NCBI RefSeq assembly: GCF_029953285.1
Contig: NZ_JASAOI010000011.1
Span: forward strand, 124,001-188,000
Length of the DNA stretch: 64,000 nt
Direction: 5' to 3'
From: Yinghuangia seranimata
GTDB lineage: Bacteria > Actinomycetota > Actinomycetes > Streptomycetales > Streptomycetaceae
The number at the start of each line of letters is the position of its first letter. Within the stretch, counting starts at the first letter, position 1. Both the position numbers and the translations under genes were made by a program. Under the pieces are notes generated by a model. That model was not told the origin of the DNA. It searched no databases and saw nothing but the letters and a program-made list of their open reading frames with translations. Below, piece after piece: positions 1 to 64,000 of the stretch.

Positions 1-2
1 GC

Positions 3-173
3 TACAAGATCACGCGCACGGGGTTCAACGACCTCGTGACCGACGCCATGACGCCGGAGGCGCTCGAACGCAACGGCATGCTGTGGGTCCTGGAGGGCAG
101 CATCAACACCCTCGACACGTTCGTGGGCCTCCTCGTCAAGTTCAACGAGGACTTCGGCATCACCACACCCTAG
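3..173 (+). CDS. C-terminal fragment of an unrecognised protein
   Basis: The reading frame enters from the left edge and stops with TAG at 171-173, leaving 56 residues that end in FNEDFGITTP. It is followed directly by a rho-independent-type hairpin, which supports it as a real 3' end. I do not recognise the family. The fragment is mixed polar and hydrophobic, has no cysteines and no obvious membrane segment. The codon pattern is strongly GC-ending, as in the other genes here. Confidence 0.6.
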   Translation, partial: YKITRTGFNDLVTDAMTPEALERNGMLWVLEGSINTLDTFVGLLVKFNEDFGITTP

Positions 174-187
174 GAACGCGCCCCGGG

Positions 188-215
188 CCCGGTCCCCGCA
201 TCAGCGGGGGCCGGG
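188..215 (+). terminator. Hairpin after the first partial gene
   Basis: A 12-bp stem (188-199 with 204-215, one G-U pair) closes on a 4-base ATCA loop 14 bases after the stop codon. There is no T-tract, as is common in actinomycete terminators. Confidence 0.6.
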
Positions 216-427
216 TCGTCGCGTCTCGGCTTCGTCAAAGTCTTGACGGAAATGCTGGCCGGAATTCGTATGACGTGCTTAAAGTGGCCCGTTATGACCG
301 CCATAGCCACCAGCACTCGGGCTGCGGTGCGTGACGAGCTCACGCACCCGGGTCACGCGTCGCTGGTCGGGAGCGCGCCGCTGATGTCGCGACGGGCCCG
401 CAGGCCGCGGCTGAAACAGGTGCGCTC

Positions 428-865
428 GTGACCGCCCCGATCGGTGTCCTCCGGTTCGGCGCGGACGGACGCCTGCTGAGCGCCTGCGCCGGGGCCGTGG
501 CGCTGTGCCAGGCGATAGACCCCCGCGAGCCGCGCGGGGCCGCGACGCCGTACGGTTTCGCGCTCCCCGTCGCCGCGACCATGGTCGTCGCCCGGGCCCG
601 CGCCCACGCGGCCGGCCGCGCGGCGGCCCCGCCCAGCATCCGGCTGCGCACGAGCGCCGGCACCGAGCTCCGGCTGTACGCGTCCTGCGCCCGCACCGAC
701 GACGGCAGGCCGGGCGCCACGACCCTCGTCGTCCAGCGCCACGTCGACGGACCCGGCACCGGCGCGGTCGACGGCGGCGTCCCGGTCGCGGGGATCGTCG
801 AACAGCACTATCCCGGCACGCACCACCCCGCGACGCACCGCCGCGCGGGCTGCCTGCCCTTCTGA
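428..865 (+). CDS. Stand-alone sensor-like fragment of a LuxR-family regulator
   Basis: This is a 145-aa protein with a GTG start and only a weak ribosome site. The central part (about residues 50-105) has the pattern RLRTSAGTELRLYASC followed by TTLVVQR. It resembles the conserved block that precedes the DNA-binding domain in many actinobacterial LuxR-type regulators, where a PAS/GAF-like module ends in 'vrTrsGrWl.lhaS....avviepa'. No helix-turn-helix follows; after residue 110 the chain is low complexity and then stops. It is therefore either a remnant of a truncated regulator or a free sensor domain. The similarity is by eye only. A longer frame on the opposite strand exists, so the gene itself is not certain. 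Confidence 0.45.
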   Translation: MTAPIGVLRFGADGRLLSACAGAVALCQAIDPREPRGAATPYGFALPVAATMVVARARAHAAGRAAAPPSIRLRTSAGTELRLYASCARTDDGRPGATTLVVQRHVDGPGTGAVDGGVPVAGIVEQHYPGTHHPATHRRAGCLPF

Positions 866-923
866 GACGGGCCGAGGCCCGCCCCCCACGTGGGGAACGG
901 GCCTCGACGGGCGCGAAGACCGC

Positions 924-4076
<3,153 letters not shown>

Positions 4077-4084
4077 ACGTCTTC

Positions 4085-4371
4085 CTTCCGCGGGCTCTTG
4101 ACTCAGCTGCCGGCGAAGGGACGAGGCGCGTGCCCCGCGGTACCACCCTTCTTGGCCGCCACCCGCGTACGCGGGACCCGGCGGCCCTCTCGAGGTCGGC
4201 GAGGGTCGGTTCTACCCGGCGCCCCCGAGGCACACGGCCTGGGGCTCCGATCTTCCGACGGCTCCGGGGTGATCTTCGGACCGCGCTCGCCTCCGGGCTC
4301 ACACCGTCCCCGGATCGCTCGCGGCTGCGTACGGACCTACTCGTCCCCATCGACGCTTTCTCGCTCGCGGG
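4085..4371 (-). promoter_or_regulatory. T-box riboswitch, isoleucine (AUC) specifier
   Basis: Read on the minus strand, the ileS leader contains the conserved T-box core AGGGTGGTACCGCGG (4149 down to 4135), whose UGGU would pair with the uncharged tRNA acceptor end. Upstream are the other usual elements: a GGGGACGAGTAG segment near 4354-4343, a GGTGTGAGCCCGG distal stem I motif near 4307, and an unpaired-looking GAAGATCACC in which AUC (4273-4271) would be the isoleucine specifier. There is no T-run terminator before the start codon, and the core is followed by a region that could cover the ribosome site. Translational control, as in other actinobacterial ileS T-boxes, is the likely mode (inference). 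Confidence 0.9.
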
Positions 4372-4445
4372 AATTCTACGGCCCCCGGGCCGGGTGCCGC
4401 CCCCGGGTTTCGCGACGCCGGTGCGGCGGGCGGCATCATGGCCGC

Positions 4446-4739
4446 ATGGCTTCCCCCGAGCAGAGCGCCGCGGCACGCCGGATCGCGATCCGGGTGAAGC
4501 CCGGGGCGTCCCGTACCGCCGTCGGGGGGACGCACGGCGAGGCGCTCGTGGTCGCGGTGGCCGCGCGGGCGGTCGACGGCAAGGCGACCGAGGCCGCGCT
4601 CCGCGCGCTGGCCGACGCGCTGGGCGTGCGCCGCCGCAGGCTGACCCTGGTGACCGGGGCGACGAGCCGCGACAAGGTGGTCGAGCTGGCCGAGCCGCCG
4701 GCCGACCTGGACGCGGTTCTGACGCGGCTGCGCGGGTAG
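4446..4739 (+). CDS. DUF167 (YggU-type) family protein
   Basis: This 97-aa protein carries the core of the DUF167 family: a basic IRVKPGASRTAV start, then VDGKATEAALRALADALGV and a final VTGATSRDKVVELA. Members are small alpha/beta proteins of unknown function. The ATG at 4446 follows a CATCAT -10-like box at 4434-4439 by six bases and lacks a clear ribosome site, so the transcript may be leaderless. It is divergent from ileS; the two promoters and the T-box share 370 bases. Confidence 0.9.
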   Translation: MASPEQSAAARRIAIRVKPGASRTAVGGTHGEALVVAVAARAVDGKATEAALRALADALGVRRRRLTLVTGATSRDKVVELAEPPADLDAVLTRLRG

Positions 4740-5060
4740 CACCTCACCGGCGGCCCCACGGCCGCCCCGCTCTGCCCGGCCCGCGGGTGGCTACGCGCTG
4801 TACACCGCGAGTCCACGAGTGCCTAACGAGACGTACGGCATCCGGTAACGAAGCGGACACGCACAACAGGGATAGTCACGCCCGGTTCTGGGCACAACCG
4901 ACTTACGTTGCGGACGCCGACCTGCCGAATCCCGGTTTCCGCAGCGCGCCCCGGTTGTCCGGGGCGAGGGGCGGGCGTAAGCTTCCCAGCTGTTTTGTGG
5001 TGTATGTGAAGCATGTGAACTATGTCGGAAATGACCCTACGGAACGAGGGGGCCGTGACC
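4740..5060. other. Intergenic region upstream of the TraR/DksA gene
   Basis: This 321-base gap holds no convincing gene. It contains a hairpin with an 8-bp stem (4947-4954 with 4959-4966). A less GC-rich stretch at 4981-5040 has two direct copies of ATGTGAA (5004-5010, 5013-5019) and a TTGTGG sequence (4995-5000) that could act as a -35 element. A promoter for the downstream gene is likely somewhere in 4980-5045. Confidence 0.4.
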
Positions 5061-5681
5061 ATGGCGGACAGCGGCAAGGCGGCCGGAGGACGGGCCCGCA
5101 GCGCGACGACGGCCAGGTCCACCAAGACCGCGGGAAGCGCCGCAGCGCCCGGCGGGCCGACCACCAGGTCGACCACCCGCTCCGCGGCGCGCACCAGCGC
5201 GTCGGGGAACAAGGCCAAGGCGGCGACCCCGACCAGGACCGCGACCGTGACCGCGCTGGCTCCGCCGCCCGGCGGCATCCACGCGCCCGACATCTACCCG
5301 GTCCGGCCCGGCGAGGATCCGTGGACCGAGGAAGAGCTTCGCGAGCTGCGCGAGGGCCTGATCGACGAGGTCGCCAGGCTCAACAGCGAGATCCAGTACG
5401 CCGAACACGAGATCGCCGACATGCTGCGCGACTCCGGTGACGGTGCCGGCGACGACCAGGCCGACACCGGGACCAAGAACTTCGAGCGCGAGCACGAGAT
5501 GGCCCTGACCAACCAGACCCGTGGCATGCTGAGCCAGTCCGAGCGGGCCCTGCGCAGGCTCGCCGACGGCACGTACGGTGCCTGCGAGTCGTGCGGATCC
5601 CCCATCGGGAAGGCCCGCCTGCAGGTCTTCCCTCGTGCGACCCTGTGTGTCACCTGTAAGCAGCGCGAGGAACGCCGATAA
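5061..5681 (+). CDS. TraR/DksA-type zinc-finger protein with a basic N-terminal tail
   Basis: This 206-aa protein has two parts. Residues 1 to about 75 are dominated by Ala, Lys, Arg, Ser and Thr and resemble the disordered tail of histone-like proteins. From about residue 85 it follows the DksA/TraR plan: a long helical region with [12 protein letters not shown] and [16 protein letters not shown], then a C-terminal four-cysteine zinc finger (CESC and CVTC pairs). DksA-type proteins bind RNA polymerase near its secondary channel; whether this one does is inference. ATG 5061 is chosen because AGGGGG lies eight bases upstream; GTG 5055 and ATG 5022 are alternatives in the same frame. lspA follows after 40 bases. 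Confidence 0.88.
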
Positions 5682-5721
5682 CCGCCGGGCCGCCCCCGGG
5701 CCGGCGCGCCGCGCCCTAGGA

Positions 5722-6444
5722 GTGGAGCCCGCCATCGGCACCGGAGCGGAACGACGGGACGCGAACGCATCCCTCGTCGACAAGGACAGCACCACGGACG
5801 GCACCGACGGCACCGCGGGTTCCCAGGAGCCCGCCGAGCGCGGCGACGACGGCGCGGCGGACACCACCGCCGCGCCGTCGGCGCGCCCGCCCCACCGCCG
5901 GGTCGCGGTGCTGCTCGGCGTCGCCGCGTTCGCCTTCGCGCTCGACCTGGTCAGCAAGTTCCTGGTGGTCGCCCACCTCGAGGGCCAGCCGCCGATCGAC
6001 CTCCTCGGGGACTGGCTGCAGTTCCGCGGCACCCGCAACCCGGGCGCCGCGTTCGGCATGGGCCAGGCGTACACGATCGTCTTCACGGTCATCGCGGCCG
6101 CAGTGATCGTGGTCATCCTGCGACTGTCCCGGCGGCTCTACAGCCTGCCGTGGGCGGTCGCGCTCGGGCTGCTGCTCGGCGGCGCGCTCGGCAACCTGAC
6201 CGACCGGGTCTTCCGCTCGCCGGGCTTCCTCCGCGGCCACGTCGTCGACTTCGTCGCGCCCAAGCACTTCGCGGTGTTCAACCTCGCCGACTCGGCGATC
6301 GTGGTCGGCGGCTGCCTCATCGTGCTGCTGTCGTTCCTCGGGCTGCAGCCCGACGGCACCCGCGACGGCGAGGGCGACGGGCCGGACACCGCCGGCGGCG
6401 AGGGCACCGACGGCGCCTCCTCCGAGGGCGACGGGACCCGCTGA
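5722..6444 (+). CDS. lspA: Lipoprotein signal peptidase (signal peptidase II)
   Basis: LspA is an inner-membrane aspartic protease that cleaves the signal peptide from diacylated prolipoproteins. About 60 disordered acidic residues come first. Four membrane segments follow, with the family motifs [18 protein letters not shown] and [20 protein letters not shown], the last holding catalytic aspartates. The C-terminal 40 residues are an Asp/Gly/Glu-rich tail. The length (240 aa) exceeds the usual 160-200 aa because of both tails. The start is uncertain: GTG 5722 is the first in-frame start after the preceding gene, but the AGGAG there overlaps it. rluD begins 25 bases downstream. Its partner Lgt is encoded at 49952. 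Confidence 0.93.
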
Positions 6445-6457
6445 TCCCCGCACCCGG

Positions 6458-6470
6458 CATACTCGTGAGG
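6458..6470 (+). promoter_or_regulatory. -10 box placing the rluD start at the transcript 5' end
   Basis: CATACT (6458-6463) lies six bases before GTG 6470, the spacing expected if transcription starts at the start codon itself. No ribosome site precedes the gene, so a leaderless mRNA is likely (inference). Confidence 0.4.
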
Positions 6471-7417
6471 TGACCTCCTCCACCGGCGCCCCCGAGATCC
6501 GCACCCTGCCCGTACCCGACGGCCTCGAAGGCGAGCGCGTCGACGCCGCCCTGGCGCGCATGCTGGGCCTGTCCCGCACGCGCGCCGCCGAGCTCGCCGC
6601 CGACGGCAAGGTGCTGCTCGACGGGCGCGCCGCCGGGAAGTCCGACCGGGTCACCGGCGGGTCGTGGCTCGAGGTGGAGATGCCGGCGCCGGCCGCGCCC
6701 GTGCAGGTCGTCGCGGAGCCGGTGCCCGGCATGAACGTGGTCCACGACGACGACCACATCGTCGTCGTCGACAAGCCGCTCGGCGTCGCCGCGCACCCCA
6801 GCCCCGGATGGCAGGGCACCACCGTGGTCGGCGGTCTGGCCGCCGCCGGATACCGGATCTCGACGTCGGGCGCTTCCGAGCGCCAGGGCGTCGTGCACCG
6901 CCTCGACGCCGGCACCAGCGGCCTCATGGTGGTCGCCAAGTCCGAGCTCGCGTACAGCCTGCTGAAGCAGCAGTTCCGCGACCGCACCGTCGACAAGCGC
7001 TACCACGCGCTCGTGCAGGGCCACCTCGACCCGCTGTCCGGCACCGTCGACGCCCCCATCGACCGGCACCCCAAGCACGACTGGAAGTGGGCGGTCGTCG
7101 CCAGCGGCAAGCCGAGCGTCACGCACTACGACACCGTCGAGGCGTTCCGCGCCGCCAGCCTCCTGTCGATCAAGCTGGAGACCGGGCGCACCCACCAGAT
7201 CCGCGTCCACATGTCGTCGCTGCGCCACCCGTGCGTCGGCGACATGATGTACGGCGCCGACCCGACGCTCGCGAAGCGCCTCGGCGTCGAACGGCAGTGG
7301 CTGCACGCCGTGCACCTCGGCTTCGAACACCCGGCGACCGGCGAGTGGGTCGAGTTCGACAGCGGCTACCCGGACGACCTGGCCCGCGCGCTGGACCGGG
7401 TGTCGGACGGGCACTGA
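6470..7417 (+). CDS. rluD: RluD-family 23S rRNA pseudouridine synthase
   Basis: This 315-aa enzyme isomerises uridines in large-subunit rRNA. An N-terminal S4 RNA-binding domain (about residues 18-70, with [18 protein letters not shown]) precedes the catalytic domain, whose signature HRLDAGTSG contains the catalytic Asp146. KRYHALVQG and the RTHQIRVHM block further along are also typical. Exact target uridines cannot be read from sequence, so the symbol follows the family (RluA/RluC/RluD type). It lies just downstream of lspA, the usual arrangement. Confidence 0.93.
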
Positions 7418-7580
7418 GCCCGCGCGCCCCAAGCAGCCGGTGAGCCGCCGGTGAGCCGCCGGTCCTGAGGAACCCGCCGGGCGGCGCCGCCGGCACGCGC
7501 ACCCTCGCGCCTCCTACGGATCGGGCCGGGGGCGTCGTACCGTGTCTCCGCCGCGTCGTCCCGGTGCTGGTGGGAGCCTC
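7418..7580. other. Intergenic spacer with a short tandem repeat
   Basis: The spacer between rluD and the antiporter gene holds two adjacent copies of GGTGAGCCGCC (7439-7449 and 7450-7460) and GC-rich inverted sequences that may act as a terminator. A TACCGT sequence near 7539 could be a -10 element for the antiporter gene. Confidence 0.35.
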
Positions 7581-9185
7581 ATGGATCAGCTCACCGTCCT
7601 GTTCCTGCTGTTCCTCCTGACACTCGTCGCGATGCCGCTCGCCGAACGGCTGCGGCTGCCCTACCCGGTCGTCATCACCGTCGGCGGGCTGCTGCTGGCC
7701 GTGCTGCCCGGGGTGTCGGCGCTGCGGCTCAACCCCGATCTGCTGCTGCCGCTGCTCCTGCCGCCGCTGCTGCACACGGCCGGCTGGCGGACCAGCTGGC
7801 GCGAGTTCGTGGTGAACGCCAAGGCGATCCTGCTGCTGGCCGTCGCATTGGTGTTCGTGACGACGGCGGCCGTCGCGTACGTCGCCCGCCTGGTGGTCCC
7901 GGACCTGCCCGTCGCGGCCGCGGTGGCGCTCGGCGCGCTCGTCGCGCCGCCGGACCCGGTCGCGGCGTCCGCCGTCGCGGCGACCATGAGACTGCCCCGC
8001 CGGCTGGTGTCGATCCTGGAGAGCGAGGGGCTGTTCAACGACGTGACCGCGGTCGTCCTGTACCAGGTCGCGGTCGCGGCGGCGGTCACCGGCTCGTTCT
8101 CCGCGCCCGAGGCCGCGGGGAAGTTCGTGCTCTCGGCGGTGGTCGCGTGCGCGGTCGGCTGGGGTGTCTCGCTCGTCGCGCGCTACGGCTTCCAGTGGCT
8201 CGGCGACCCCCGGCTGCGGGTGCTGGGCTCGCTGCTGCTGCCGTTCGTGGCGTACATCGGCTCGGACGAACTCGGCGGCTCCGGCGTGCTCGCGGTGATC
8301 GTCAACGTGCTGATCCTGCGCGAGCACGGCTTCGAGGCGGACGAGGCGATCGGGCGGCTGACCGGCGGCGTGTTCTGGGCGGTCGTCGAACTGATGGTCA
8401 CGGGCCTGACGTTCGGCATCATCGGCCTCGAACTGCGGGCGGTGCTGGAGGCGCTCGGGGGCGACACGGCGGACGTCCTGGCCGAGGCCGCGGCGGTGGT
8501 CGCCACGGTCGTCGTGGTGCGCGGCGTGTGGCTGTTCCCGGCCGCGCTGGCGGCGCGGCGCCGCAACCGGCGCGCGCTGGATCCGAACGACCCCGACGTC
8601 GAGGACCTCGCGCCGGTCGGGCCGCGCGAGACCGCGGTGCTGTGGTGGGCCGGCATGCGCGGCGTGGCCACGGTCGCGCTCGTGCTGGCACTGCCGACCA
8701 GCACGGACGCGGGCACCCCGTTCCCGGCGCGGGACCGGCTGATCGTCATCGCGTTCGCGGTCGTCATGGTGACCCTGGTGGTCCAGGGCATGACGCTGGC
8801 GCCGCTGGTCAAGCTGCTGGACGTGCGCGAGTCCGAGGACGCCGCGGGGGAGGAGGAGGCCCGGCTCCGGGTGCGCGCCGCCAAGGCGTCGTTGCGCCGG
8901 TTGAAGGAGCTGGCCGCGAACGACGAGCTGCCGGACGAGCTCGTGGACGCGCTGCGGGCCCGGCAGCAGGCGGTGATCGCGCGGGTCAAGCCGGACGCCT
9001 ACGAGGAGGAGGCCCGGCAGGCGCTCGCCGAACGTCGGCAGCGCAAGGCGGAGTTCAGCCGGATCGAGGAGGAGCTGAACGAGGCGGCCCGCGAGGAGCT
9101 GAAGACGGCCCGCGGCGAGCCCGGGGCGGACCCGGTGCTCGTCGACCGCTGCCTGCGCCGCATCGACCTGCGGCACCTGTCCTGA
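7581..9185 (+). CDS. CPA1-type Na+/H+ antiporter
   Basis: This 534-aa membrane protein exchanges cytoplasmic sodium (or another monovalent cation) for protons. About twelve hydrophobic segments occupy residues 1-420. ALGALVAPPDPVAASAV and the ESEGLFNDVTAVVLY block (membrane acidic residues ND) are the ion-binding signatures of the CPA1/NhaP family. The C-terminal 120 residues are hydrophilic, charged and probably helical, a likely regulatory domain. ATG 7581 is preceded by GGGAG; an upstream in-frame GTG would add only non-conserved residues. Confidence 0.92.
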   Translation: MDQLTVLFLLFLLTLVAMPLAERLRLPYPVVITVGGLLLAVLPGVSALRLNPDLLLPLLLPPLLHTAGWRTSWREFVVNAKAILLLAVALVFVTTAAVAYVARLVVPDLPVAAAVALGALVAPPDPVAASAVAATMRLPRRLVSILESEGLFNDVTAVVLYQVAVAAAVTGSFSAPEAAGKFVLSAVVACAVGWGVSLVARYGFQWLGDPRLRVLGSLLLPFVAYIGSDELGGSGVLAVIVNVLILREHGFEADEAIGRLTGGVFWAVVELMVTGLTFGIIGLELRAVLEALGGDTADVLAEAAAVVATVVVVRGVWLFPAALAARRRNRRALDPNDPDVEDLAPVGPRETAVLWWAGMRGVATVALVLALPTSTDAGTPFPARDRLIVIAFAVVMVTLVVQGMTLAPLVKLLDVRESEDAAGEEEARLRVRAAKASLRRLKELAANDELPDELVDALRARQQAVIARVKPDAYEEEARQALAERRQRKAEFSRIEEELNEAAREELKTARGEPGADPVLVDRCLRRIDLRHLS

Positions 9186-9282
9186 CCCGGCGCGCGGGCC
9201 GCGCCGCCGGGGTTTTGGCGCCGTGCCGTCCGCCGGGGATCATGGAGGGTCCCCGCACCGTCCCGGCAACCGAAGGATCCCC

Positions 9283-9861
9283 GTGGCCCGCATCGTCCTC
9301 TTCCACTCGGTCTACGGGCCGCGTCCCGCCGTCCACGCCGCCGCCGAGCGGCTGCGCGCCGCCGGGCACGAGGTGACCGTCCCCGACCTGTACGACGGGC
9401 GCGTGGTGGACGACATCGAGGAGGGTTTCGAGATCCGCGAGGAGATCGGCAACGAGGAGCTGCTGCGCCGCGCGGTCGCGGCGGTCGCGCCGCTGGGCCG
9501 GGGCCTGGTCTACTCCGGGTTCTCGATGGGGTCGTCGATCGCGCAGACCGTCGCGCTGGGCGACGAGTACGCGGCGGGCCTGCTGATGTTCCACGGCACG
9601 TCCAACCTGCAGGACGACGCGGCCACCGAGATCTCCGTCCAGCTGCACGTCGCCGAGCCGGACGTGTACGAGACCGACGACTGGCTGAACGCCTGGTACC
9701 TGCGGATGCTCGCGGCCGGCGCCGACGTCGAGGTGTTCCGCTACCAGGGCGCGGGCCACCTCTACACGGACCCCGACCTGCCGGACTACGACGCCGAGGC
9801 CGCCGAGCGGACGTGGGCCGTCGCGCTGGCGTTCTTGGAGGAGCTGGACGCGGCGTCCTGA
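9283..9861 (+). CDS. Dienelactone hydrolase family protein
   Basis: This 192-aa alpha/beta hydrolase contains the nucleophile elbow GFSMGSS with Ser81. Classical dienelactone hydrolases use Cys (GYCMGG), so this member has the Ser-type site. The remaining triad is likely the Asp in YETDDW or nearby and the His in YQGAGHLYTDP. The substrate cannot be predicted. GTG 9283 has GAAGGA upstream; the in-frame ATG at 9223 would add unconserved residues. The gene stands alone. Confidence 0.85.
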   Translation: MARIVLFHSVYGPRPAVHAAAERLRAAGHEVTVPDLYDGRVVDDIEEGFEIREEIGNEELLRRAVAAVAPLGRGLVYSGFSMGSSIAQTVALGDEYAAGLLMFHGTSNLQDDAATEISVQLHVAEPDVYETDDWLNAWYLRMLAAGADVEVFRYQGAGHLYTDPDLPDYDAEAAERTWAVALAFLEELDAAS

Positions 9862-9956
9862 CTCCGGGTGACGCGATGTGACCGGGGCAACACGCGAACT
9901 CGGCGATTTGTTGATTTTGCTGGGCGATTCGGGCATCTCCGTGTGACCATTTATCC

Positions 9957-10430
9957 GTGCTCGGATGGGATGAGTTCTGGGAGCTGATCGACCTGCTCGG
10001 CGGTCGCGCGGACGATGACGCCTGCGAGCGGCTGACCGAGGTGCTGGCGACCCGGTCGAAATCGGCGATCATCGCGTTCGCCGACCTGCTGGCCGAGGCG
10101 CTCTACCGGCTCGACCGCGCGGATCTCGCGGCCCTGCCCTACATCGACGTGACGGACCGCCAGGGCGTCCCGGTACCCATGTCCTCGGACGGGTTCCTGT
10201 ACGCCCGCTGCGGCGTCGTCGCGGCCGGCCGTGAGGCCTACACGCACGTGCTCGGCGACCCGAGCGACTTCTGCCGCTACACGGCCGCCGAGTACGACGG
10301 CGAGGCGCTGCTGTACGTCGCCGAGGACGCCTGGGAGGAGCTGACCGGGCGTCCGTGGGACCACGAGGAGCCGTACGACTACGAGACCGGCTCGAACCCC
10401 GAGGGCTGGCCGGGTCTCGCGATGCGCTGA
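9957..10430 (+). CDS. DUF4240 domain-containing protein
   Basis: This 157-aa acidic soluble protein begins with GWDEFWELIDLLGG and has a central AFADLLAEALYRLDR helix, then a pattern of aromatic residues (GFLYARCGVVAAG, FCRYTAAEYDGEALLYVAEDAWEELTG) that fits the DUF4240 family. Its function is unknown. It has a GTG start and no ribosome site; a weak -10-like GACCAT ends six bases before the start, so the start rests mainly on the conserved N-terminal motif. Confidence 0.75.
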   Translation: MLGWDEFWELIDLLGGRADDDACERLTEVLATRSKSAIIAFADLLAEALYRLDRADLAALPYIDVTDRQGVPVPMSSDGFLYARCGVVAAGREAYTHVLGDPSDFCRYTAAEYDGEALLYVAEDAWEELTGRPWDHEEPYDYETGSNPEGWPGLAMR

Positions 10431-10458
10431 GCCGACGCGCGCCGGATGCGGCGGCCGG

Positions 10459-11691
10459 TCAGCGCCGGGTCAGGTCGACCGGCGCCTTCGGCTGCGCCGG
10501 AACGGCGAGCGCGTCCCCCGGGGAAGCCGAGCCGCCCGCGCCGCGGTCCCCGCGCTTGGCGAGCTCCACGAACCGCTTGGGCGCCTGCGGCTCGCCCGTC
10601 TGGTCGACGGCGGGGTGCCCGCGGTGCTCGTCCTCGGCCCCGTAGTCCGGCCCCTGGGGCGCGGTGGAGGTGGAGATGCGCGGCAGCGCGTAGGGGTGCT
10701 TGCGGCGCAGGAAGTCCAGCAGCTTCTCGCGGACCTCGCAGCGCAGCGTCCACACGTCGTCGGCGTCCCGGGCCGTGACCACCGCGCGCACGACGATGGT
10801 CGACGGCGTGGTGTCGGTGACGTACAGGCTCCAGCCCTGCTGGTCCCACAGGCCCGAGCCCTTGAGGATCCGGTGCAGTTCGTCGCGCAGCTCGCCGATC
10901 GGGGTGGCGTGGTCGAGGTGCAGGTACACCGTGCCGGTCATGCGCATGTCGGTGCGCGACCAGTTCTCGAACGGGCGGCCGGTGAAGTACGAGACCGGCA
11001 TGACGATGCGCCGCTGGTCCCAGGTGTTCACCACCAGGTAGGTGAGGGTGATCTCCTCGACCGTGCCCATCTCCTTGTTGACCACGACCGAGTCGCCGAT
11101 GCGCACCATGTCGCTGAACGCGATCTGCAGGCCCGCGAACAGGTTCGCCAGCGTCGACTGCGCGGCGAGACCGGCGACGACGCCGATGAGGCCCGCGGAG
11201 GCGAGCAGGCTGGTGCCGATCGTGCGCATGGCCGGGAACGTCATGATCATCGCGGCGATGGCGATGACCCCGACGACCGCCGCGGCCACCCGCCGGATGA
11301 GGTCGATCTGGGTGCGCACGCGGCGCACCCGGCCGGCGTCGGTGGCGACCGCCGCGTAGCGCTCGAACGACGTGTTCACCAACACGTTCGCGGCGTGGAT
11401 CGCGAGCCACGCGCACGAGCCGATGACCGCCAGGACGAGGATGTGCCGCACGCTGCCCCGGGTGTGCTCGGGCAGGTCCGCGGCGGGCTCGGCGGTCAGC
11501 AGGAGCACTGTGGCGAGTGTCACGACACAGGACGCCCGCGAGCGGCGCAGCATCGGCCACAACGGGCCTGAGCTGGGTCTGCGCGTCTGTACCTCGCGGG
11601 CGACCTTCGCCAGCAGCCAGGATATGACTCCGGTGAGGACGAGCACCGCGACCAGAACGATCAGTGGGCGCAGGAACTCCCAGACGTCCAC
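10459..11691 (-). CDS. Small-conductance mechanosensitive channel (MscS family)
   Basis: This 410-aa membrane channel opens under membrane tension to release solutes. N-terminal membrane segments are followed by the pore-lining, alanine/glycine-rich helix (LLASAGLIGVVAGLAAQ) and the MscS beta domain with GDSVVVNKEMGTVEEITLTYL. A C-terminal cytoplasmic domain ends in a 70-residue disordered tail. GTG 11691 is the best start; AAGGGG is 12 bases upstream. It is divergent from dnaE. Confidence 0.88.
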   Translation of the reverse strand: MDVWEFLRPLIVLVAVLVLTGVISWLLAKVAREVQTRRPSSGPLWPMLRRSRASCVVTLATVLLLTAEPAADLPEHTRGSVRHILVLAVIGSCAWLAIHAANVLVNTSFERYAAVATDAGRVRRVRTQIDLIRRVAAAVVGVIAIAAMIMTFPAMRTIGTSLLASAGLIGVVAGLAAQSTLANLFAGLQIAFSDMVRIGDSVVVNKEMGTVEEITLTYLVVNTWDQRRIVMPVSYFTGRPFENWSRTDMRMTGTVYLHLDHATPIGELRDELHRILKGSGLWDQQGWSLYVTDTTPSTIVVRAVVTARDADDVWTLRCEVREKLLDFLRRKHPYALPRISTSTAPQGPDYGAEDEHRGHPAVDQTGEPQAPKRFVELAKRGDRGAGGSASPGDALAVPAQPKAPVDLTRR

Positions 11692-11853
11692 GGTTGCCGC
11701 ACACCCCTTCGACTCGATTCGGGAACCCGTAAAGCTAGTCACCCATACGAGTGGAGTCCAACGGGCATACCGCCGTTGCCGGGTGCTTTCGGCCTCTTTC
11801 AGGCATCGCCGATCGGATGGCCGAGCCTTCGAGCCAGCCGTTCCGTCGTGACC

Positions 11854-11913
11854 TAGACTCGGACCCCATGCACGCGTTACAAGGCCAGGCCCGGACGGAT
11901 TCCGACCGGGCCT
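11854..11913 (+). promoter_or_regulatory. Putative dnaE leader: -10 box, 15-codon ORF and hairpin
   Basis: A TAGACT -10-like box (11854-11859) is followed eight bases later by ATG 11868, which opens a 15-codon frame (MHALQGQARTDSDRA) ending at TAA 11913-11915. Its fourth codon is the rare leucine codon TTA. The frame overlaps a hairpin with an 8-bp stem (11887-11894 with 11906-11913). The dnaE start lies 57 bases beyond. Whether the short frame is translated is unknown. Confidence 0.35.
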
Positions 11914-11969
11914 AAAGGGCTTGTGACCTGCAGGTTCAGCGACAATTGACAACTCGGGAGGACGCCGCC

Positions 11970-14900
11970 GTGGCCGACTCGTTCGTTCATCTCCACGTCC
12001 ACACCGAGTACTCCATGCTGGACGGCGCGGCGCGTCTCAAGGAGATGTTCAAGGAGTGCCAGGAACAGGGCATGACGGCCGTGGCGATGACCGACCACGG
12101 CAACATGTTCGGGGCGTACGAGTTCTACTCGCAGGCCAAGGCGGCCGGCGTCACCCCGGTCATCGGCATCGAGGCGTACGTCGCTCCTGAGGCCCGCGGA
12201 CTGACCAAGCGCGTGCTGTGGGGCACCCCCGCGCAGAAGAAGGACGACGTCTCGGCGTCCGGCGCGTACACCCACAAGACGATCTGGGCGCGGAACAGGA
12301 CCGGCCTGCACAACCTCTTCAAGCTCACCTCGCGGTCGTACGCCGAGGGCTACCTCGTGAAGTGGCCGCGGATGGACGCGGAGATCATCGCCGAGCACGC
12401 CGAGGGCCTCATGGCGACGACCGGCTGCCCGTCCGGCGAGGTGCAGACCCGGCTGCGGCTCGGCCAGTTCGACAAGGCCCTCGAAGCGGCCGCGAAGTAC
12501 CGGGACATCTTCGGCCCGGAGAACTACTTCCTCGAGATCATGGACCACGGGCTCGACATCGAGACCCGGGTGCGGCAGGGCCTGATCGACGTCGGGAAGA
12601 AGCTGAACATCCCGCCGCTGGTGACCAACGACTCGCACTACACGCGGGAGAGCGACGCCGAGGCGCACGACCTGCTGCTGTGCATCCAGACCGGCAAGAA
12701 CCTCTCCGACCCGGACCGGTTCCGGTTCGACGGCACCGGCTACTTCCTCAAGTCGGCCGCGCAGATGTACGGCCAGGACTCCTCCGACGTGTGGCAGGAG
12801 GGCTGCCGCAACACGCTCGTGGTCGCCGAGCGCGTCGACACGACGGACATGTTCCAGGAGCGGAACCTGCTCCCGAAGTTCGACGTGCCGGAGGGCATGA
12901 CCGAGTCCTCGTTCTTCGAGGCCGAGGTGTGGCGCGGCATGGACTGGCGCTTCCCGGACGGCTACGACGACGAGCACCGCACGCAGGCCGACTACGAGAT
13001 CAAGATGATCCAGAAGATGGGCTTCCCGGCCTACTTCCTGGTCGTCGCCGACTTCATCATGTGGGCCAAGAACAACGGCGTGGCGGTCGGCCCGGGCCGT
13101 GGCTCCGCGGCCGGCTCGCTGGTCGCGTACGCGATGGGCATCACCGACCTCGACCCCATCCCGCACGGCCTGATCTTCGAGCGCTTCCTCAACCCCGAGC
13201 GCATCTCGATGCCCGACATCGACATCGACTTCGACGAACGCGGGCGCGGCGACGTCATCCGGTACGTGACCGAAAAGTACGGCTCCGACAAGGTGGCGAT
13301 GATCGTCACCTTCGGCACCATCAAGGCGAAGGCGGCCATCAAGGACGCCAGCCGCGTCCTGGGCTACCCGTACGCGATGGGCGACCGCATCACCAAGGCG
13401 ATGCCCGCCGACGTCATGGGCAAGGGCATCCCGCTGTCGGGCATCACCGACTCCTCGCACCCGCGCTACAACGAGGCGGGCGAGGTGCGCGGCATGTACG
13501 AGAACGAGGCGGACGTCCGCAAGGTCATCGACACCGCGCGCGGCATCGAGGGCCTGATCCGCCAGCCCGGCGTGCACGCGGCCGGCGTGATCATGTCCGC
13601 CGAACCGCTCACCGACAACATCCCGGTGTGGACCCGGCACTCCGACGGCACCGTGATCACGCAGTTCGACTACCCCACGTGCGAAGGCCTCGGCCTTCTC
13701 AAGATGGACTTCCTCGGCCTGCGCAACCTCACGATCATGGACGACGCCGTCAAGGCGATCGAGAAGAACAAGGGTCTCAAGCTCGACCTGCTCGCGCTGC
13801 CGCTGGACGACAAGCCGACCTACGAGCTGCTGGCCCGCGGCGACACGCTCGGCGTCTTCCAGCTGGACGGTGGCCCCATGCGGTCGCTGCTGCGCCTGAT
13901 GCGCCCCGACAACTTCGAGGACATCTCCGCGGTGCTCGCGCTGTACCGGCCGGGTCCGATGGGCGTCAACTCGCACAACAACTACGCGCTCCGGAAGAAC
14001 GGCCAGCAGGACATCACGCCGATCCACAAGGAGCTCGAGGAGCCCCTGAAGGAGATCCTGGAGCCGACCTACGGCCTGATCGTCTACCAGGAGCAGGTGC
14101 AGCGCGCCGCGCAGATCCTCGCCGGCTACTCGCTCGGCGCGGCGGACAACCTGCGCCGCGCGATGGGCAAGAAGAAGAAGGAGATCCTCGACAAGGAGTT
14201 CATCCCCTTCCAGAAGGGCTGCCGGGAGCACGGGTACTCCGACGAGGCGATCCAGACGGTGTGGGACGTCCTGGTGCCGTTCGCGGGCTACGCGTTCAAC
14301 AAGGCGCACTCCGCCGCGTACGGCCTGATCTCCTACTGGACCGCCTACCTCAAGGCCAACTACGCGGCCGAGTACATGTCGGGCCTGCTCACCTCGGTGC
14401 GCGACGACAAGGACAAGTCGGCGATCTACCTGAACGAGTGCCGGCGCATGGGCATCAAGGTGCTGCCGCCGGACGTCAACGAGTCGGACGCCGACTTCAC
14501 CCCACAGGGTGACACGCAGGCCCGGTTCGGCCTGTCCGCGGTCCGCAACGTCGGCGCGAACGTCGTCGAGTCGATCGCGCAGACCCGCCGGGCCAAGGGC
14601 AAGTTCGAGTCGTTCCCGGACTTCCTCGACAAGGTCGAGGCGGTGGTCTGCAACAAGCGGACCGTGGAATCGCTGATCAAGGCCGGCGCGTTCGACTCGC
14701 TCGGGCACACCCGCAAGGGGCTGACCGAGAAGTACGAAGGCATGATCGACGCCGTCGTCGCGGTCAAGCGCAAGGAGTCCGAGGGCCAGTTCGACCTGTT
14801 CGGCGGCGGCGACGACTCGGACGGCCCGGCGTTCGGGCTCGACGTGGAGTTCTCCACCGACGAGTGGGAGAAGACCTTCCTGCTCGCCAACGAGCGCGAG

Positions 14901-15500
14901 ATGCTCGGCCTGTACGTCTCGGACCACCCGCTGTTCGGCATCGAGCACGTGCTGGAGTCCAAGGCGGACTGCATGATCGCCGCGCTGACCGGCGACGAGC
15001 GGCCCGACGGCGCGATCGTCACGATCGGCGGCATCATCTCCGGCCTGCAGCGCAAGATGACCAAGCAGGGCAACCCCTGGGCGATCGCGACGGTCGAGGA
15101 CCTCGCGGGCGCCATCGACTGCATGTTCTTCCCCAACAGCTACGCCCTGGTGTCGACACAACTGGTCGAGGACGCGGTGGTGTTCGTCAAGGGCCGGCTC
15201 GACAAGCGGGAGGACGTGCCGCGCCTCGTGGCGATGGAGCTCATCGTCCCGGACATGTCGGAGCTGGACGCGTCGCAGCCGCTCGTCATCCACCTGCCGA
15301 CCGCACGCATCGCGCCACCGCTGGTCGCCAAGCTCAAGGACGTGCTGCGGCACCACCAGGGCAACACCGAGGTGCGGCTCAAGCTGCACTCGCCGCAGAA
15401 GACCACGTTGATGCGCCTGGACGCGCGGCTGTCGGTCAATCCGACCCCCGCGCTGAAGGGCGACCTCAAGGCGCTGCTCGGTCCCGGCTGCCTGGCCTGA
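11970..15500 (+). CDS. dnaE: DNA polymerase III alpha subunit
   Basis: This 1176-aa replicative polymerase is the catalytic subunit of the chromosomal replicase. The N-terminal PHP domain starts at residue 6 with [14 protein letters not shown]. The polymerase palm includes [13 protein letters not shown] and the catalytic aspartates in [11 protein letters not shown] (from residue 414). Tandem helix-hairpin-helix and OB-fold regions follow ([20 protein letters not shown]). It has the DnaE1 form without a proofreading exonuclease insert, and no intein. GTG 11970 has GGGAGG nine bases upstream. A strong hairpin follows the stop. Confidence 0.97.
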
Positions 15501-15508
15501 ACCCACAC

Positions 15509-15536
15509 GCCGGGCGCCTGGTCCGCGGCGCCCGGC
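15509..15536 (+). terminator. dnaE terminator
   Basis: A perfect 10-bp stem (15509-15518 with 15527-15536) with an 8-base loop lies nine bases after the dnaE stop. No T-tract follows. Confidence 0.65.
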
Positions 15537-15705
15537 GCCTAGGCCGTACGTACCAAGTTCGCCAAACGGCATATTTCTATCCCGTCAAACACCGGATGCG
15601 TGAACTCCCGGGCACGTAGAGTCGTTCTTCCCTATGTGGTCGCACGGCCGGGTGCGGCCATCAAGGCCCCGGGCGATCCGCCCGGGGGGAAACGGGGATA
15701 CGACC

Positions 15706-15813
15706 ATGACCAACGGCCGACAACACGCACACCCCTCCGATCAGCAGCCCGCGCCACCGGCGCCGGACCTGCGGACCGAACGGCCCGATCCGCGGCCCGG
15801 CAAGAACGGCTGA
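15706..15813 (+). CDS. Possible 35-aa proline-rich protein
   Basis: ATG 15706 has GGGG eight bases upstream and opens a 35-aa frame (MTNGRQHAHPSDQQPAPPAP at its start) ending at TGA 15811-15813. It is hydrophilic and proline-rich, with no motif. It lies in the otherwise empty 472-base gap between dnaE and the next gene. The evidence is only the ribosome site and codon positions, so it could be chance. Confidence 0.3.
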   Translation: MTNGRQHAHPSDQQPAPPAPDLRTERPDPRPGKNG

Positions 15814-15972
15814 CCCGGGCGCGGTCCGCACGACTTGCGTAGGCGGACCGCGGCGCACGGGGCGTGCGACGATGGGGGGCGGCTCTTTCGGGGGACGTAC
15901 AGGCCGCCCCCTTTCCCACGCCCGTCGTCCCGGGACCCGGTCCCGGGATTCGGCTCGGAGGACACGCGACAC

Positions 15973-16641
15973 ATGGCCGGATGGTCGAGGCTCGGCCGCG
16001 CCGGCCTGGCCGCCGCGCGCGGTGGCAACAGGCTCAGGGCAGCGGCCCGCGAGGCCGAGCGCCGTGACGCGAAGGGCGCGACGGGCGCGACGGGTGCGCC
16101 CGGGCCCGATGCCGACGCGTCGGACGTGGACACCAGCCTGACGGCGGCGCAGGCCGCGCTGCTCCTGCGCTACATCGCCGGCCGGCTCGTCCTCGGGCGG
16201 CTGGAGCTGGTGTTCCTCCTCAAGTACGTGCTGGCGGCGCTGGGCGTCCTGCTGCTGTTCGGCGGCGCCACCGTCCCGCTCGGCGTCGTGCTGCTGGTCC
16301 TCTTCGCGGTCGCGGCCCTCGTCCAGTGGATGATCAGCGCGTCCGTCGGACGACTCGCCGCGTTCAAGCGGCTGTCCCACGCCGAGGGCGCGCTCATGGA
16401 CGCCACCACCGTGTGGTGGCCCAACCTCAAGCGCGAGCTGGTGCGCGTCGGCCTCCCGACCCGCCCGTGGGCGCTGCTCAAACTGGCTCTCGCGTTCGCG
16501 GCCCGGCGGCTGCCCGCCGACCAGGACCGCGCGATGCGCGACATCCGGTGGCGCGGCGCGGTGCTGCCCCGCGAACAGTGGGTCAGGGCCCGGCAGGTGC
16601 TGGCCAGGGCCGCGGCACGGGAGACGGAGCGGGCCCCGTAG
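15973..16641 (+). CDS. Uncharacterised membrane protein
   Basis: This 222-aa protein starts at ATG 15973 with GGAGG upstream. Residues 1-50 are basic and low complexity. Two or three hydrophobic segments fall at about residues 55-120 (LVFLLKYVLAALGVLLLFGG and the following VLLLVLFAVAALVQWM). The C-terminal 100 residues are basic and soluble (FAARRLPADQDRAMRDIRW). I do not recognise the family. The next gene, an ABC ATPase, starts 93 bases on. Confidence 0.65.
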   Translation: MAGWSRLGRAGLAAARGGNRLRAAAREAERRDAKGATGATGAPGPDADASDVDTSLTAAQAALLLRYIAGRLVLGRLELVFLLKYVLAALGVLLLFGGATVPLGVVLLVLFAVAALVQWMISASVGRLAAFKRLSHAEGALMDATTVWWPNLKRELVRVGLPTRPWALLKLALAFAARRLPADQDRAMRDIRWRGAVLPREQWVRARQVLARAAARETERAP

Positions 16642-16734
16642 AGTTTTGGGGCACGGATTTTGTCCCTGCCACACCGGCAGCATCCGAGGTATCCCTGACG
16701 ACCCAGGGGCACAAGAGGCCAGGAGAGACACAGC

Positions 16735-17759
<1,025 letters not shown>

Positions 17760-17763
<4 letters not shown>

Positions 17764-17840
17764 GCGGGGGAGCGGCGGGCCGCGCCGTCGTCGTGCGCGG
17801 CCGCGGTGCGGGCCGTGGTGCCGGGGAGGCGGGCGCGTGA
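17760..17840 (+). CDS. Possible 26-aa bridge ORF between ABC genes
   Basis: ATG 17760 overlaps the stop of the ATPase gene (ATGA), and the ORF's own TGA overlaps GTG of the permease gene (GTGA). The product would be MSGGAAGRAVVVRGRGAGRG plus six residues, glycine/arginine/alanine-rich. The double overlap would allow ribosomes to pass from the ATPase to the permease gene. It may be a coupling device rather than a functional peptide, or coincidence. Confidence 0.3.
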
Positions 17841-18637
17841 GTCAGACCCTCGGGCGTTCCTCGGCCGCCGGGAGCGACGCCGAGCCGCTGGCGGCGGCGA
17901 CGCCGCTGTGGGCCGGGCTCGCCGCCGTGTACCGGGCGCAGCTGTCGCGGGTGCGCGTCTCGCGCGTGCCGCTGCTGTTCGTCGCGGTCTTCCAGTCCGT
18001 CGGGATCATGATCCTGATGCGCGGCGTCGTCGACACCGGCTCCGACAGCGCGCGTGAGGCGGTCGTCGCAGGCTCCAGCGTGCTGGTCGTGGCGTTTGTG
18101 GCACTGAACCTGCTCGCCCAGCACTTCGGGGCGCTGCGGGCCGCCAACGCGCTCGACTACTACCTGACGCTGCCGGTGCGCCCCGCCGCCGTGGTGCTGG
18201 GCATCGCCGCGGCGTACGCCTCGTTCACGCTGCCCGGCGCGGTCGTGACGGCCGTCATCGGCGCGCTGATGTTCCAGCTGCCGCTGGCCAACCTGTGGGC
18301 ACTGCTGCTGGTCGTACCGCTGTCCGGGGCCGCGCTGGCCGGTGTCGGGGCGGTCTGCGGGCTGCTCTCGCCGCGCCAGGAACTCGCGACGCTGCTCGGA
18401 CAGTTGGGCATGTCGGCGGCGCTGCTGCTCGGCATCATCCCGGCGGACCGCATGCCGATGGTCGTCGAGTGGGGCCGCGACGTGCTGCCGTCCTCGTACG
18501 GGGTCGACGCGTTCATCGCCACCTACGGCACCCCGGACTGGGCGGCGTTCGGCGCGGACCTCGCGGTGTGCGCCGCGGTCGGTGTCGCGATGCTGAGCCT
18601 CGCGACCTGGGCGTTCCGGCGCACCGCGCGGGGCTGA
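17837..18637 (+). CDS. ABC-2 type transporter permease
   Basis: This 266-aa integral membrane protein has six hydrophobic segments (for example LLFVAVFQSVGIMILMRGVV, SVLVVAFVALNLLAQ, LWALLLVVPLSGAALAGVGA). It carries the ABC-2 pattern of a long first cytoplasmic part and a SPRQE loop. Paired with the ATPase upstream, it would form a homodimeric exporter. GTG 17837 has GGGGAGG eight bases before it. Confidence 0.88.
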   Translation: MSQTLGRSSAAGSDAEPLAAATPLWAGLAAVYRAQLSRVRVSRVPLLFVAVFQSVGIMILMRGVVDTGSDSAREAVVAGSSVLVVAFVALNLLAQHFGALRAANALDYYLTLPVRPAAVVLGIAAAYASFTLPGAVVTAVIGALMFQLPLANLWALLLVVPLSGAALAGVGAVCGLLSPRQELATLLGQLGMSAALLLGIIPADRMPMVVEWGRDVLPSSYGVDAFIATYGTPDWAAFGADLAVCAAVGVAMLSLATWAFRRTARG

Positions 18638-18723
18638 CCGGCCCGGCTCAGGCCCCCCCGACCGCACCTCCGACACCCCGCCGGGATCCGGCAACCCGAC
18701 GACGAGCATGGGACGCTGACTGT

Positions 18724-19557
18724 ATGACGTCGCCCTGGCAGTTCGACCAGAACCCTGCCGCAGCCGCTGCCGGTGACCCCGACGGCCCCGTCGGCGGTCC
18801 GCCGCAGCAGCCCGGTCCGGCGCCCGCCGGCGGGCCCGCGGCCTGGTGGAAGGCCGGCAAGGGCGACATCCTGGCGGGCCTCGTGGTCCTGGCCGTGTGC
18901 CTCGTCGCCGCGGTCGCGGCCGGCGCCGTCTGGCACGCGCTCGCGCCGGACATGCCGCGCGTCGTCGTCAACCACAACGTGTACGACACCCCGCAGACCC
19001 CGGTCGAGGGCGAGGTCGCGCGCGACGGCTGGTTCGCGGTCGTCGGCGTGGTGACCGGTCTGCTGATCGCCGCGGCGGTGTTCTGGAAGGGCCGCAGGCA
19101 CGGCATCGGCGTCGCGGTCGCTCTGGGCCTCGGCGGGCTGCTGGGCTCGTACGTCGCGTACAAGGTCGGCGCGGCGCTGGGCCCCGACACGTTCGGCGAC
19201 CAGCTCAAGTCGCTCGACGGCCGGCACGACTTCGACGAACCGCTGCGGATCCAGGCGATGGGCGTGCTGTACCTGTGGCCGATGGCGTCGCTGGTGCTCT
19301 ACATCTTCCTGTACGCGGCGTTCGGGCCGCGCGACGCCGCGCAGAAGCAGCTGGGCGGCTGGCCGCCCCGCGGATACGCGCAGCAGCCCGGGACCCCGCA
19401 GCCGGGACCGTGGCAGTTCCCGGGGGCGGGGCAGCCGGGGCCGCAGCAGAACGGCGGCTTGCCGGGCGGCACTCGGCCCGGGGCCGGACCGGGCCACGGC
19501 GAGGACGCGCCGCCCGCGGCGGGCGACGGCCCCGATCTGACGAAGCGCGCCGAGTAG
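18724..19557 (+). CDS. Membrane protein with proline/glycine-rich tails (possibly DUF2567)
   Basis: This 277-aa protein has four hydrophobic segments: residues about 50-72, 105-125, 130-150 and a last one at VLYLWPMASLVLYIFLYAAF. The extracellular stretch RVVVNHNVYDTPQTPVEGE lies between the first two. The layout, with GWFAVVGVVTGLLIAAAVFW and LGSYVAYKVGAALGP, resembles the actinobacterial DUF2567 family by eye. N- and C-terminal tails are Pro/Gly/Gln-rich. It is convergent with the YbaK gene. Confidence 0.7.
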   Translation: MTSPWQFDQNPAAAAAGDPDGPVGGPPQQPGPAPAGGPAAWWKAGKGDILAGLVVLAVCLVAAVAAGAVWHALAPDMPRVVVNHNVYDTPQTPVEGEVARDGWFAVVGVVTGLLIAAAVFWKGRRHGIGVAVALGLGGLLGSYVAYKVGAALGPDTFGDQLKSLDGRHDFDEPLRIQAMGVLYLWPMASLVLYIFLYAAFGPRDAAQKQLGGWPPRGYAQQPGTPQPGPWQFPGAGQPGPQQNGGLPGGTRPGAGPGHGEDAPPAAGDGPDLTKRAE

Positions 19558-19585
19558 CGCCTTCGCCGGGCCCGCGGCGCTCGCG

Positions 19586-20086
19586 TCAGGCCCTGCCGAT
19601 CGCCGCGGTCACCGCGCCCGTCATCCGTACGAGGTCGGCCGCCGCCAGTTCGATCTCCAGGCCGCGGCGGCCCGCCGACACGAACACCGTCGGGTGTGTC
19701 AGCGCGCTCGCGTCGACCACCGTCGCCAGGCGGCGCTTCTGCCCCAGCGGGCTGATGCCGCCCACGACGTAGCCCGTAGCGCGTTCCGCCGCCGCCGGGT
19801 CGGCCATCGCCGCCTTCTTGCCGCCGACCGCCGCGGCGAGCGCCTTCAGGTCGAGCTTGCCGGCGACCGGCACCACGCCGACCGTGAGGGCGCCGTCGAC
19901 GTCCGCCAGCAGCGTCTTGAAGACCCGCTCGGCCGGCACGCCGAGCGCCGCGGCCGCCTCCTCGCCGTACGACGCCGCGTCCGGGTCGTGCGTGTACGCG
20001 TGCACGGTGTACGCGGCCCCGTCCCGGGTCAGCGCCACCGTCGCCGGCGTGCCCTTGCCGCCCTGCCCGGCCTTGCCCTTCGCCAC
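19586..20086 (-). CDS. ybaK: YbaK/EbsC-type Cys-tRNA(Pro) deacylase
   Basis: This 166-aa protein would hydrolyse mischarged Cys-tRNA(Pro). It has the YbaK fold markers: YTVHAYTHDPDA, GEEAAAALGVPAERVFKTLLA (with the catalytic lysine) and GYVVGGISPLGQKRRLATVVD. Length is typical. GTG 20086 is preceded by GAAGGA. A short run of TTCGTCTG-type repeats lies upstream, before the LON-domain gene on the same strand 53 bases away, so the two may be co-transcribed. Confidence 0.9.
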   Translation of the reverse strand: MAKGKAGQGGKGTPATVALTRDGAAYTVHAYTHDPDAASYGEEAAAALGVPAERVFKTLLADVDGALTVGVVPVAGKLDLKALAAAVGGKKAAMADPAAAERATGYVVGGISPLGQKRRLATVVDASALTHPTVFVSAGRRGLEIELAAADLVRMTGAVTAAIGRA

Positions 20087-20139
20087 GGAGGATTCCTTCT
20101 TCTGCGTCCGCTTCGTCTGCTTCGTCTGTTGCGTCCGCG

Positions 20140-20817
20140 CTAGTTCGGTTCGACGCCCTGCTTGACCAGCTCCACCGCGGGGAGCGACCGCAGGTGCGCC
20201 AGCAGCGCGTTCTCGCGCCGCAGCAGGCGCAGCTCGCCGCGCAGCCGCGCCGTCGCGTCGGGGGCCTCCAGCAGGTCCTGCTTGTCCGGCAGGTCCAGCA
20301 CCATGGCGGCGGCCACCAGGTAGGACAGCACACCCGGGTCGTCCGGCAGCTCCGGCATCTCGACCGCGCTGCGGCCCTGCGTGCCCAGCAGCCGCCGCTG
20401 GTACTCGGCGAACGCACGGGCGACCGCGAGCCCGAGGGCCTGCGCGTTGTCGCCCTTCGGCTCCTCGACGGGCTCGACCTCGCCGACCAGGTACGGGCCC
20501 GAGTCGTCGACCGAGAGCAGGCGGAACCGCGCGGCGCCCGTGGCCACCACGTCGAACCGGCCGTCGGCGTGCGGCCGGATGGACGCCACCTCGGCGGTGC
20601 AGCCGACCGCGTACACGGCCTCCGCCGCGTCGACCGGGAGCTCGCCGACCTCGCGGCCGGTCCGCAGCGCGACCACGCCGAACCGGCGCTCGCCCTCCGG
20701 CAGCGCGATCAGGTCGCGGGCCAGGCGGCGGTAGCGCTCCTCGAAGATGTTCAGGGGCAGGACAAGACCCGGATACAGCACCGAGTTGAGGGGGAACAGC
20801 GGGAGCCGGTCGGTCAC
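20140..20817 (-). CDS. LON substrate-binding domain protein
   Basis: This 225-aa protein consists of a LON N-terminal-type domain (LPLFPLNSVLYPGLVLPLNI, then FGVVAL and VYAVGCTAEVASIRPHADGRFDVVATG) without the AAA ATPase or protease of Lon. Such stand-alone proteins are common in actinobacteria and their role is not established. A TAGGCT -10-like box (20831-20826) lies eight bases before GTG 20817 and there is no ribosome site, so the mRNA may be nearly leaderless. Confidence 0.88.
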   Translation of the reverse strand: MTDRLPLFPLNSVLYPGLVLPLNIFEERYRRLARDLIALPEGERRFGVVALRTGREVGELPVDAAEAVYAVGCTAEVASIRPHADGRFDVVATGAARFRLLSVDDSGPYLVGEVEPVEEPKGDNAQALGLAVARAFAEYQRRLLGTQGRSAVEMPELPDDPGVLSYLVAAAMVLDLPDKQDLLEAPDATARLRGELRLLRRENALLAHLRSLPAVELVKQGVEPN

Positions 20818-20920
20818 GGGACCAAAGCCTATCGGCGTCCACGGCGCGGTTTCGGCTGAGTTTCACCAACCTGGGGCCGGTGCGCGGGCAGGTGCCTCCC
20901 ACCCGCGCGGGGCGTGTCCG

Positions 20921-22457
20921 TCACGCGCGGTTGAGCACCCGGGTCGCGCCGGCCGCCGCCGCACCCGCCAGCACCCACCCGAGCACCACGAGCGTGTACG
21001 CCACCCATTGCGCCCAGCCGCCCGGATCCCACGCGTTCTCCTGCCCGAACGACACCACCGGGAGCAGCAGGTCCAGCGTGTAGAAGAAGGCGTTCCAGTG
21101 CGGTGCCTCGTCCGCCTTGAGCGGGCTCGGCCGGTCGACCGAGAACGCCGCCGTGCCGACCGCGATCAGCGCGAGCAGCCAGCAACAGGGCCCGGGTGGG
21201 GCGGTAGCCGTACCCGATCGCGACGTCCTGCACGACGCCCCACACCCGGCCCGGCCAGCGCAGTGTCTCGCGGTTGCGGCGCTGCTTGGCGAGCAGCACG
21301 CCGCGGGCGTCCTCGTCCTGGCCGGACGCGCGGAAGGCCGCCGCCAGCTGCTCGTACGGCTGCGGCTCGTACTCCGGCGTCGCGTCCGCCAGCCAGGCCA
21401 GGCGCTCGCGCAACGGAATCGGCTGCGAGGTGCGCAGCACGGCGTAGGTCATCCCGCCGATCGACGTCCGGCCCCGGCCGGGCCACGTGCCGGGCACGTC
21501 GGTCAGCGACCCCAACTGCGCGCCGCTCAGCAGGATCCGCCCCACTGGACGCGGTGCGATGTCCAGGTGCAGCGTGCGGGCCTGCACACGCCACATCGCC
21601 AGGGCCTCGTCCGGGTCCTCGAGCATGTGGGCGTTGCTGAACACGCAGCCGTCGCCTATGCGCGCGTCGTTGAGCCGGATCGACCCGGTCGCGTGGAAGC
21701 GGTCGCTCATGTGCAGCGACTGCTCGACGAACATCGCGGCGCCGTCGAACGCGAGATGGCGGTAGCCGCGGCTGTCCAGCCCCTCGGGGGCGTCGAGCCG
21801 CGCCCCGAAGAACGTCGCCCGGCCGCCGATCCGGGCGCTGCGCAGGCTCACCGTGCCGCTCGCGTGGAACCCGTTGTGCGCGCTCAGGTCGCGCTCCACC
21901 TGCAACCCGTCGCCCGAGACCGACCGGCCGTCCCGAAGCCGCCCGATCCGCGAGCCGTGCAGCACCAGGTCGGTGCCGATCCGCGCGTCGATGAGCACGA
22001 CGCCGTCCGCCACCCGCGTCGTCGTCAGGCACAGGTCCCCGTCGGTGCGCAGCCGCCGGGCCCGCACGGCCGCGACCACGCACCCGATGAGCCGCACCGT
22101 GCCGGCCACCGCGTCGTTGAGGATGAGCCGGCCTTCCAACCGGCAGCCGCGCAGGTCCACGTACGCGTCGACCCGCGTCCCGCGCAGCACAAGGTCGCCG
22201 ACCACCCGCGCCCCGACGAGCTCCAACGCCGGCATCCGCCCCGGCTCCGGCTCCGGCCCGTTCACCAGCAGCCGTGCCAACACCTCGGCCCGCACCGTCC
22301 GTTCGGGCCCCCAGTCGGCCCCGAGCCCCTCCGCCGGCAACGGCCAGTCCAGCGAGAACCCGAGCCCGCCGCCCTGGAAGTCGCACGGCTCCCCGCGCCG
22401 GTACGCCTCCCAGACCCGCCGCTCGGCGTCCGTCAGATCCCCCGGGATCCCGGTCAT
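20921..22457 (-). CDS. Frameshifted membrane protein with polypeptide-repeat domain
   Basis: From ATG 22457 the frame runs 426 codons, most of it a chain of short strands of the form '[22 protein letters not shown]', resembling a right-handed beta-helix of pentapeptide/bactofilin-like repeats. At about 21179 the frame breaks. Removing one base there joins it to an 85-residue frame ending at TGA 20923-20921, which holds two membrane segments ([11 protein letters not shown], then [20 protein letters not shown]) and the block [19 protein letters not shown]. The intact protein would be about 511 aa, a cytoplasmic repeat domain with a C-terminal membrane anchor. Without the shift the original frame runs on into non-conserved Gly/Arg-rich sequence until 20829. 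It is either a real disruption or a sequencing error. Confidence 0.7.
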
Positions 22458-22604
22458 GCGCGCCCCCGTGTGTCCGTGCCCACTCCCGGACGGCATTGTG
22501 CCGTGTGACGCACGAGTCCGGCGTGCCCCGTGGGGCGGGTGTGCTCTCGCCGCCGCCCGCGTCTCAGCACCCGACACGCCGCAGCCCGGATCCAGGCCCC
22601 TCCC

Positions 22605-22618
22605 TACACTGGGACAGG
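22605..22618 (+). promoter_or_regulatory. his operon promoter (-10 box), probable leaderless start
   Basis: TACACT (22605-22610) lies seven bases before GTG 22618, and there is no ribosome site between them. Transcription is therefore expected at or next to the first base of hisD. No clear -35 element is visible at the matching distance. Confidence 0.55.
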
Positions 22619-23946
22619 TGATCTCCCGTATTGATCTGCGCGGCGCCGCCGGGCGGGCTGTCCTGGACAGCCCCGCGGCCCTGCGCGACGTGATGCCTCG
22701 TGCCGAGTTCGACGTCGAGGCGGCCCTGGAGAAGGTCCGCCCGATCTGCGACGACGTACGCCATCGCGGGGTCGAGGCGCTGATCGAGATCACGGAGCGC
22801 TTCGACGGGGTCCGCCTCACCGACATCCGCGTGCCCGCGGACGCCATCGCCACGGCGCTCGTCGAGCTCGACCCGAAGGTGCGGGCCGCGCTCGAGGAGA
22901 CCATCCGCCGCGCCCGGATCGTGCACCGCGACCAGCGGCGCACCGACGTGACCACGCAGGTCGCGCCCGGCGGCACCGTCACCGAGCGGTGGGTGCCGGT
23001 CGAGCGGGTCGGCCTGTACGTGCCGGGCGGCTTGGCCGTCTACCCGTCGTCCGTCGTCATGAACGTGGTGCCCGCCCAGGAGGCCGGCGTCGCGTCGCTG
23101 GCCGTCGCGTCCCCGCCGCAGCGCGAGTTCGGCGGCCTGCCGCACCCGACCATCCTGGCCGCGTGTGCGCTGCTCGGCGTCGACGAGGTCTACTCCGTCG
23201 GCGGCGCCCAGGCGATCGCGATGTTCGCGTACGGCGCCGGCGCCTGCGCGCCCGTCAACCTCGTCACCGGCCCCGGCAACATCTACGTCGCGTCCGCCAA
23301 GCGCCTCCTCAAGGGCCGCATCGGCATCGACTCCGAGGCCGGCCCCACCGAGATCGCGGTGCTCGCCGACGCCACCGCCGACCCCGTGCACGTCGCCTCC
23401 GACCTGATCAGCCAGGCCGAGCACGACACCCTCGCGGCGTCCGTCCTGGTCACCGACTCCGAGGAACTGGCCGACGCGGTCGACGCCGAGCTCAAGGCCC
23501 AGGTCGCCGCGACCAAGCACACCGAGCGCGTCACCACCGCGCTGTCGGGCCGGCAGTCCGGCACCGTCCTGGTCGACTCGGTCGACGACGGCCTCAAGGT
23601 CGTCGACGCGTACGCCGCCGAGCACCTGGAGATCCAGACCGCCGACGCGGCCGCCGTCGCCGCGCGCGTCCGCAACGCCGGCGCGATCTTCGTCGGCGCC
23701 TACGCGCCCGTCTCCCTCGGCGACTACTGCGCCGGCTCCAACCACGTGCTGCCCACCGGCGGCTGCGCGTGCCACAGCTCCGGCCTGTCCGTGCAGTCCT
23801 TCCTGCGCGGCATCCACGTCGTCGACTACACCCGCGACGCGCTCGCCGAGGTCGCCCACCACGTCGTGACGCTCGCCGAGGCGGAGGACCTGCCGGGCCA
23901 CGGCGCGGCCGTCAAGGCCCGATTCGGCTGGAGTGTGCCCCAGTGA
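22618..23946 (+). CDS. hisD: Histidinol dehydrogenase
   Basis: This 442-aa zinc enzyme oxidises L-histidinol to histidine with two NAD+, the last step of the pathway. Recognisable blocks are [26 protein letters not shown], the [12 protein letters not shown] loop and [10 protein letters not shown] near the active site, then SQAEHD. The C-terminal region has [13 protein letters not shown] and the catalytic [10 protein letters not shown] neighbourhood. It is the first gene of the his operon; GTG 22618 follows a -10 box directly. Its stop overlaps the hisC start by four bases (GTGA). Confidence 0.97.
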
Positions 23947-25046
23947 CGCAGATCGACGACCTGCCCGTCCGCGACGAACTCCGCGGCCAGTCGCCCTACG
24001 GCGCCCCGCAGCTCAACGTGCCGGTGCTGCTCAACACCAACGAGAACCCGTACCCGCTGCCCGACGCGCTCGTCGACCGCATCGCCGAACGCGTCGCCGA
24101 CGCCGCCCGCGAGCTCAACCGCTACCCCGACCGGGACGCCGTCGAGCTGCGCACCCGGCTGGCCGCGTACCTGTCCGAGACCGGCGGCGTGACGCTCGCC
24201 ACCGGCAACGTGTGGGCGGCCAACGGCTCCAACGAGATCATCCAGCAGCTGCTGCAGGCCTTCGGCGGCCCCGGCCGCAGCGCCATCGGCTTCGACCCGT
24301 CGTACTCGATGCACGCGCTGATCGCCCGCGGCACCGGCACCGCCTGGATCTCGGGCCCGCGCCGCGACGACTACTCCGTCGACGTCGAGGCGGCCGTCGC
24401 CGCCATCGCCGAGCACCGGCCCAACGTGGTCTTCCTGTGCTCGCCGAACAACCCCACCGGCACCGCGCTCGACGGCTCCGTCGTCGAAGCCGTGTACGAC
24501 GCCGCGCAGGCCGCCCGGCCCTCGCTCGTCATCGTCGACGAGGCGTACGTCGAGTTCTCGCACCACGCCTCGCTCCTGACGCTGCTCGACGGCCGGCCGA
24601 ACCTCGTCGTCACGCGCACCATGTCCAAGGCCTTCGGCGCCGCGGGCCTCCGGCTCGGCTACCTCGCCGCCGACCCGGCCGTCGTCGACGCGGTGCAGCT
24701 GGTCCGACTGCCGTACCACCTCTCGGCGGTCACCCAGGCGACCGCGATCGCGTGCCTGGAGCACACCGAAACGCTGCTCGGCTACGTCGCCGAACTCAAG
24801 GCGCAGCGCGACCGCCTCGTCGCCGAACTGCGCGGCATGGGCTGCGAGGTCACCGAGTCCGACGCGAACTTCGTCCAGTTCGGACGCTTCGAGGACACGC
24901 ACGCGGTGTGGCAGGCCGTCCTCGACCACGGGGTCCTCATCCGCGACAACGGCGTGCCGGGGATGCTGCGGGTCACCGCGGGGACCGACGCCGAGAACAC
25001 CGCGTTCCTCGACGCGATGCGCGCCGTACTGAAGGAGATCGCTTAA
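23943..25046 (+). CDS. hisC: Histidinol-phosphate aminotransferase
   Basis: This 367-aa PLP enzyme (aminotransferase class I/II) transaminates imidazole acetol phosphate with glutamate. It shows [12 protein letters not shown], the SPNNPTGT motif, VDEAYVEFS and the PLP-lysine segment [15 protein letters not shown] (Lys229). GTG 23943 overlaps the hisD stop; its own TAA shares one base with the hisB ATG, and the ribosome site of hisB (AAGGAG) lies in its 3' end, so translation is coupled. Confidence 0.97.
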
Positions 25047-25642
25047 TGGCTCGGATCGGCCGCGTCGAGCGCGCCACCAAGGAGACGTCCGTCCTCGTCG
25101 AGGTGAACCTCGACGGAACCGGGCGGGTCGACGTCACGACGGGCGTCGGGTTCTTCGACCACATGCTCGACCAGCTCGGCAAGCACGGTCTGTTCGACCT
25201 CACCGTCAAGACCGACGGCGACCTGCACATCGACTCCCACCACACCATCGAGGACACCGCCCTCGCCCTCGGCGCCGCCTTCAAGCAGGCCCTCGGCGAC
25301 AAGGCCGGCATCCGCCGTTTCGCCAACGCCTCCGTCCCGCTGGACGAGGCCCTCGCCCAGGTCACGGTCGACCTGTCGGGCCGCCCCTACCTCGTGCACA
25401 GCGAGCCGGAGGGCATGGCGCCGATGATCGGCACCGCCTACGACACGACCCTGACGAGGCACATACTCGAGTCGTTCGTGGCCCAGGCGCAGATCTGCCT
25501 CCACGTGCACGTCCCCTACGGCCGCAACGCCCACCACATCGTCGAGGCCCAGTTCAAGGCCCTGGCCCGCGCCCTGTCCGACGCCTGCGTGATCGACCCC
25601 CGCCGCGCGGGCGTGATCCCGTCCACGAAGGGCGCGCTGTAA
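25046..25642 (+). CDS. hisB: Imidazoleglycerol-phosphate dehydratase
   Basis: This 198-aa manganese-dependent dehydratase is the single-domain form usual outside enterobacteria (no phosphatase fusion). Metal-binding histidine motifs are [18 protein letters not shown] and the C-terminal [11 protein letters not shown] 25046 overlaps the hisC stop by one base. The next gene is not a his gene. Confidence 0.97.
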
Positions 25643-25644
25643 GG

Positions 25645-26337
25645 ATGGGCCAGTCGTACCAGCACATCCTGGTGCGGGCGCCGGTCGAGGACGTGCTCCG
25701 CGATGTGCGACCCGACGACGAGGGCTGGGTGTTCCCGTTGCCGGGCGGCTCCACCGTGCTGTTCATGGACGAGCGCGAGCAGAACCTCGACGAGGAGGCG
25801 GCCCGGCTCAGCGCGGCAGGCGGCCCGGACACCATGACCGTCGGGGTGATCACCTCCGACCGGTTGCTCATGAACGTCTACAGCAACGGCGAACTCGTTC
25901 ACGAGTACGACTCGGAACCGCACACCGACCGGCCGATGGAGCCGGACGCGATGCTCGTCCTCCGCTACACGGACGACGGCACCGAGGTCGACTGGGACGC
26001 AATCCCGACGATCGGCGCGGACCCGGACTGGTTCCTGCCGTTCGGCGTCGCGAACGCCGACCGCGACACCCTCGTCGACGCGCTGACCAAGCGCTCCCTG
26101 TCCGCGGAGGGACAACACGCCCACCTGTTGTTCGCGCTCGGCCTACCGGACGCGATCATGACCGGCGGCCACTACATCAAGTACGGCATCGAGATCGGAA
26201 ACCCCCACGAGTACGAGCGGCTCGCCGACGCGATCGCGTTCGGCGACGCCCCTCCGATCCCCGAGCCAGTCCCCGAGCCCGAGTTCAGGCCGTGGCGGCT
26301 CACTACCCCATCCGAACTACACGAAGGCACCCCATGA
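25645..26337 (+). CDS. Unknown 230-aa protein inside the his operon
   Basis: This 230-aa acidic protein starts two bases after the hisB stop and ends overlapping the next ORF (ATGA). It has no membrane segment. Visible features are RAPVEDVLRDVRPDDEGW near the N-terminus, an aromatic-acidic middle part (DPDWFLPFGVANADRDTLV) and LSAEGQHAHLLFALGLPDAIM toward the C-terminus. The final 30 residues are Pro/Glu-rich (EPVPEPEFRPW). I do not recognise the family. Position and overlaps argue that it is co-translated with hisB and hisH; that it has a histidine role is not shown. Confidence 0.75.
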   Translation: MGQSYQHILVRAPVEDVLRDVRPDDEGWVFPLPGGSTVLFMDEREQNLDEEAARLSAAGGPDTMTVGVITSDRLLMNVYSNGELVHEYDSEPHTDRPMEPDAMLVLRYTDDGTEVDWDAIPTIGADPDWFLPFGVANADRDTLVDALTKRSLSAEGQHAHLLFALGLPDAIMTGGHYIKYGIEIGNPHEYERLADAIAFGDAPPIPEPVPEPEFRPWRLTTPSELHEGTP

Positions 26338-26486
26338 GCGGCGGTTCCGTAGCATTCATCGCCGTCGGGTTGTTTCTCGCCGGCGGGGTCATCTCGTTCG
26401 TCAAGCAGGGCGTGTCGAAGAGTGTCGTCGCGGTGCTGGGTATCGGTGCGGTGTTGTGCATCGCCGCCGGTCTGCTGCGCCTCTAA
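26334..26486 (+). CDS. Small 50-aa membrane protein inside the his operon
   Basis: This 50-aa protein starts at ATG 26334, overlapping the previous stop (ATGA), with GAAGG six bases upstream. It is two hydrophobic segments ([18 protein letters not shown] and [20 protein letters not shown]) joined by KQGVSKS. A role as a membrane peptide is inferred. hisH begins 25 bases downstream. Confidence 0.8.
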
Positions 26487-26511
26487 GCCGTACCGAGTCA
26501 GGGACTACGTC

Positions 26512-27141
26512 ATGAAGAAGGTCGTCATCCTCGACTACGGGTCGGGGAACCTCCGGTCGGCCGAGCGCGCGGTGGCGCGGCTCGGGGTGGAGGTCGAGGT
26601 CACCGCCGACTACGAGCGCGCGCTCAACGCGGACGGGCTGGTCGTGCCCGGCGTCGGGGCGTTCGCGGCGTGCATGGCCGGGCTGAAGGCGGTGCGCGGG
26701 GAGCGGATCGTGGACCGGCGGCTGGCCGGCGGGCAGCCGGTGCTGGGGATCTGCGTCGGGATGCAGATCCTGTTCGAGCGCGGTGTCGAGCACGGGGTGG
26801 AGACCGCCGGGTGCGACGAGTGGCCGGGCACCGTGGAGCGGCTCGAGGCGCCGGTGGTTCCGCACATGGGGTGGAACACGGTCGACGCGCCCGAGGACAC
26901 CGTGCTGTTCAAGGGGATCGACGCGGACACCCGGTTCTACTTCGTGCACTCGTACGGTGTCCGCAAGTGGGAGATGGAGCCGTCCGACGCCATCGCGCCG
27001 CCGCTCGTCACCTGGACGACGCACGGCTCGCCCTTCATCTCGGCCGTCGAGAACGGCTACCTGTCCGCCACCCAGTTCCACCCCGAGAAGTCCGGCGACG
27101 CCGGGGCCGAGGTGCTCCGCAACTGGCTTGCCACCCTCTGA
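26512..27141 (+). CDS. hisH: Imidazole glycerol phosphate synthase, glutaminase subunit
   Basis: This 209-aa class I glutamine amidotransferase supplies ammonia to HisF. The nucleophile Cys81 is in GICVGMQ; the other triad members are His and Glu of QFHPEKSGD near the C-terminus. [13 protein letters not shown] and the oxyanion region precede the nucleophile. ATG 26512 is the start; upstream in-frame codons overlap the 50-aa gene. The HisF partner follows after priA and ridA. Confidence 0.96.
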
Positions 27142-27164
27142 CCACTCCGAAGGACCGTTGAGAC

Positions 27165-27899
27165 ATGAGCGAGACCCGTCGCCTCGAACTGCTGCCCGCC
27201 GTCGACGTCGCCGACGGCCAGGCCGTCCGCCTCGTGCAGGGTGAGGCGGGTTCCGAGACCTCGTACGGCGACCCCCTGGCCGCCGCGCTGGCGTGGCAGA
27301 ACGCGGGCGCCGAGTGGGTCCACCTGGTGGACCTGGACGCCGCGTTCGGCCGCGGCTCGAACCGTGAGCTGCTCGCGGACGTGATCGGCAAGCTGGACGT
27401 GCAGGTCGAGCTGTCCGGTGGCATCCGCGACGACGCCTCCCTGGAGGCCGCGCTCGCGACCGGCTGCCGCCGCGTGAACCTGGGCACCGCGGCGCTGGAG
27501 AGCCCGGACTGGGTGCGTTCGGCGATCGCCCGGCACGGCGACAAGATCGCGGTGGGCCTGGACGTGCGCGGCACGACGCTGGCCGGCCGCGGCTGGACGC
27601 GCGAGGGTGGCGAGCTGTTCGAGGTGCTGGCCCGCCTGGACGCGGACGGTTGCGCCCGCTACGTGGTCACCGACGTCAACAAGGACGGCACGCTGACCGG
27701 CCCGAACCTGCAGCTGCTGCGCGACGTGTGCGCCGCGACCGACCGCCCCGTGGTGGCGAGCGGTGGCGTGTCGTCGCTGGACGACCTGCGCGCCATCGCC
27801 GAGCTGGTGCCGCTGGGCGTCGAGGGTTCGATCGTCGGGAAGGCGCTGTACGCCCAGGCGTTCACCCTCGAAGAGGCCTTGGAGGCGGTGTCCCGATGA
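27165..27899 (+). CDS. priA: Bifunctional phosphoribosyl isomerase A (HisA/TrpF)
   Basis: This 244-aa TIM-barrel protein performs the ProFAR isomerase step of histidine synthesis. In actinobacteria the same protein, PriA, also acts as phosphoribosylanthranilate isomerase in tryptophan synthesis (established for Streptomyces and Mycobacterium). It starts with [22 protein letters not shown], and the second half has [20 protein letters not shown] and [13 protein letters not shown]. No trpF is seen beside the trp genes, which supports the dual role. ATG 27165 has AAGGA ten bases upstream; its stop overlaps the ridA ATG (ATGA). Confidence 0.95.
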
Positions 27900-28300
27900 C
27901 GGGTTCGGCGCAGTCGGTGGAGCGGATCTCCTCGGGCGGTCCGTACGAGGACGTGGTCGGCTACTCGCGCGCGGTCGCCGCCGGCGACTTCGTGCTGGTG
28001 TCCGGGTGCACGAGCATCGTCGACGGTGTGCTGGTCGGCGAGGGCGACCCCTACGAGCAGGCGCTGGCCGCGTTCCGGGTCGCCGAGCAGGCGCTGAAGC
28101 AGCTCGGCCTGTCGCGCGCGGACGTGGTCCGCACGCGCATGTACCTCACGCACGCCCGTGACGCGGACGCGGTCGGGCGGGCGCACAAGGAGATGTTCGA
28201 CGCGGCCCGCCCGGCCACGACGATGCTCGTGGTGGCCGGCCTGGTCGACTCGCGCATGCTGGTCGAGGTCGAGGTCGACGCCTACAGGGGGGCCAAGTGA
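27896..28300 (+). CDS. ridA: RidA family enamine/imine deaminase
   Basis: This 134-aa RidA/YjgF/UK114 protein hydrolyses reactive enamine or imine intermediates released by PLP enzymes. The family motif is [19 protein letters not shown], with a conserved arginine. C-terminal [20 protein letters not shown] is also typical. ATG 27896 overlaps the priA stop, and the gene's own TGA overlaps hisF GTG 28297, so it is translationally placed inside the his operon. Confidence 0.92.
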
Positions 28301-29067
28301 GCCTCGCCGTACGGGTGATCCCGTGCCTGGACGTGGACGCCGGGCGCGTGGTCAAGGGCGTCAACTTCCAGAACCTGCGGGACGCCGGGGACCCGGTGGA
28401 GATGGCCCGCGTGTACGACGCCGAGGGCGCCGACGAGCTGGTCTTCCTCGACATCACGGCCTCGTCGGGCAGCCGCGAGACCACCTACGACGTGGTGCGC
28501 CGCACCGCCGAGCAGGTGTTCATCCCGCTGACGGTCGGCGGCGGCGTGCGCAGCGTGCAGGACGTCGACAAGCTGCTGCGCGCGGGCGCGGACAAGGTCG
28601 GCGTGAACACCGCCGCGATCGCCCGGCCCGAGCTGATCGCCGAGATCGCCGACCGGTTCGGCGCTCAGGTGCTGGTGCTGTCGGTGGACGCGCGCCGCTG
28701 CCCCGAGGGCGTGTCGACCGACTCGGGCTTCGAGGTGACGACGCACGGCGGCCGCCAGGGCACCGGCATCGACGCCGTGGCGTGGGCCGCTCGCGCGGCG
28801 GAGCTGGGTGCGGGGGAGATCCTGCTCAACTCGATGGACGCGGACGGCACGAAGGACGGCTACGACCTGGACATGACCCGTCAGGTGCGCGCCGCGGTGT
28901 CCGTCCCGGTGATCGCGTCGGGCGGCGCCGGCGCGCTGGAGCACTTCGCGCCGGCCGTCGAGGCGGGCGCGGACGCGGTGCTCGCGGCGAGTGTGTTCCA
29001 CTTCGGCGACCTGCGGATCCCGCAGGTCAAGGACGAGCTGAAGGCCGCCGGATACCCGGTGCGGTGA
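28297..29067 (+). CDS. hisF: Imidazole glycerol phosphate synthase, cyclase subunit
   Basis: This 256-aa TIM-barrel uses ammonia from HisH to close the imidazole ring and release AICAR. It has [20 protein letters not shown] (catalytic Asp near residue 11), [23 protein letters not shown] and [17 protein letters not shown] 28297 overlaps the ridA stop. A hairpin follows the stop, so this is the end of the main his operon; hisI lies 11 kb away. Confidence 0.97.
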
Positions 29068-29088
29068 CGCGGCTTCCGGACACCACCT

Positions 29089-29126
29089 GACCGGCGCGTT
29101 TCGGGGACTCCCGGAGTGCGCCGGTC
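29089..29126 (+). terminator. Terminator of the his operon
   Basis: A 9-bp perfect stem (29089-29097 with 29118-29126) encloses a second short inverted sequence; it lies about 20 bases after the hisF stop. Confidence 0.6.
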
Positions 29127-29150
29127 GGCGTTTGCGACGACGCTGGTCGC

Positions 29151-29522
29151 ATGAACGATCTCGGAGAGTTCGGCGGCGGTCTCGACAGCCAGTCGCCCGT
29201 CCTGGTGGTCACGACGAACGAGGCGCCGGGCTACCGCGTCGACCGGGTGATCGGCGAGATCTTCGGACTGACGGTGCGGTCCCGGCACATCGGCAGCCAG
29301 ATGGGCGCGGGCCTGAAGTCGCTCGTCGGCGGCGAGCTGCGGGGCCTGACCAAGACGCTGGTGGAGAGCCGCAACGAGGCCATGAACCGGCTGATCGAGC
29401 AGGCGCGGGCGCGCGGCGCTAACGGCGTGCTGATGATGCGGTTCGACGTGACGGACGCGGCGGGCAACGGCACCGAGGTGTGCGCGTACGGCACGGCCGT
29501 CGTGCTGAGCCGCTCCGCGTAG
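29151..29522 (+). CDS. YbjQ/UPF0145 family protein
   Basis: This 123-aa protein has the UPF0145 pattern: VVTTNEAPGYRVDRVIGEIFG, then GGELRGLTKTLVESRNEAMNRL and NGVLMMRFDV, with a C-terminal EVCAYGTAVVL. Members are small pentameric-type proteins of unknown function. ATG 29151 is clear. It is convergent with uppP, whose stop lies 35 bases away. Confidence 0.88.
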   Translation: MNDLGEFGGGLDSQSPVLVVTTNEAPGYRVDRVIGEIFGLTVRSRHIGSQMGAGLKSLVGGELRGLTKTLVESRNEAMNRLIEQARARGANGVLMMRFDVTDAAGNGTEVCAYGTAVVLSRSA

Positions 29523-29557
29523 CCGTGGCGGACCGGCCCGGTTCGGCTCGTACCGGT

Positions 29558-30412
29558 CTAGGCGTCCAGGTAGTTCGTGGCGAGCATCGCGAAGAGCGCG
29601 ACGGCCACGAGCACGCGGTAGACCGCGAAGCCCTTGATGGTGTGCTTGGACACGAACTTGAGCAGCCAGGCGACCGAGGCGTAGGCGACGACGAACGACA
29701 CCGCGGTGCCGACGACGAGGGATACGAGCTTGGTGTCGCCGCCGGTAGCGTCCTTGAGCTCGTAGAGCCCCGCGCCGGTGAGTGCCGGGATGGACAGGAA
29801 GAACGACAGCCGGGTGGCGGCGACGCGGTCGAGGCCGCGCAGCAGCGCGGTGGAGATCGTCGCTCCGGACCGCGAGAAGCCGGGGAACAGCAGCGCGAGG
29901 ATCTGCGAACTGCCCACCCACATGGCGTCCTTGAGGGTGACCTCTTCCTCGCCGCGGCGGCGGGCCCGGTTGCTGCCGCCGCCCGAGGCCTCGGCGTACC
30001 ACATGACGACCGACCCGGCGATGAGCGAGCCGGCGACCACCCACAGGCTGGCCAGCGGGCCGTCGATGAGCTTCTTCGCGGCGAGGCCGACGACGACGAT
30101 GGGTATCGTCGCGAAGATGATCCACCACGCGAACTTGTAGTCGCGTTCCTCGCGGCGGTCCTTGTGGATCAGGCCGCCGAACCACGCGCCGACGATCCGG
30201 GCGATGTCCTTGAAGAAGTAGACGAGGACGGCCGCGATCGCGCCGACCTGGATGACGGCGGTGAAGCCGACCACCGACTTGTCGTCGACGTCGATGCCGA
30301 GGATGCCCTCGAAGATCTTCAGGTGCCCGGTGGAGGAGACCGGCAGGAACTCCGTGAGGCCTTCGACGACGCCCAGAATGACCGCGTCCAGGACGCCGAT
30401 GCTCGAACTCAC
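29558..30412 (-). CDS. uppP: Undecaprenyl-diphosphate phosphatase (UppP/BacA)
   Basis: This 284-aa membrane enzyme recycles the lipid carrier for cell-wall synthesis and gives bacitracin tolerance when abundant. The two active-site motifs are EGLTEFLPVSSTGHL (residues about 14-28) and PGFSRSGATIS. Eight hydrophobic segments are visible. GTG 30412 has GAGGAG ten bases upstream; a longer frame to 30481 adds an unconserved basic stretch. Divergent from the HTH regulator gene. Confidence 0.94.
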   Translation of the reverse strand: MSSSIGVLDAVILGVVEGLTEFLPVSSTGHLKIFEGILGIDVDDKSVVGFTAVIQVGAIAAVLVYFFKDIARIVGAWFGGLIHKDRREERDYKFAWWIIFATIPIVVVGLAAKKLIDGPLASLWVVAGSLIAGSVVMWYAEASGGGSNRARRRGEEEVTLKDAMWVGSSQILALLFPGFSRSGATISTALLRGLDRVAATRLSFFLSIPALTGAGLYELKDATGGDTKLVSLVVGTAVSFVVAYASVAWLLKFVSKHTIKGFAVYRVLVAVALFAMLATNYLDA

Positions 30413-30523
30413 TGAAGGACGTCTCCTCGACGGACTGATGGATGACCGATGGATCCTTCCAAAGCCCGGTGAACGGAGCAAGGCGGCGAGGTCAAAGGTC
30501 TGCCAGGTGGATCCGAAGCGAAA

Positions 30524-30567
30524 ATTGCGAAAGAGTTATTGCGAAAGATATTTTTCGGATCTAGTCT
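30524..30567 (+). promoter_or_regulatory. Promoter of the HTH-MFS operon with direct repeats
   Basis: TTGCGA (30539-30544) and TAGTCT (30562-30567) are 17 bases apart, an ordinary -35/-10 pair, and TAGTCT ends six bases before GTG 30574, so the mRNA is probably leaderless. Two direct copies of ATTGCGAAAGA (30524-30534, 30538-30548) have a 14-base period and overlap the -35 region. They are candidates for the regulator's own operator (inference). Confidence 0.6.
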
Positions 30568-30573
30568 CGGGGC

Positions 30574-31152
30574 GTGCCGAACTTCCACGAATCCCCGTTC
30601 ACGCGTGATGCGGAGGCCCTCAAGGTCTTCACCCATCCGCTGCGCGTGCGGATCTTCCGGCTCGTGTACAGCGAGGGCCCGCTGACCGCGTCCGCGCTCG
30701 CCCCGATGGTCGACGCGACGCCGTCGCTGGTCAGCTACCACCTGCGGACGCTCGCGAAATACGGCTACATCGGCGAGGACCCCGAGGCGTCGACCGACGG
30801 GCGGGAGCGGTACTGGCGCGCGTTGAAGGACCTGCGCTTCACCACCGCCGACTTCGCCGACGACCCCGCCGGCGCCGAGGCCGCCTTCACCGTGGCCGGC
30901 GTGCTGCAAGCCGACTCGACCCGGATGTTCCGGGAGGCCATGGCGAGGTTGCGCGACATGAGCCCCCCGTGGCAGGACGCCGCTTTCGGCGCGCACCCCA
31001 CGCTCCGCCTCACCGCCGCGGAACTCCAGAGCCTGTTCGAGGACTTGATCGAGGTCGTCGACCGCTACCGGGACCGCCCGGAGAGCACCGAGGACGGCGA
31101 GCCGCGTGAGCGCGTCCTCCTCCAGATGCTCGGCTTCCCGTACCAGCCGTGA
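30574..31152 (+). CDS. ArsR-like winged helix-turn-helix regulator
   Basis: This 192-aa DNA-binding protein has an N-terminal winged helix (DAEALKVFTHPLRVRIFRLV, then SLVSYHLRTLAKYGYIGEDP) of the HTH_20/ArsR type. The remaining 100 residues form a probable dimerisation or ligand domain. GTG 30574 is preceded directly by a promoter with no ribosome site. The MFS gene follows with a GTGA junction, so this regulator probably controls that transporter and its own gene. Confidence 0.88.
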   Translation: MPNFHESPFTRDAEALKVFTHPLRVRIFRLVYSEGPLTASALAPMVDATPSLVSYHLRTLAKYGYIGEDPEASTDGRERYWRALKDLRFTTADFADDPAGAEAAFTVAGVLQADSTRMFREAMARLRDMSPPWQDAAFGAHPTLRLTAAELQSLFEDLIEVVDRYRDRPESTEDGEPRERVLLQMLGFPYQP

Positions 31153-31181
31153 ACCCTCCTCCACCGCCCCGCGAGGTGACC

Positions 31182-32531
31182 GTGAACCGCCCGTCACGCA
31201 CCACCGCACAGCCCGCGCCCACCGCCCACGAGGCACCCACCGCCCCCAAACCCCGCCGCGGCCCCGGACCGGCCGTCGTGCGCTGGCTGTTCGCGTTCGG
31301 GGCGTCGATCATCGGCGACCAGATCTGGTTCCTCGCCCTGTCGTGGAGCGCCGTCGAGCAGGCCGGCGCCGCCGCCGCGGGCGTCGTGGTGACGCTTGGG
31401 ACGCTGCCGCGCGCCGCGCTGATGCTGCCCGGCGGCGCGATAGCCGACCGGTTCGGGGCCCGCCGCATCGTCATCGGCAGCGACCTCGTCCGCTGCGTGA
31501 CGATGGCCGTGGCCGCCGCGCTGCTCGTCTTCGCGTCCCCCGGGATCGGCCTCCTCGCCGCCGTGGCACTGCTGTTCGGCGCGGTCGACGCCCTGTTCAT
31601 GCCGGCCGTCGGCGCGCTGCCCGCCACCCTCACCACCCGCGACCAGTTCGCCCGCGTCCAGGGGCTGCGCAGCCTCGTCACCCGCATCGCGTCCATCGCC
31701 TCCGCCCCGGCCGGCGGCATCGCGCTGGCCCAGGGCGGCGCCGGCACCGCGCTCACCGTCAGCGCCGTGCTGTTCGGCGGCTCGCTCGTGCTGCTGTGGC
31801 GGCTCCGGCCGGTGGCGACGGAACCCGTCGCCACCTCGGACGCCGCACCGGAGCCGGGCGACGAGCGCGGCGAGGACAGCACGGCAGGGGAGCCCCACGA
31901 GGCCGCCGGCACCGAGGGCCACGGCATCCGCGCGGGCCTGCGCTACGTGTGGTCGGTCCCCGTCCTCAAGTGCCTCGTCCTCATCGGCCTGATCTCCGAG
32001 CTCGGCTTCAGCGCCCCCATGAACCTCGGCCTCGCGCTGCTGTCCCAGGACCGCGGCTGGGGCCCGGGCGGCCTCGGCCTGCTGCTCGGCGCATGGGGTG
32101 TGGGCGCGGTCGCCACCGGCCTGGTGCTGTCGGTCCGCGGCCACGTGCCGCACGCCGGCCGCGTGCTGATCGCCTGCTTCGCGGTCGGCGGGGTCGGCAC
32201 GGCCGTCATGGGCTACGCCCCGAACCTCGCGGTGGCCGTCGCCGGCTCCGTCGTGCTCGGCCTCGCCAGCGGGTTCGTCGGCACCGTCGCGGGGGCGCTG
32301 CTGCAGACCACCGCGGAGACCCGCATGCTCGGCCGCGTCGTCGCGCTCCAGATGCTCTGCGCGGTCGGCGTCATCCCGATGAGCTACCCGCTCGCCGGCC
32401 TGCTCGCCGGAGCGGCGGGCCCGGCCGCCGTGTTCGGGGTGGGCGCGGTGCTCGGGCTCGTGGCGGCGGTCGCCGCCACGCTCGCCCCGGCGCTGCGCCG
32501 TGCGGAGCTGCCCCGGCCCGACACCGCGTGA
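31182..32531 (+). CDS. Major facilitator superfamily transporter
   Basis: This protein of about 449 aa has twelve hydrophobic segments. The first is preceded by a proline-rich 30-residue leader (RRGPGPAVVRWLFAFG). GGAIADRFGARRIVI after segment 2 is the MFS loop motif, and the central loop is acidic. Substrate unknown; with the upstream regulator a drug-efflux role is plausible. GTG 31182 is chosen because GAGG lies five bases upstream; GTG 31149, overlapping the regulator's stop, is an alternative adding eleven residues. Confidence 0.85.
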   Translation: MNRPSRTTAQPAPTAHEAPTAPKPRRGPGPAVVRWLFAFGASIIGDQIWFLALSWSAVEQAGAAAAGVVVTLGTLPRAALMLPGGAIADRFGARRIVIGSDLVRCVTMAVAAALLVFASPGIGLLAAVALLFGAVDALFMPAVGALPATLTTRDQFARVQGLRSLVTRIASIASAPAGGIALAQGGAGTALTVSAVLFGGSLVLLWRLRPVATEPVATSDAAPEPGDERGEDSTAGEPHEAAGTEGHGIRAGLRYVWSVPVLKCLVLIGLISELGFSAPMNLGLALLSQDRGWGPGGLGLLLGAWGVGAVATGLVLSVRGHVPHAGRVLIACFAVGGVGTAVMGYAPNLAVAVAGSVVLGLASGFVGTVAGALLQTTAETRMLGRVVALQMLCAVGVIPMSYPLAGLLAGAAGPAAVFGVGAVLGLVAAVAATLAPALRRAELPRPDTA

Positions 32532-32549
32532 CCGGGCCGGGGCGGCGCC

Positions 32550-33194
32550 TCACAGCCCGGTCGGCGCCTCGCGCAGCTTCCGCACCGCGTCCTCGTCGCC
32601 CTCGACGGTGACCAGCGCCTGGTCCTTGCGCCCGTACACGAACAGCAGCAGCTCCGCGGGCGGGCCCGCCACCGTCACCACCGGCTCGCCCTTGCGGACC
32701 CGCGTCGGCTTCGCCTCGTCGGCGGTGTCGGTGCGGCGCAGCTCGACCCCGACCGGCACCTTGCGCAGCATCAGGCGCGCGCCGGCCCGGACCCGCTTCC
32801 ACAGGAACTCGGTCAGGCCCGGTTCGAGGTCGCGCGGTTTGAAGTCGGGCCGCGCCCGGCGCACGTCCTCGAGGTGGACGAAGTACTCCATGGTGTTGGC
32901 CGCCGCGTCGACGCCCGGTATCCCGAACAGCGACAGTCGCGGGGGGCCGGTGCGCACCAGGTGCACCAGCTCGTCGTACGGCTGGGCGGCCTTCGCCAGC
33001 CGGACCTTGTCGGTGTACCCGGCCAGCGGCTTGAACATGATCCCGGGCGACGAGTCGGGCCGTCGCTCGCGGACCACCAGGTGCGCGGCCAGGTCGCGCG
33101 TCGTCCAGCCCGCGCACAGCGTGGGGGCGTCGGGGCCGACCTGGGCGAGGAGGTCGGCGAGCGCGGCGCGTTCCGTACGGGCGTAGGAAGCCAT
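32550..33194 (-). CDS. TIGR03085 family metal-binding protein
   Basis: This 214-aa protein belongs to the actinobacterial DinB/mycothiol-dependent group (TIGR03085). It starts MASYARTERAALADLLAQVG, and TLCAGWTTRDLAAHLVVRERRPD is the metal-binding block with conserved His and aspartate/arginine. A second His lies in TMEYFVHLEDVRRARPD. Such proteins are related to maleylpyruvate isomerase but their reaction is unknown. It is convergent with the MFS gene, 18 bases away. Confidence 0.88.
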   Translation of the reverse strand: MASYARTERAALADLLAQVGPDAPTLCAGWTTRDLAAHLVVRERRPDSSPGIMFKPLAGYTDKVRLAKAAQPYDELVHLVRTGPPRLSLFGIPGVDAAANTMEYFVHLEDVRRARPDFKPRDLEPGLTEFLWKRVRAGARLMLRKVPVGVELRRTDTADEAKPTRVRKGEPVVTVAGPPAELLLFVYGRKDQALVTVEGDEDAVRKLREAPTGL

Positions 33195-33286
33195 GCGCGC
33201 ATCGTTCCGGCGCCCGCCGCCCAGGTCAAGGCTCGCGCCGTGGCGCCCGCCACGGCCGAGCGTTCCCGGCCACACCGGGCGCGCAG

Positions 33287-33394
33287 GAGAGGGGCGGGAG
33301 AGGGGCGGGAGCGAAGCGACCGGGAGGAGGCGGGAGCGAAGCGACCTCGAATATGGGCGGTGGGGGCGACGGGTGGGCGGTGGGGGCGACGGGC
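33287..33394. repeat. G-rich tandem repeats in an intergenic region
   Basis: In the 203-base gap between the TIGR03085 gene and the esterase gene, GGGAGCGAAGCGACC occurs twice with a 25-base period (33307-33321, 33332-33346), and a 20-base unit GGGCGGTGGGGGCGACGGGT (33355-33374) is repeated almost exactly at 33375-33394. The run of G-triplets could form a G-quadruplex on the plus strand. It lies between the ends and starts of two minus-strand genes. Confidence 0.6.
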
Positions 33395-33397
33395 GGG

Positions 33398-34522
33398 TCA
33401 GACCCCGGCGTTGACGTCCTGGTGCGCGCTCATCCAGCGCAGCACGTCCGGCAGCAGCGCGACCCACGTCTTGAAGTTGTGCCCGCCGGTCGGCAGCACC
33501 AGCTGGTCGGCCTTGGTCGGGGCCTTCACCTTCTTGAGGAAGTCCTGCGTGTCCCCGTAGTTCTCCTCGTCGAGGCTGGTGGTCAGCAGCAGGTTGACCG
33601 GCGGCGGCGCGACGTTGTCCAGCCGCCACATCAGGTCCTGGCTGTTGCGGAACTCCTTGCTGCCGCCGTACAGGTCGCCGGTGTCGCCGTCCTTGGGCGC
33701 GCCGTACGAGCCGGACAGCGACGCCCCGGCGCCGATCCGGTCCGAGTTGAGCATGGCCAGCTTCAGCGAGCAGTAGCCGCCCGTCGAGTCGCCCATCATT
33801 CCCCACGCCTTGCTGCCGGGCGCGACGCGGAAGTTCGTGCGGATCGCCTCGGGCAGGTCCTGGCTGAAGAAGGTGCCGGACTGGGGGCCCGCGGGCACGT
33901 CGGTGCACTCGGTGTCGCGGCCGGACGTCTGGGACGGGCGCAGCATGACGTAGATGGTCGGCTGGACGCGCCCGGCGTTGATCTCGTTGGCCGCGATCTT
34001 CGGCAGGTTCAGACGGGTGATCAGGTTGCGCGCGTCACCCGGATAGCCGGTCAGCACGACCGACACGGGGAACCTGCGGTCCTTGAACTGCGGCTGGAAG
34101 TACTGCGGCGGCAGGTACACGAAGCCGCTCGTGTCCAGGCCGCTGCGCCGGCCGATGACGTCGATGCCGACGATCTGGCCGGCCGCCTCCGGGTTGCCGC
34201 CGTTGGGGACGTCGACCGACTCGGTCCCCTTGAGGTTGATCAGCTTGACCGGGCCGTCGCCGCCCGCGCCCGCGTGCAGCTTGGGCTTGCCGGTCTTGCC
34301 GAGCAGGTCGTCCCACGACGTGTAGAAGAGGTAGTACCGGTTGCCGACGACGCCCAGCAGCGCGAGCAGCACCACCTGGGTGAGCGCGAGTGCCGATATT
34401 CGGCCCAGCACGGGACGCCATCCGCGCCCGGCGAGCTTCGGCCACAGCCACACGACCGCGACCAGCAGTCCGATGGCCAGCAGCCCCAAGACGCCGATGA
34501 GGCTCCTGCTGGTCAGTCCCAC
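33398..34522 (-). CDS. Membrane-anchored esterase (alpha/beta hydrolase)
   Basis: This 374-aa protein has an N-terminal membrane anchor with two hydrophobic segments (LIGVLGLLAIGLLVAVVWLW and the ALALTQVVLLALLGVVG segment). It then carries an extracytoplasmic alpha/beta-hydrolase domain like the antigen-85/esterase D group: SVVLTGYPGDARN, the nucleophile elbow GDSTGGYC and a C-terminal GGHNFKTW histidine. Substrate unknown. The start is GTG 34522 with AGGA upstream; the gene is divergent from the ABC exporter genes. Confidence 0.82.
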   Translation of the reverse strand: MGLTSRSLIGVLGLLAIGLLVAVVWLWPKLAGRGWRPVLGRISALALTQVVLLALLGVVGNRYYLFYTSWDDLLGKTGKPKLHAGAGGDGPVKLINLKGTESVDVPNGGNPEAAGQIVGIDVIGRRSGLDTSGFVYLPPQYFQPQFKDRRFPVSVVLTGYPGDARNLITRLNLPKIAANEINAGRVQPTIYVMLRPSQTSGRDTECTDVPAGPQSGTFFSQDLPEAIRTNFRVAPGSKAWGMMGDSTGGYCSLKLAMLNSDRIGAGASLSGSYGAPKDGDTGDLYGGSKEFRNSQDLMWRLDNVAPPPVNLLLTTSLDEENYGDTQDFLKKVKAPTKADQLVLPTGGHNFKTWVALLPDVLRWMSAHQDVNAGV

Positions 34523-34694
34523 GTGTCCTGTCCCCTGTGATCAATGAATCGGATTTTTCGGGGCAGAACGTCATCAACCCGCGTTGATCTATTGTGCCCT
34601 CGCGTAACCACAACGCATCCCGTAGGGGGGTTGGTTGCACCGCCATCTGGCGTACGCCACCCGGTGCCGGGGAATGCGCGCGGGCTGGTCACAC

Positions 34695-34723
34695 TTGTGA
34701 ACACCAGATGACACAGCTGTTCT
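34695..34723 (+). promoter_or_regulatory. Putative promoter of the ABC exporter operon
   Basis: TTGTGA (34695-34700) and TGTTCT (34718-34723) are 17 bases apart and lie 22 bases before GTG 34746. The surrounding region of 223 bases upstream is less GC-rich than the genes and must hold the divergent esterase promoter as well. Confidence 0.4.
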
Positions 34724-34745
34724 GCGGCCCCGAAAGCGAGCCTGT

Positions 34746-36596
34746 GTGACCCAGCAGTCCGGCCAGAAGACCGACAGGGACGTGCTCATACGCGGTATGC
34801 GCGTGCTGGGCGTCGCCATTCGCGAGGAACCGCGCATCTTCGCGGCCGCCGTCGGCGCCAGCGCCCTGTACGGCGCCACCACCGTCGCGTCCGCCCTCAT
34901 CCTCGGCCAGGTCACCGACCGCGTGATCGTCCCGGCGTTCCGCGACGGCGAGACCACCGCCGGCGCGTTGACCGCGGCCTTCCTGGTGATCTTCGGCATC
35001 GCCGTCCTCAAGGCGCTCAGCATCGTCGGCCGACGGCTGTGGGCCGGCGTCATGCAGTACCGCCTCCAAGCCACCTACCGGCGCCGCGTCACCCGCCAGT
35101 ACCTGCGCCTGCCGCTGGCGTGGCACCACCGGCACCCCACCGGCGCGCTGCTGTCCAACGCGAACGCCGACGTCGAGGCCGCGTGGTACCCGATCGCGCC
35201 GCTGCCCATGGCCACCGGCGTCGTCGTCATGCTGGTGCTCGCCGCGGCCGCGATGCTCGCCACCGACTGGGCGCTCGCGCTGGTCGGCTTCGTCATCTTC
35301 CCCGCGATCTTCTTCCTCAACGTCGCCTACCAGCGTCGCCAGGGCCCGCTCGCGATGCGCGCGCAGGAACTGCGCGCCGACGTCAGCGCGATCGCCCACG
35401 AGAGCTTCGACGGCGCCCTGGTCGTCAAGACGCTCGGCCGCGAGAGCGAGGAGACCGCGCGCTTCGAGGCCGTCTCGCGCGAACTCGCCGAGGCCAACAT
35501 CGCCGTCGGCCGGGTCCGCGCGGTGTTCGACCCGCTCCTGGAAGCGCTGCCGAACCTCGGCGTGCTGCTGGTGCTGCTGGCCGGCAGCGTCCGGATCTCC
35601 AACGGCGACCTCGAGGCCGGCGAACTCATCCAGGTCGCCTACCTGTTCACCCTCCTGGCCTTCCCGGTGCGGGCGATCGGCTGGCTGCTCGGCGACATGC
35701 CGCGCGCCATCGTCGGCTACGACCGCGTCCGGCACGTCCTGGACGCCGAGGGCGAGTCCGTCTACGGCGGGACCGTCGCCGACAAGACCGGGGCCGCCGG
35801 GCTGCAGGCCCGCGCCGTCCGGTTCGGCTACGTCGACGGCGCGGACGTCCTCAAGGACGTCACCTTCGACGTCGAGCCCGGCCGCACCGTCGCGGTCGTC
35901 GGCCCGACCGGGTCCGGCAAGTCCACGCTCGTGTCGCTGCTGGTCCGGCTCGTCGACCCGGCGAGCGGCGAGATCCTGCTGGACGGGACCGACCTGCGCG
36001 ACTTCGCGCGCGGCGGCGTCGCCGCGTCCGCCGCTCTGGTGCCGCAGCAGGCCTTCCTGTTCGACGACACCGTGCGCGACAACATCACCCTCGGCATCGA
36101 CGCCACCGACGAGGAGGTCCGCGCGGCGCTGCGCATCGCCCAGGCCGAGGACTTCGTCGACCGGCTTCCCCACGGCCTCGACACCAAGGTCGGCGAACGC
36201 GGCACCAGCCTCTCCGGCGGCCAGCGCCAGCGCGTCGCGCTCGCCCGCGCGCTCGTGCGCCGGCCCCGACTGCTGGTGATGGACGACGCGACGTCGGCCG
36301 TCGACCCGCGCGTCGAGGCGGCCATCCTCGCCGGACTCCGCAGCGGCGCCGACGCGCCGTCGACGGTGGTCGTCGTCGCCTACCGCAAGGCCACCATCGC
36401 GCTCGCCGACGAGGTCGTCTACATCGAGGACGGCCGCGTCGCCGCGCGCGGCACCCACACCGAACTGATCGACGGCTCGGTCGGGTACCGCCGCCTGGTC
36501 AACGCCTACGAGCGCGCTGCACGAGACCGCGAGCAGGACGCCGCCGCGCAGGACGCCCTGCAGGACGCCCACGAGGACGAGGAGGTCTCCGCGTGA
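34746..36596 (+). CDS. ABC exporter half-transporter, degenerate ATP site
   Basis: This 616-aa half-transporter has six membrane segments (residues about 25-330) followed by a nucleotide-binding domain. Walker A is GPTGSGKST at residue 386 and the signature is LSGGQRQ. The residue after Walker B Asp, normally the catalytic Glu, is Asp514 (LVMDDATS), and the switch histidine is Tyr546 (VAYRKAT instead of AHR). These losses are the mark of the non-hydrolytic partner in heterodimeric exporters. Its stop overlaps the partner's GTG (GTGA). Substrate unknown. Confidence 0.92.
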   Translation: MTQQSGQKTDRDVLIRGMRVLGVAIREEPRIFAAAVGASALYGATTVASALILGQVTDRVIVPAFRDGETTAGALTAAFLVIFGIAVLKALSIVGRRLWAGVMQYRLQATYRRRVTRQYLRLPLAWHHRHPTGALLSNANADVEAAWYPIAPLPMATGVVVMLVLAAAAMLATDWALALVGFVIFPAIFFLNVAYQRRQGPLAMRAQELRADVSAIAHESFDGALVVKTLGRESEETARFEAVSRELAEANIAVGRVRAVFDPLLEALPNLGVLLVLLAGSVRISNGDLEAGELIQVAYLFTLLAFPVRAIGWLLGDMPRAIVGYDRVRHVLDAEGESVYGGTVADKTGAAGLQARAVRFGYVDGADVLKDVTFDVEPGRTVAVVGPTGSGKSTLVSLLVRLVDPASGEILLDGTDLRDFARGGVAASAALVPQQAFLFDDTVRDNITLGIDATDEEVRAALRIAQAEDFVDRLPHGLDTKVGERGTSLSGGQRQRVALARALVRRPRLLVMDDATSAVDPRVEAAILAGLRSGADAPSTVVVVAYRKATIALADEVVYIEDGRVAARGTHTELIDGSVGYRRLVNAYERAARDREQDAAAQDALQDAHEDEEVSA

Positions 36597-38416
36597 CCGT
36601 CGCAACCGCCCCGCCCGAGGCACCGGCCAAGACCGCCGACCCGCAGATCACCGAGCGCGAGTCCGGCTGGGCCGTGCTGCGCCGCGGGCTCGCGCTGTCG
36701 CCGGAGTTCACCCAGGGCCTCGCGGTCACGCTGCTGCTGGCCGCCCTCGCGACCGCCGGGCGCATCGTCGTGCCGCTGGCCGTCCAGCAGACCATCGACC
36801 ACGGGCTGCGCGGCGACGACGGGCCCGACCTCGCCGTGGTCCGCTGGATGGTGATCGTCGCGGCGGCGGCCGTCATCGGCACGGCCGTCGCGTCGTACCT
36901 GATGAACGTGCGCGTCTACAACGCCAGCGAGCGCGGCCTCGTCACGCTGCGGGTGCGCGCGTTCCGGCACGTCCACGACCTGTCCACGCTGCACCAGCAG
37001 AGCGAGCGGCGCGGTTCGCTGGTCTCCCGCGTGACCGGCGACGTCGACACCATCACGCGGTTCATCCAGCAGGGCGGCCTGATGGTCATCATCAGCGCCG
37101 GACAGCTGGTCGTCGTCACCGCGCTGATGCTCGCCTACTCGTGGCAGCTCACGCTGCTGGTCTGGGCGTGCTTCGCACCGTTGTTCTTCACCCTCAAGGC
37201 GTTCCAGAAGCGCGTCGCCGCCGCGGCCGACGCCGTGCGCGTGCACACCGGCCGCATGCTCGGCGCCATCGCCGAACCCGTCGTCGGCGCCGCGGTCGTG
37301 CGCGCGCACAGCATCGAGGACCGCACCGCCGCCCGCATCGACGAGGCCATCGACGGGCACCGCGCGGCGCAGACCCGGGCGCAGACGCTCGTCGCGCTCA
37401 CCTTCCCGATGGGCGAGGTCGCGGTCGGCGTCGCGAACGCGCTCGTGGTCGTCGTCGGCGTGCTGCTGGGCGTCGACAACCAGCTCACGCTCGGCGAACT
37501 CGTCGCGTTCCTCTTCCTCGTCACGCTGTTCGTCATGCCGGTGCAGTTCGGTGTCGAGGTGCTCAACGAGGCGCAGAACGCGCTCGCGGGGTGGCGCCGC
37601 GTGCTGGAGATCCTGGACGCCGAACCCGACATCGCCGACCCGGGGGAGGCCGGTACGGACCTGCCCCGCGGCCCCGTCGAGGTGCGGTTCGACCACGTCG
37701 ACTACGCCTACCCCGACGGCCCGCGTGTGCTGCACGACGTCGACGTCACGCTGCACGCCCGTACCCGCGTCGCCGTCGTCGGCGAGACCGGGTCCGGCAA
37801 GACCACCTTCGCCAAGCTGCTCACCCGCATCGTCGACCCCGACGCCGGCCGGGTCCTGCTCGACGGGATCCCGCTCACCGGCGTGCGGTTCGCGTCGCTG
37901 CGCTCGCGCGTGGTGATGGTGCCGCAGGACGGCTTCCTGTTCGACGCGACCGTGCGCGACAACGTCCGCTACGGCCGCCCCGACGCCGACGACGAGGCGC
38001 TCGTCGCCGCGTTCGCCGACCTCGGGCTCGGCGACTGGCTCGGCCAGCTCCCGCTCGGCCTGGACACGCCGGTCGGCCAGCGCGGCGAGTCGCTGTCCGC
38101 CGGGGAACGCCAACTGGTCGCGCTCGCCCGCGCGTACATCGCCGACCCCGACCTGCTCGTGCTCGACGAGGCGACGTCCGCCGTCGACCCCGCCACCGAG
38201 GTCCGCATCCAGCGCGCGCTCGACGGCCTGACCCGCGGCCGCACCGCGGTGTTCATCGCGCACCGCATGTCCACCGCCGAATCCGCCGACGAGATCCTGG
38301 TGTTCGACCGCGGCCGGCTCGTCGAAAGGGGTCCGCACAGCGAACTCGTGCACGCGGGCGGGGCGTACGGGCGGCTGCACGCGTCGTGGGCGGCGCAGCA
38401 GAAGGCGCGCGGCTGA
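36593..38416 (+). CDS. ABC exporter half-transporter, catalytic partner
   Basis: This 607-aa protein has the same layout: six membrane segments, then a nucleotide-binding domain with Walker A GETGSGKTT (from residue 397), Walker B LVLDEATSAVD with Glu526, and His557 in IAHRMST. The signature is LSAGERQ (residues 501-507), a deviation from LSGGQ. In a heterodimer that signature would face the degenerate Walker site of the partner, so both deviations fall in one ATP site. GTG 36593 has GGAGG eight bases upstream. Confidence 0.92.
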   Translation: MTVATAPPEAPAKTADPQITERESGWAVLRRGLALSPEFTQGLAVTLLLAALATAGRIVVPLAVQQTIDHGLRGDDGPDLAVVRWMVIVAAAAVIGTAVASYLMNVRVYNASERGLVTLRVRAFRHVHDLSTLHQQSERRGSLVSRVTGDVDTITRFIQQGGLMVIISAGQLVVVTALMLAYSWQLTLLVWACFAPLFFTLKAFQKRVAAAADAVRVHTGRMLGAIAEPVVGAAVVRAHSIEDRTAARIDEAIDGHRAAQTRAQTLVALTFPMGEVAVGVANALVVVVGVLLGVDNQLTLGELVAFLFLVTLFVMPVQFGVEVLNEAQNALAGWRRVLEILDAEPDIADPGEAGTDLPRGPVEVRFDHVDYAYPDGPRVLHDVDVTLHARTRVAVVGETGSGKTTFAKLLTRIVDPDAGRVLLDGIPLTGVRFASLRSRVVMVPQDGFLFDATVRDNVRYGRPDADDEALVAAFADLGLGDWLGQLPLGLDTPVGQRGESLSAGERQLVALARAYIADPDLLVLDEATSAVDPATEVRIQRALDGLTRGRTAVFIAHRMSTAESADEILVFDRGRLVERGPHSELVHAGGAYGRLHASWAAQQKARG

Positions 38417-38434
38417 CCGCTCCGGACGACACGC

Positions 38435-38466
38435 GAGGGGCCGGTCCCGAACGGGACCGGCCCCTC
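38435..38466. terminator. Bidirectional terminator between convergent genes
   Basis: A perfect 15-bp stem (38435-38449 with 38452-38466) with only two unpaired bases lies 18 bases after the ABC exporter stop and 18 bases before the end of the facing membrane-protein gene. It would terminate transcription from both sides. Confidence 0.75.
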
Positions 38467-38483
38467 GTCGTGCGGCGCGCCGT

Positions 38484-39368
38484 TTACTTCTTCAGCGGCG
38501 CCGTGAGCTGCTTGCCGTCCTGGTAGTACCGGACCATGCACTGGACCTCGCGGTCGCCGCTGTTCCAGGTCTCCTGCGACGGATAGATGAAGTCGGGCCC
38601 CATCTGGTCGCCGTCCGGCTGCTTCGCCAGGACCGGGCGGACCGTGTCGTCGCACAGCGTGCCGGCCGCCTGCCGGGTCGCGTCCTCGCCCGCCCACGCG
38701 CCGTCCGGCAGGAAGAGGTTCCGCACGTGCTCGGCGTCGTGCGGCGAGGTGCACGACACCTTCCGCACGTCCTGCGTCCCGGGCGGGAACACCACGCAGT
38801 CGCCGGGGGTCATGCTGATCTTCTGCACCGTGTCGGCACCGGTGTCGGTGGGGCCCGGCGACGTCGCGGGACGGCTGGTGGTCGGGCTGGCCGACCGGGT
38901 CGTCGGCGACGAGCTCGGCGACGACGGCGAGCCGCTCGTCGACGGCCCGCCCGTGGTCGGCGTGTTGGTGGGCGTGTGGCTGCTCTTGGCCTCGTTGCCC
39001 TTGCCGCCGCCGAGACTCGTCACCAGGACGATGACGACGACCGCCACGACCGCGGCGGCGCCGACGATCCACGCGATCGCCTTGCCGTTGCCCCCGCCGC
39101 CGTTCGGAGGGCTGGGCGGGTAGCCGCCGGGCGGGCCGCCGAACCCGCCCGGACCGCTGCCGTACCCGCCCGAGCCCGGGCCGCCGCCCGGATAGCCCCC
39201 GCTGGGGCCGCCCGGATAGCCGCCGCCGTACTGGCCTCCGCCGTAGGGGCCGGCCGCACCCGGCGGCGGCGGGGGGCCGCTCGCACCGCCCGGATAGCCT
39301 CCGCCGTACCCAGGACCCTGTGTCGGCTCCTGTGGCCATCCCGATCCCGGGTACTGCGGACTGCTCAT
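38484..39368 (-). CDS. Septum-formation family membrane protein, copy 2
   Basis: This 294-aa protein has a Gly/Pro/Tyr-rich cytoplasmic region of about 90 residues built from GGYPGG/GGY repeats and a single membrane segment (AIAWIVGAAAVVAVVVIVLV). A Ser/Thr/Pro linker comes next, then a domain with GDCVVFPPGTQDVRKVSCTS, SPHDAEHV and CMVRYYQDG. The conserved cysteines and PHD motif fit the 'Septum_form' family, whose role is not settled. ATG 39368 has GGAGGGG six bases upstream. A paralogue lies 18 bases upstream and the two form an operon. Confidence 0.82.
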   Translation of the reverse strand: MSSPQYPGSGWPQEPTQGPGYGGGYPGGASGPPPPPGAAGPYGGGQYGGGYPGGPSGGYPGGGPGSGGYGSGPGGFGGPPGGYPPSPPNGGGGNGKAIAWIVGAAAVVAVVVIVLVTSLGGGKGNEAKSSHTPTNTPTTGGPSTSGSPSSPSSSPTTRSASPTTSRPATSPGPTDTGADTVQKISMTPGDCVVFPPGTQDVRKVSCTSPHDAEHVRNLFLPDGAWAGEDATRQAAGTLCDDTVRPVLAKQPDGDQMGPDFIYPSQETWNSGDREVQCMVRYYQDGKQLTAPLKK

Positions 39369-39386
39369 GCCGGCCCCTCCCAAACG

Positions 39387-40253
39387 TCAGCCGAGCTTCT
39401 TCGTGATCTTCGCGTCGCTCTGGTCGCTCACGAGGCAGGTGGCCTCGCGGTCGCCGAAGGTCCAGCCGTCGGACTGCGGGTACCAGTACTGCAGCGTGTA
39501 CTTGGTCCGGTCCGTCTCCTTGGCCACCGTGCTCCGCAGCAGGGCCGAGCACTGCGAGTCGACCTGGTTCTCGATGTCCGTCTTCGACGGGTAGGTGGTG
39601 CCGGTCAGGTTGAAGTTCTTGAGCACCTGCATGTCGTGCGGCGTCGTGCACGCGACCTTGTCGACGTTCCCCGTGAGCGAGTCGTAGTTGATGCACTCGC
39701 CGGCCGCGACCTTGACGCTCTCCACCTGGTTCGGGCCGGTCGTCGTGGACGTCGGCGGCCGCGAGGTGGCCGTGCTGCTGCGCGTCGACGGGGCCGACGT
39801 GGTGCGGCTGGACGACGAGGTCGGCGTCGGCGTCGACGACGACGGGCCGTCGGTCGCGGTCAGCGTCGGCGACTTCGACGAGTTGGCGTTGTTCTTGTCG
39901 TCCTTGTTACCCCCCACCAGCAGCACCAGGGCGACGATGATGCCGCCTATCACCACCACGGCTCCGACGACCGTCAGGATCAACGGTCCCCGTCCCCCAC
40001 CCTGCGGCGGTCCGGCCGGTCCGGGGAAGCCCCCGCCGCCGTACCCGCCGCCTCCGTAGCCGCCCCCGGGGTACTGCGGGCCGCCCGGGTACTGCGAGCC
40101 GCCGCCGGGCGGGCCGCTCGGGTACTGCGGTGCGCCGTACGACCCTCCTGAATACCCACCCGGGTACGTCGGTTGGTTCCCGTAGCCCGTGTCGGGCTGT
40201 TGTCCATAGCCGGGCGGGTAGCCCCCCTGCCCCGGCGGCGGCGGCATCGTCAT
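39387..40253 (-). CDS. Septum-formation family membrane protein, copy 1
   Basis: This 288-aa paralogue of the next gene has the same plan: Gly/Pro/Tyr/Gln-rich N-terminal third (YGNQPTYPGGYSGG), one membrane segment (PLILTVVGAVVVIGGIIVAL), a Ser/Thr linker and a domain with GECINYDSLTGNVDKVACTT, TPHDMQVL, SQCSALL and ATCLVSDQS. Shared cysteines and PHD motif show duplication and divergence. The start is ATG 40253; a second ATG is at 40247. A 22-bp palindrome lies in its leader. Confidence 0.82.
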   Translation of the reverse strand: MTMPPPPGQGGYPPGYGQQPDTGYGNQPTYPGGYSGGSYGAPQYPSGPPGGGSQYPGGPQYPGGGYGGGGYGGGGFPGPAGPPQGGGRGPLILTVVGAVVVIGGIIVALVLLVGGNKDDKNNANSSKSPTLTATDGPSSSTPTPTSSSSRTTSAPSTRSSTATSRPPTSTTTGPNQVESVKVAAGECINYDSLTGNVDKVACTTPHDMQVLKNFNLTGTTYPSKTDIENQVDSQCSALLRSTVAKETDRTKYTLQYWYPQSDGWTFGDREATCLVSDQSDAKITKKLG

Positions 40254-40276
40254 GCGCAAAGCTTGCCTGATCGGGT

Positions 40277-40298
40277 GAACCTCCCGCGCGGGAGGTTC
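40277..40298. promoter_or_regulatory. Perfect 22-bp palindrome upstream of two divergent genes
   Basis: GAACCTCCCGC at 40277-40287 is followed directly by its reverse complement to 40298. It lies 24 bases before the start of the septum-family gene and 123 bases before hisI. It could be an operator or a hairpin in the leader of the minus-strand gene; its position between two divergent starts argues against a simple terminator. Confidence 0.5.
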
Positions 40299-40407
40299 CC
40301 TCAAACAAGGTTTTACGCAATCATTCCGCGCCCACACGTCCGCCGGCCGGGCCGCGGACACCCCCGTCCACCCCGGCGCTGCCGGAAACCGACCCCGGCC
40401 GGTCTGC

Positions 40408-40421
40408 GAGAATGCCGGTCA
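40408..40421 (+). promoter_or_regulatory. -10 box of hisI, probable leaderless start
   Basis: GAGAAT (40408-40413) lies seven bases before ATG 40421 and there is no ribosome site. This supports ATG 40421 over ATG 40412, which overlaps the box. Confidence 0.4.
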
Positions 40422-40816
40422 TGACCGGTGCCGCATCCGAACCCGTCCGCCCGACCGACCTCGACCCGGCCGTCGCCGCCCGTCTCAAGCGCGACGAGCA
40501 CGGCCTCGTCGCCGCCGTCGCGCAGCAGTACGACACCGGCGAGGTCCTCATGGTCGGCTGGATGGACGACGAGGCCCTGCACCGCACCCTCACCACCGGC
40601 CGCTGCACCTACTGGAGCCGCAGCCGCAAGGAGTACTGGGTCAAGGGCGACACCTCCGGCCACACGCAGCGCGTCGTCTCCGTCGCCCTCGACTGCGACG
40701 GCGACGCCGTCCTGGTCAAGGTCGACCAGGCGGGCGCCGCGTGCCACACCGGCGACCGCACGTGCTTCGACGCCGACCAGCTGGCCGTCACCTTTCCGCC
40801 CGCCGAACCGTCCTGA
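40421..40816 (+). CDS. hisI: Phosphoribosyl-AMP cyclohydrolase
   Basis: This 131-aa zinc- and magnesium-dependent enzyme opens the purine ring of phosphoribosyl-AMP, an early step of histidine synthesis. It has [36 protein letters not shown], the metal site [12 protein letters not shown] and [14 protein letters not shown] with conserved cysteines. It is the single-function form with no HisE fusion. It is separated from the rest of the his operon by 11 kb and is followed 40 bases on by trpE, so histidine and tryptophan genes may share a transcript here. Confidence 0.96.
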
Positions 40817-40856
40817 ACCGTACGAGCGCCCACCGCGTCCCGGGAGACCCCGCACC

Positions 40857-42398
40857 ATGACCACCGGCACCGTCACCCCCGACCTCGAAGCGTTCCGCGG
40901 GCTCGCCCGGGACCTTCGCGTCATCCCCGTGACCCGGCGCTTCCTCGCCGACGGTGACACCCCGGTCGGGCTCTACCGCAAGCTCGCGGCGGAACGCCCC
41001 GGCACGTTCCTGCTGGAGTCCGCGGAGAACGGCCGCACGTGGTCGCGCTACTCGTTCGTCGGCGTCCGCAGCCGCGCCACCCTCACCGAGTCCGGCGGCG
41101 CGGCCCGCTGGCTCGGCGAACCGCCCGCCGGCATCCCACGCGAGGGCGACCCGCTCGAGGTCCTGCGCGCCACCGTCGAGGCCCTGCACACCCCGCACGA
41201 CATCCCCGGCCTGCCGGACCTGCCGCCGCTGCACGGCGGCATGGTCGGCTACCTCGGCTACGACATCGTCCGCCGCCTCGAGCGGCTCCCCGAGCACGCC
41301 CGCGACGACCTGCGCGTGCCCGAGCTGATGATGATGCTCGCGACCGACCTCGCCGTCCTCGACCACGCCGACGGCACGGTGCTGCTCATCGCCAACGCGA
41401 TCAACTGGAACGGCCTGGAGTCCGGCGTCGACGAGGCCTACCGCGACGCCGTCGCCCGGCTCGACGCGATGACCGCCGACCTGGCGCGGCCCGCCGACGG
41501 CACCGCGTCGTACGTCCAGGAGGGCGTCGAGCCGCGCTGGACCAGCCCGTGGGGCGGCGCCGACTACCGCAAGGCGGTCGACGCGGCCAAGGAGGAGATC
41601 CGGGCGGGCGAGGCCTTCCAGATCGTCCTGTCGCAGCGCTTCGAGATGACCACGCCGGCGAGCGCGCTGGACATCTACCGGGTGCTGCGCACCACCAACC
41701 CCAGCCCGTACATGTACCTGTTCCGGCTGCCCGGCCCCGACGGCGGCGCCGAAGGCGGCTTCGACATCGTCGGCTCCAGCCCCGAGGCGCTCGTGAAGGT
41801 CACCTCCGGGCGCGCGATGCTCCACCCCATCGCCGGCACCCGCCCGCGCGGCGCCACCCCGGAGGAGGACGCGGACCTCGCGGCCGAGCTGCTGGCCGAC
41901 CCCAAGGAACGCGCCGAGCACCTGATGCTCGTCGACCTCGGGCGCAACGACCTCGGACGGGTGTGCGCGCCGGGCAGCGTCGAGGTCGTCGACTTCATGG
42001 CCATCGAGCGCTACAGCCACGTCATGCACATCGTCTCGACCGTCGTCGGCGAACTCGGCGAGGGGCGCACGGCGCTCGACGTCCTCACCGCGTGCTTCCC
42101 GGCGGGCACGCTGTCCGGCGCGCCCAAGCCGCGCGCGATGGAGATCATCGAGGAGTTCGAGCCCACCCGCCGCGGGCTGTACGGCGGCTGCGTCGGCTAC
42201 GTCGACTTCGCCGGCGACCTCGACACCGCCATCGCCATCCGCACCGCGCTCATCCGCGACGGCGTCGCCTACGTCCAGGCGGGCGCGGGCGTGGTCGCCG
42301 ACTCGGACCCGGTGGGCGAGGACACGGAATGCCGCAACAAGGCCGCGGCGGTGCTCCGCGCGATCGCCAAGGCCGCGACGCTGGAGGCCGCCCGATGA
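40857..42398 (+). CDS. trpE: Anthranilate synthase component I
   Basis: This 513-aa chorismate-binding enzyme converts chorismate and ammonia into anthranilate, the first step of tryptophan synthesis. The N-terminal block [20 protein letters not shown] carries the LLES motif that in this family senses tryptophan. The C-terminal chorismate domain has [22 protein letters not shown] and [14 protein letters not shown], and the [11 protein letters not shown] end. ATG 40857 has GGGAG ten bases upstream. The glutaminase partner trpG is not in the window. Its stop overlaps the next ORF by four bases (ATGA). Confidence 0.95.
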
Positions 42399-43075
42399 GC
42401 GAGGGACGCAGCGAGAACGCCGCCGCCATAGCGGCGGAGCCGGAGGCCGGGGCCTCCACGGCCGCCGCCGCCGTGACCCGCGCGGCCGCCGACCCCGCGC
42501 GGTCGAAGGCGCGCCGCGAGATGGGCGTCGCCCTGCTGCTGGTCCTCGCCGGAGCGGGCCTCACGCTCGCACTCGGCGGACGGGTGTGGGCCGAAGGCGC
42601 GGCGTCGGTGCACGGCACGCGGATCGCCGTCGAGGCGACCGCGACCACGGTCAACAAGGCGCCGTTCGCGCTCGCGCTGTTCGGGCTCGCGGGAGGGCTC
42701 GCGACGTTCGCCACCCGCGGGCGGTGGCGCGTCGTCGTCGGCGTCGCGCTCGCGCTCGGCGGCGCGGGCATCGTGGCGGCGGCGCTGGCCGGCGCGTCCG
42801 ACCGGTCCGCGGTCGACGCCGAGGCGGCGTCGAAGGCCGCCGTCGAAGGGGTCCGGGCGATCGACGTGACGCACACCGTCTGGCCGTGGTTCACCGCCGC
42901 CGCCGGCGTGCTCATGCTGGTCGGAGGCCTGCTGGTCGCGTTGCGCGGCCGCACGTGGCCCGGCATGTCGAGCCGCTACGAGGCACCGGGCGGCCAGGAG
43001 CACAAGCGCGTCAAGCCCACCACGTCGGCCGATCTGTGGAACGCGCTGGACCGTGGAGAGGACCCCACGCGCTGA
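42395..43075 (+). CDS. TIGR02234 family Trp-associated membrane protein
   Basis: This 226-aa membrane protein has four hydrophobic segments. The layout ([20 protein letters not shown], then [33 protein letters not shown] and a final [15 protein letters not shown]) matches the actinobacterial family TIGR02234, found next to trp genes and not characterised. ATG 42395 overlaps the trpE stop, so it is co-translated with trpE. The C-terminal tail is basic. Confidence 0.85.
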
Positions 43076-43162
43076 CCCACTCGGCGGAGCGGGGACAATG
43101 GAGTCTTCGGGCCCGCCGACCACCGGCGCAGCCCGTCACCACGGATGTATCAAGGAGCAACG

Positions 43163-43369
43163 ATGTCGCAGGGCGTTGACCACGGGAACACTCCCGCCGC
43201 CTGGACCCTCACCATCCTCGCGCTGATCGGGTCGACCATCTCCGGCGTCGCGGTGATCGCCGCCAACCAGATCCTGTTCTGGGCCGGCATCGGCGTCATC
43301 GTCGTGGGTGTCATCGCCGGCCAGGCCATGCGGATGGCCGGCATGGGCACCGCCCCGGCCCGCCGCTGA
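43163..43369 (+). CDS. HGxxPAAW family membrane protein
   Basis: This 68-aa protein contains the family signature HGNTPAAW near its N-terminus and two hydrophobic segments (LTILALIGSTISGVAVIAA, and FWAGIGVIVVGVIAG). Members of the family lie beside trpE and trpC in many actinobacteria and have no known function. ATG 43163 has AAGGAG five bases upstream. Confidence 0.88.
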   Translation: MSQGVDHGNTPAAWTLTILALIGSTISGVAVIAANQILFWAGIGVIVVGVIAGQAMRMAGMGTAPARR

Positions 43370-43827
43370 CCCGTCGACGCGTCACCGGCCCCCGCCGCGC
43401 CGCCCCCGAGGCGTGAGCGCGGCGGAAGGTCCGGCCGAGCTCGGCCACCGAGCCCGCGCCGCCCCGTACTTGGGGCGACGCGGGCTCCCGCGCGTGAGGA
43501 CTCGTGTGGGGCCACCACAGCCACGGGCCCGCGCCGCCTCCGCCGTGCGCCGGTCCCGGCGTCCGCGCCGCCTCGCGGCCGTGCGCTCAGCAGGTGCCGC
43601 CGCGCGCCCGTGCGTCCGGTGGTCGTGGCTCGCGCCGCCTCCCCATCGGGCCCGGCCCCGGTGTTCCGAACTCGTCCCAAGAGCTCACCTCAGCCGCATC
43701 CCACCTGCCGGTATCGCTACTGTGGGCCTGCGGTTCGGGCCGGTGGCGGTTCGGGCCGGGGACCGGTGCGCGGGGGCCGAGGTGTCGTTCCGTGGCAGCG
43801 GGTGGGCGCGGAAGGGACCGCTAGTAC
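43370..43827. other. Intergenic region with a terminator-like hairpin
   Basis: This 458-base gap separates the HGxxPAAW gene from the CD225 gene. The clear element is a hairpin at 43450-43487 (listed separately). After it the sequence is GC-rich with no frame that has a ribosome site and conserved look, so the gap probably ends one transcript and starts another. Confidence 0.5.
43450..43487 (+). terminator. Terminator after the trpE-linked membrane genes
   Basis: A stem of nine plus five base pairs (43450-43458 with 43479-43487, and 43461-43465 with 43472-43476), with a 2 x 2 internal loop and a 6-base hairpin loop, lies 80 bases after the HGxxPAAW gene. No T-tract. Confidence 0.55.
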
Positions 43828-44262
43828 ATGACTCAGGGCTATCCGCCCCCGCCGCAGGACGGCGGGAAGCCGGGGTGGGGGACACCGCCGCCCACCCCGT
43901 TCGGGCCCAACCCGGGGTTCGGCAACACGTCGCCGTACGGGTTTCCCACCGCCTCGCCGCCGCCTTCCTTCGGCCCGCCCACCCGGCCCCCGGCGCCGCC
44001 GTTGCCGCCGCCCGACAACTACCTTGCCTGGGCCGTCCTGGCGACCGTCTTCTGCTGCTTCCTGGCCGGCATCCCCGCGCTGCTCGCGGCCACGTCGGTC
44101 AACGAGCGCTGGCTGCGCGGCGACCAGGCCGGCGCCAACGAGGCGTCGCTGCGGGCCCGCAACTGGACGATCGGCGCGGTGCTGCTCGGCGTCATCTTCT
44201 GGACCACATGGATGGTCGGCGTGTTCGTGCTGGGCTGGAAGGAAACCCTCGGCGACCTGTGA
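43828..44262 (+). CDS. CD225/dispanin-type membrane protein
   Basis: This 144-aa protein has a proline-rich N-terminal 60 residues and two membrane segments. The core DNYLAWAVLATVFCCFLAGIPAL, then LLAATSVNERWLRGDQAGANEAS, is the CD225/dispanin pattern also known from interferon-induced transmembrane proteins. GAAGGGA lies upstream of ATG 43828. Function in actinobacteria is unknown. Confidence 0.82.
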   Translation: MTQGYPPPPQDGGKPGWGTPPPTPFGPNPGFGNTSPYGFPTASPPPSFGPPTRPPAPPLPPPDNYLAWAVLATVFCCFLAGIPALLAATSVNERWLRGDQAGANEASLRARNWTIGAVLLGVIFWTTWMVGVFVLGWKETLGDL

Positions 44263-44296
44263 GCCCCCCGTCGCTCCGTGAGTCAGGATGGACGGC

Positions 44297-44764
44297 GTGA
44301 CCGCACCCCGCGCCGCGGACGACCCCGCGCCCCCCGCCTGGACCGCCGTCGCCGCGCAGCCCGACCCCCGGCTGTCCCGCCGCCTGATTGCCCCCGTCGG
44401 ATCGCTGCTGCTGGCGGGCGCCGCCACGGTGTACATCGGCACGGTCGACCCGAACCGGCCGGGCCACTATCCGACCTGTCCGTTCCTGTGGCTGACCGGC
44501 CGGTTCTGCCCCGGCTGCGGTGGTCTGCGGTGCGTCAACGCGCTCGCGCACGGCGACCTGCCGGCCGCCGTCGGCTTCAACGTCCTGGCCGTGGCGCTGG
44601 CCCCGCTGGTGATCACGATCTGGCTGCGCTGGGCGGTGCGTTCGGCCCGCGGGACGGTGCGCCGGACCGCCGCCGACCCCCGCCTGCTGCGCGCGCTGCT
44701 CGTGGTGATCGGGGTCTTCTGGGTGGTCCGGAACCTGCCGTTCGGTGCGGCCCTCGCGCCCTGA
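44297..44764 (+). CDS. DUF2752 membrane protein
   Basis: This 155-aa protein has three hydrophobic segments and the DUF2752 motif with PTCPFLWLTGRFCPGCGGLRCVNALAHGD, containing a pair of cysteines and a final CGGLR. Function unknown. GTG 44297 is preferred: a CAGGAT -10-like box ends seven bases before it, and AGGA could serve as ribosome site; ATG 44288 is the alternative. It lies between the CD225 gene and trpC. Confidence 0.82.
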   Translation: MTAPRAADDPAPPAWTAVAAQPDPRLSRRLIAPVGSLLLAGAATVYIGTVDPNRPGHYPTCPFLWLTGRFCPGCGGLRCVNALAHGDLPAAVGFNVLAVALAPLVITIWLRWAVRSARGTVRRTAADPRLLRALLVVIGVFWVVRNLPFGAALAP

Positions 44765-45054
44765 CCTGCCCCGACCGGGGGCTCACAGGTCGCCGAGGGG
44801 CAGGCGCGGCGGCCCGTCCCGCACGGCGGACCTCGGGAACGCGGGGCCCGTGCGACGCCGTATGCTGCCCCCGTTGTCGCATCCGGCCGGGCGACCGGCA
44901 GGCGGGACGCTGGGGACTTCGGCGGGCCGATACCATCGAAGGGTCGGAACCTTCGGACCGCGAGGTTCGTTGGGGACGCCCGGCCCGGGACGACCGGGCC
45001 GACCACTCCAGTCCGTCGTCCGCGACGTGGGGCTGAGACGAGGGGAAGCAAAGC
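44765..45054. other. trpC leader region with hairpins
   Basis: This 290-base gap carries candidate promoter elements (TATGCT at about 44861, TACCAT at 44931-44936) and two hairpins: GAACCT with AGGTTC (44948-44953/44963-44968) and a perfect 8-bp stem (44981-44988 with 44994-45001). I looked for a leader peptide with consecutive Trp codons and did not find one, so ribosome-mediated attenuation is not supported here. Confidence 0.4.
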
Positions 45055-45864
45055 GTGAGCATGCTCGACGAGATCATCGACGGTGTTACTGCCGACCTCG
45101 CCGAGCGACAGGCCCGCGTATCCCTTGACGAAATCAAGGAGCTTGCGGCCGCCGCGCCCCCCGCCAAGGACGCGCTCGGCGCACTGCGCGCCGGCGGCGT
45201 CTCCGTCATCGCCGAGGTCAAGCGGTCCAGCCCGTCCAAGGGCGCACTCGCCGCGATCGCCGACCCCGCGGGCCTGGCCGCCGACTACGAGGCCGGCGGC
45301 GCCGCCGTCATCAGCGTCCTCACCGAGCAGCGCCGCTTCGGCGGCTCCCTCGACGACCTCGACGCCGTCCGCGCCCGGGTCGACATCCCGGTGCTGCGCA
45401 AGGACTTCATCGTCACCAGCTACCAGCTGTGGGAGGCCCGCGCGCACGGCGCCGACCTCGCCCTGCTGATCGTCGCCGCGCTCGACCAGAACGCGCTGGT
45501 GTCCCTCATCGAGCGCGCCAAGTCGATCGGGCTCACGCCCCTCGTCGAGGTGCACGACGAGGAGGAGACCGAGCGCGCGCTGGAGGCCGGCGCGCAGATC
45601 ATCGGTGTCAACGCGCGCAACCTGAAGACCCTCGAGGTCGACCGGAACAACTTCTCCCGCGTCGCGCCGCTGATCCCCGACACCGTGGTGCGGATCGCCG
45701 AGTCCGGCGTCCGCGGCCCGCACGACCTGATCGCGTACGCCAACGCCGGCGCCGACGCGGTGCTGGTCGGCGAGTCGCTCGTCACCGGCCGCGACCCGCG
45801 CAGCAGCGTCGCCGACCTCGTCGCCGCGGGCGCGCACCCCGCGCTGCGCCACGGGCGGAGCTGA
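45055..45864 (+). CDS. trpC: Indole-3-glycerol phosphate synthase
   Basis: This 269-aa TIM-barrel closes the indole ring from carboxyphenylamino-deoxyribulose phosphate. It has [15 protein letters not shown] (catalytic Lys), [38 protein letters not shown] and [13 protein letters not shown]. It is not fused to TrpF, consistent with PriA doing that step. GTG 45055 has GGGGAAG eight bases upstream. trpM follows 7 bases after its stop. Confidence 0.96.
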
Positions 45865-45871
45865 GCCGACC

Positions 45872-46024
45872 GTGAACTGCCGTGACCTGGTGGGGCGCTT
45901 CGCCCGGGGCGCCAAGCCCCGTGGCTGCCGCGCCCCCGCGCGCCGCGTGCTCGGGCGCCGGGTCCGGTTCGTCATCGGCTGCGAGCCCGGCCAGGTCCCG
46001 GGAAGGCGATGGCGTCACCGCTGA
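45872..46024 (+). CDS. trpM: TrpM, small basic tryptophan-linked protein
   Basis: GTG 45872 opens a 50-codon frame between trpC and trpB that ends at TGA 46022-46024. The product is basic: NCRDLVGRFARGAKPRGCRA is followed by a repeated arginine-rich segment ending VRFVIGCEPGQVPGRRW. Small proteins of about 60 aa with the same PRGCRAPARRV and VIGxEPGQV core sit at this place in Streptomyces (trpM/trpX) and modulate tryptophan synthesis. This one is short. GGAG lies about 11 bases before the start, seven bases after the trpC stop. Confidence 0.8.
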   Translation: MNCRDLVGRFARGAKPRGCRAPARRVLGRRVRFVIGCEPGQVPGRRWRHR

Positions 46025-46102
46025 CCCTTCGTCAGCCGTGACCATGCCGCCGTCCGCCGTGTCGGACGGTGGTTCCGCCACCTCTCCCAAGAGGATCACC
46101 CC

Positions 46103-47343
<1,241 letters not shown>

Positions 47344-47347
<4 letters not shown>

Positions 47348-47424
47348 GCGAGCGAAGCGAGCTCATCAACAAGAGGGGTGCGTCGGGCGAATGCGGCGCC
47401 GAGCGCAGCGAGGTGCTGGCATGA
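47344..47424 (+). CDS. 26-aa bridge ORF between trpB and trpA
   Basis: GTG 47344 overlaps the trpB stop (GTGA) and the frame ends at TGA 47422-47424, overlapping the trpA ATG 47421 (ATGA). The product would begin [20 protein letters not shown]. The sequence contains GAGCGAGCGAAGCGAGC, a short motif that recurs at gene junctions of actinomycetes. The double overlap would let ribosomes move from trpB to trpA. The peptide itself probably has no function; this is inference. Confidence 0.4.
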
Positions 47425-48221
47425 GCCGTCTTTCGGAGGTCCTTGCGGCCGCCCGTGCCGAGAACCGTGCCGCGCTGATCGGCTACCTGCCGGCCGGCTA
47501 CCCGAGCGTCGAAGGCTCGGCGGCCGCCGCCCGCGCCATGGTCGAGGGCGGGTGCGACGTCATCGAGATCGGCCTGCCCTACTCCGACCCGCAGATGGAC
47601 GGGCCGGTCATCCAGCGCGCCGTCGAGCACGCGCTCGCGCACGGCACCAACACCCACCACGTCATCGCGAACGCCCGCGCGGTCGCCGAGACCGGTGCCG
47701 CCGCGCTGGTCATGACGTACTGGAACCCGATCGAGCGCTACGGCGTCGAGCGCTTCGCCGAAGAGCTCGCCGCGGCCGGCGGGGCCGGGGTCATCACCCC
47801 GGACCTCATCCCCGACGAGGCGGCCGACTGGATCGCGGCGACCGACAAGCACGGCCTCGACCGGGTGTTCCTGGTCGCGCCGTCGTCGACCGACGCGCGC
47901 ATCAAGCTCACCGCGGACGCGGCCGGCGGGTTCGTGTACGCGGCGTCCACCATGGGCATCACCGGCACCCGCACGACCGTGGGCAACCGCGCCGCCGAGC
48001 TGGTCGCCCGCACCCGCGAGGCCACCGACCTGCCGATCTGCGTCGGCCTCGGGGTGTCCAACGGGGCGCAGGCCGCCGAGATCGCCGCCTTCGCGGACGG
48101 CGTCATCGTCGGCTCGGCGTTCGTGCGCGCGCTGCTCGACGCCCCCGACGAGCAGGCCGGCCTGGACGCGGTCCGCGCCCTCGCCGCCGAGCTCGCGCAG
48201 GGGGTCCGCGCGGGGCGCTGA
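47421..48221 (+). CDS. trpA: Tryptophan synthase alpha chain
   Basis: This 266-aa TIM-barrel splits indoleglycerol phosphate to indole for TrpB. It has LIGYLPAGYPSVEGS, VIEIGLPYSDPQMDGPVIQ (catalytic Glu and Asp), VMTYWNPIERYG and GVITPDLIPDEA. GAGGT precedes ATG 47421 by six bases. A large hairpin follows the stop, the end of the trp genes. Confidence 0.97.
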   Translation: MSRLSEVLAAARAENRAALIGYLPAGYPSVEGSAAAARAMVEGGCDVIEIGLPYSDPQMDGPVIQRAVEHALAHGTNTHHVIANARAVAETGAAALVMTYWNPIERYGVERFAEELAAAGGAGVITPDLIPDEAADWIAATDKHGLDRVFLVAPSSTDARIKLTADAAGGFVYAASTMGITGTRTTVGNRAAELVARTREATDLPICVGLGVSNGAQAAEIAAFADGVIVGSAFVRALLDAPDEQAGLDAVRALAAELAQGVRAGR

Positions 48222-48263
48222 CTCCGACTGGAAATTTGGACATAGCGCCATAGATGGCAAGAT

Positions 48264-48301
48264 GGCGGGCGGTCGTCGCATACCTGCGATGGCCGCCCGT
48301 C
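48264..48301 (+). terminator. Terminator of the trp genes
   Basis: A 17-bp stem (48264-48280 with 48285-48301, three G-U pairs) closes on a four-base loop 43 bases after the trpA stop. Confidence 0.75.
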
Positions 48302-48399
48302 GCCGTTTGACCGCAACGAGTTACTCCGTACGAGGAACCTCGCGACCTCCAAAACGGTTAAACAAGGGCACCCGTCCGTCCGCCCCGGAGGTCACACGA

Positions 48400-48918
48400 A
48401 TGAACGCGGCGATCGCCGCCCGCCCCGCCGGCGGCTCCACCGTCCGCAGAGCGCTGCCCTGGATCGGCCTCGTGGTCCGGCTCGGCCTGGCCGCCGTGTG
48501 GACCTTCGCCGGCTGGGAGAAGGCCACCAACCCCGCGCAGGCCGCACAGGCCGTGCGCGCGTTCGACGTCCTGCCGGAGAGCCTCGTCGAACCCGTCGGG
48601 TACGCGCTGCCCTACCTCGAGCTCGGCCTCGCCGCACTCCTGATCATCGGACTCGGCACCCGGATCGTCGCGGGCATCTCCGCGCTCCTCCTGCTGGTCT
48701 TCATCGCCGGCATCAGCCAGGCGTGGGCCCGCGGCCTCGCCATCGACTGCGGCTGCTTCGGCGGCGGCGGGCCGATCGCGCCCGACCAGACCAAGTACCT
48801 GCAGGAGATCCTGCGCGACATCGGCTTCCTCGCCATGGCGGGCTGGCTGCTGTTCTTCCCGCGCACCAGGTTCTCCGCCGACGCGTGGCTGGCCATAGAG
48901 GACGACGACACCCACTGA
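48400..48918 (+). CDS. MauE/DoxX-type redox-associated membrane protein
   Basis: This 172-aa protein has four hydrophobic segments and ends with a soluble tail. VRLGLAAVWTFAGWEKATNP and ALPYLELGLAALLIIGLG are typical of the MauE/DoxX group. IDCGCFGGGGPI holds a CxC pair at the membrane face, the redox site. MauE proteins pass electrons to thioredoxin-like partners in the cell envelope, and such a partner follows directly. ATG 48400 has GGAGGT seven bases upstream; longer frames add unconserved sequence. Confidence 0.85.
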   Translation: MNAAIAARPAGGSTVRRALPWIGLVVRLGLAAVWTFAGWEKATNPAQAAQAVRAFDVLPESLVEPVGYALPYLELGLAALLIIGLGTRIVAGISALLLLVFIAGISQAWARGLAIDCGCFGGGGPIAPDQTKYLQEILRDIGFLAMAGWLLFFPRTRFSADAWLAIEDDDTH

Positions 48919-48969
48919 TCTCCCGACCGACCGACAGACCGCTCGACCGATAGACGGTGAACACAGCTG

Positions 48970-49788
48970 ATGAGCAAGAAGAACGACGACGCCAAGCGCT
49001 CCGCACGGGAACGCATGCAGGTCGAACGGGAACGCCAGCGCGCCGCGGACAAGCGCAAGCGGGCCCTGATCGTCGGCGGCTCGGTCGTCGCCGTGCTCGC
49101 CGTCGCGGCGACCATCGGCGTCATCGTCGGCACGAACAAGTCGAACAGCAGCAACACGAGCTGGTCCTCGGTCAGTGACAAGCCGCTCAAGCTGCCGACA
49201 GGCATGACGAGCACCGTCGTGCCCTACGGCAGCAACCCGAACGCGCCCGTCCTCACGGTCTACGAGGACTTCCGCTGCCCGATCTGCGACCAGGTCGAGG
49301 GCAAGCTCGGCGCCACCATGCAGCAGATGGCCGACGCGGGACAGATCCGGATCGACTACCACATCGCGTCGTTCCTGGACAAGAACCTCGGCGGCAACGG
49401 CTCCAAGTACGCCGCCAACGCCGCCGCGTGCGCCCAGGACGCCGGGAAGTTCAAGGCGTTCCACGACGTGCTCTACGCCAACCAGCCCGACGAGACCAAC
49501 GACAAGTTCGGCAAGAACTCCTACCTGCTGGAGCTGGCGGGCAAGGTCGACGGCTTGCGCAGCCCCACCTTCGACGCGTGCGTCAACGACCTGACCTACG
49601 CCCCGTGGGTGAAGGCCTCCCAGGAGGACTTCAACAACGCCAAGGTCGCGGGCCAGAAGGTCACCGGCACCCCGACGATCGCCCTGAACGACCAGAAGGT
49701 GCAGTACGTCGCGAACAACCAGGTCATGAGCCCGGACGCCTTCAAGGCCCAGCTCGAGGGCATCATCGCCCAGACCCCGAAGTCCTGA
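48970..49788 (+). CDS. DsbA-family thiol oxidoreductase, membrane-anchored
   Basis: This 272-aa protein has a short basic N-terminus, one membrane segment (residues about 32-55), then an extracytoplasmic thioredoxin fold of the DsbA/DsbG kind. The active site is CPIC in YEDFRCPICDQ, and the cis-proline motif is VTGTPTIAL. It probably forms or breaks disulfides in secreted proteins, with the MauE-type protein upstream as electron partner (inference from order). The ribosome site is weak. Confidence 0.9.
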   Translation: MSKKNDDAKRSARERMQVERERQRAADKRKRALIVGGSVVAVLAVAATIGVIVGTNKSNSSNTSWSSVSDKPLKLPTGMTSTVVPYGSNPNAPVLTVYEDFRCPICDQVEGKLGATMQQMADAGQIRIDYHIASFLDKNLGGNGSKYAANAAACAQDAGKFKAFHDVLYANQPDETNDKFGKNSYLLELAGKVDGLRSPTFDACVNDLTYAPWVKASQEDFNNAKVAGQKVTGTPTIALNDQKVQYVANNQVMSPDAFKAQLEGIIAQTPKS

Positions 49789-49951
49789 CGCAGCCCACCC
49801 TCCCCGCGGGGCGGTCGCGCCGGCACACCCGCCGCCGCGCCCGCCCCGCGGGCGGGTGGCCGCCCGCCGCTCGGCGGGCGCCGCGGGGGCGGGGTTCCGG
49901 ACGACCGCCGTTCCCCGTCGGCGGCCGCGGCAGGGTACCGTCGTCCCTGCC

Positions 49952-50977
49952 ATGGACCTCGCATACATCCCCAGCCCGTCCCGCGGTGTCGTGCACCTCG
50001 GGCCGCTGCCGCTGCGCGGCTACGCGCTCTGCATCATCCTCGGCGTCATCCTGGCCATCTGGCTGGGCGAGCGCCGGTGGGTCGCCCGGGGCGGCCGCCG
50101 TGGGACGGTCGGTGACATCGCCGTCTGGGCGGTGCCGTTCGGCCTGCTCGGCGGGCGCCTGTACCACGTCATCACGACGCCGGGGCCGTACTTCGGGTCC
50201 GACGGCGACCCGATCAAGGCGTTCGAGGTCTGGAAGGGCGGCCTGGGCATCTGGGGCGCGATCTTCCTCGGCGGCGTCGGGGCGTGGATCGCCTGCCGCA
50301 GGCGCGGGATCCCGCTGCCGGCCATGGCGGACGCGCTGGCGCCCGGCATCGTGCTCGCGCAGGCGGTCGGCCGCTGGGGCAACTGGTTCAACCAGGAGCT
50401 GTACGGCAAGGCCACCGACGTCCCCTGGGCGCTCAAGATCGACGCGGCCCACAGCCCGACGGGCGAGGCCGGGACGTTCCACCCGACCTTCCTGTACGAG
50501 TCGGTGTGGTGCGTCGGCGTCGCCGCGCTGGTGATCTGGGCGGACCGGCGCTTCAAGCTGGGCCACGGCCGCGCCTTCGCGCTCTACGTCGCCGCGTACA
50601 CGGTCGGCCGGTTCTGGTTCGAGTACCTGCGCATCGACGAGGCCGAGCACGTCCTCGGCATGCGCCTGAACAACTGGACGTCGATCCTGGTCTTCGCCGG
50701 TGCCGTCGCCTACATCGTCGTCTCGGCGAAGAAGCGCCCCGGCCGCGAGGACCCCGCGACGCTCAAGGGCACCCGCCCGTACGACGACGAGGACGACGAG
50801 GGCGACGAGAACGGCGGGGACGTCGGCCGGCCCGCGGCCGAGGAGACGGACGAGCCGGTCGCCGCCGCCGAGGACCGCGACACCGAGGGCGGCGACGCCA
50901 AGGACGGCGGGTCCGAGGACGACGCCGGGGCCAAGGGCCCGACGGCCACCAGGGTCGCCGGCGTCGAGACCGCCTGA
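49952..50977 (+). CDS. lgt: Prolipoprotein diacylglyceryl transferase
   Basis: This 341-aa membrane enzyme transfers diacylglycerol from phosphatidylglycerol to the lipobox cysteine of prolipoproteins. The signature GRWGNWFNQELYG is present, with GGLLGGRLYHV and YESVWCVGVAALVIW elsewhere. The last 90 residues are an acidic disordered tail (DDEDDEGDENGGD and following), longer than in enterobacterial Lgt. The start is ATG 49952 with no strong ribosome site; a TACCGT -10-like box lies 10 bases upstream. A hairpin follows the stop. Confidence 0.95.
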   Translation: MDLAYIPSPSRGVVHLGPLPLRGYALCIILGVILAIWLGERRWVARGGRRGTVGDIAVWAVPFGLLGGRLYHVITTPGPYFGSDGDPIKAFEVWKGGLGIWGAIFLGGVGAWIACRRRGIPLPAMADALAPGIVLAQAVGRWGNWFNQELYGKATDVPWALKIDAAHSPTGEAGTFHPTFLYESVWCVGVAALVIWADRRFKLGHGRAFALYVAAYTVGRFWFEYLRIDEAEHVLGMRLNNWTSILVFAGAVAYIVVSAKKRPGREDPATLKGTRPYDDEDDEGDENGGDVGRPAAEETDEPVAAAEDRDTEGGDAKDGGSEDDAGAKGPTATRVAGVETA

Positions 50978-51010
50978 CCGCCCCGACGCCCACCCTTCAC
51001 GCAGATCCGC

Positions 51011-51041
51011 CGCGGCGGCCCGGAACATCCGGGCCGCCGCG
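51011..51041 (+). terminator. Terminator after lgt
   Basis: A perfect 13-bp stem (51011-51023 with 51029-51041) closes on a five-base loop, followed by GTGTTCTG. Confidence 0.7.
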
Positions 51042-51195
51042 CGTGTTCTGACCCCTTGGCCGACTGTCCGGCCGTCCGATTTACGTCTCTGCCAGGCCGC
51101 TGACCAGCGGGTTCGGCCAGCCTCACCTTGCTGGTGGGGCGGGTGCGCCGCGCGGTAGCGTCGTGGGGACGCGAGCACCCGAGGAGGACCCAGAC

Positions 51196-52035
51196 GTGAC
51201 CGAGACCGGCGGCATAGGCGGCACGGCGGCGTCCGGGACCCTCCGCGCGGAGGTCGAGGCGACACCCGACGGGACGGCTGCGGACGCGCTCGTGAAGGGC
51301 GCGCTCGTCGAGCCCCAGTCCGAGCCCCGGTCCGAGCCCGAGCCCGAGATCGACCACACCCACCGCGACATCGCGGGCGGATGGCTGCGCCCCGCCGTGT
51401 TCGGCGCCATGGACGGCCTGGTCTCGAACTTCGCGCTGATCGCGGGCGTGGCCGGCAGCGACGCCGCCGCCAAGACGATCGCGATCACGGGACTCGCCGG
51501 ACTGGCGGGCGGCGCGTTCTCGATGGCGGCGGGGGAGTACACCTCGGTCGCCTCGCAGTCCGAGCTGGCCCGCGCCGAGGTCGAGATCGAGCGCCTGGAG
51601 CTGGTGCGCGCGCCGGAGGCCGAGCGCCGCGAGCTGGCCGAGCTGTACATCGCGCGCGGCCTGGACGAGGACCTGGCGCACCAGGTGGCGACGCAGCTGT
51701 CGCGCGACCCGGAGCTGGCGCTGGAGGTGCACGCCCGCGAGGAGCTCGGCGTGGACCCGCACGACCTGCCGTCGCCGTGGCTGGCCGCGGGCTCGTCGTT
51801 CGTGTTCTTCGCGCTGGGCGCGATCCTGCCGCTGCTGCCGTACCTGCTGGGCGCGACGGCGTTGTGGCCGGCGCTGGCGCTGACCGCGGCGGGCCTGTTC
51901 GGGGCCGGCGCGGTGGTGTCGCGGGTGACGGCGAAGCCGTGGTGGTTCGGCGGGCTGCGGCAGCTTCTGCTGGGCGGTGCCGCAGGCGGTCTGACGTACC
52001 TGCTGGGCATGGCGATCGGTCAGGGGATCGGCTAG
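51196..52035 (+). CDS. VIT1/CCC1 family iron/manganese transporter
   Basis: This 279-aa membrane protein resembles yeast CCC1 and plant VIT1, which move Fe(II) or Mn(II) out of the cytosol. The first segment carries LRPAVFGAMDGLVSNFALIAGVAG, followed by GGAFSMAAGEYTSVASQSE with conserved Met and Gly. A charged metal-binding helix region (residues about 120-180) precedes the last three membrane segments. The N-terminal 60 residues are acidic. GTG 51196 has GGAGG eight bases upstream. Confidence 0.9.
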   Translation: MTETGGIGGTAASGTLRAEVEATPDGTAADALVKGALVEPQSEPRSEPEPEIDHTHRDIAGGWLRPAVFGAMDGLVSNFALIAGVAGSDAAAKTIAITGLAGLAGGAFSMAAGEYTSVASQSELARAEVEIERLELVRAPEAERRELAELYIARGLDEDLAHQVATQLSRDPELALEVHAREELGVDPHDLPSPWLAAGSSFVFFALGAILPLLPYLLGATALWPALALTAAGLFGAGAVVSRVTAKPWWFGGLRQLLLGGAAGGLTYLLGMAIGQGIG

Positions 52036-52114
52036 CCGTTCCGGCGGGTCGGCGCGGCCGTCGGCCGCGTCGCGAACACCCTTGTCGCGTCGTTCACTTG
52101 GCGGGACCGTGTCG

Positions 52115-52141
52115 GTGCGTTTTTCGAAACTTTTCTGTCAT
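52115..52141 (+). promoter_or_regulatory. GlnR-like box 1 (distal)
   Basis: GTGCG, six bases, GAAAC, six bases, GTCAT. It matches the published actinobacterial GlnR pattern gTnAC-n6-GAAAC-n6-GTnAC in spacing, with GAAAC exact and two of the flanking half-sites imperfect. It lies 272 bases before gltB. Confidence 0.4.
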
Positions 52142-52335
52142 CGGACACCTTCACCCTGAAAACGATCACCTTCGGTACCGCGGATCGACCGTTTCGGTAA
52201 CAGGGTGGCCGGGAATGACCCAGGGGCGCGGCGGCGGAGATGGCTGCGGACTTGGGCATCGGCCCCGAGAATCACCCGCGATGTCCGAATGGCGAGACAA
52301 CGGTGTCTTGTGTTTCGGATGCCACAACTGATCGT

Positions 52336-52351
52336 GTAACCTGCACGAAAC
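52336..52351 (+). promoter_or_regulatory. GlnR-like box 2 (proximal)
   Basis: GTAAC, six bases, GAAAC. This is an exact match to the first GlnR half (gTnAC-n6-GAAAC), 61 bases before gltB. The partner half downstream is not conserved (GGGCC at the expected place). Confidence 0.5.
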
Positions 52352-52412
52352 CGCAGAGGGCCAACGTCGTCCCTGTTGCGCACCACACGCCACGACGACG
52401 ACGGGAGCGCCC

Positions 52413-55400
52413 ATGCCTCCTGCTGCATCCTCCACCCCTCGCCAGGGTCCGCTGTTCTCCGCGATCCCGGCCGCCCAGGGACTCTACGACCCGCGCAACG
52501 AGCACGACGCGTGCGGTGTCGGTTTCGTCGCCACGCTCACCGGCGAGCCCAGCCACGACATCGTCCAGCAGGCCCTCACCGTGCTCCGCAACATGGAGCA
52601 CCGCGGCGCGACCGGCGCCGAACCGGACACCGGCGACGGCGCCGGCATCCTCACCCAGCTCCCGGACGAGTTCTTCCGCGCGGTCTCCGGCGTCGAGCTC
52701 CCCGCCGCCGGCGCCTACGCCGCGGGCATCGCGTTCCTCCCCGACGACGACGTCCACGCGGGCCGCGCCAAGTCCTCCATCGAGCGGATCGCCGCCGAGG
52801 AGGGCCTGAAGGTCCTCGGCTGGCGCGACGTGCCGACCACCCCCGAGCTGGTCGGCACCACCGCGCGCGCCACCATGCCGCGCTTCGCGCAGGTCTTCGT
52901 CGCGGACGCCACGGGCACCCGCGCCGGCCTCGAGCTGGACCGCCTCGCCTTCTGCCTCCGCAAGCGCGCCGAGCGCGAGGTCGAGGTCTACTTCGCCTCG
53001 CTGTCGTGCCGCACGATCATCTACAAGGGCATGCTGACCACCGGTCAGCTCGAGCCGTTCTTCCCGGACCTGTCGGACCGGCGCTTCGCGTCGGCGATCG
53101 GCCTGGTGCACTCGCGCTTCTCCACCAACACGTTCCCGGCGTGGCCGCTGGCCCACCCGTACCGGTTCATCGCCCACAACGGCGAGATCAACACCGTGAT
53201 GGGCAACCGGAACTGGATGGCCGCGCGCGAGTCGATGATCGCGACGGACCTGATCCCCGGCGACCTGTCCCGGCTCTTCCCGATCTGCACGCCGGGCGCG
53301 TCGGACTCCGCGTCGTTCGACGAGGTGCTCGAGCTGCTGCATCTCGGCGGCCGCACCCTCCCGCACGCCGTCCTGATGATGATCCCGGAGGCGTGGGAGA
53401 ACCACGCCACGATGGACCCGGCCCGTCGGGACTTCTACCGCTTCCACGGCACCGTCATGGAGCCGTGGGACGGCCCCGCGTGCGTCACCTTCACCGACGG
53501 CGAGCTGATCGGCGCGGTCCTCGACCGCAACGGCCTTCGCCCGTCGCGCTACTGGGTCACCGACGACGGCCTGGTCGTGCTGTCGTCCGAGGTCGGTGTG
53601 CTCGACATCGACCCGGCGAGGATCGTCCGCAAGGGCCGCCTGCAGCCGGGCCGCATGTTCCTGGTCGACACCACGTCGCACCGCATCGTCGAGGACGACG
53701 AGATCAAGTCCGGGCTGGCCGCCGAACACCCGTACGGCGACTGGCTGCACGCCGGCCTGATCAACCTCGAGGACCTGCCCGAGCGCGAGCACGTCGTGCA
53801 CACGCACGCGTCCGTCACACGCCGCCAGCAGACCTTCGGCTACACCGAGGAAGAACTCCGCGTCATCCTCGCGCCGATGGCCCGCGCCGGCGGCGAGCCG
53901 CTCGGCTCGATGGGCACCGACAGCCCGATCGCCGCGCTGTCCGAGAAGCCGCGCCTGCTGTTCGACTACTTCGTGCAGCTGTTCGCGCAGGTCACCAACC
54001 CGCCGCTGGACGCCATCCGCGAGGAACTGGTCACCTCCCTCGGCTCGTTCGTCGGCCCCGAGGCCAACCTCCTCGACCCGACGCCGGCCGCGTGCCGCAA
54101 CGTCGTGCTGCCGTTCCCGGTCATCGACAACGACGAGCTCGCCAAGCTCATCCACATCAACGCCGACGGCGACATGCCCGGCCTCAAGGCCGCCACGATC
54201 TCCGGCCTGTACCCGGTCGACGGCGGCGGCGACGCGCTGCGCAAGCGCATCGAGGAGATCCGCACCGAGGCGACCACCGCCATCGCGAACGGCGCGCGCA
54301 TCATCGTGCTGTCCGACCGGCACTCGGACGCCGAGCACGCGCCGATCCCCTCGCTGCTGCTCACCAGCGCCGTGCACCACCACCTGATCCGCACCAAGAC
54401 CCGCACCCAGGTCGGCCTCATCGTCGAGGCCGGCGACGTGCGCGAGGTCCACCACGTCGCCCTGCTCATCGGCTACGGCGCCGCGGCGGTCAACCCGTAC
54501 CTGGCCATGGAGTCGGTCGAGGACCTGGTGCGCGAGGGCGTGTTCCTCCAGGACATCGCCCCCGAGAAGGCCATCCGGAACCTCATCAAGGCGCTCGGCA
54601 AGGGCGTCCTGAAGGTCATGTCGAAGATGGGCATCTCCACGGTGTCCTCGTACCGGGGCGCGCAGGTCTTCGAGGCGATCGGCCTCGCGGACGGCGTCGT
54701 CGCCGAGTACTTCTCCGGCACCACCAGCAAGCTCGGCGGCGTCGACCTCGACGTGATCGCCCAGGAGGTCGGGCAGCGGCACGCCAAGGCGTACCCGCCC
54801 AGCGGCATCGCGCCGTCGCACCGCCGCCTCGAGATCGGCGGCGAGTACCAGTGGCGCCGCGAGGGCGAGCCGCACCTGTTCGACCCGGAGACGGTCTTCC
54901 GCCTCCAGCACTCCACCCGCACCCGCCGCTACGACATCTTCAAGAAGTACACGCAGCGGGTCGACGAGCAGTCCGAGCGCCTGATGACGCTGCGCGGCCT
55001 GTTCCGGTTCAAGGACGGTACCCGCGAGCCGATCTCGATCGACGAGGTCGAGCCCGTCAGCGAGATCGTCAAGCGGTTCTCCACCGGCGCGATGTCCTAC
55101 GGCTCCATCTCGATGGAGGCGCACCAGACCCTCGCGATCGCGATGAACCGCCTCGGCGGCAAGTCCAACACCGGTGAGGGCGGCGAGGACCCGGAGCGCC
55201 TGTACGACCCCGAGCGCCGCTCGGCGATCAAGCAGGTCGCGTCCGGCCGGTTCGGCGTCACCTCCGAGTACCTCGTCAACGCCGACGACATCCAGATCAA
55301 GATGGCGCAGGGCGCCAAGCCCGGCGAGGGCGGCCAGCTGCCCGGCCACAAGGTCTACCCGTGGGTCGCGAAGACGCGGCACTCGACGCCCGGCGTCGGC

Positions 55401-56981
55401 CTCATCTCGCCGCCGCCGCACCACGACATCTACTCGATCGAAGACCTCGCGCAGCTCATCCACGACCTGAAGAACGCCAACCCGCAGGCGCGCGTCCACG
55501 TGAAGCTCGTCGCGGAGGTCGGCGTCGGCACGGTCGCGGCGGGCGTCAGCAAGGCGCACGCGGACGTCGTGCTCATCTCGGGCCACGACGGCGGCACCGG
55601 CGCCTCCCCGCTGACCTCGCTCAAGCACGCGGGCGGACCGTGGGAGCTCGGCCTCGCCGAGACCCAGCAGACGCTGCTGCTCAACGGCCTGCGCGACCGC
55701 ATCGTCGTGCAGACCGACGGCCAGCTGAAGACCGGCCGCGACGTCGTCATCGCGGCGCTGCTCGGCGCCGAGGAGTACGGCTTCGCGACCGCCCCGCTGG
55801 TGGTCTCGGGCTGCATCATGATGCGCGTCTGCCACCTGGACACCTGCCCGGTCGGCGTCGCCACGCAGAACCCCGAACTGCGCTCGCGGTTCTCCGGCAA
55901 GGCCGAGTTCGTCGTCAACTTCTTCGAGTTCATCGCCGAAGAGGTCCGCGAACACTTGGCCGCGCTCGGCTTCCGCACCCTCGAAGAGGCCGTCGGCCAC
56001 GCCGAACTCCTCGACACCACCGCGGCCGTCGAGCACTGGAAGGCGGCCGGCCTGGACCTGGCGCCGCTGTTCCACGTGCCCGCGCTGCCCGAGGGCGCCG
56101 CGCTCACCTGCACCACGGCCCAGGACCACGGCCTGGCCAAGGCGCTCGACAACCAGCTCATCGAGCTGGCCGCCGACGCGCTGGACAACGGCGAGCCGGT
56201 CCGCATCCAGCTGCCCGTGCAGAACATCAACCGCACGGTCGGCACGATGCTCGGCCACGAGGTCACCAAGCGGTACCGCGGCGCGGGTCTGCCGGACGAC
56301 ACGATCGACATCACCCTCACCGGCTCGGCGGGCCAGTCGTTCGGCGCCTTCGTGCCGCGCGGCATCACGCTGCGCCTCGAGGGCGACGGCAACGACTACG
56401 TCGGCAAGGGCCTGTCCGGCGGGCGCGTCATCGTCCGCCCGGCGCGCACCGCGACGTTCGCCGCCGAGGACAACGTCATCGCCGGCAACACCATCGCCTA
56501 CGGCGCGACCGGCGGCGAGATCCTCATCCGCGGCCGGGTCGGCGAGCGCTTCTGCGTCCGCAACTCCGGTGCCACGGTGGTCTCGGAGGGCGTGGGCGAC
56601 CACGGCTGCGAGTACATGACCGGCGGCCTCGCGGTCGTCCTCGGCTCGACCGGGCGCAACTTCGCGGCCGGTATGTCCGGCGGCGTCGCGTACCTGCTCG
56701 ACCCGAACGCCGACAACGTCAACACCGAGCTCGCCGACCTGGAAGAGCTCGACGACGCCGACCGGCAGCAGCTGCACGACGTTGTGCGGCGGCACTTCGA
56801 GGAGACGGGCTCCGCGGTCGCGGAGGCGCTCCTCGCGGACTGGGACACCGCGTCCCGGCGCTTCGGCAAGATCATGCCGAGGGACTACAAGGCAGTGCTC
56901 GCCGCCAAGGACGCCGCCGAGCAGGCCGGACTCTCCGAGTCCGAGACCGTCCAGAAGATGATGGAGGCGGCACATGGCTGA
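52413..56981 (+). CDS. gltB: Glutamate synthase large subunit
   Basis: This 1522-aa subunit takes glutamine and 2-oxoglutarate to two glutamates. The N-terminal Ntn glutaminase is cut before Cys34 of [16 protein letters not shown], so residues 1-33 are a propeptide. FMN-binding synthase-domain motifs include [13 protein letters not shown]. The 3Fe-4S cluster ligands are Cys1134, Cys1140 and Cys1145 in [15 protein letters not shown], and the C-terminal beta-helix is present ([17 protein letters not shown]). GGGAG is six bases before ATG 52413. gltD overlaps by eight bases. Confidence 0.98.
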
Positions 56982-58434
56982 CCCGAAGGGCTTCCTCACC
57001 ACCCCCCAGCAGCTGGGCACCCGACGCCCCGTCGACGTGCGCCTGCGTGACTGGAAGGAGGTGTACGAGGAGCGCACCCTGCTCCCCATCATCACCAAGC
57101 AGGCCGGCCGCTGCATGGACTGCGGCATCCCGTTCTGCCACAACGGCTGTCCGCTGGGGAACCTCATCCCCGAGTGGAACGACCTGACCTGGCGCGAGGA
57201 CTGGGAAGGTGCCGCCGAGCGGCTGCACGCGACCAACAACTTCCCGGAGTTCACCGGGCGGCTGTGCCCCGCGCCGTGCGAGGCCGCGTGCGTCCTGGGC
57301 ATCAACCAGCCCGCGGTCACCATCAAGAACGTCGAGGTGTCGATCATCGACCGGGCGTGGGACGACGGCAACGTCGCCCCGCAGCCGCCCGAGCGGCTGT
57401 CCGGCAAGACCGTCGCGGTCATCGGCTCGGGCCCGGCGGGCCTGGCCGTCGCGCAGCAGCTGACCCGCGCCGGCCACACCGTGGCGGTGTACGAGCGCGC
57501 CGACCGCATCGGCGGCCTGCTGCGCTACGGCATCCCCGAGTTCAAGATGGAGAAGCGCCACATCAACCGCCGCATCGAGCAGATGCGCGCGGAGGGCACC
57601 AAGTTCTACACCGGTATGCAGATCGGTACCGACGTCGACGGCGCGAAGCTGCGCCGCCGCTACGACGCGGTCGTGGTCGCGGCCGGCGCCACCGCGTGGC
57701 GCGAACTGCCGGTGCAGGGGCGCGAGCTGGGCGGCATCCACCAGGCGATGGAGTACCTGCCGTACGCCAACAAGGTGCAGGAGGGCGACCTGGTCGCCTC
57801 GCCCATCGACGTGGCCGGCAAGCACGTGGTCATCATCGGCGGCGGCGACACCGGCGCGGACTGCCTGGGCACCGCCCACCGGCAGGGCGCGGCGTCGGTG
57901 ACGCAGCTGGAGATCATGCCGCGGCCGCCGGAGGAGCGCCCCGACGCGCAGCCGTGGCCGACGTACCCGATGACCTACCGGGTCGCGAGCGCCCACGAGG
58001 AGGGCGGCGAGCGCGTCTACGCCGTCAGCACGAAGGAGTTCGTGGCGGGCGAGGACGGCCGCGTCAAGGCGCTGCGCCTCGTCGAGGTCGAGTTCGTCGA
58101 CGGCAAGCTCACCGAACTCCCGGGCTCCGAGCGGGAGATCCCGGCGGACTTCGTCTTCCTGGCGATGGGCTTCATCGGCACCGACCGGGCCAACGGGCTC
58201 ATCGAGCAGCTGGGCGTCGAGCTGGACGAGCGCGGCAACATCGCCCGCGACGGCCGGTTCGCGACCACCGTCGACGGCGTGTTCGTGGCCGGCGACGCGG
58301 GCCGCGGGCAGTCGCTCATCGTGTGGGCGATCGCCGAGGGCCGCTCGTGCGCGGCCGAGGTCGACCAGTGGCTGACCGGCAGCACCAACCTGCCGCGCCC
58401 GATCAAGCCCACCGACCGGCAGCTGCTGGTCTGA
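56974..58434 (+). CDS. gltD: Glutamate synthase small subunit
   Basis: This 486-aa NADPH-linked subunit passes electrons to GltB. 4Fe-4S cluster cysteines lie in the N-terminal third (Cys47, Cys50, Cys55, Cys59 and Cys98, Cys102, Cys106). The FAD-binding motif is [12 protein letters not shown] and the NADPH motif is [11 protein letters not shown]. The C-terminal [22 protein letters not shown] is typical. It overlaps gltB by eight bases, and TGGAGG six bases upstream serves the start. Confidence 0.98.
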
Positions 58435-58533
58435 CGCACGACCGGCGCGCGCCGGGCGGACCCTCATCCGCCCGGCACGCGCCGCCGCACCACCGCCGGC
58501 CGCAATGCCGGCCCCATACGCAGAACCAATCAG

Positions 58534-58566
58534 GGCCCCCGCGTCGTTATTGACGGCACGGGGGCC
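58534..58566 (+). terminator. Terminator of gltBD
   Basis: An 8-bp GC-only stem (58534-58541 with 58559-58566), extended by a GTC/GAC pair inside, followed by TTGTG. Confidence 0.65.
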
Positions 58567-58661
58567 TTGTGCATGAGAATTTCCCCCGCCGTTCAACAAA
58601 ATGTTGACCGGCATTTAGCGGCAAACCGGACACCGCCCACTCGTTACTTTCCGGTAGGAAC

Positions 58662-58674
58662 TAGGGTTGACCCA
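58662..58674 (+). promoter_or_regulatory. -10 box of pyk, probable leaderless start
   Basis: TAGGGT (58662-58667) is six bases before ATG 58674. There is no good ribosome site between them, so transcription probably starts at the start codon. Confidence 0.4.
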
Positions 58675-60098
58675 TGCGTCGAGCGAAGATTGTCTGCACC
58701 CTGGGCCCAGCCACCAACAGCTACGAGCAGATCCGCACGCTCGTGGACGCAGGCATGGACGTAGCCCGCTTCAACCTCAGCCACGGCACCTACGCCGACC
58801 ATGAGGAGCGCTACCACCGGGTGCGCAAGGCCTCCGACGAGTCCGGCCGCAGCGTCGGCATCCTGATGGACCTGCAGGGCCCGAAGATCCGCCTCGGCAA
58901 CTTCGCCGAGGGCCCCGTGCTGCTCGAGCGCGGCGACGAGTTCACCATCACCACCGACGAGGTCCCGGGCGACCGCCACGAGGTCTCCACGACCTACAAG
59001 GGCCTCCCCGGCGACGTCGGCAAGGGCGAGCGCATCCTGGTCGACGACGGCCGCGTCACGCTCGAGGTGACCGACGTGGAGGGCCCGCGGGTCCACACGA
59101 TGGTCATCGAGGGCGGCATGGTCTCCGACCACAAGGGCCTCAACCTGCCGGGCGTCGCGGTCAGCGTCCCGGCGCTGTCCGAGAAGGACATCGAGGACCT
59201 GCGCTGGGCGCTGCGGATGCGCTGCGACATGGTCGCGCTGTCCTTCGTGCGCAACGCTAAGGACGTCGAGGACGTCCACCGCGTCATGGACGAGGTCGGC
59301 TACCGCGTCCCGGTCATCGCCAAGATCGAGAAGCCGCAGGCGGTCGCCAACCTCGAGGAGATCGTCGAGGCGTTCGACGCGGTCATGGTCGCCCGCGGCG
59401 ACCTCGGTGTCGAGATGCCGCTCGAGCAGGTGCCGATCGTCCAGAAGCGCTGCATCACGCTGGCCCGCGCGAACGCCAAGCCGGTCATCGTCGCGACGCA
59501 GATGCTGGACTCGATGATCAACGCGTCCCGGCCGACCCGCGCCGAGGCGTCCGACGTCGCCAACGCGGTGCTCGACGGCACCGACGCGGTGATGCTGTCC
59601 GGCGAGACCTCGGTCGGCAAGTACCCGATCGAGACGGTCAAGACGATGGCGCGCATCATCTGCGCCGCCGAGGAGTCCTCGGCGCTGCAGGAGGAGCTGC
59701 GCTCGCTGCCCGACCCGCGCACGCAGGGCGGCGTCATCGCGTCGGCGGCCGCCGAGATCGGCGAACGGCTGGGCGCCAAGTACCTGGTGGCGTTCACGCA
59801 GAGCGGCGACACCGCGCGCCGGCTGTCCCGCTACCGCCCGATGATCCCGACGCTGGCCTTCACCCCCGAGCAGTCGGTGCGCAGCCAGCTGTCGCTGACG
59901 TGGGGCGTGGAGACCTTCCTCGGCGAGCTGTGCGAGCACACCGACGAGATGGTGCGCCAGGTGGACGCGTCGCTGCTCAACATCGGCCGGTGCAAGCCGG
60001 GCGACGTGGTGATCATCACGGCGGGCTCGCCGCCGGGTGTGCCCGGGTCGACGAACATGATCCGCGTGCACCACATAGGAGAAATGCTCACCAAGTAA
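58674..60098 (+). CDS. pyk: Pyruvate kinase
   Basis: This 474-aa enzyme makes pyruvate and ATP from phosphoenolpyruvate and ADP. It starts MRRAKIVCTLGPATNS and has the active-site block MDLQGPKIRLGNF. VIAKIEKPQAVANLEEIVE (catalytic Lys) and MVARGDLGVEMPLEQVPIVQKR are present, and the allosteric C-terminal domain ends in VITAGSPPGVPGSTN. A strong hairpin follows. Confidence 0.97.
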   Translation: MRRAKIVCTLGPATNSYEQIRTLVDAGMDVARFNLSHGTYADHEERYHRVRKASDESGRSVGILMDLQGPKIRLGNFAEGPVLLERGDEFTITTDEVPGDRHEVSTTYKGLPGDVGKGERILVDDGRVTLEVTDVEGPRVHTMVIEGGMVSDHKGLNLPGVAVSVPALSEKDIEDLRWALRMRCDMVALSFVRNAKDVEDVHRVMDEVGYRVPVIAKIEKPQAVANLEEIVEAFDAVMVARGDLGVEMPLEQVPIVQKRCITLARANAKPVIVATQMLDSMINASRPTRAEASDVANAVLDGTDAVMLSGETSVGKYPIETVKTMARIICAAEESSALQEELRSLPDPRTQGGVIASAAAEIGERLGAKYLVAFTQSGDTARRLSRYRPMIPTLAFTPEQSVRSQLSLTWGVETFLGELCEHTDEMVRQVDASLLNIGRCKPGDVVIITAGSPPGVPGSTNMIRVHHIGEMLTK

Positions 60099-60133
60099 GG
60101 CGCGGTGCCGTGACTTGGTGCAGGACGACGGCC

Positions 60134-60166
60134 GGAGGGGCCGGGGCCACGTGTCCCGGCCCCTCC
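60134..60166 (+). terminator. Terminator after pyk
   Basis: A perfect 12-bp GC-rich stem (60134-60145 with 60155-60166) with a nine-base loop, 35 bases after the pyk stop. Confidence 0.65.
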
Positions 60167-60270
60167 GCCCGTTCCGGGGCCGCATCACCCGGACGGCGGT
60201 ACGGGGCGGTGGCCTGCGGAAACGCCGACGGCCCGCGCCGTGGCGCGGGCCGTCGGGAGTGTCGCTGCGG

Positions 60271-60353
60271 TGCCGGAAGCGGGATTCGAACCCGCACGCC
60301 CTTGCGGGCAGAGGTGTTTGAGACCTCCGTGTCTGCCGTTCCACCATTCCGGC
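60271..60353 (-). tRNA. tRNA-Leu (anticodon CAA)
   Basis: On the minus strand, acceptor arms GCCGGAA and TTCCGGC pair, with discriminator A. The anticodon stem GAGGT/ACCTC closes on loop CTCAAAC, giving anticodon CAA for UUG codons. The long variable arm (TGCCCGCAAGGGCG) marks it as a class II leucine tRNA; GGTTCGAATCC is the T-loop region. No encoded CCA end. Confidence 0.97.
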
Positions 60354-60477
60354 GCGGCCTCGGGAGGCACCCTCGGGGGTGTCCGTCGGCCGGTCGCGCG
60401 GGTCGCCCTGCGCGAGGCTCACCATACCGCCTCTGGGTACCCTTCTGCCTGCAGGTATCGCCCGACCTAGGAGTGCT

Positions 60478-61098
60478 GTGACGTCACCCGCCAACACGCC
60501 CGCCGACGCGTCCGAGGCCTCGGTCATCCGTGTGGTGATCGCGGAGGACGAGGCGCTGATCCGCCTCGACCTCAAGGAGATGCTGGAGGAGGAGGGCTAC
60601 CGTGTCGTCGGTGAGGCCGGCGACGGGGCGGCTGCGGTGCGGCTGGTCGAGGAGCACCGTCCGGACCTGGTGATCCTGGACGTCAAGATGCCGATCCTGG
60701 ACGGTATTTCGGCCGCTGAGCAGATTGCCGGCGCGCGGCTCGCGCCGGTGCTGATGCTGACCGCGTTCTCGCAGCGGGAACTCGTCGAACGGGCCCGGGA
60801 CGCGGGCGCGATGGCCTATCTCGTGAAGCCTTTCACGAAGGGTGACCTCGTTCCGGCAATCGAGATGGCGGTTTCGAGGTTTACCGAACTCGCGGCCCTG
60901 GAACGCGAGGTCGTGGACCTGACGCAGCGTCTGGAAACCCGGAAGCTGGTCGATCGGGCCAAGTCGGTGCTCCAGGAGCGGTACGGGCTGTCCGAACCCG
61001 AGGCCTTCCGCTGGATCCAGAAGACGTCGATGGACCGCCGGCTGTCGATGCGCGCCGTGGCCGAGGTCGTCGTCTCCGGGGGCGAAGTGGGAGAGTAG
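60478..61098 (+). CDS. Response regulator with ANTAR RNA-binding domain
   Basis: This 206-aa protein has a CheY-type receiver (RVVIAEDEALIRLDLKEML, phosphorylation Asp in VILDVKMP, and VKPF) and a C-terminal ANTAR domain of about 60 residues (LETRKLVDRAKSVLQERYGLSEPEAFRWIQ). ANTAR proteins bind paired hairpins in RNA to prevent transcription termination. This is the PdtaR-type layout found here in actinobacteria. GTG 60478 has AGGAG four bases upstream. A terminator follows, then the branched-chain amino acid operon. Confidence 0.93.
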   Translation: MTSPANTPADASEASVIRVVIAEDEALIRLDLKEMLEEEGYRVVGEAGDGAAAVRLVEEHRPDLVILDVKMPILDGISAAEQIAGARLAPVLMLTAFSQRELVERARDAGAMAYLVKPFTKGDLVPAIEMAVSRFTELAALEREVVDLTQRLETRKLVDRAKSVLQERYGLSEPEAFRWIQKTSMDRRLSMRAVAEVVVSGGEVGE

Positions 61099-61129
61099 GC
61101 CCCGTTTTTCGCGCGTAGACCCCCAATCG

Positions 61130-61164
61130 CCCGCCCCAATCTGTCCGGATTGGGGCGGGTTTTT
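61130..61164 (+). terminator. Intrinsic terminator after the ANTAR regulator
   Basis: A perfect 12-bp stem (61130-61141 with 61148-61159), a six-base loop and a run of five T bases, a classic rho-independent terminator and the only one here with a T-tract. Confidence 0.9.
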
Positions 61165-61387
61165 CGTGTTTAGCAGACTCGCGGGAAGTTTGCTGGCGAT
61201 CTGAGGTTCTCCTGAGGTTCCGGTTTCCCTCCCATGACGTTTGATTACGGGCGCATCACATCTCATCCCCTGGACTCCCGCGCCCTCGGTTCCGACAGCT
61301 ACATTTCGGCGCACCGCGCGAAGAAGTCGCGGTCGCTGGAGATATTCCGGTTCATCGGTTCACGTCAGACACTCAAGGGGTTGGGCT
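61160..61387. other. Leader region of the substrate-binding protein gene
   Basis: Beyond the terminator, CTGAGGTTC occurs twice with an 11-base period (61201-61209, 61212-61220), about one helical turn. It may be an operator for the transporter operon. A TTGATT at 61242-61247 could be a -35 element, with no good -10 partner visible. Confidence 0.4.
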
Positions 61388-62602
61388 GTGCTGAAGCGAA
61401 GCATGATCAAAATCGCGCTGCCCGTGGTGGCATCGGCACTAGTGCTGAGCGCTTGCGGTAGCGACGACAAGAAGGACGACAGCAAGGGCAGCAGCTCCGC
61501 GCCCGGTGGTGGCGGCGGCGACAAGCCGACCTACACGATCGGCTTCCAGGCCGGCCTCTCCGGTGAGAACTCGGCTCTCGGCCTCAACGAGAAGAAGGGC
61601 GCCGAGCTGGCGGTCGAGCAGGCCAACGCCAGCGGCGCCCTGCCGTTCACGCTGAAGTTCACGACCTCGGACGACGAGGCGTCGGAGACCAAGTCGGTCG
61701 CCGCGGCCCAGAAGCTGATCGACGACAAGAACGTCGTCGTCGTGGTCGGCCCCGCGTTCTCCGGCCCGACGCAGGCCGCGTCGCCGAACTACGCCAAGGC
61801 CAAGCTTGCGACGCTCAGCCCGTCCGCGACCCGGGTGAGCCTGACGGACCCGAAGAACAACTTCACCGCCTTCCTTCGCGGCACGCCGAACGACAGCGCG
61901 CAGGGCGGCGGCATGGCGATGTACTTCAGCCAGAAGCTGCACCTCAAGAACGTCATGATCGTCAACGACAAGACCCCCTACGGTGAGGGTCTCGCGGCGG
62001 TCGCCAAGGACGGTCTGACCAAGGCCGGCGTCCAGGTCCAGAGCGAGTCGGCGCCGCAGAAGACGCCGGACTACACGTCGCTCGCGACCAAGGTCAAGAA
62101 CTCCGGCGCCGACGGCCTCATCTACGCGGGCTACTACGACGACGCCGCGCCGTTCGCCAAGAAGCTCAAGGAAGCCGGCGTCACGATCCCGATGATCTCG
62201 GGTGACGGCACCAAGGACGACAAGTTCGTCGACAACGCCAAGGACGCCGCCGAGAACTGGCTGCTGACCTGCCCGTGCATGGACGCGAGCAAGGAAGCCA
62301 AGACCGCCAAGTTCGTGACGGACTACAAGGCCAAGTACAAGGAGGACCCGGGCGCCTACTCGGCCGAGTCCTACGACCTGGCGAACTTCGCGATCGAGCA
62401 GATGAAGACCTTCTCGGACCCGAAGTCCATCACCCGCGAGGCGCTGCTCGGCAAGCTGAAGGCGGCCACCTACACCGGTCTGACCAAGACCTTCAAGTTC
62501 GACCAGAACGGTGAGTACGTGGGCGAGGACATCTTCCTGTACACCGTCAAGGGCGGGAAGATCGAGTACACCGGCAACATCAAGGAGCTCTCCAAGAGCT
62601 GA
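61388..62602 (+). CDS. livJ: Branched-chain amino acid substrate-binding lipoprotein
   Basis: This 404-aa protein binds leucine/isoleucine/valine outside the membrane for the ABC importer. The signal peptide ends in the lipobox VLSAC at residues 18-22, so it is processed by Lgt and LspA; a Ser/Gly/Asp linker follows. It has the periplasmic binding fold with YTIGFQAGLSGENSALG at the start of the mature part and VVGPAFSGPTQAASPNYAK. GTG 61388 has AAGGGG seven bases before it. A 9-bp inverted repeat separates it from livH. Confidence 0.93.
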   Translation: MLKRSMIKIALPVVASALVLSACGSDDKKDDSKGSSSAPGGGGGDKPTYTIGFQAGLSGENSALGLNEKKGAELAVEQANASGALPFTLKFTTSDDEASETKSVAAAQKLIDDKNVVVVVGPAFSGPTQAASPNYAKAKLATLSPSATRVSLTDPKNNFTAFLRGTPNDSAQGGGMAMYFSQKLHLKNVMIVNDKTPYGEGLAAVAKDGLTKAGVQVQSESAPQKTPDYTSLATKVKNSGADGLIYAGYYDDAAPFAKKLKEAGVTIPMISGDGTKDDKFVDNAKDAAENWLLTCPCMDASKEAKTAKFVTDYKAKYKEDPGAYSAESYDLANFAIEQMKTFSDPKSITREALLGKLKAATYTGLTKTFKFDQNGEYVGEDIFLYTVKGGKIEYTGNIKELSKS

Positions 62603-62633
62603 CGCTCGGACTCGCCGGACGTGAGACACCAAG

Positions 62634-62674
62634 CGGCCCGGGTTCTTCCCGAGGGTGGGGGAGGGCCCGGGCCG
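62634..62674 (+). terminator. Inverted repeat between livJ and livH
   Basis: CGGCCCGGG (62634-62642) and its exact complement (62666-62674) form a 9-bp stem with a 23-base loop. It may stop part of the transcripts, giving more binding protein than permease. Confidence 0.5.
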
Positions 62675-62814
62675 TTCCTGTCCTGATCCGGATCGCGACG
62701 ACGTAAGTCCGAGTCCTTCTCCCGTACCGCACCGTCCATGTACGGTCGGGCCGTTCGCCGCCCACAAGGCGCCCGCGAACGCCCGCCGGAAGCTCCCGCT
62801 GAGGAAACTCGCGT

Positions 62815-63735
62815 ATGACTGTCCAGGAATTCTGGGACTACCTGATCCCAGGTATTGCGCTCGGCGCCCTGTACGCCGTCATCGCCATCGGCTACACGAT
62901 GGTGTACGGCGTGCTCCAACTGATCAACTTCGCGCACAGCGAGGTGTTCATGGTCGGCGGTTTCGCCGTCCTGATGGTGTTCACCAAGATCGATTTCAAC
63001 GACCCGTCGGTCGGCATGTCGGTCCTGCTTGTGCTGCTCGGCTTCGCCACCGCCGGATTCGCCGGCGCGGGTACCGCGTTCGCCCTGGAAAAGGTCGCGT
63101 ACAGACCGCTCAGAAAACGTAACGCACCCCGACTCGCGTTCCTCATCAGCGCGATCGGCGCGTCGTTCCTGCTGTCGAACCTCGCGGGCAAGCTGTTCGG
63201 CCGCAACAACCACAGCCTCACCATCCCGTTCGAGAACAAAAAAGTGTTCACCGTGATGAACGCGCAGGTGACGGTGCTTCAGGTGCTGATCGTCTGCTCC
63301 GCGGTGATCATGATGATCGGCCTCGACCTGCTGGTGAACCGCACCAAGATGGGCGCCGGCATCCGCGCCGTCGCGCAGGACGCCGAGACCGCGGGTCTCA
63401 TGGGCGTCGACATCGACAAGGTCATCTCGCGGACCTTCATCGTCGGCGGACTCCTCGGCGGCATCGCCGGGTTCCTGTTCGCGATGAACTCGTCGGTCGG
63501 CTACACGATGGGCTTCTTCCCGGGCATCACCGCCTTCGCCGCGGCCGTCGTCGGCGGCATCGGCAACGTGCGCGGCGCCATGCTCGGCGGTCTGCTGCTC
63601 GGCCTCGTGGAGAGCTTCTCGTCGCCGCTGTTCGGCGAGGAGTGGCGCTATGTCTCGGCGTTCGTCGTCCTGATCCTGGTGCTGATGTTCCGCCCGACCG
63701 GCATCCTCGGGGAACGTCTGGGGAGGACCGCATGA
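62815..63735 (+). CDS. livH: Branched-chain amino acid ABC transporter permease LivH
   Basis: This 306-aa permease has eight hydrophobic segments. It starts TVQEFWDYLIPGIALGALYA, and GYTMVYGVLQLINFAHSEVFMVGGF is characteristic of the LivH family. The EAA-like cytoplasmic loop is IRAVAQDAETAGLMGVDIDK. GAGGAAA is upstream of ATG 62815. Its stop overlaps livM by four bases (ATGA). Confidence 0.95.
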   Translation: MTVQEFWDYLIPGIALGALYAVIAIGYTMVYGVLQLINFAHSEVFMVGGFAVLMVFTKIDFNDPSVGMSVLLVLLGFATAGFAGAGTAFALEKVAYRPLRKRNAPRLAFLISAIGASFLLSNLAGKLFGRNNHSLTIPFENKKVFTVMNAQVTVLQVLIVCSAVIMMIGLDLLVNRTKMGAGIRAVAQDAETAGLMGVDIDKVISRTFIVGGLLGGIAGFLFAMNSSVGYTMGFFPGITAFAAAVVGGIGNVRGAMLGGLLLGLVESFSSPLFGEEWRYVSAFVVLILVLMFRPTGILGERLGRTA

Positions 63736-64000
63736 GCACGATCACCCGCCCCGAAGCGGACGAGCGCGACATGGTCGTCATGGACCTCGCCAAGCTCCGC
63801 CGCGTCCCGTGGTACCGGCAGCCGCGCTGGACCCGGCTGTTCGGCATGGTGCTGGCCGCCGCGCTGCTCGCCCTGGCGACCGGCCCCAACGCGAGCACCG
63901 ACGACATCTTCTTCTCGGTCAACGAGTCGATGACCGACGGTGTCCGCCTCCCGGTCTGCATCGCCCTCATGGTGGCCTTCTGGGCCTTCTTCGAGTTCGT
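63732..64000 (+). CDS. livM: Branched-chain amino acid ABC transporter permease LivM (partial)
   Basis: ATG 63732 overlaps the livH stop (ATGA) and the frame is open to the window edge, giving 89 complete codons. The visible part has a basic N-terminal stretch (LAKLRRVPWYRQPRW), a hydrophobic segment (FGMVLAAALLALATG) and the start of another (LPVCIALMVAFWAFFEF). Identification rests on its place after livH and this layout; the rest lies outside the window. Confidence 0.85.
   Translation, partial: MSTITRPEADERDMVVMDLAKLRRVPWYRQPRWTRLFGMVLAAALLALATGPNASTDDIFFSVNESMTDGVRLPVCIALMVAFWAFFEF

Follow-up and report, generated by a model that had tools for sequence, protein, structure and literature searches.

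The ileS T-boxes of Nocardia farcinica and Mycobacterium tuberculosis are both ultrashort. Structures of these two RNAs have been solved, and they are described as having a truncated Stem I (PMC7583486). In 2005, ileS T-boxes with a hairpin that sequesters the Shine-Dalgarno sequence were reported in several Actinobacteria (Seliverstov et al., PMC1262725), and a survey from 2008 again mentions T-boxes 5' of ileS in some species (PMC2494555). A 2020 review states, where it compares classes, that a few translational T-boxes have a long Stem I and that most have an intermediate or ultrashort one (PMC7583486). Actinobacterial reference genomes were searched with a class II model for TBDB, as its description says (PMC7778990), so leaders like the one reported here may be listed there.

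The window analyzed here, a 64,000-nucleotide stretch of Yinghuangia seranimata DNA, contains a complete T-box leader at about 4366-4077, directly upstream of the isoleucyl-tRNA synthetase gene ileS (924-4076; 1050 aa; NCBIfam TIGR00392, 873.4 bits against a cut-off of 621.4). The gene and all leader features named below are on the minus strand. This leader is very probably a translational riboswitch for tRNA-Ile(GAU). As the first-pass annotation had noticed, the T-box core AAGAAGGGUGGUACCGCGGGG, an AUC specifier, and the UGGU sequence can all be read 5' of ileS, and the Rfam T-box model RF00230 now aligns over its full length (positions 1-219) to 4362-4114, with a score of 57.6 bits and E = 8.9e-12 for 901 bases searched. 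When the whole genome is searched (9.8 Mb, 98% complete), the ileS leader is the one match at E<=0.001 (E = 2.4e-11), far beyond what chance would produce. The element had been placed at 4085-4371, which is nearly right: its conserved part is 4362-4114, its likely start is near 4366, and the Shine-Dalgarno sequence and AUG reach to 4074. The leader shares its gene, its T-box, and a sequestering hairpin in place of a terminator with the examples of Seliverstov et al. (PMC1262725), and in these respects we can name no essential difference from what is described there. It adds a member to a known class: translational actinobacterial ileS T-boxes were already published in 2005 (PMC1262725). It also provides support, in one more actinobacterium, for control of ileS translation by the sensing of tRNA-Ile.

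Several parts of the T-box were assigned from the Rfam alignment. A long Stem I (4261-4358) has a K-turn at its base, the GACGAGUA strand, the AG bulge AGCGA, and the distal loop GGACGGUGUGAG. The specifier AUC (Ile) occupies 4271-4273 and is followed by A4270. The antisequestrator (4115-4151) pairs GAAGGG at 4151-4146 with CCCUUC at 4120-4115 to form helix A1, and it also contains the T-box bulge and helix A2; the UGGU at 4142-4145 is the predicted partner of the tRNA-Ile ACCA end. Stem II (4205-4259) was recognized by eye in the leader and its relatives from a GUCGG/CCGAC base and the S-turn strands AAGA and GUAGAA, and inspection of the same-genus relative L108 reveals GCCGG/CCGGC at the equivalent place. 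A Stem III hairpin (GGCCGCC...GGCGGCC, 4154-4186) is evident in the sequence and is paired in the whole-leader fold.

We compared 93 leaders: that of the window, 80 from loci drawn by an IleS protein search (L002-L081), and 12 from relatives found with RF00230. Of at least 583 loci matched in the protein search, the best 80 were taken, titled Streptomyces or Actinacidiphila, and all 80 have GGGUGGNACCGCG located 77-123 nt 5' of the ileS match even though they were drawn by IleS protein alone. They are thus independent evidence for a T-box at ileS, which the 12 RF00230-found relatives are not. The specifier place is occupied by AUC in 93/93 leaders (the pattern required AUC, so another codon would have counted as a miss, and none was missed), and an A follows directly 3' in all 93. 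UGGU is present in 82/82 leaders that could be parsed, with 11 of the 93 dropped from parsing. The genome of the window encodes a tRNA-Ile with anticodon GAU and discriminator A, in which the CCA is not encoded; it was located by a loose sequence pattern after a first, stricter one gave nothing. The AUC specifier fits this anticodon, and UGGU fits the ACCA end with its discriminator A. Together with the TIGR00392 gene directly downstream, these matches bear out the earlier assignment of isoleucine specificity and of ileS as the target. In the ileS leader of L116, the T-box has UGGC in place of UGGU, which would mismatch a discriminator A.

A second AUC at 4251-4249 was considered as the specifier and rejected, since it sits in an S-turn strand of Stem II and is absent in the same-genus L108 and others. 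It belongs to a second GAAGAUC-like copy (4254-4249) that repeats the specifier region and is not kept in the relatives compared. A wider check covered 32 relatives with ileS by pattern searches of their leaders. The GACGAGUA strand and specifier pattern was found in 29/32 (missed in L089, L126, and L142), and the AG-bulge and distal-loop pattern was found in 30/32 (missed in L089 and L106), yet L089 and L106 had passed the motif patterns of the 93-leader comparison.

The AG-bulge motif is present in 93/93 leaders, as AGCGA in 92 and AGAGA in one, and the distal-loop motif is likewise present in 93/93. For covariation, we aligned 30 of the 93 leaders, chosen to be non-redundant, and scored them against the structure of the window's Rfam alignment, which has 20 Stem I pairs and therefore 600 cells. 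Pairing is possible in 96.8% of these cells, compared to 93.7% in shuffles, and it falls to 30-54% when the partner is slid by one to three columns. Changes on both sides affect 6 of the 20 pairs (shuffle mean 2.6) and 22 cells (shuffle mean 6.8; slid controls 1-5). None of 500 shuffles was as high on any of these three measures, although such counts are optimistic owing to the relatedness of the leaders. Further pair types (14, versus 12.3 in shuffles) were matched by 59/500 shuffles, so this measure does not rise beyond them. Among the best covarying pairs, 55-78 varies between C-G (20), U-A (7), and U-G (3), and pair 31-90 is C-G in 14 leaders, U-A in 8, U-G in 1, and unpaired in 7; pair 26-94 also belongs to this group. 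In the window itself, the inner-helix pair 28-92 is a U-U mismatch.

Conserved pairing and covariation across these 30 leaders imply that Stem I is full-length. As aligned, the Stem I of the window includes the predicted elbow-binding module and is not of the ultrashort class, which is recognized by the absence of the AG bulge and distal loop; both are present here. The ileS T-boxes of N. farcinica and M. tuberculosis, as described (PMC7583486), share with it the Ile specifier, Stem II with an S-turn, the discriminator, and translational output, but the Stem I of the window differs in being full-length with an AG bulge and distal loop. Compared with canonical long Stem I T-boxes, the window matches RF00230 positions 1-219, distal Stem I included, but it differs from them in that no terminator was found, in its predicted Shine-Dalgarno sequestration, and in a score below gathering.

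The output of this leader would depend on a competition for the 3' strand of helix A1. This strand, CCCUUC at 4120-4115, has its complement in the Shine-Dalgarno strand, which lies in GGAAGGA (4083-4089), 6 nt 5' of the AUG at 4076-4074. Minimum-energy folds of both the domain and the whole leader contain a sequestrator (4078-4123) in which CGUCCCUUC at 4123-4115 pairs with GAAGG at 4088-4084 and GACG at 4081-4078. The unconstrained fold of the window domain is this sequestered form (-28.5 kcal/mol); with the antisequestrator forced (-26.9 kcal/mol), only one of the five Shine-Dalgarno bases (GAAGG) remains paired. An alternative off-state built mainly on CCGCGGG of the T-box and CCCGCGG at 4094-4088 was rejected because its forced fold reaches -19.6 versus -28.5 kcal/mol. 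When the whole leader is folded, as the first-pass annotation had proposed, Stem III and the sequestrator form in the minimum-energy structure, but Stem I as given by RF00230 does not. The folding energy of the whole leader is uninformative, with no signal relative to shuffles (z = -0.06; 43/100 equally good).

The alternative pairing recurs in relatives. We searched for the best duplex between the A1 3' strand region and a target that begins 12 nt beyond it, ends where the ileS match starts, and in some leaders runs a few codons into ileS. This duplex takes in a Shine-Dalgarno-like motif in 93/93 leaders, and at most 5 of 100 shuffles are as good in 88/93. The exceptions, per 100 shuffles, are the window (9), L018 (7), L089 (18), L107 (6), and L108 (8); for the window alone, the duplex is consequently not beyond chance in G+C-rich DNA. 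An own-group comparison of anti-Shine-Dalgarno pairing, which dropped 11 of the 93 leaders and misplaced the Shine-Dalgarno region for some, gave a weak preference of about 0.6 and 1.3 kcal/mol and was superseded by the duplex test. The minimum-energy fold sequesters the Shine-Dalgarno sequence in 85/90 parsed leaders, the other three of the 93 having been dropped because their start codon could not be placed. Across the 90, the energy of the sequestered form averages 4.2 kcal/mol below that of the antisequestrator (range -12.8 to +1.9). Two competing folds of this kind, as modeled here, are what a translational T-box would be expected to have. When the antisequestrator is forced, however, four of the five Shine-Dalgarno bases still pair locally in 38/90 leaders, and this predicted pairing weakens a simple on/off picture for those relatives.

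These features suggest how the leader could operate. Stem I would bind tRNA-Ile through the AUC-GAU specifier-anticodon pairing, and its AG bulge and distal loop would contact the tRNA elbow. In an uncharged tRNA, the ACCA end could pair with UGGU and stabilize the antisequestrator (4151-4146 with 4120-4115), which would leave the Shine-Dalgarno sequence free and permit ileS translation. With charged tRNA, or with none, the A1 3' strand may pair with the Shine-Dalgarno strand instead, which would turn translation off.

Control of transcription, through a terminator that lacks a U-run or through Rho, is the best of the other explanations, and we consider it improbable. Long Stem I elements are described as general for transcriptional T-boxes in the text of the 2020 review (PMC7583486), and Rho-dependent ends cannot be detected by the scan that we used. 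However, that scan found no terminator-like sites in 3900-4800, each of the 93 leaders has a Shine-Dalgarno-like motif in the strand competing with the antisequestrator, and the alternative helix predicted by the domain fold of the window ends beside the AUG. The absence of a T-run terminator that the first-pass annotation had pointed out therefore stands. Its view that the switch probably acts on translation agrees with this result, with the Shine-Dalgarno pairing of all leaders, and with the sequestered minimum-energy fold. It had added that this is as known for actinobacterial ileS, which holds for the mode of action as reported (PMC1262725), but not for the long Stem I, since most translational T-boxes are described as shorter (PMC7583486).

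That the leader is a degenerate relic without function is a still poorer explanation, and we find it very hard to sustain. It draws on the score of the window, which is below the Rfam gathering cut-off: a scan at the default gathering score (93) called no T-box in the window, so that the proposed Rfam run returns a full-length RF00230 match only when an E-value threshold is used in place of this cut-off. Yet among 61 genomes (its own and 60 relatives), 54 have an RF00230 match and none reaches the gathering score; in 14 control genomes, a match is found in five and the gathering score is passed in two. Since 54/61 genomes match and none does so at gathering, the missed default call reflects an effect of the cut-off on this lineage and not a defect of the element. 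The specifier, UGGU, AG bulge, distal loop, and A1 are furthermore intact and fit the tRNA-Ile of the genome. The gathering cut-off of Rfam overlooks T-boxes of this type in the window's own genome and its relatives.

The ileS transcript probably starts near 4366, as judged from a putative -10 element, TAGAAT, at 4378-4373 (4373-4378 in forward order). This hexamer is kept in relatives: TA[CG]A[AC]T occurs 27-35 nt 5' of the GACGAGUA motif in 92/93 leaders. A consensus scan of both strands in 3900-4800 found no sigma-70-like sites. A divergent DUF167 gene (4446-4739, plus strand; 97 aa; TIGR00251, 84.3 bits against a cut-off of 35; PF02594) lies upstream. The spacer common to both genes, previously given as 370 bases, measures 369 bp to the DUF167 ATG at 4446, of which about 290 would be ileS leader. 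The inferred ileS start is only about 79 bp from this ATG, and the geometry makes an overlap of the two promoters likely. The short shared spacer is the one observation that bears on whether the two genes may interfere, as the first-pass annotation had raised. DUF167 adjoins ileS in 6/32 relatives that have ileS and is divergent in all six, comprising L108 of the same genus and L089, L103, L104, L142, and L143 of other families of the order. It is scarcely credible that the conservation reflects a DUF167 promoter and not an RNA element, for despite the short distance and these six divergent neighbors, the element is found in 80/80 loci (L002-L081) with no DUF167 match upstream (three hold <410 bp of upstream sequence and cannot tell), and the covariation and tRNA match would be left unexplained.

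A long Stem I appears to be characteristic of T-boxes in the window's lineage. A long Stem I model (R1) was built from the 30 leaders and used to search 394 genomes of the class, with matches counted irrespective of the downstream gene. R1 matches occur in 167/394 genomes and the T-box core pattern in 270/394, a pattern that is neither complete nor clean, because it misses 9 of the 40 genomes that R1 matches in the window's family (f1) and a reversed control hits some. In that family, R1 is found in 40/40 genomes and the core pattern in 31/40, whereas in family f6 R1 is found in 0/35 and the core pattern in 35/35. These counts are consistent with a possible division by lineage into long and short Stem I forms. 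We stand evenly divided on a broader proposition: translational T-boxes with a long, elbow-binding Stem I are not uncommon, being the rule in the window's family, and the view that most translational T-boxes do without the elbow contact may reflect the lineages studied. A lineage that keeps a full-length Stem I would provide a natural system in which elbow contact and translational output co-occur.

Additional T-boxes were seen alongside that of ileS. Several relatives carry a second T-box, its specifier read by eye as GAC (Asp), 5' of an ORF that resembles an archaeal-type aspartate--tRNA(Asn) ligase. Leader and ORF are both present in L082, L083, L085, L086, L091-L093, L095-L097, L101, and L110, and in the further relatives L084, L090, L098, L105, and L140; the leader alone is seen in L100, L124, and L141. 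The best match of the 227-aa fragments in L082 and L083 is NF003483 (256 and 233 bits, below the full-length cut-off of 353), and the other ORFs were judged by eye. A literature search by title and abstract found nothing on a GAC T-box with aspartate--tRNA(Asn) ligase in Actinobacteria. A T-box-like leader at about 1488-1733 of L139 has a UCC (Ser) specifier by eye and precedes a putative seryl-tRNA synthetase ORF. The window also contains a tRNA gene at 60353-60271 on the minus strand (RF00005, 55 bits), with a long variable arm and an anticodon that reads by eye as CAA (Leu).
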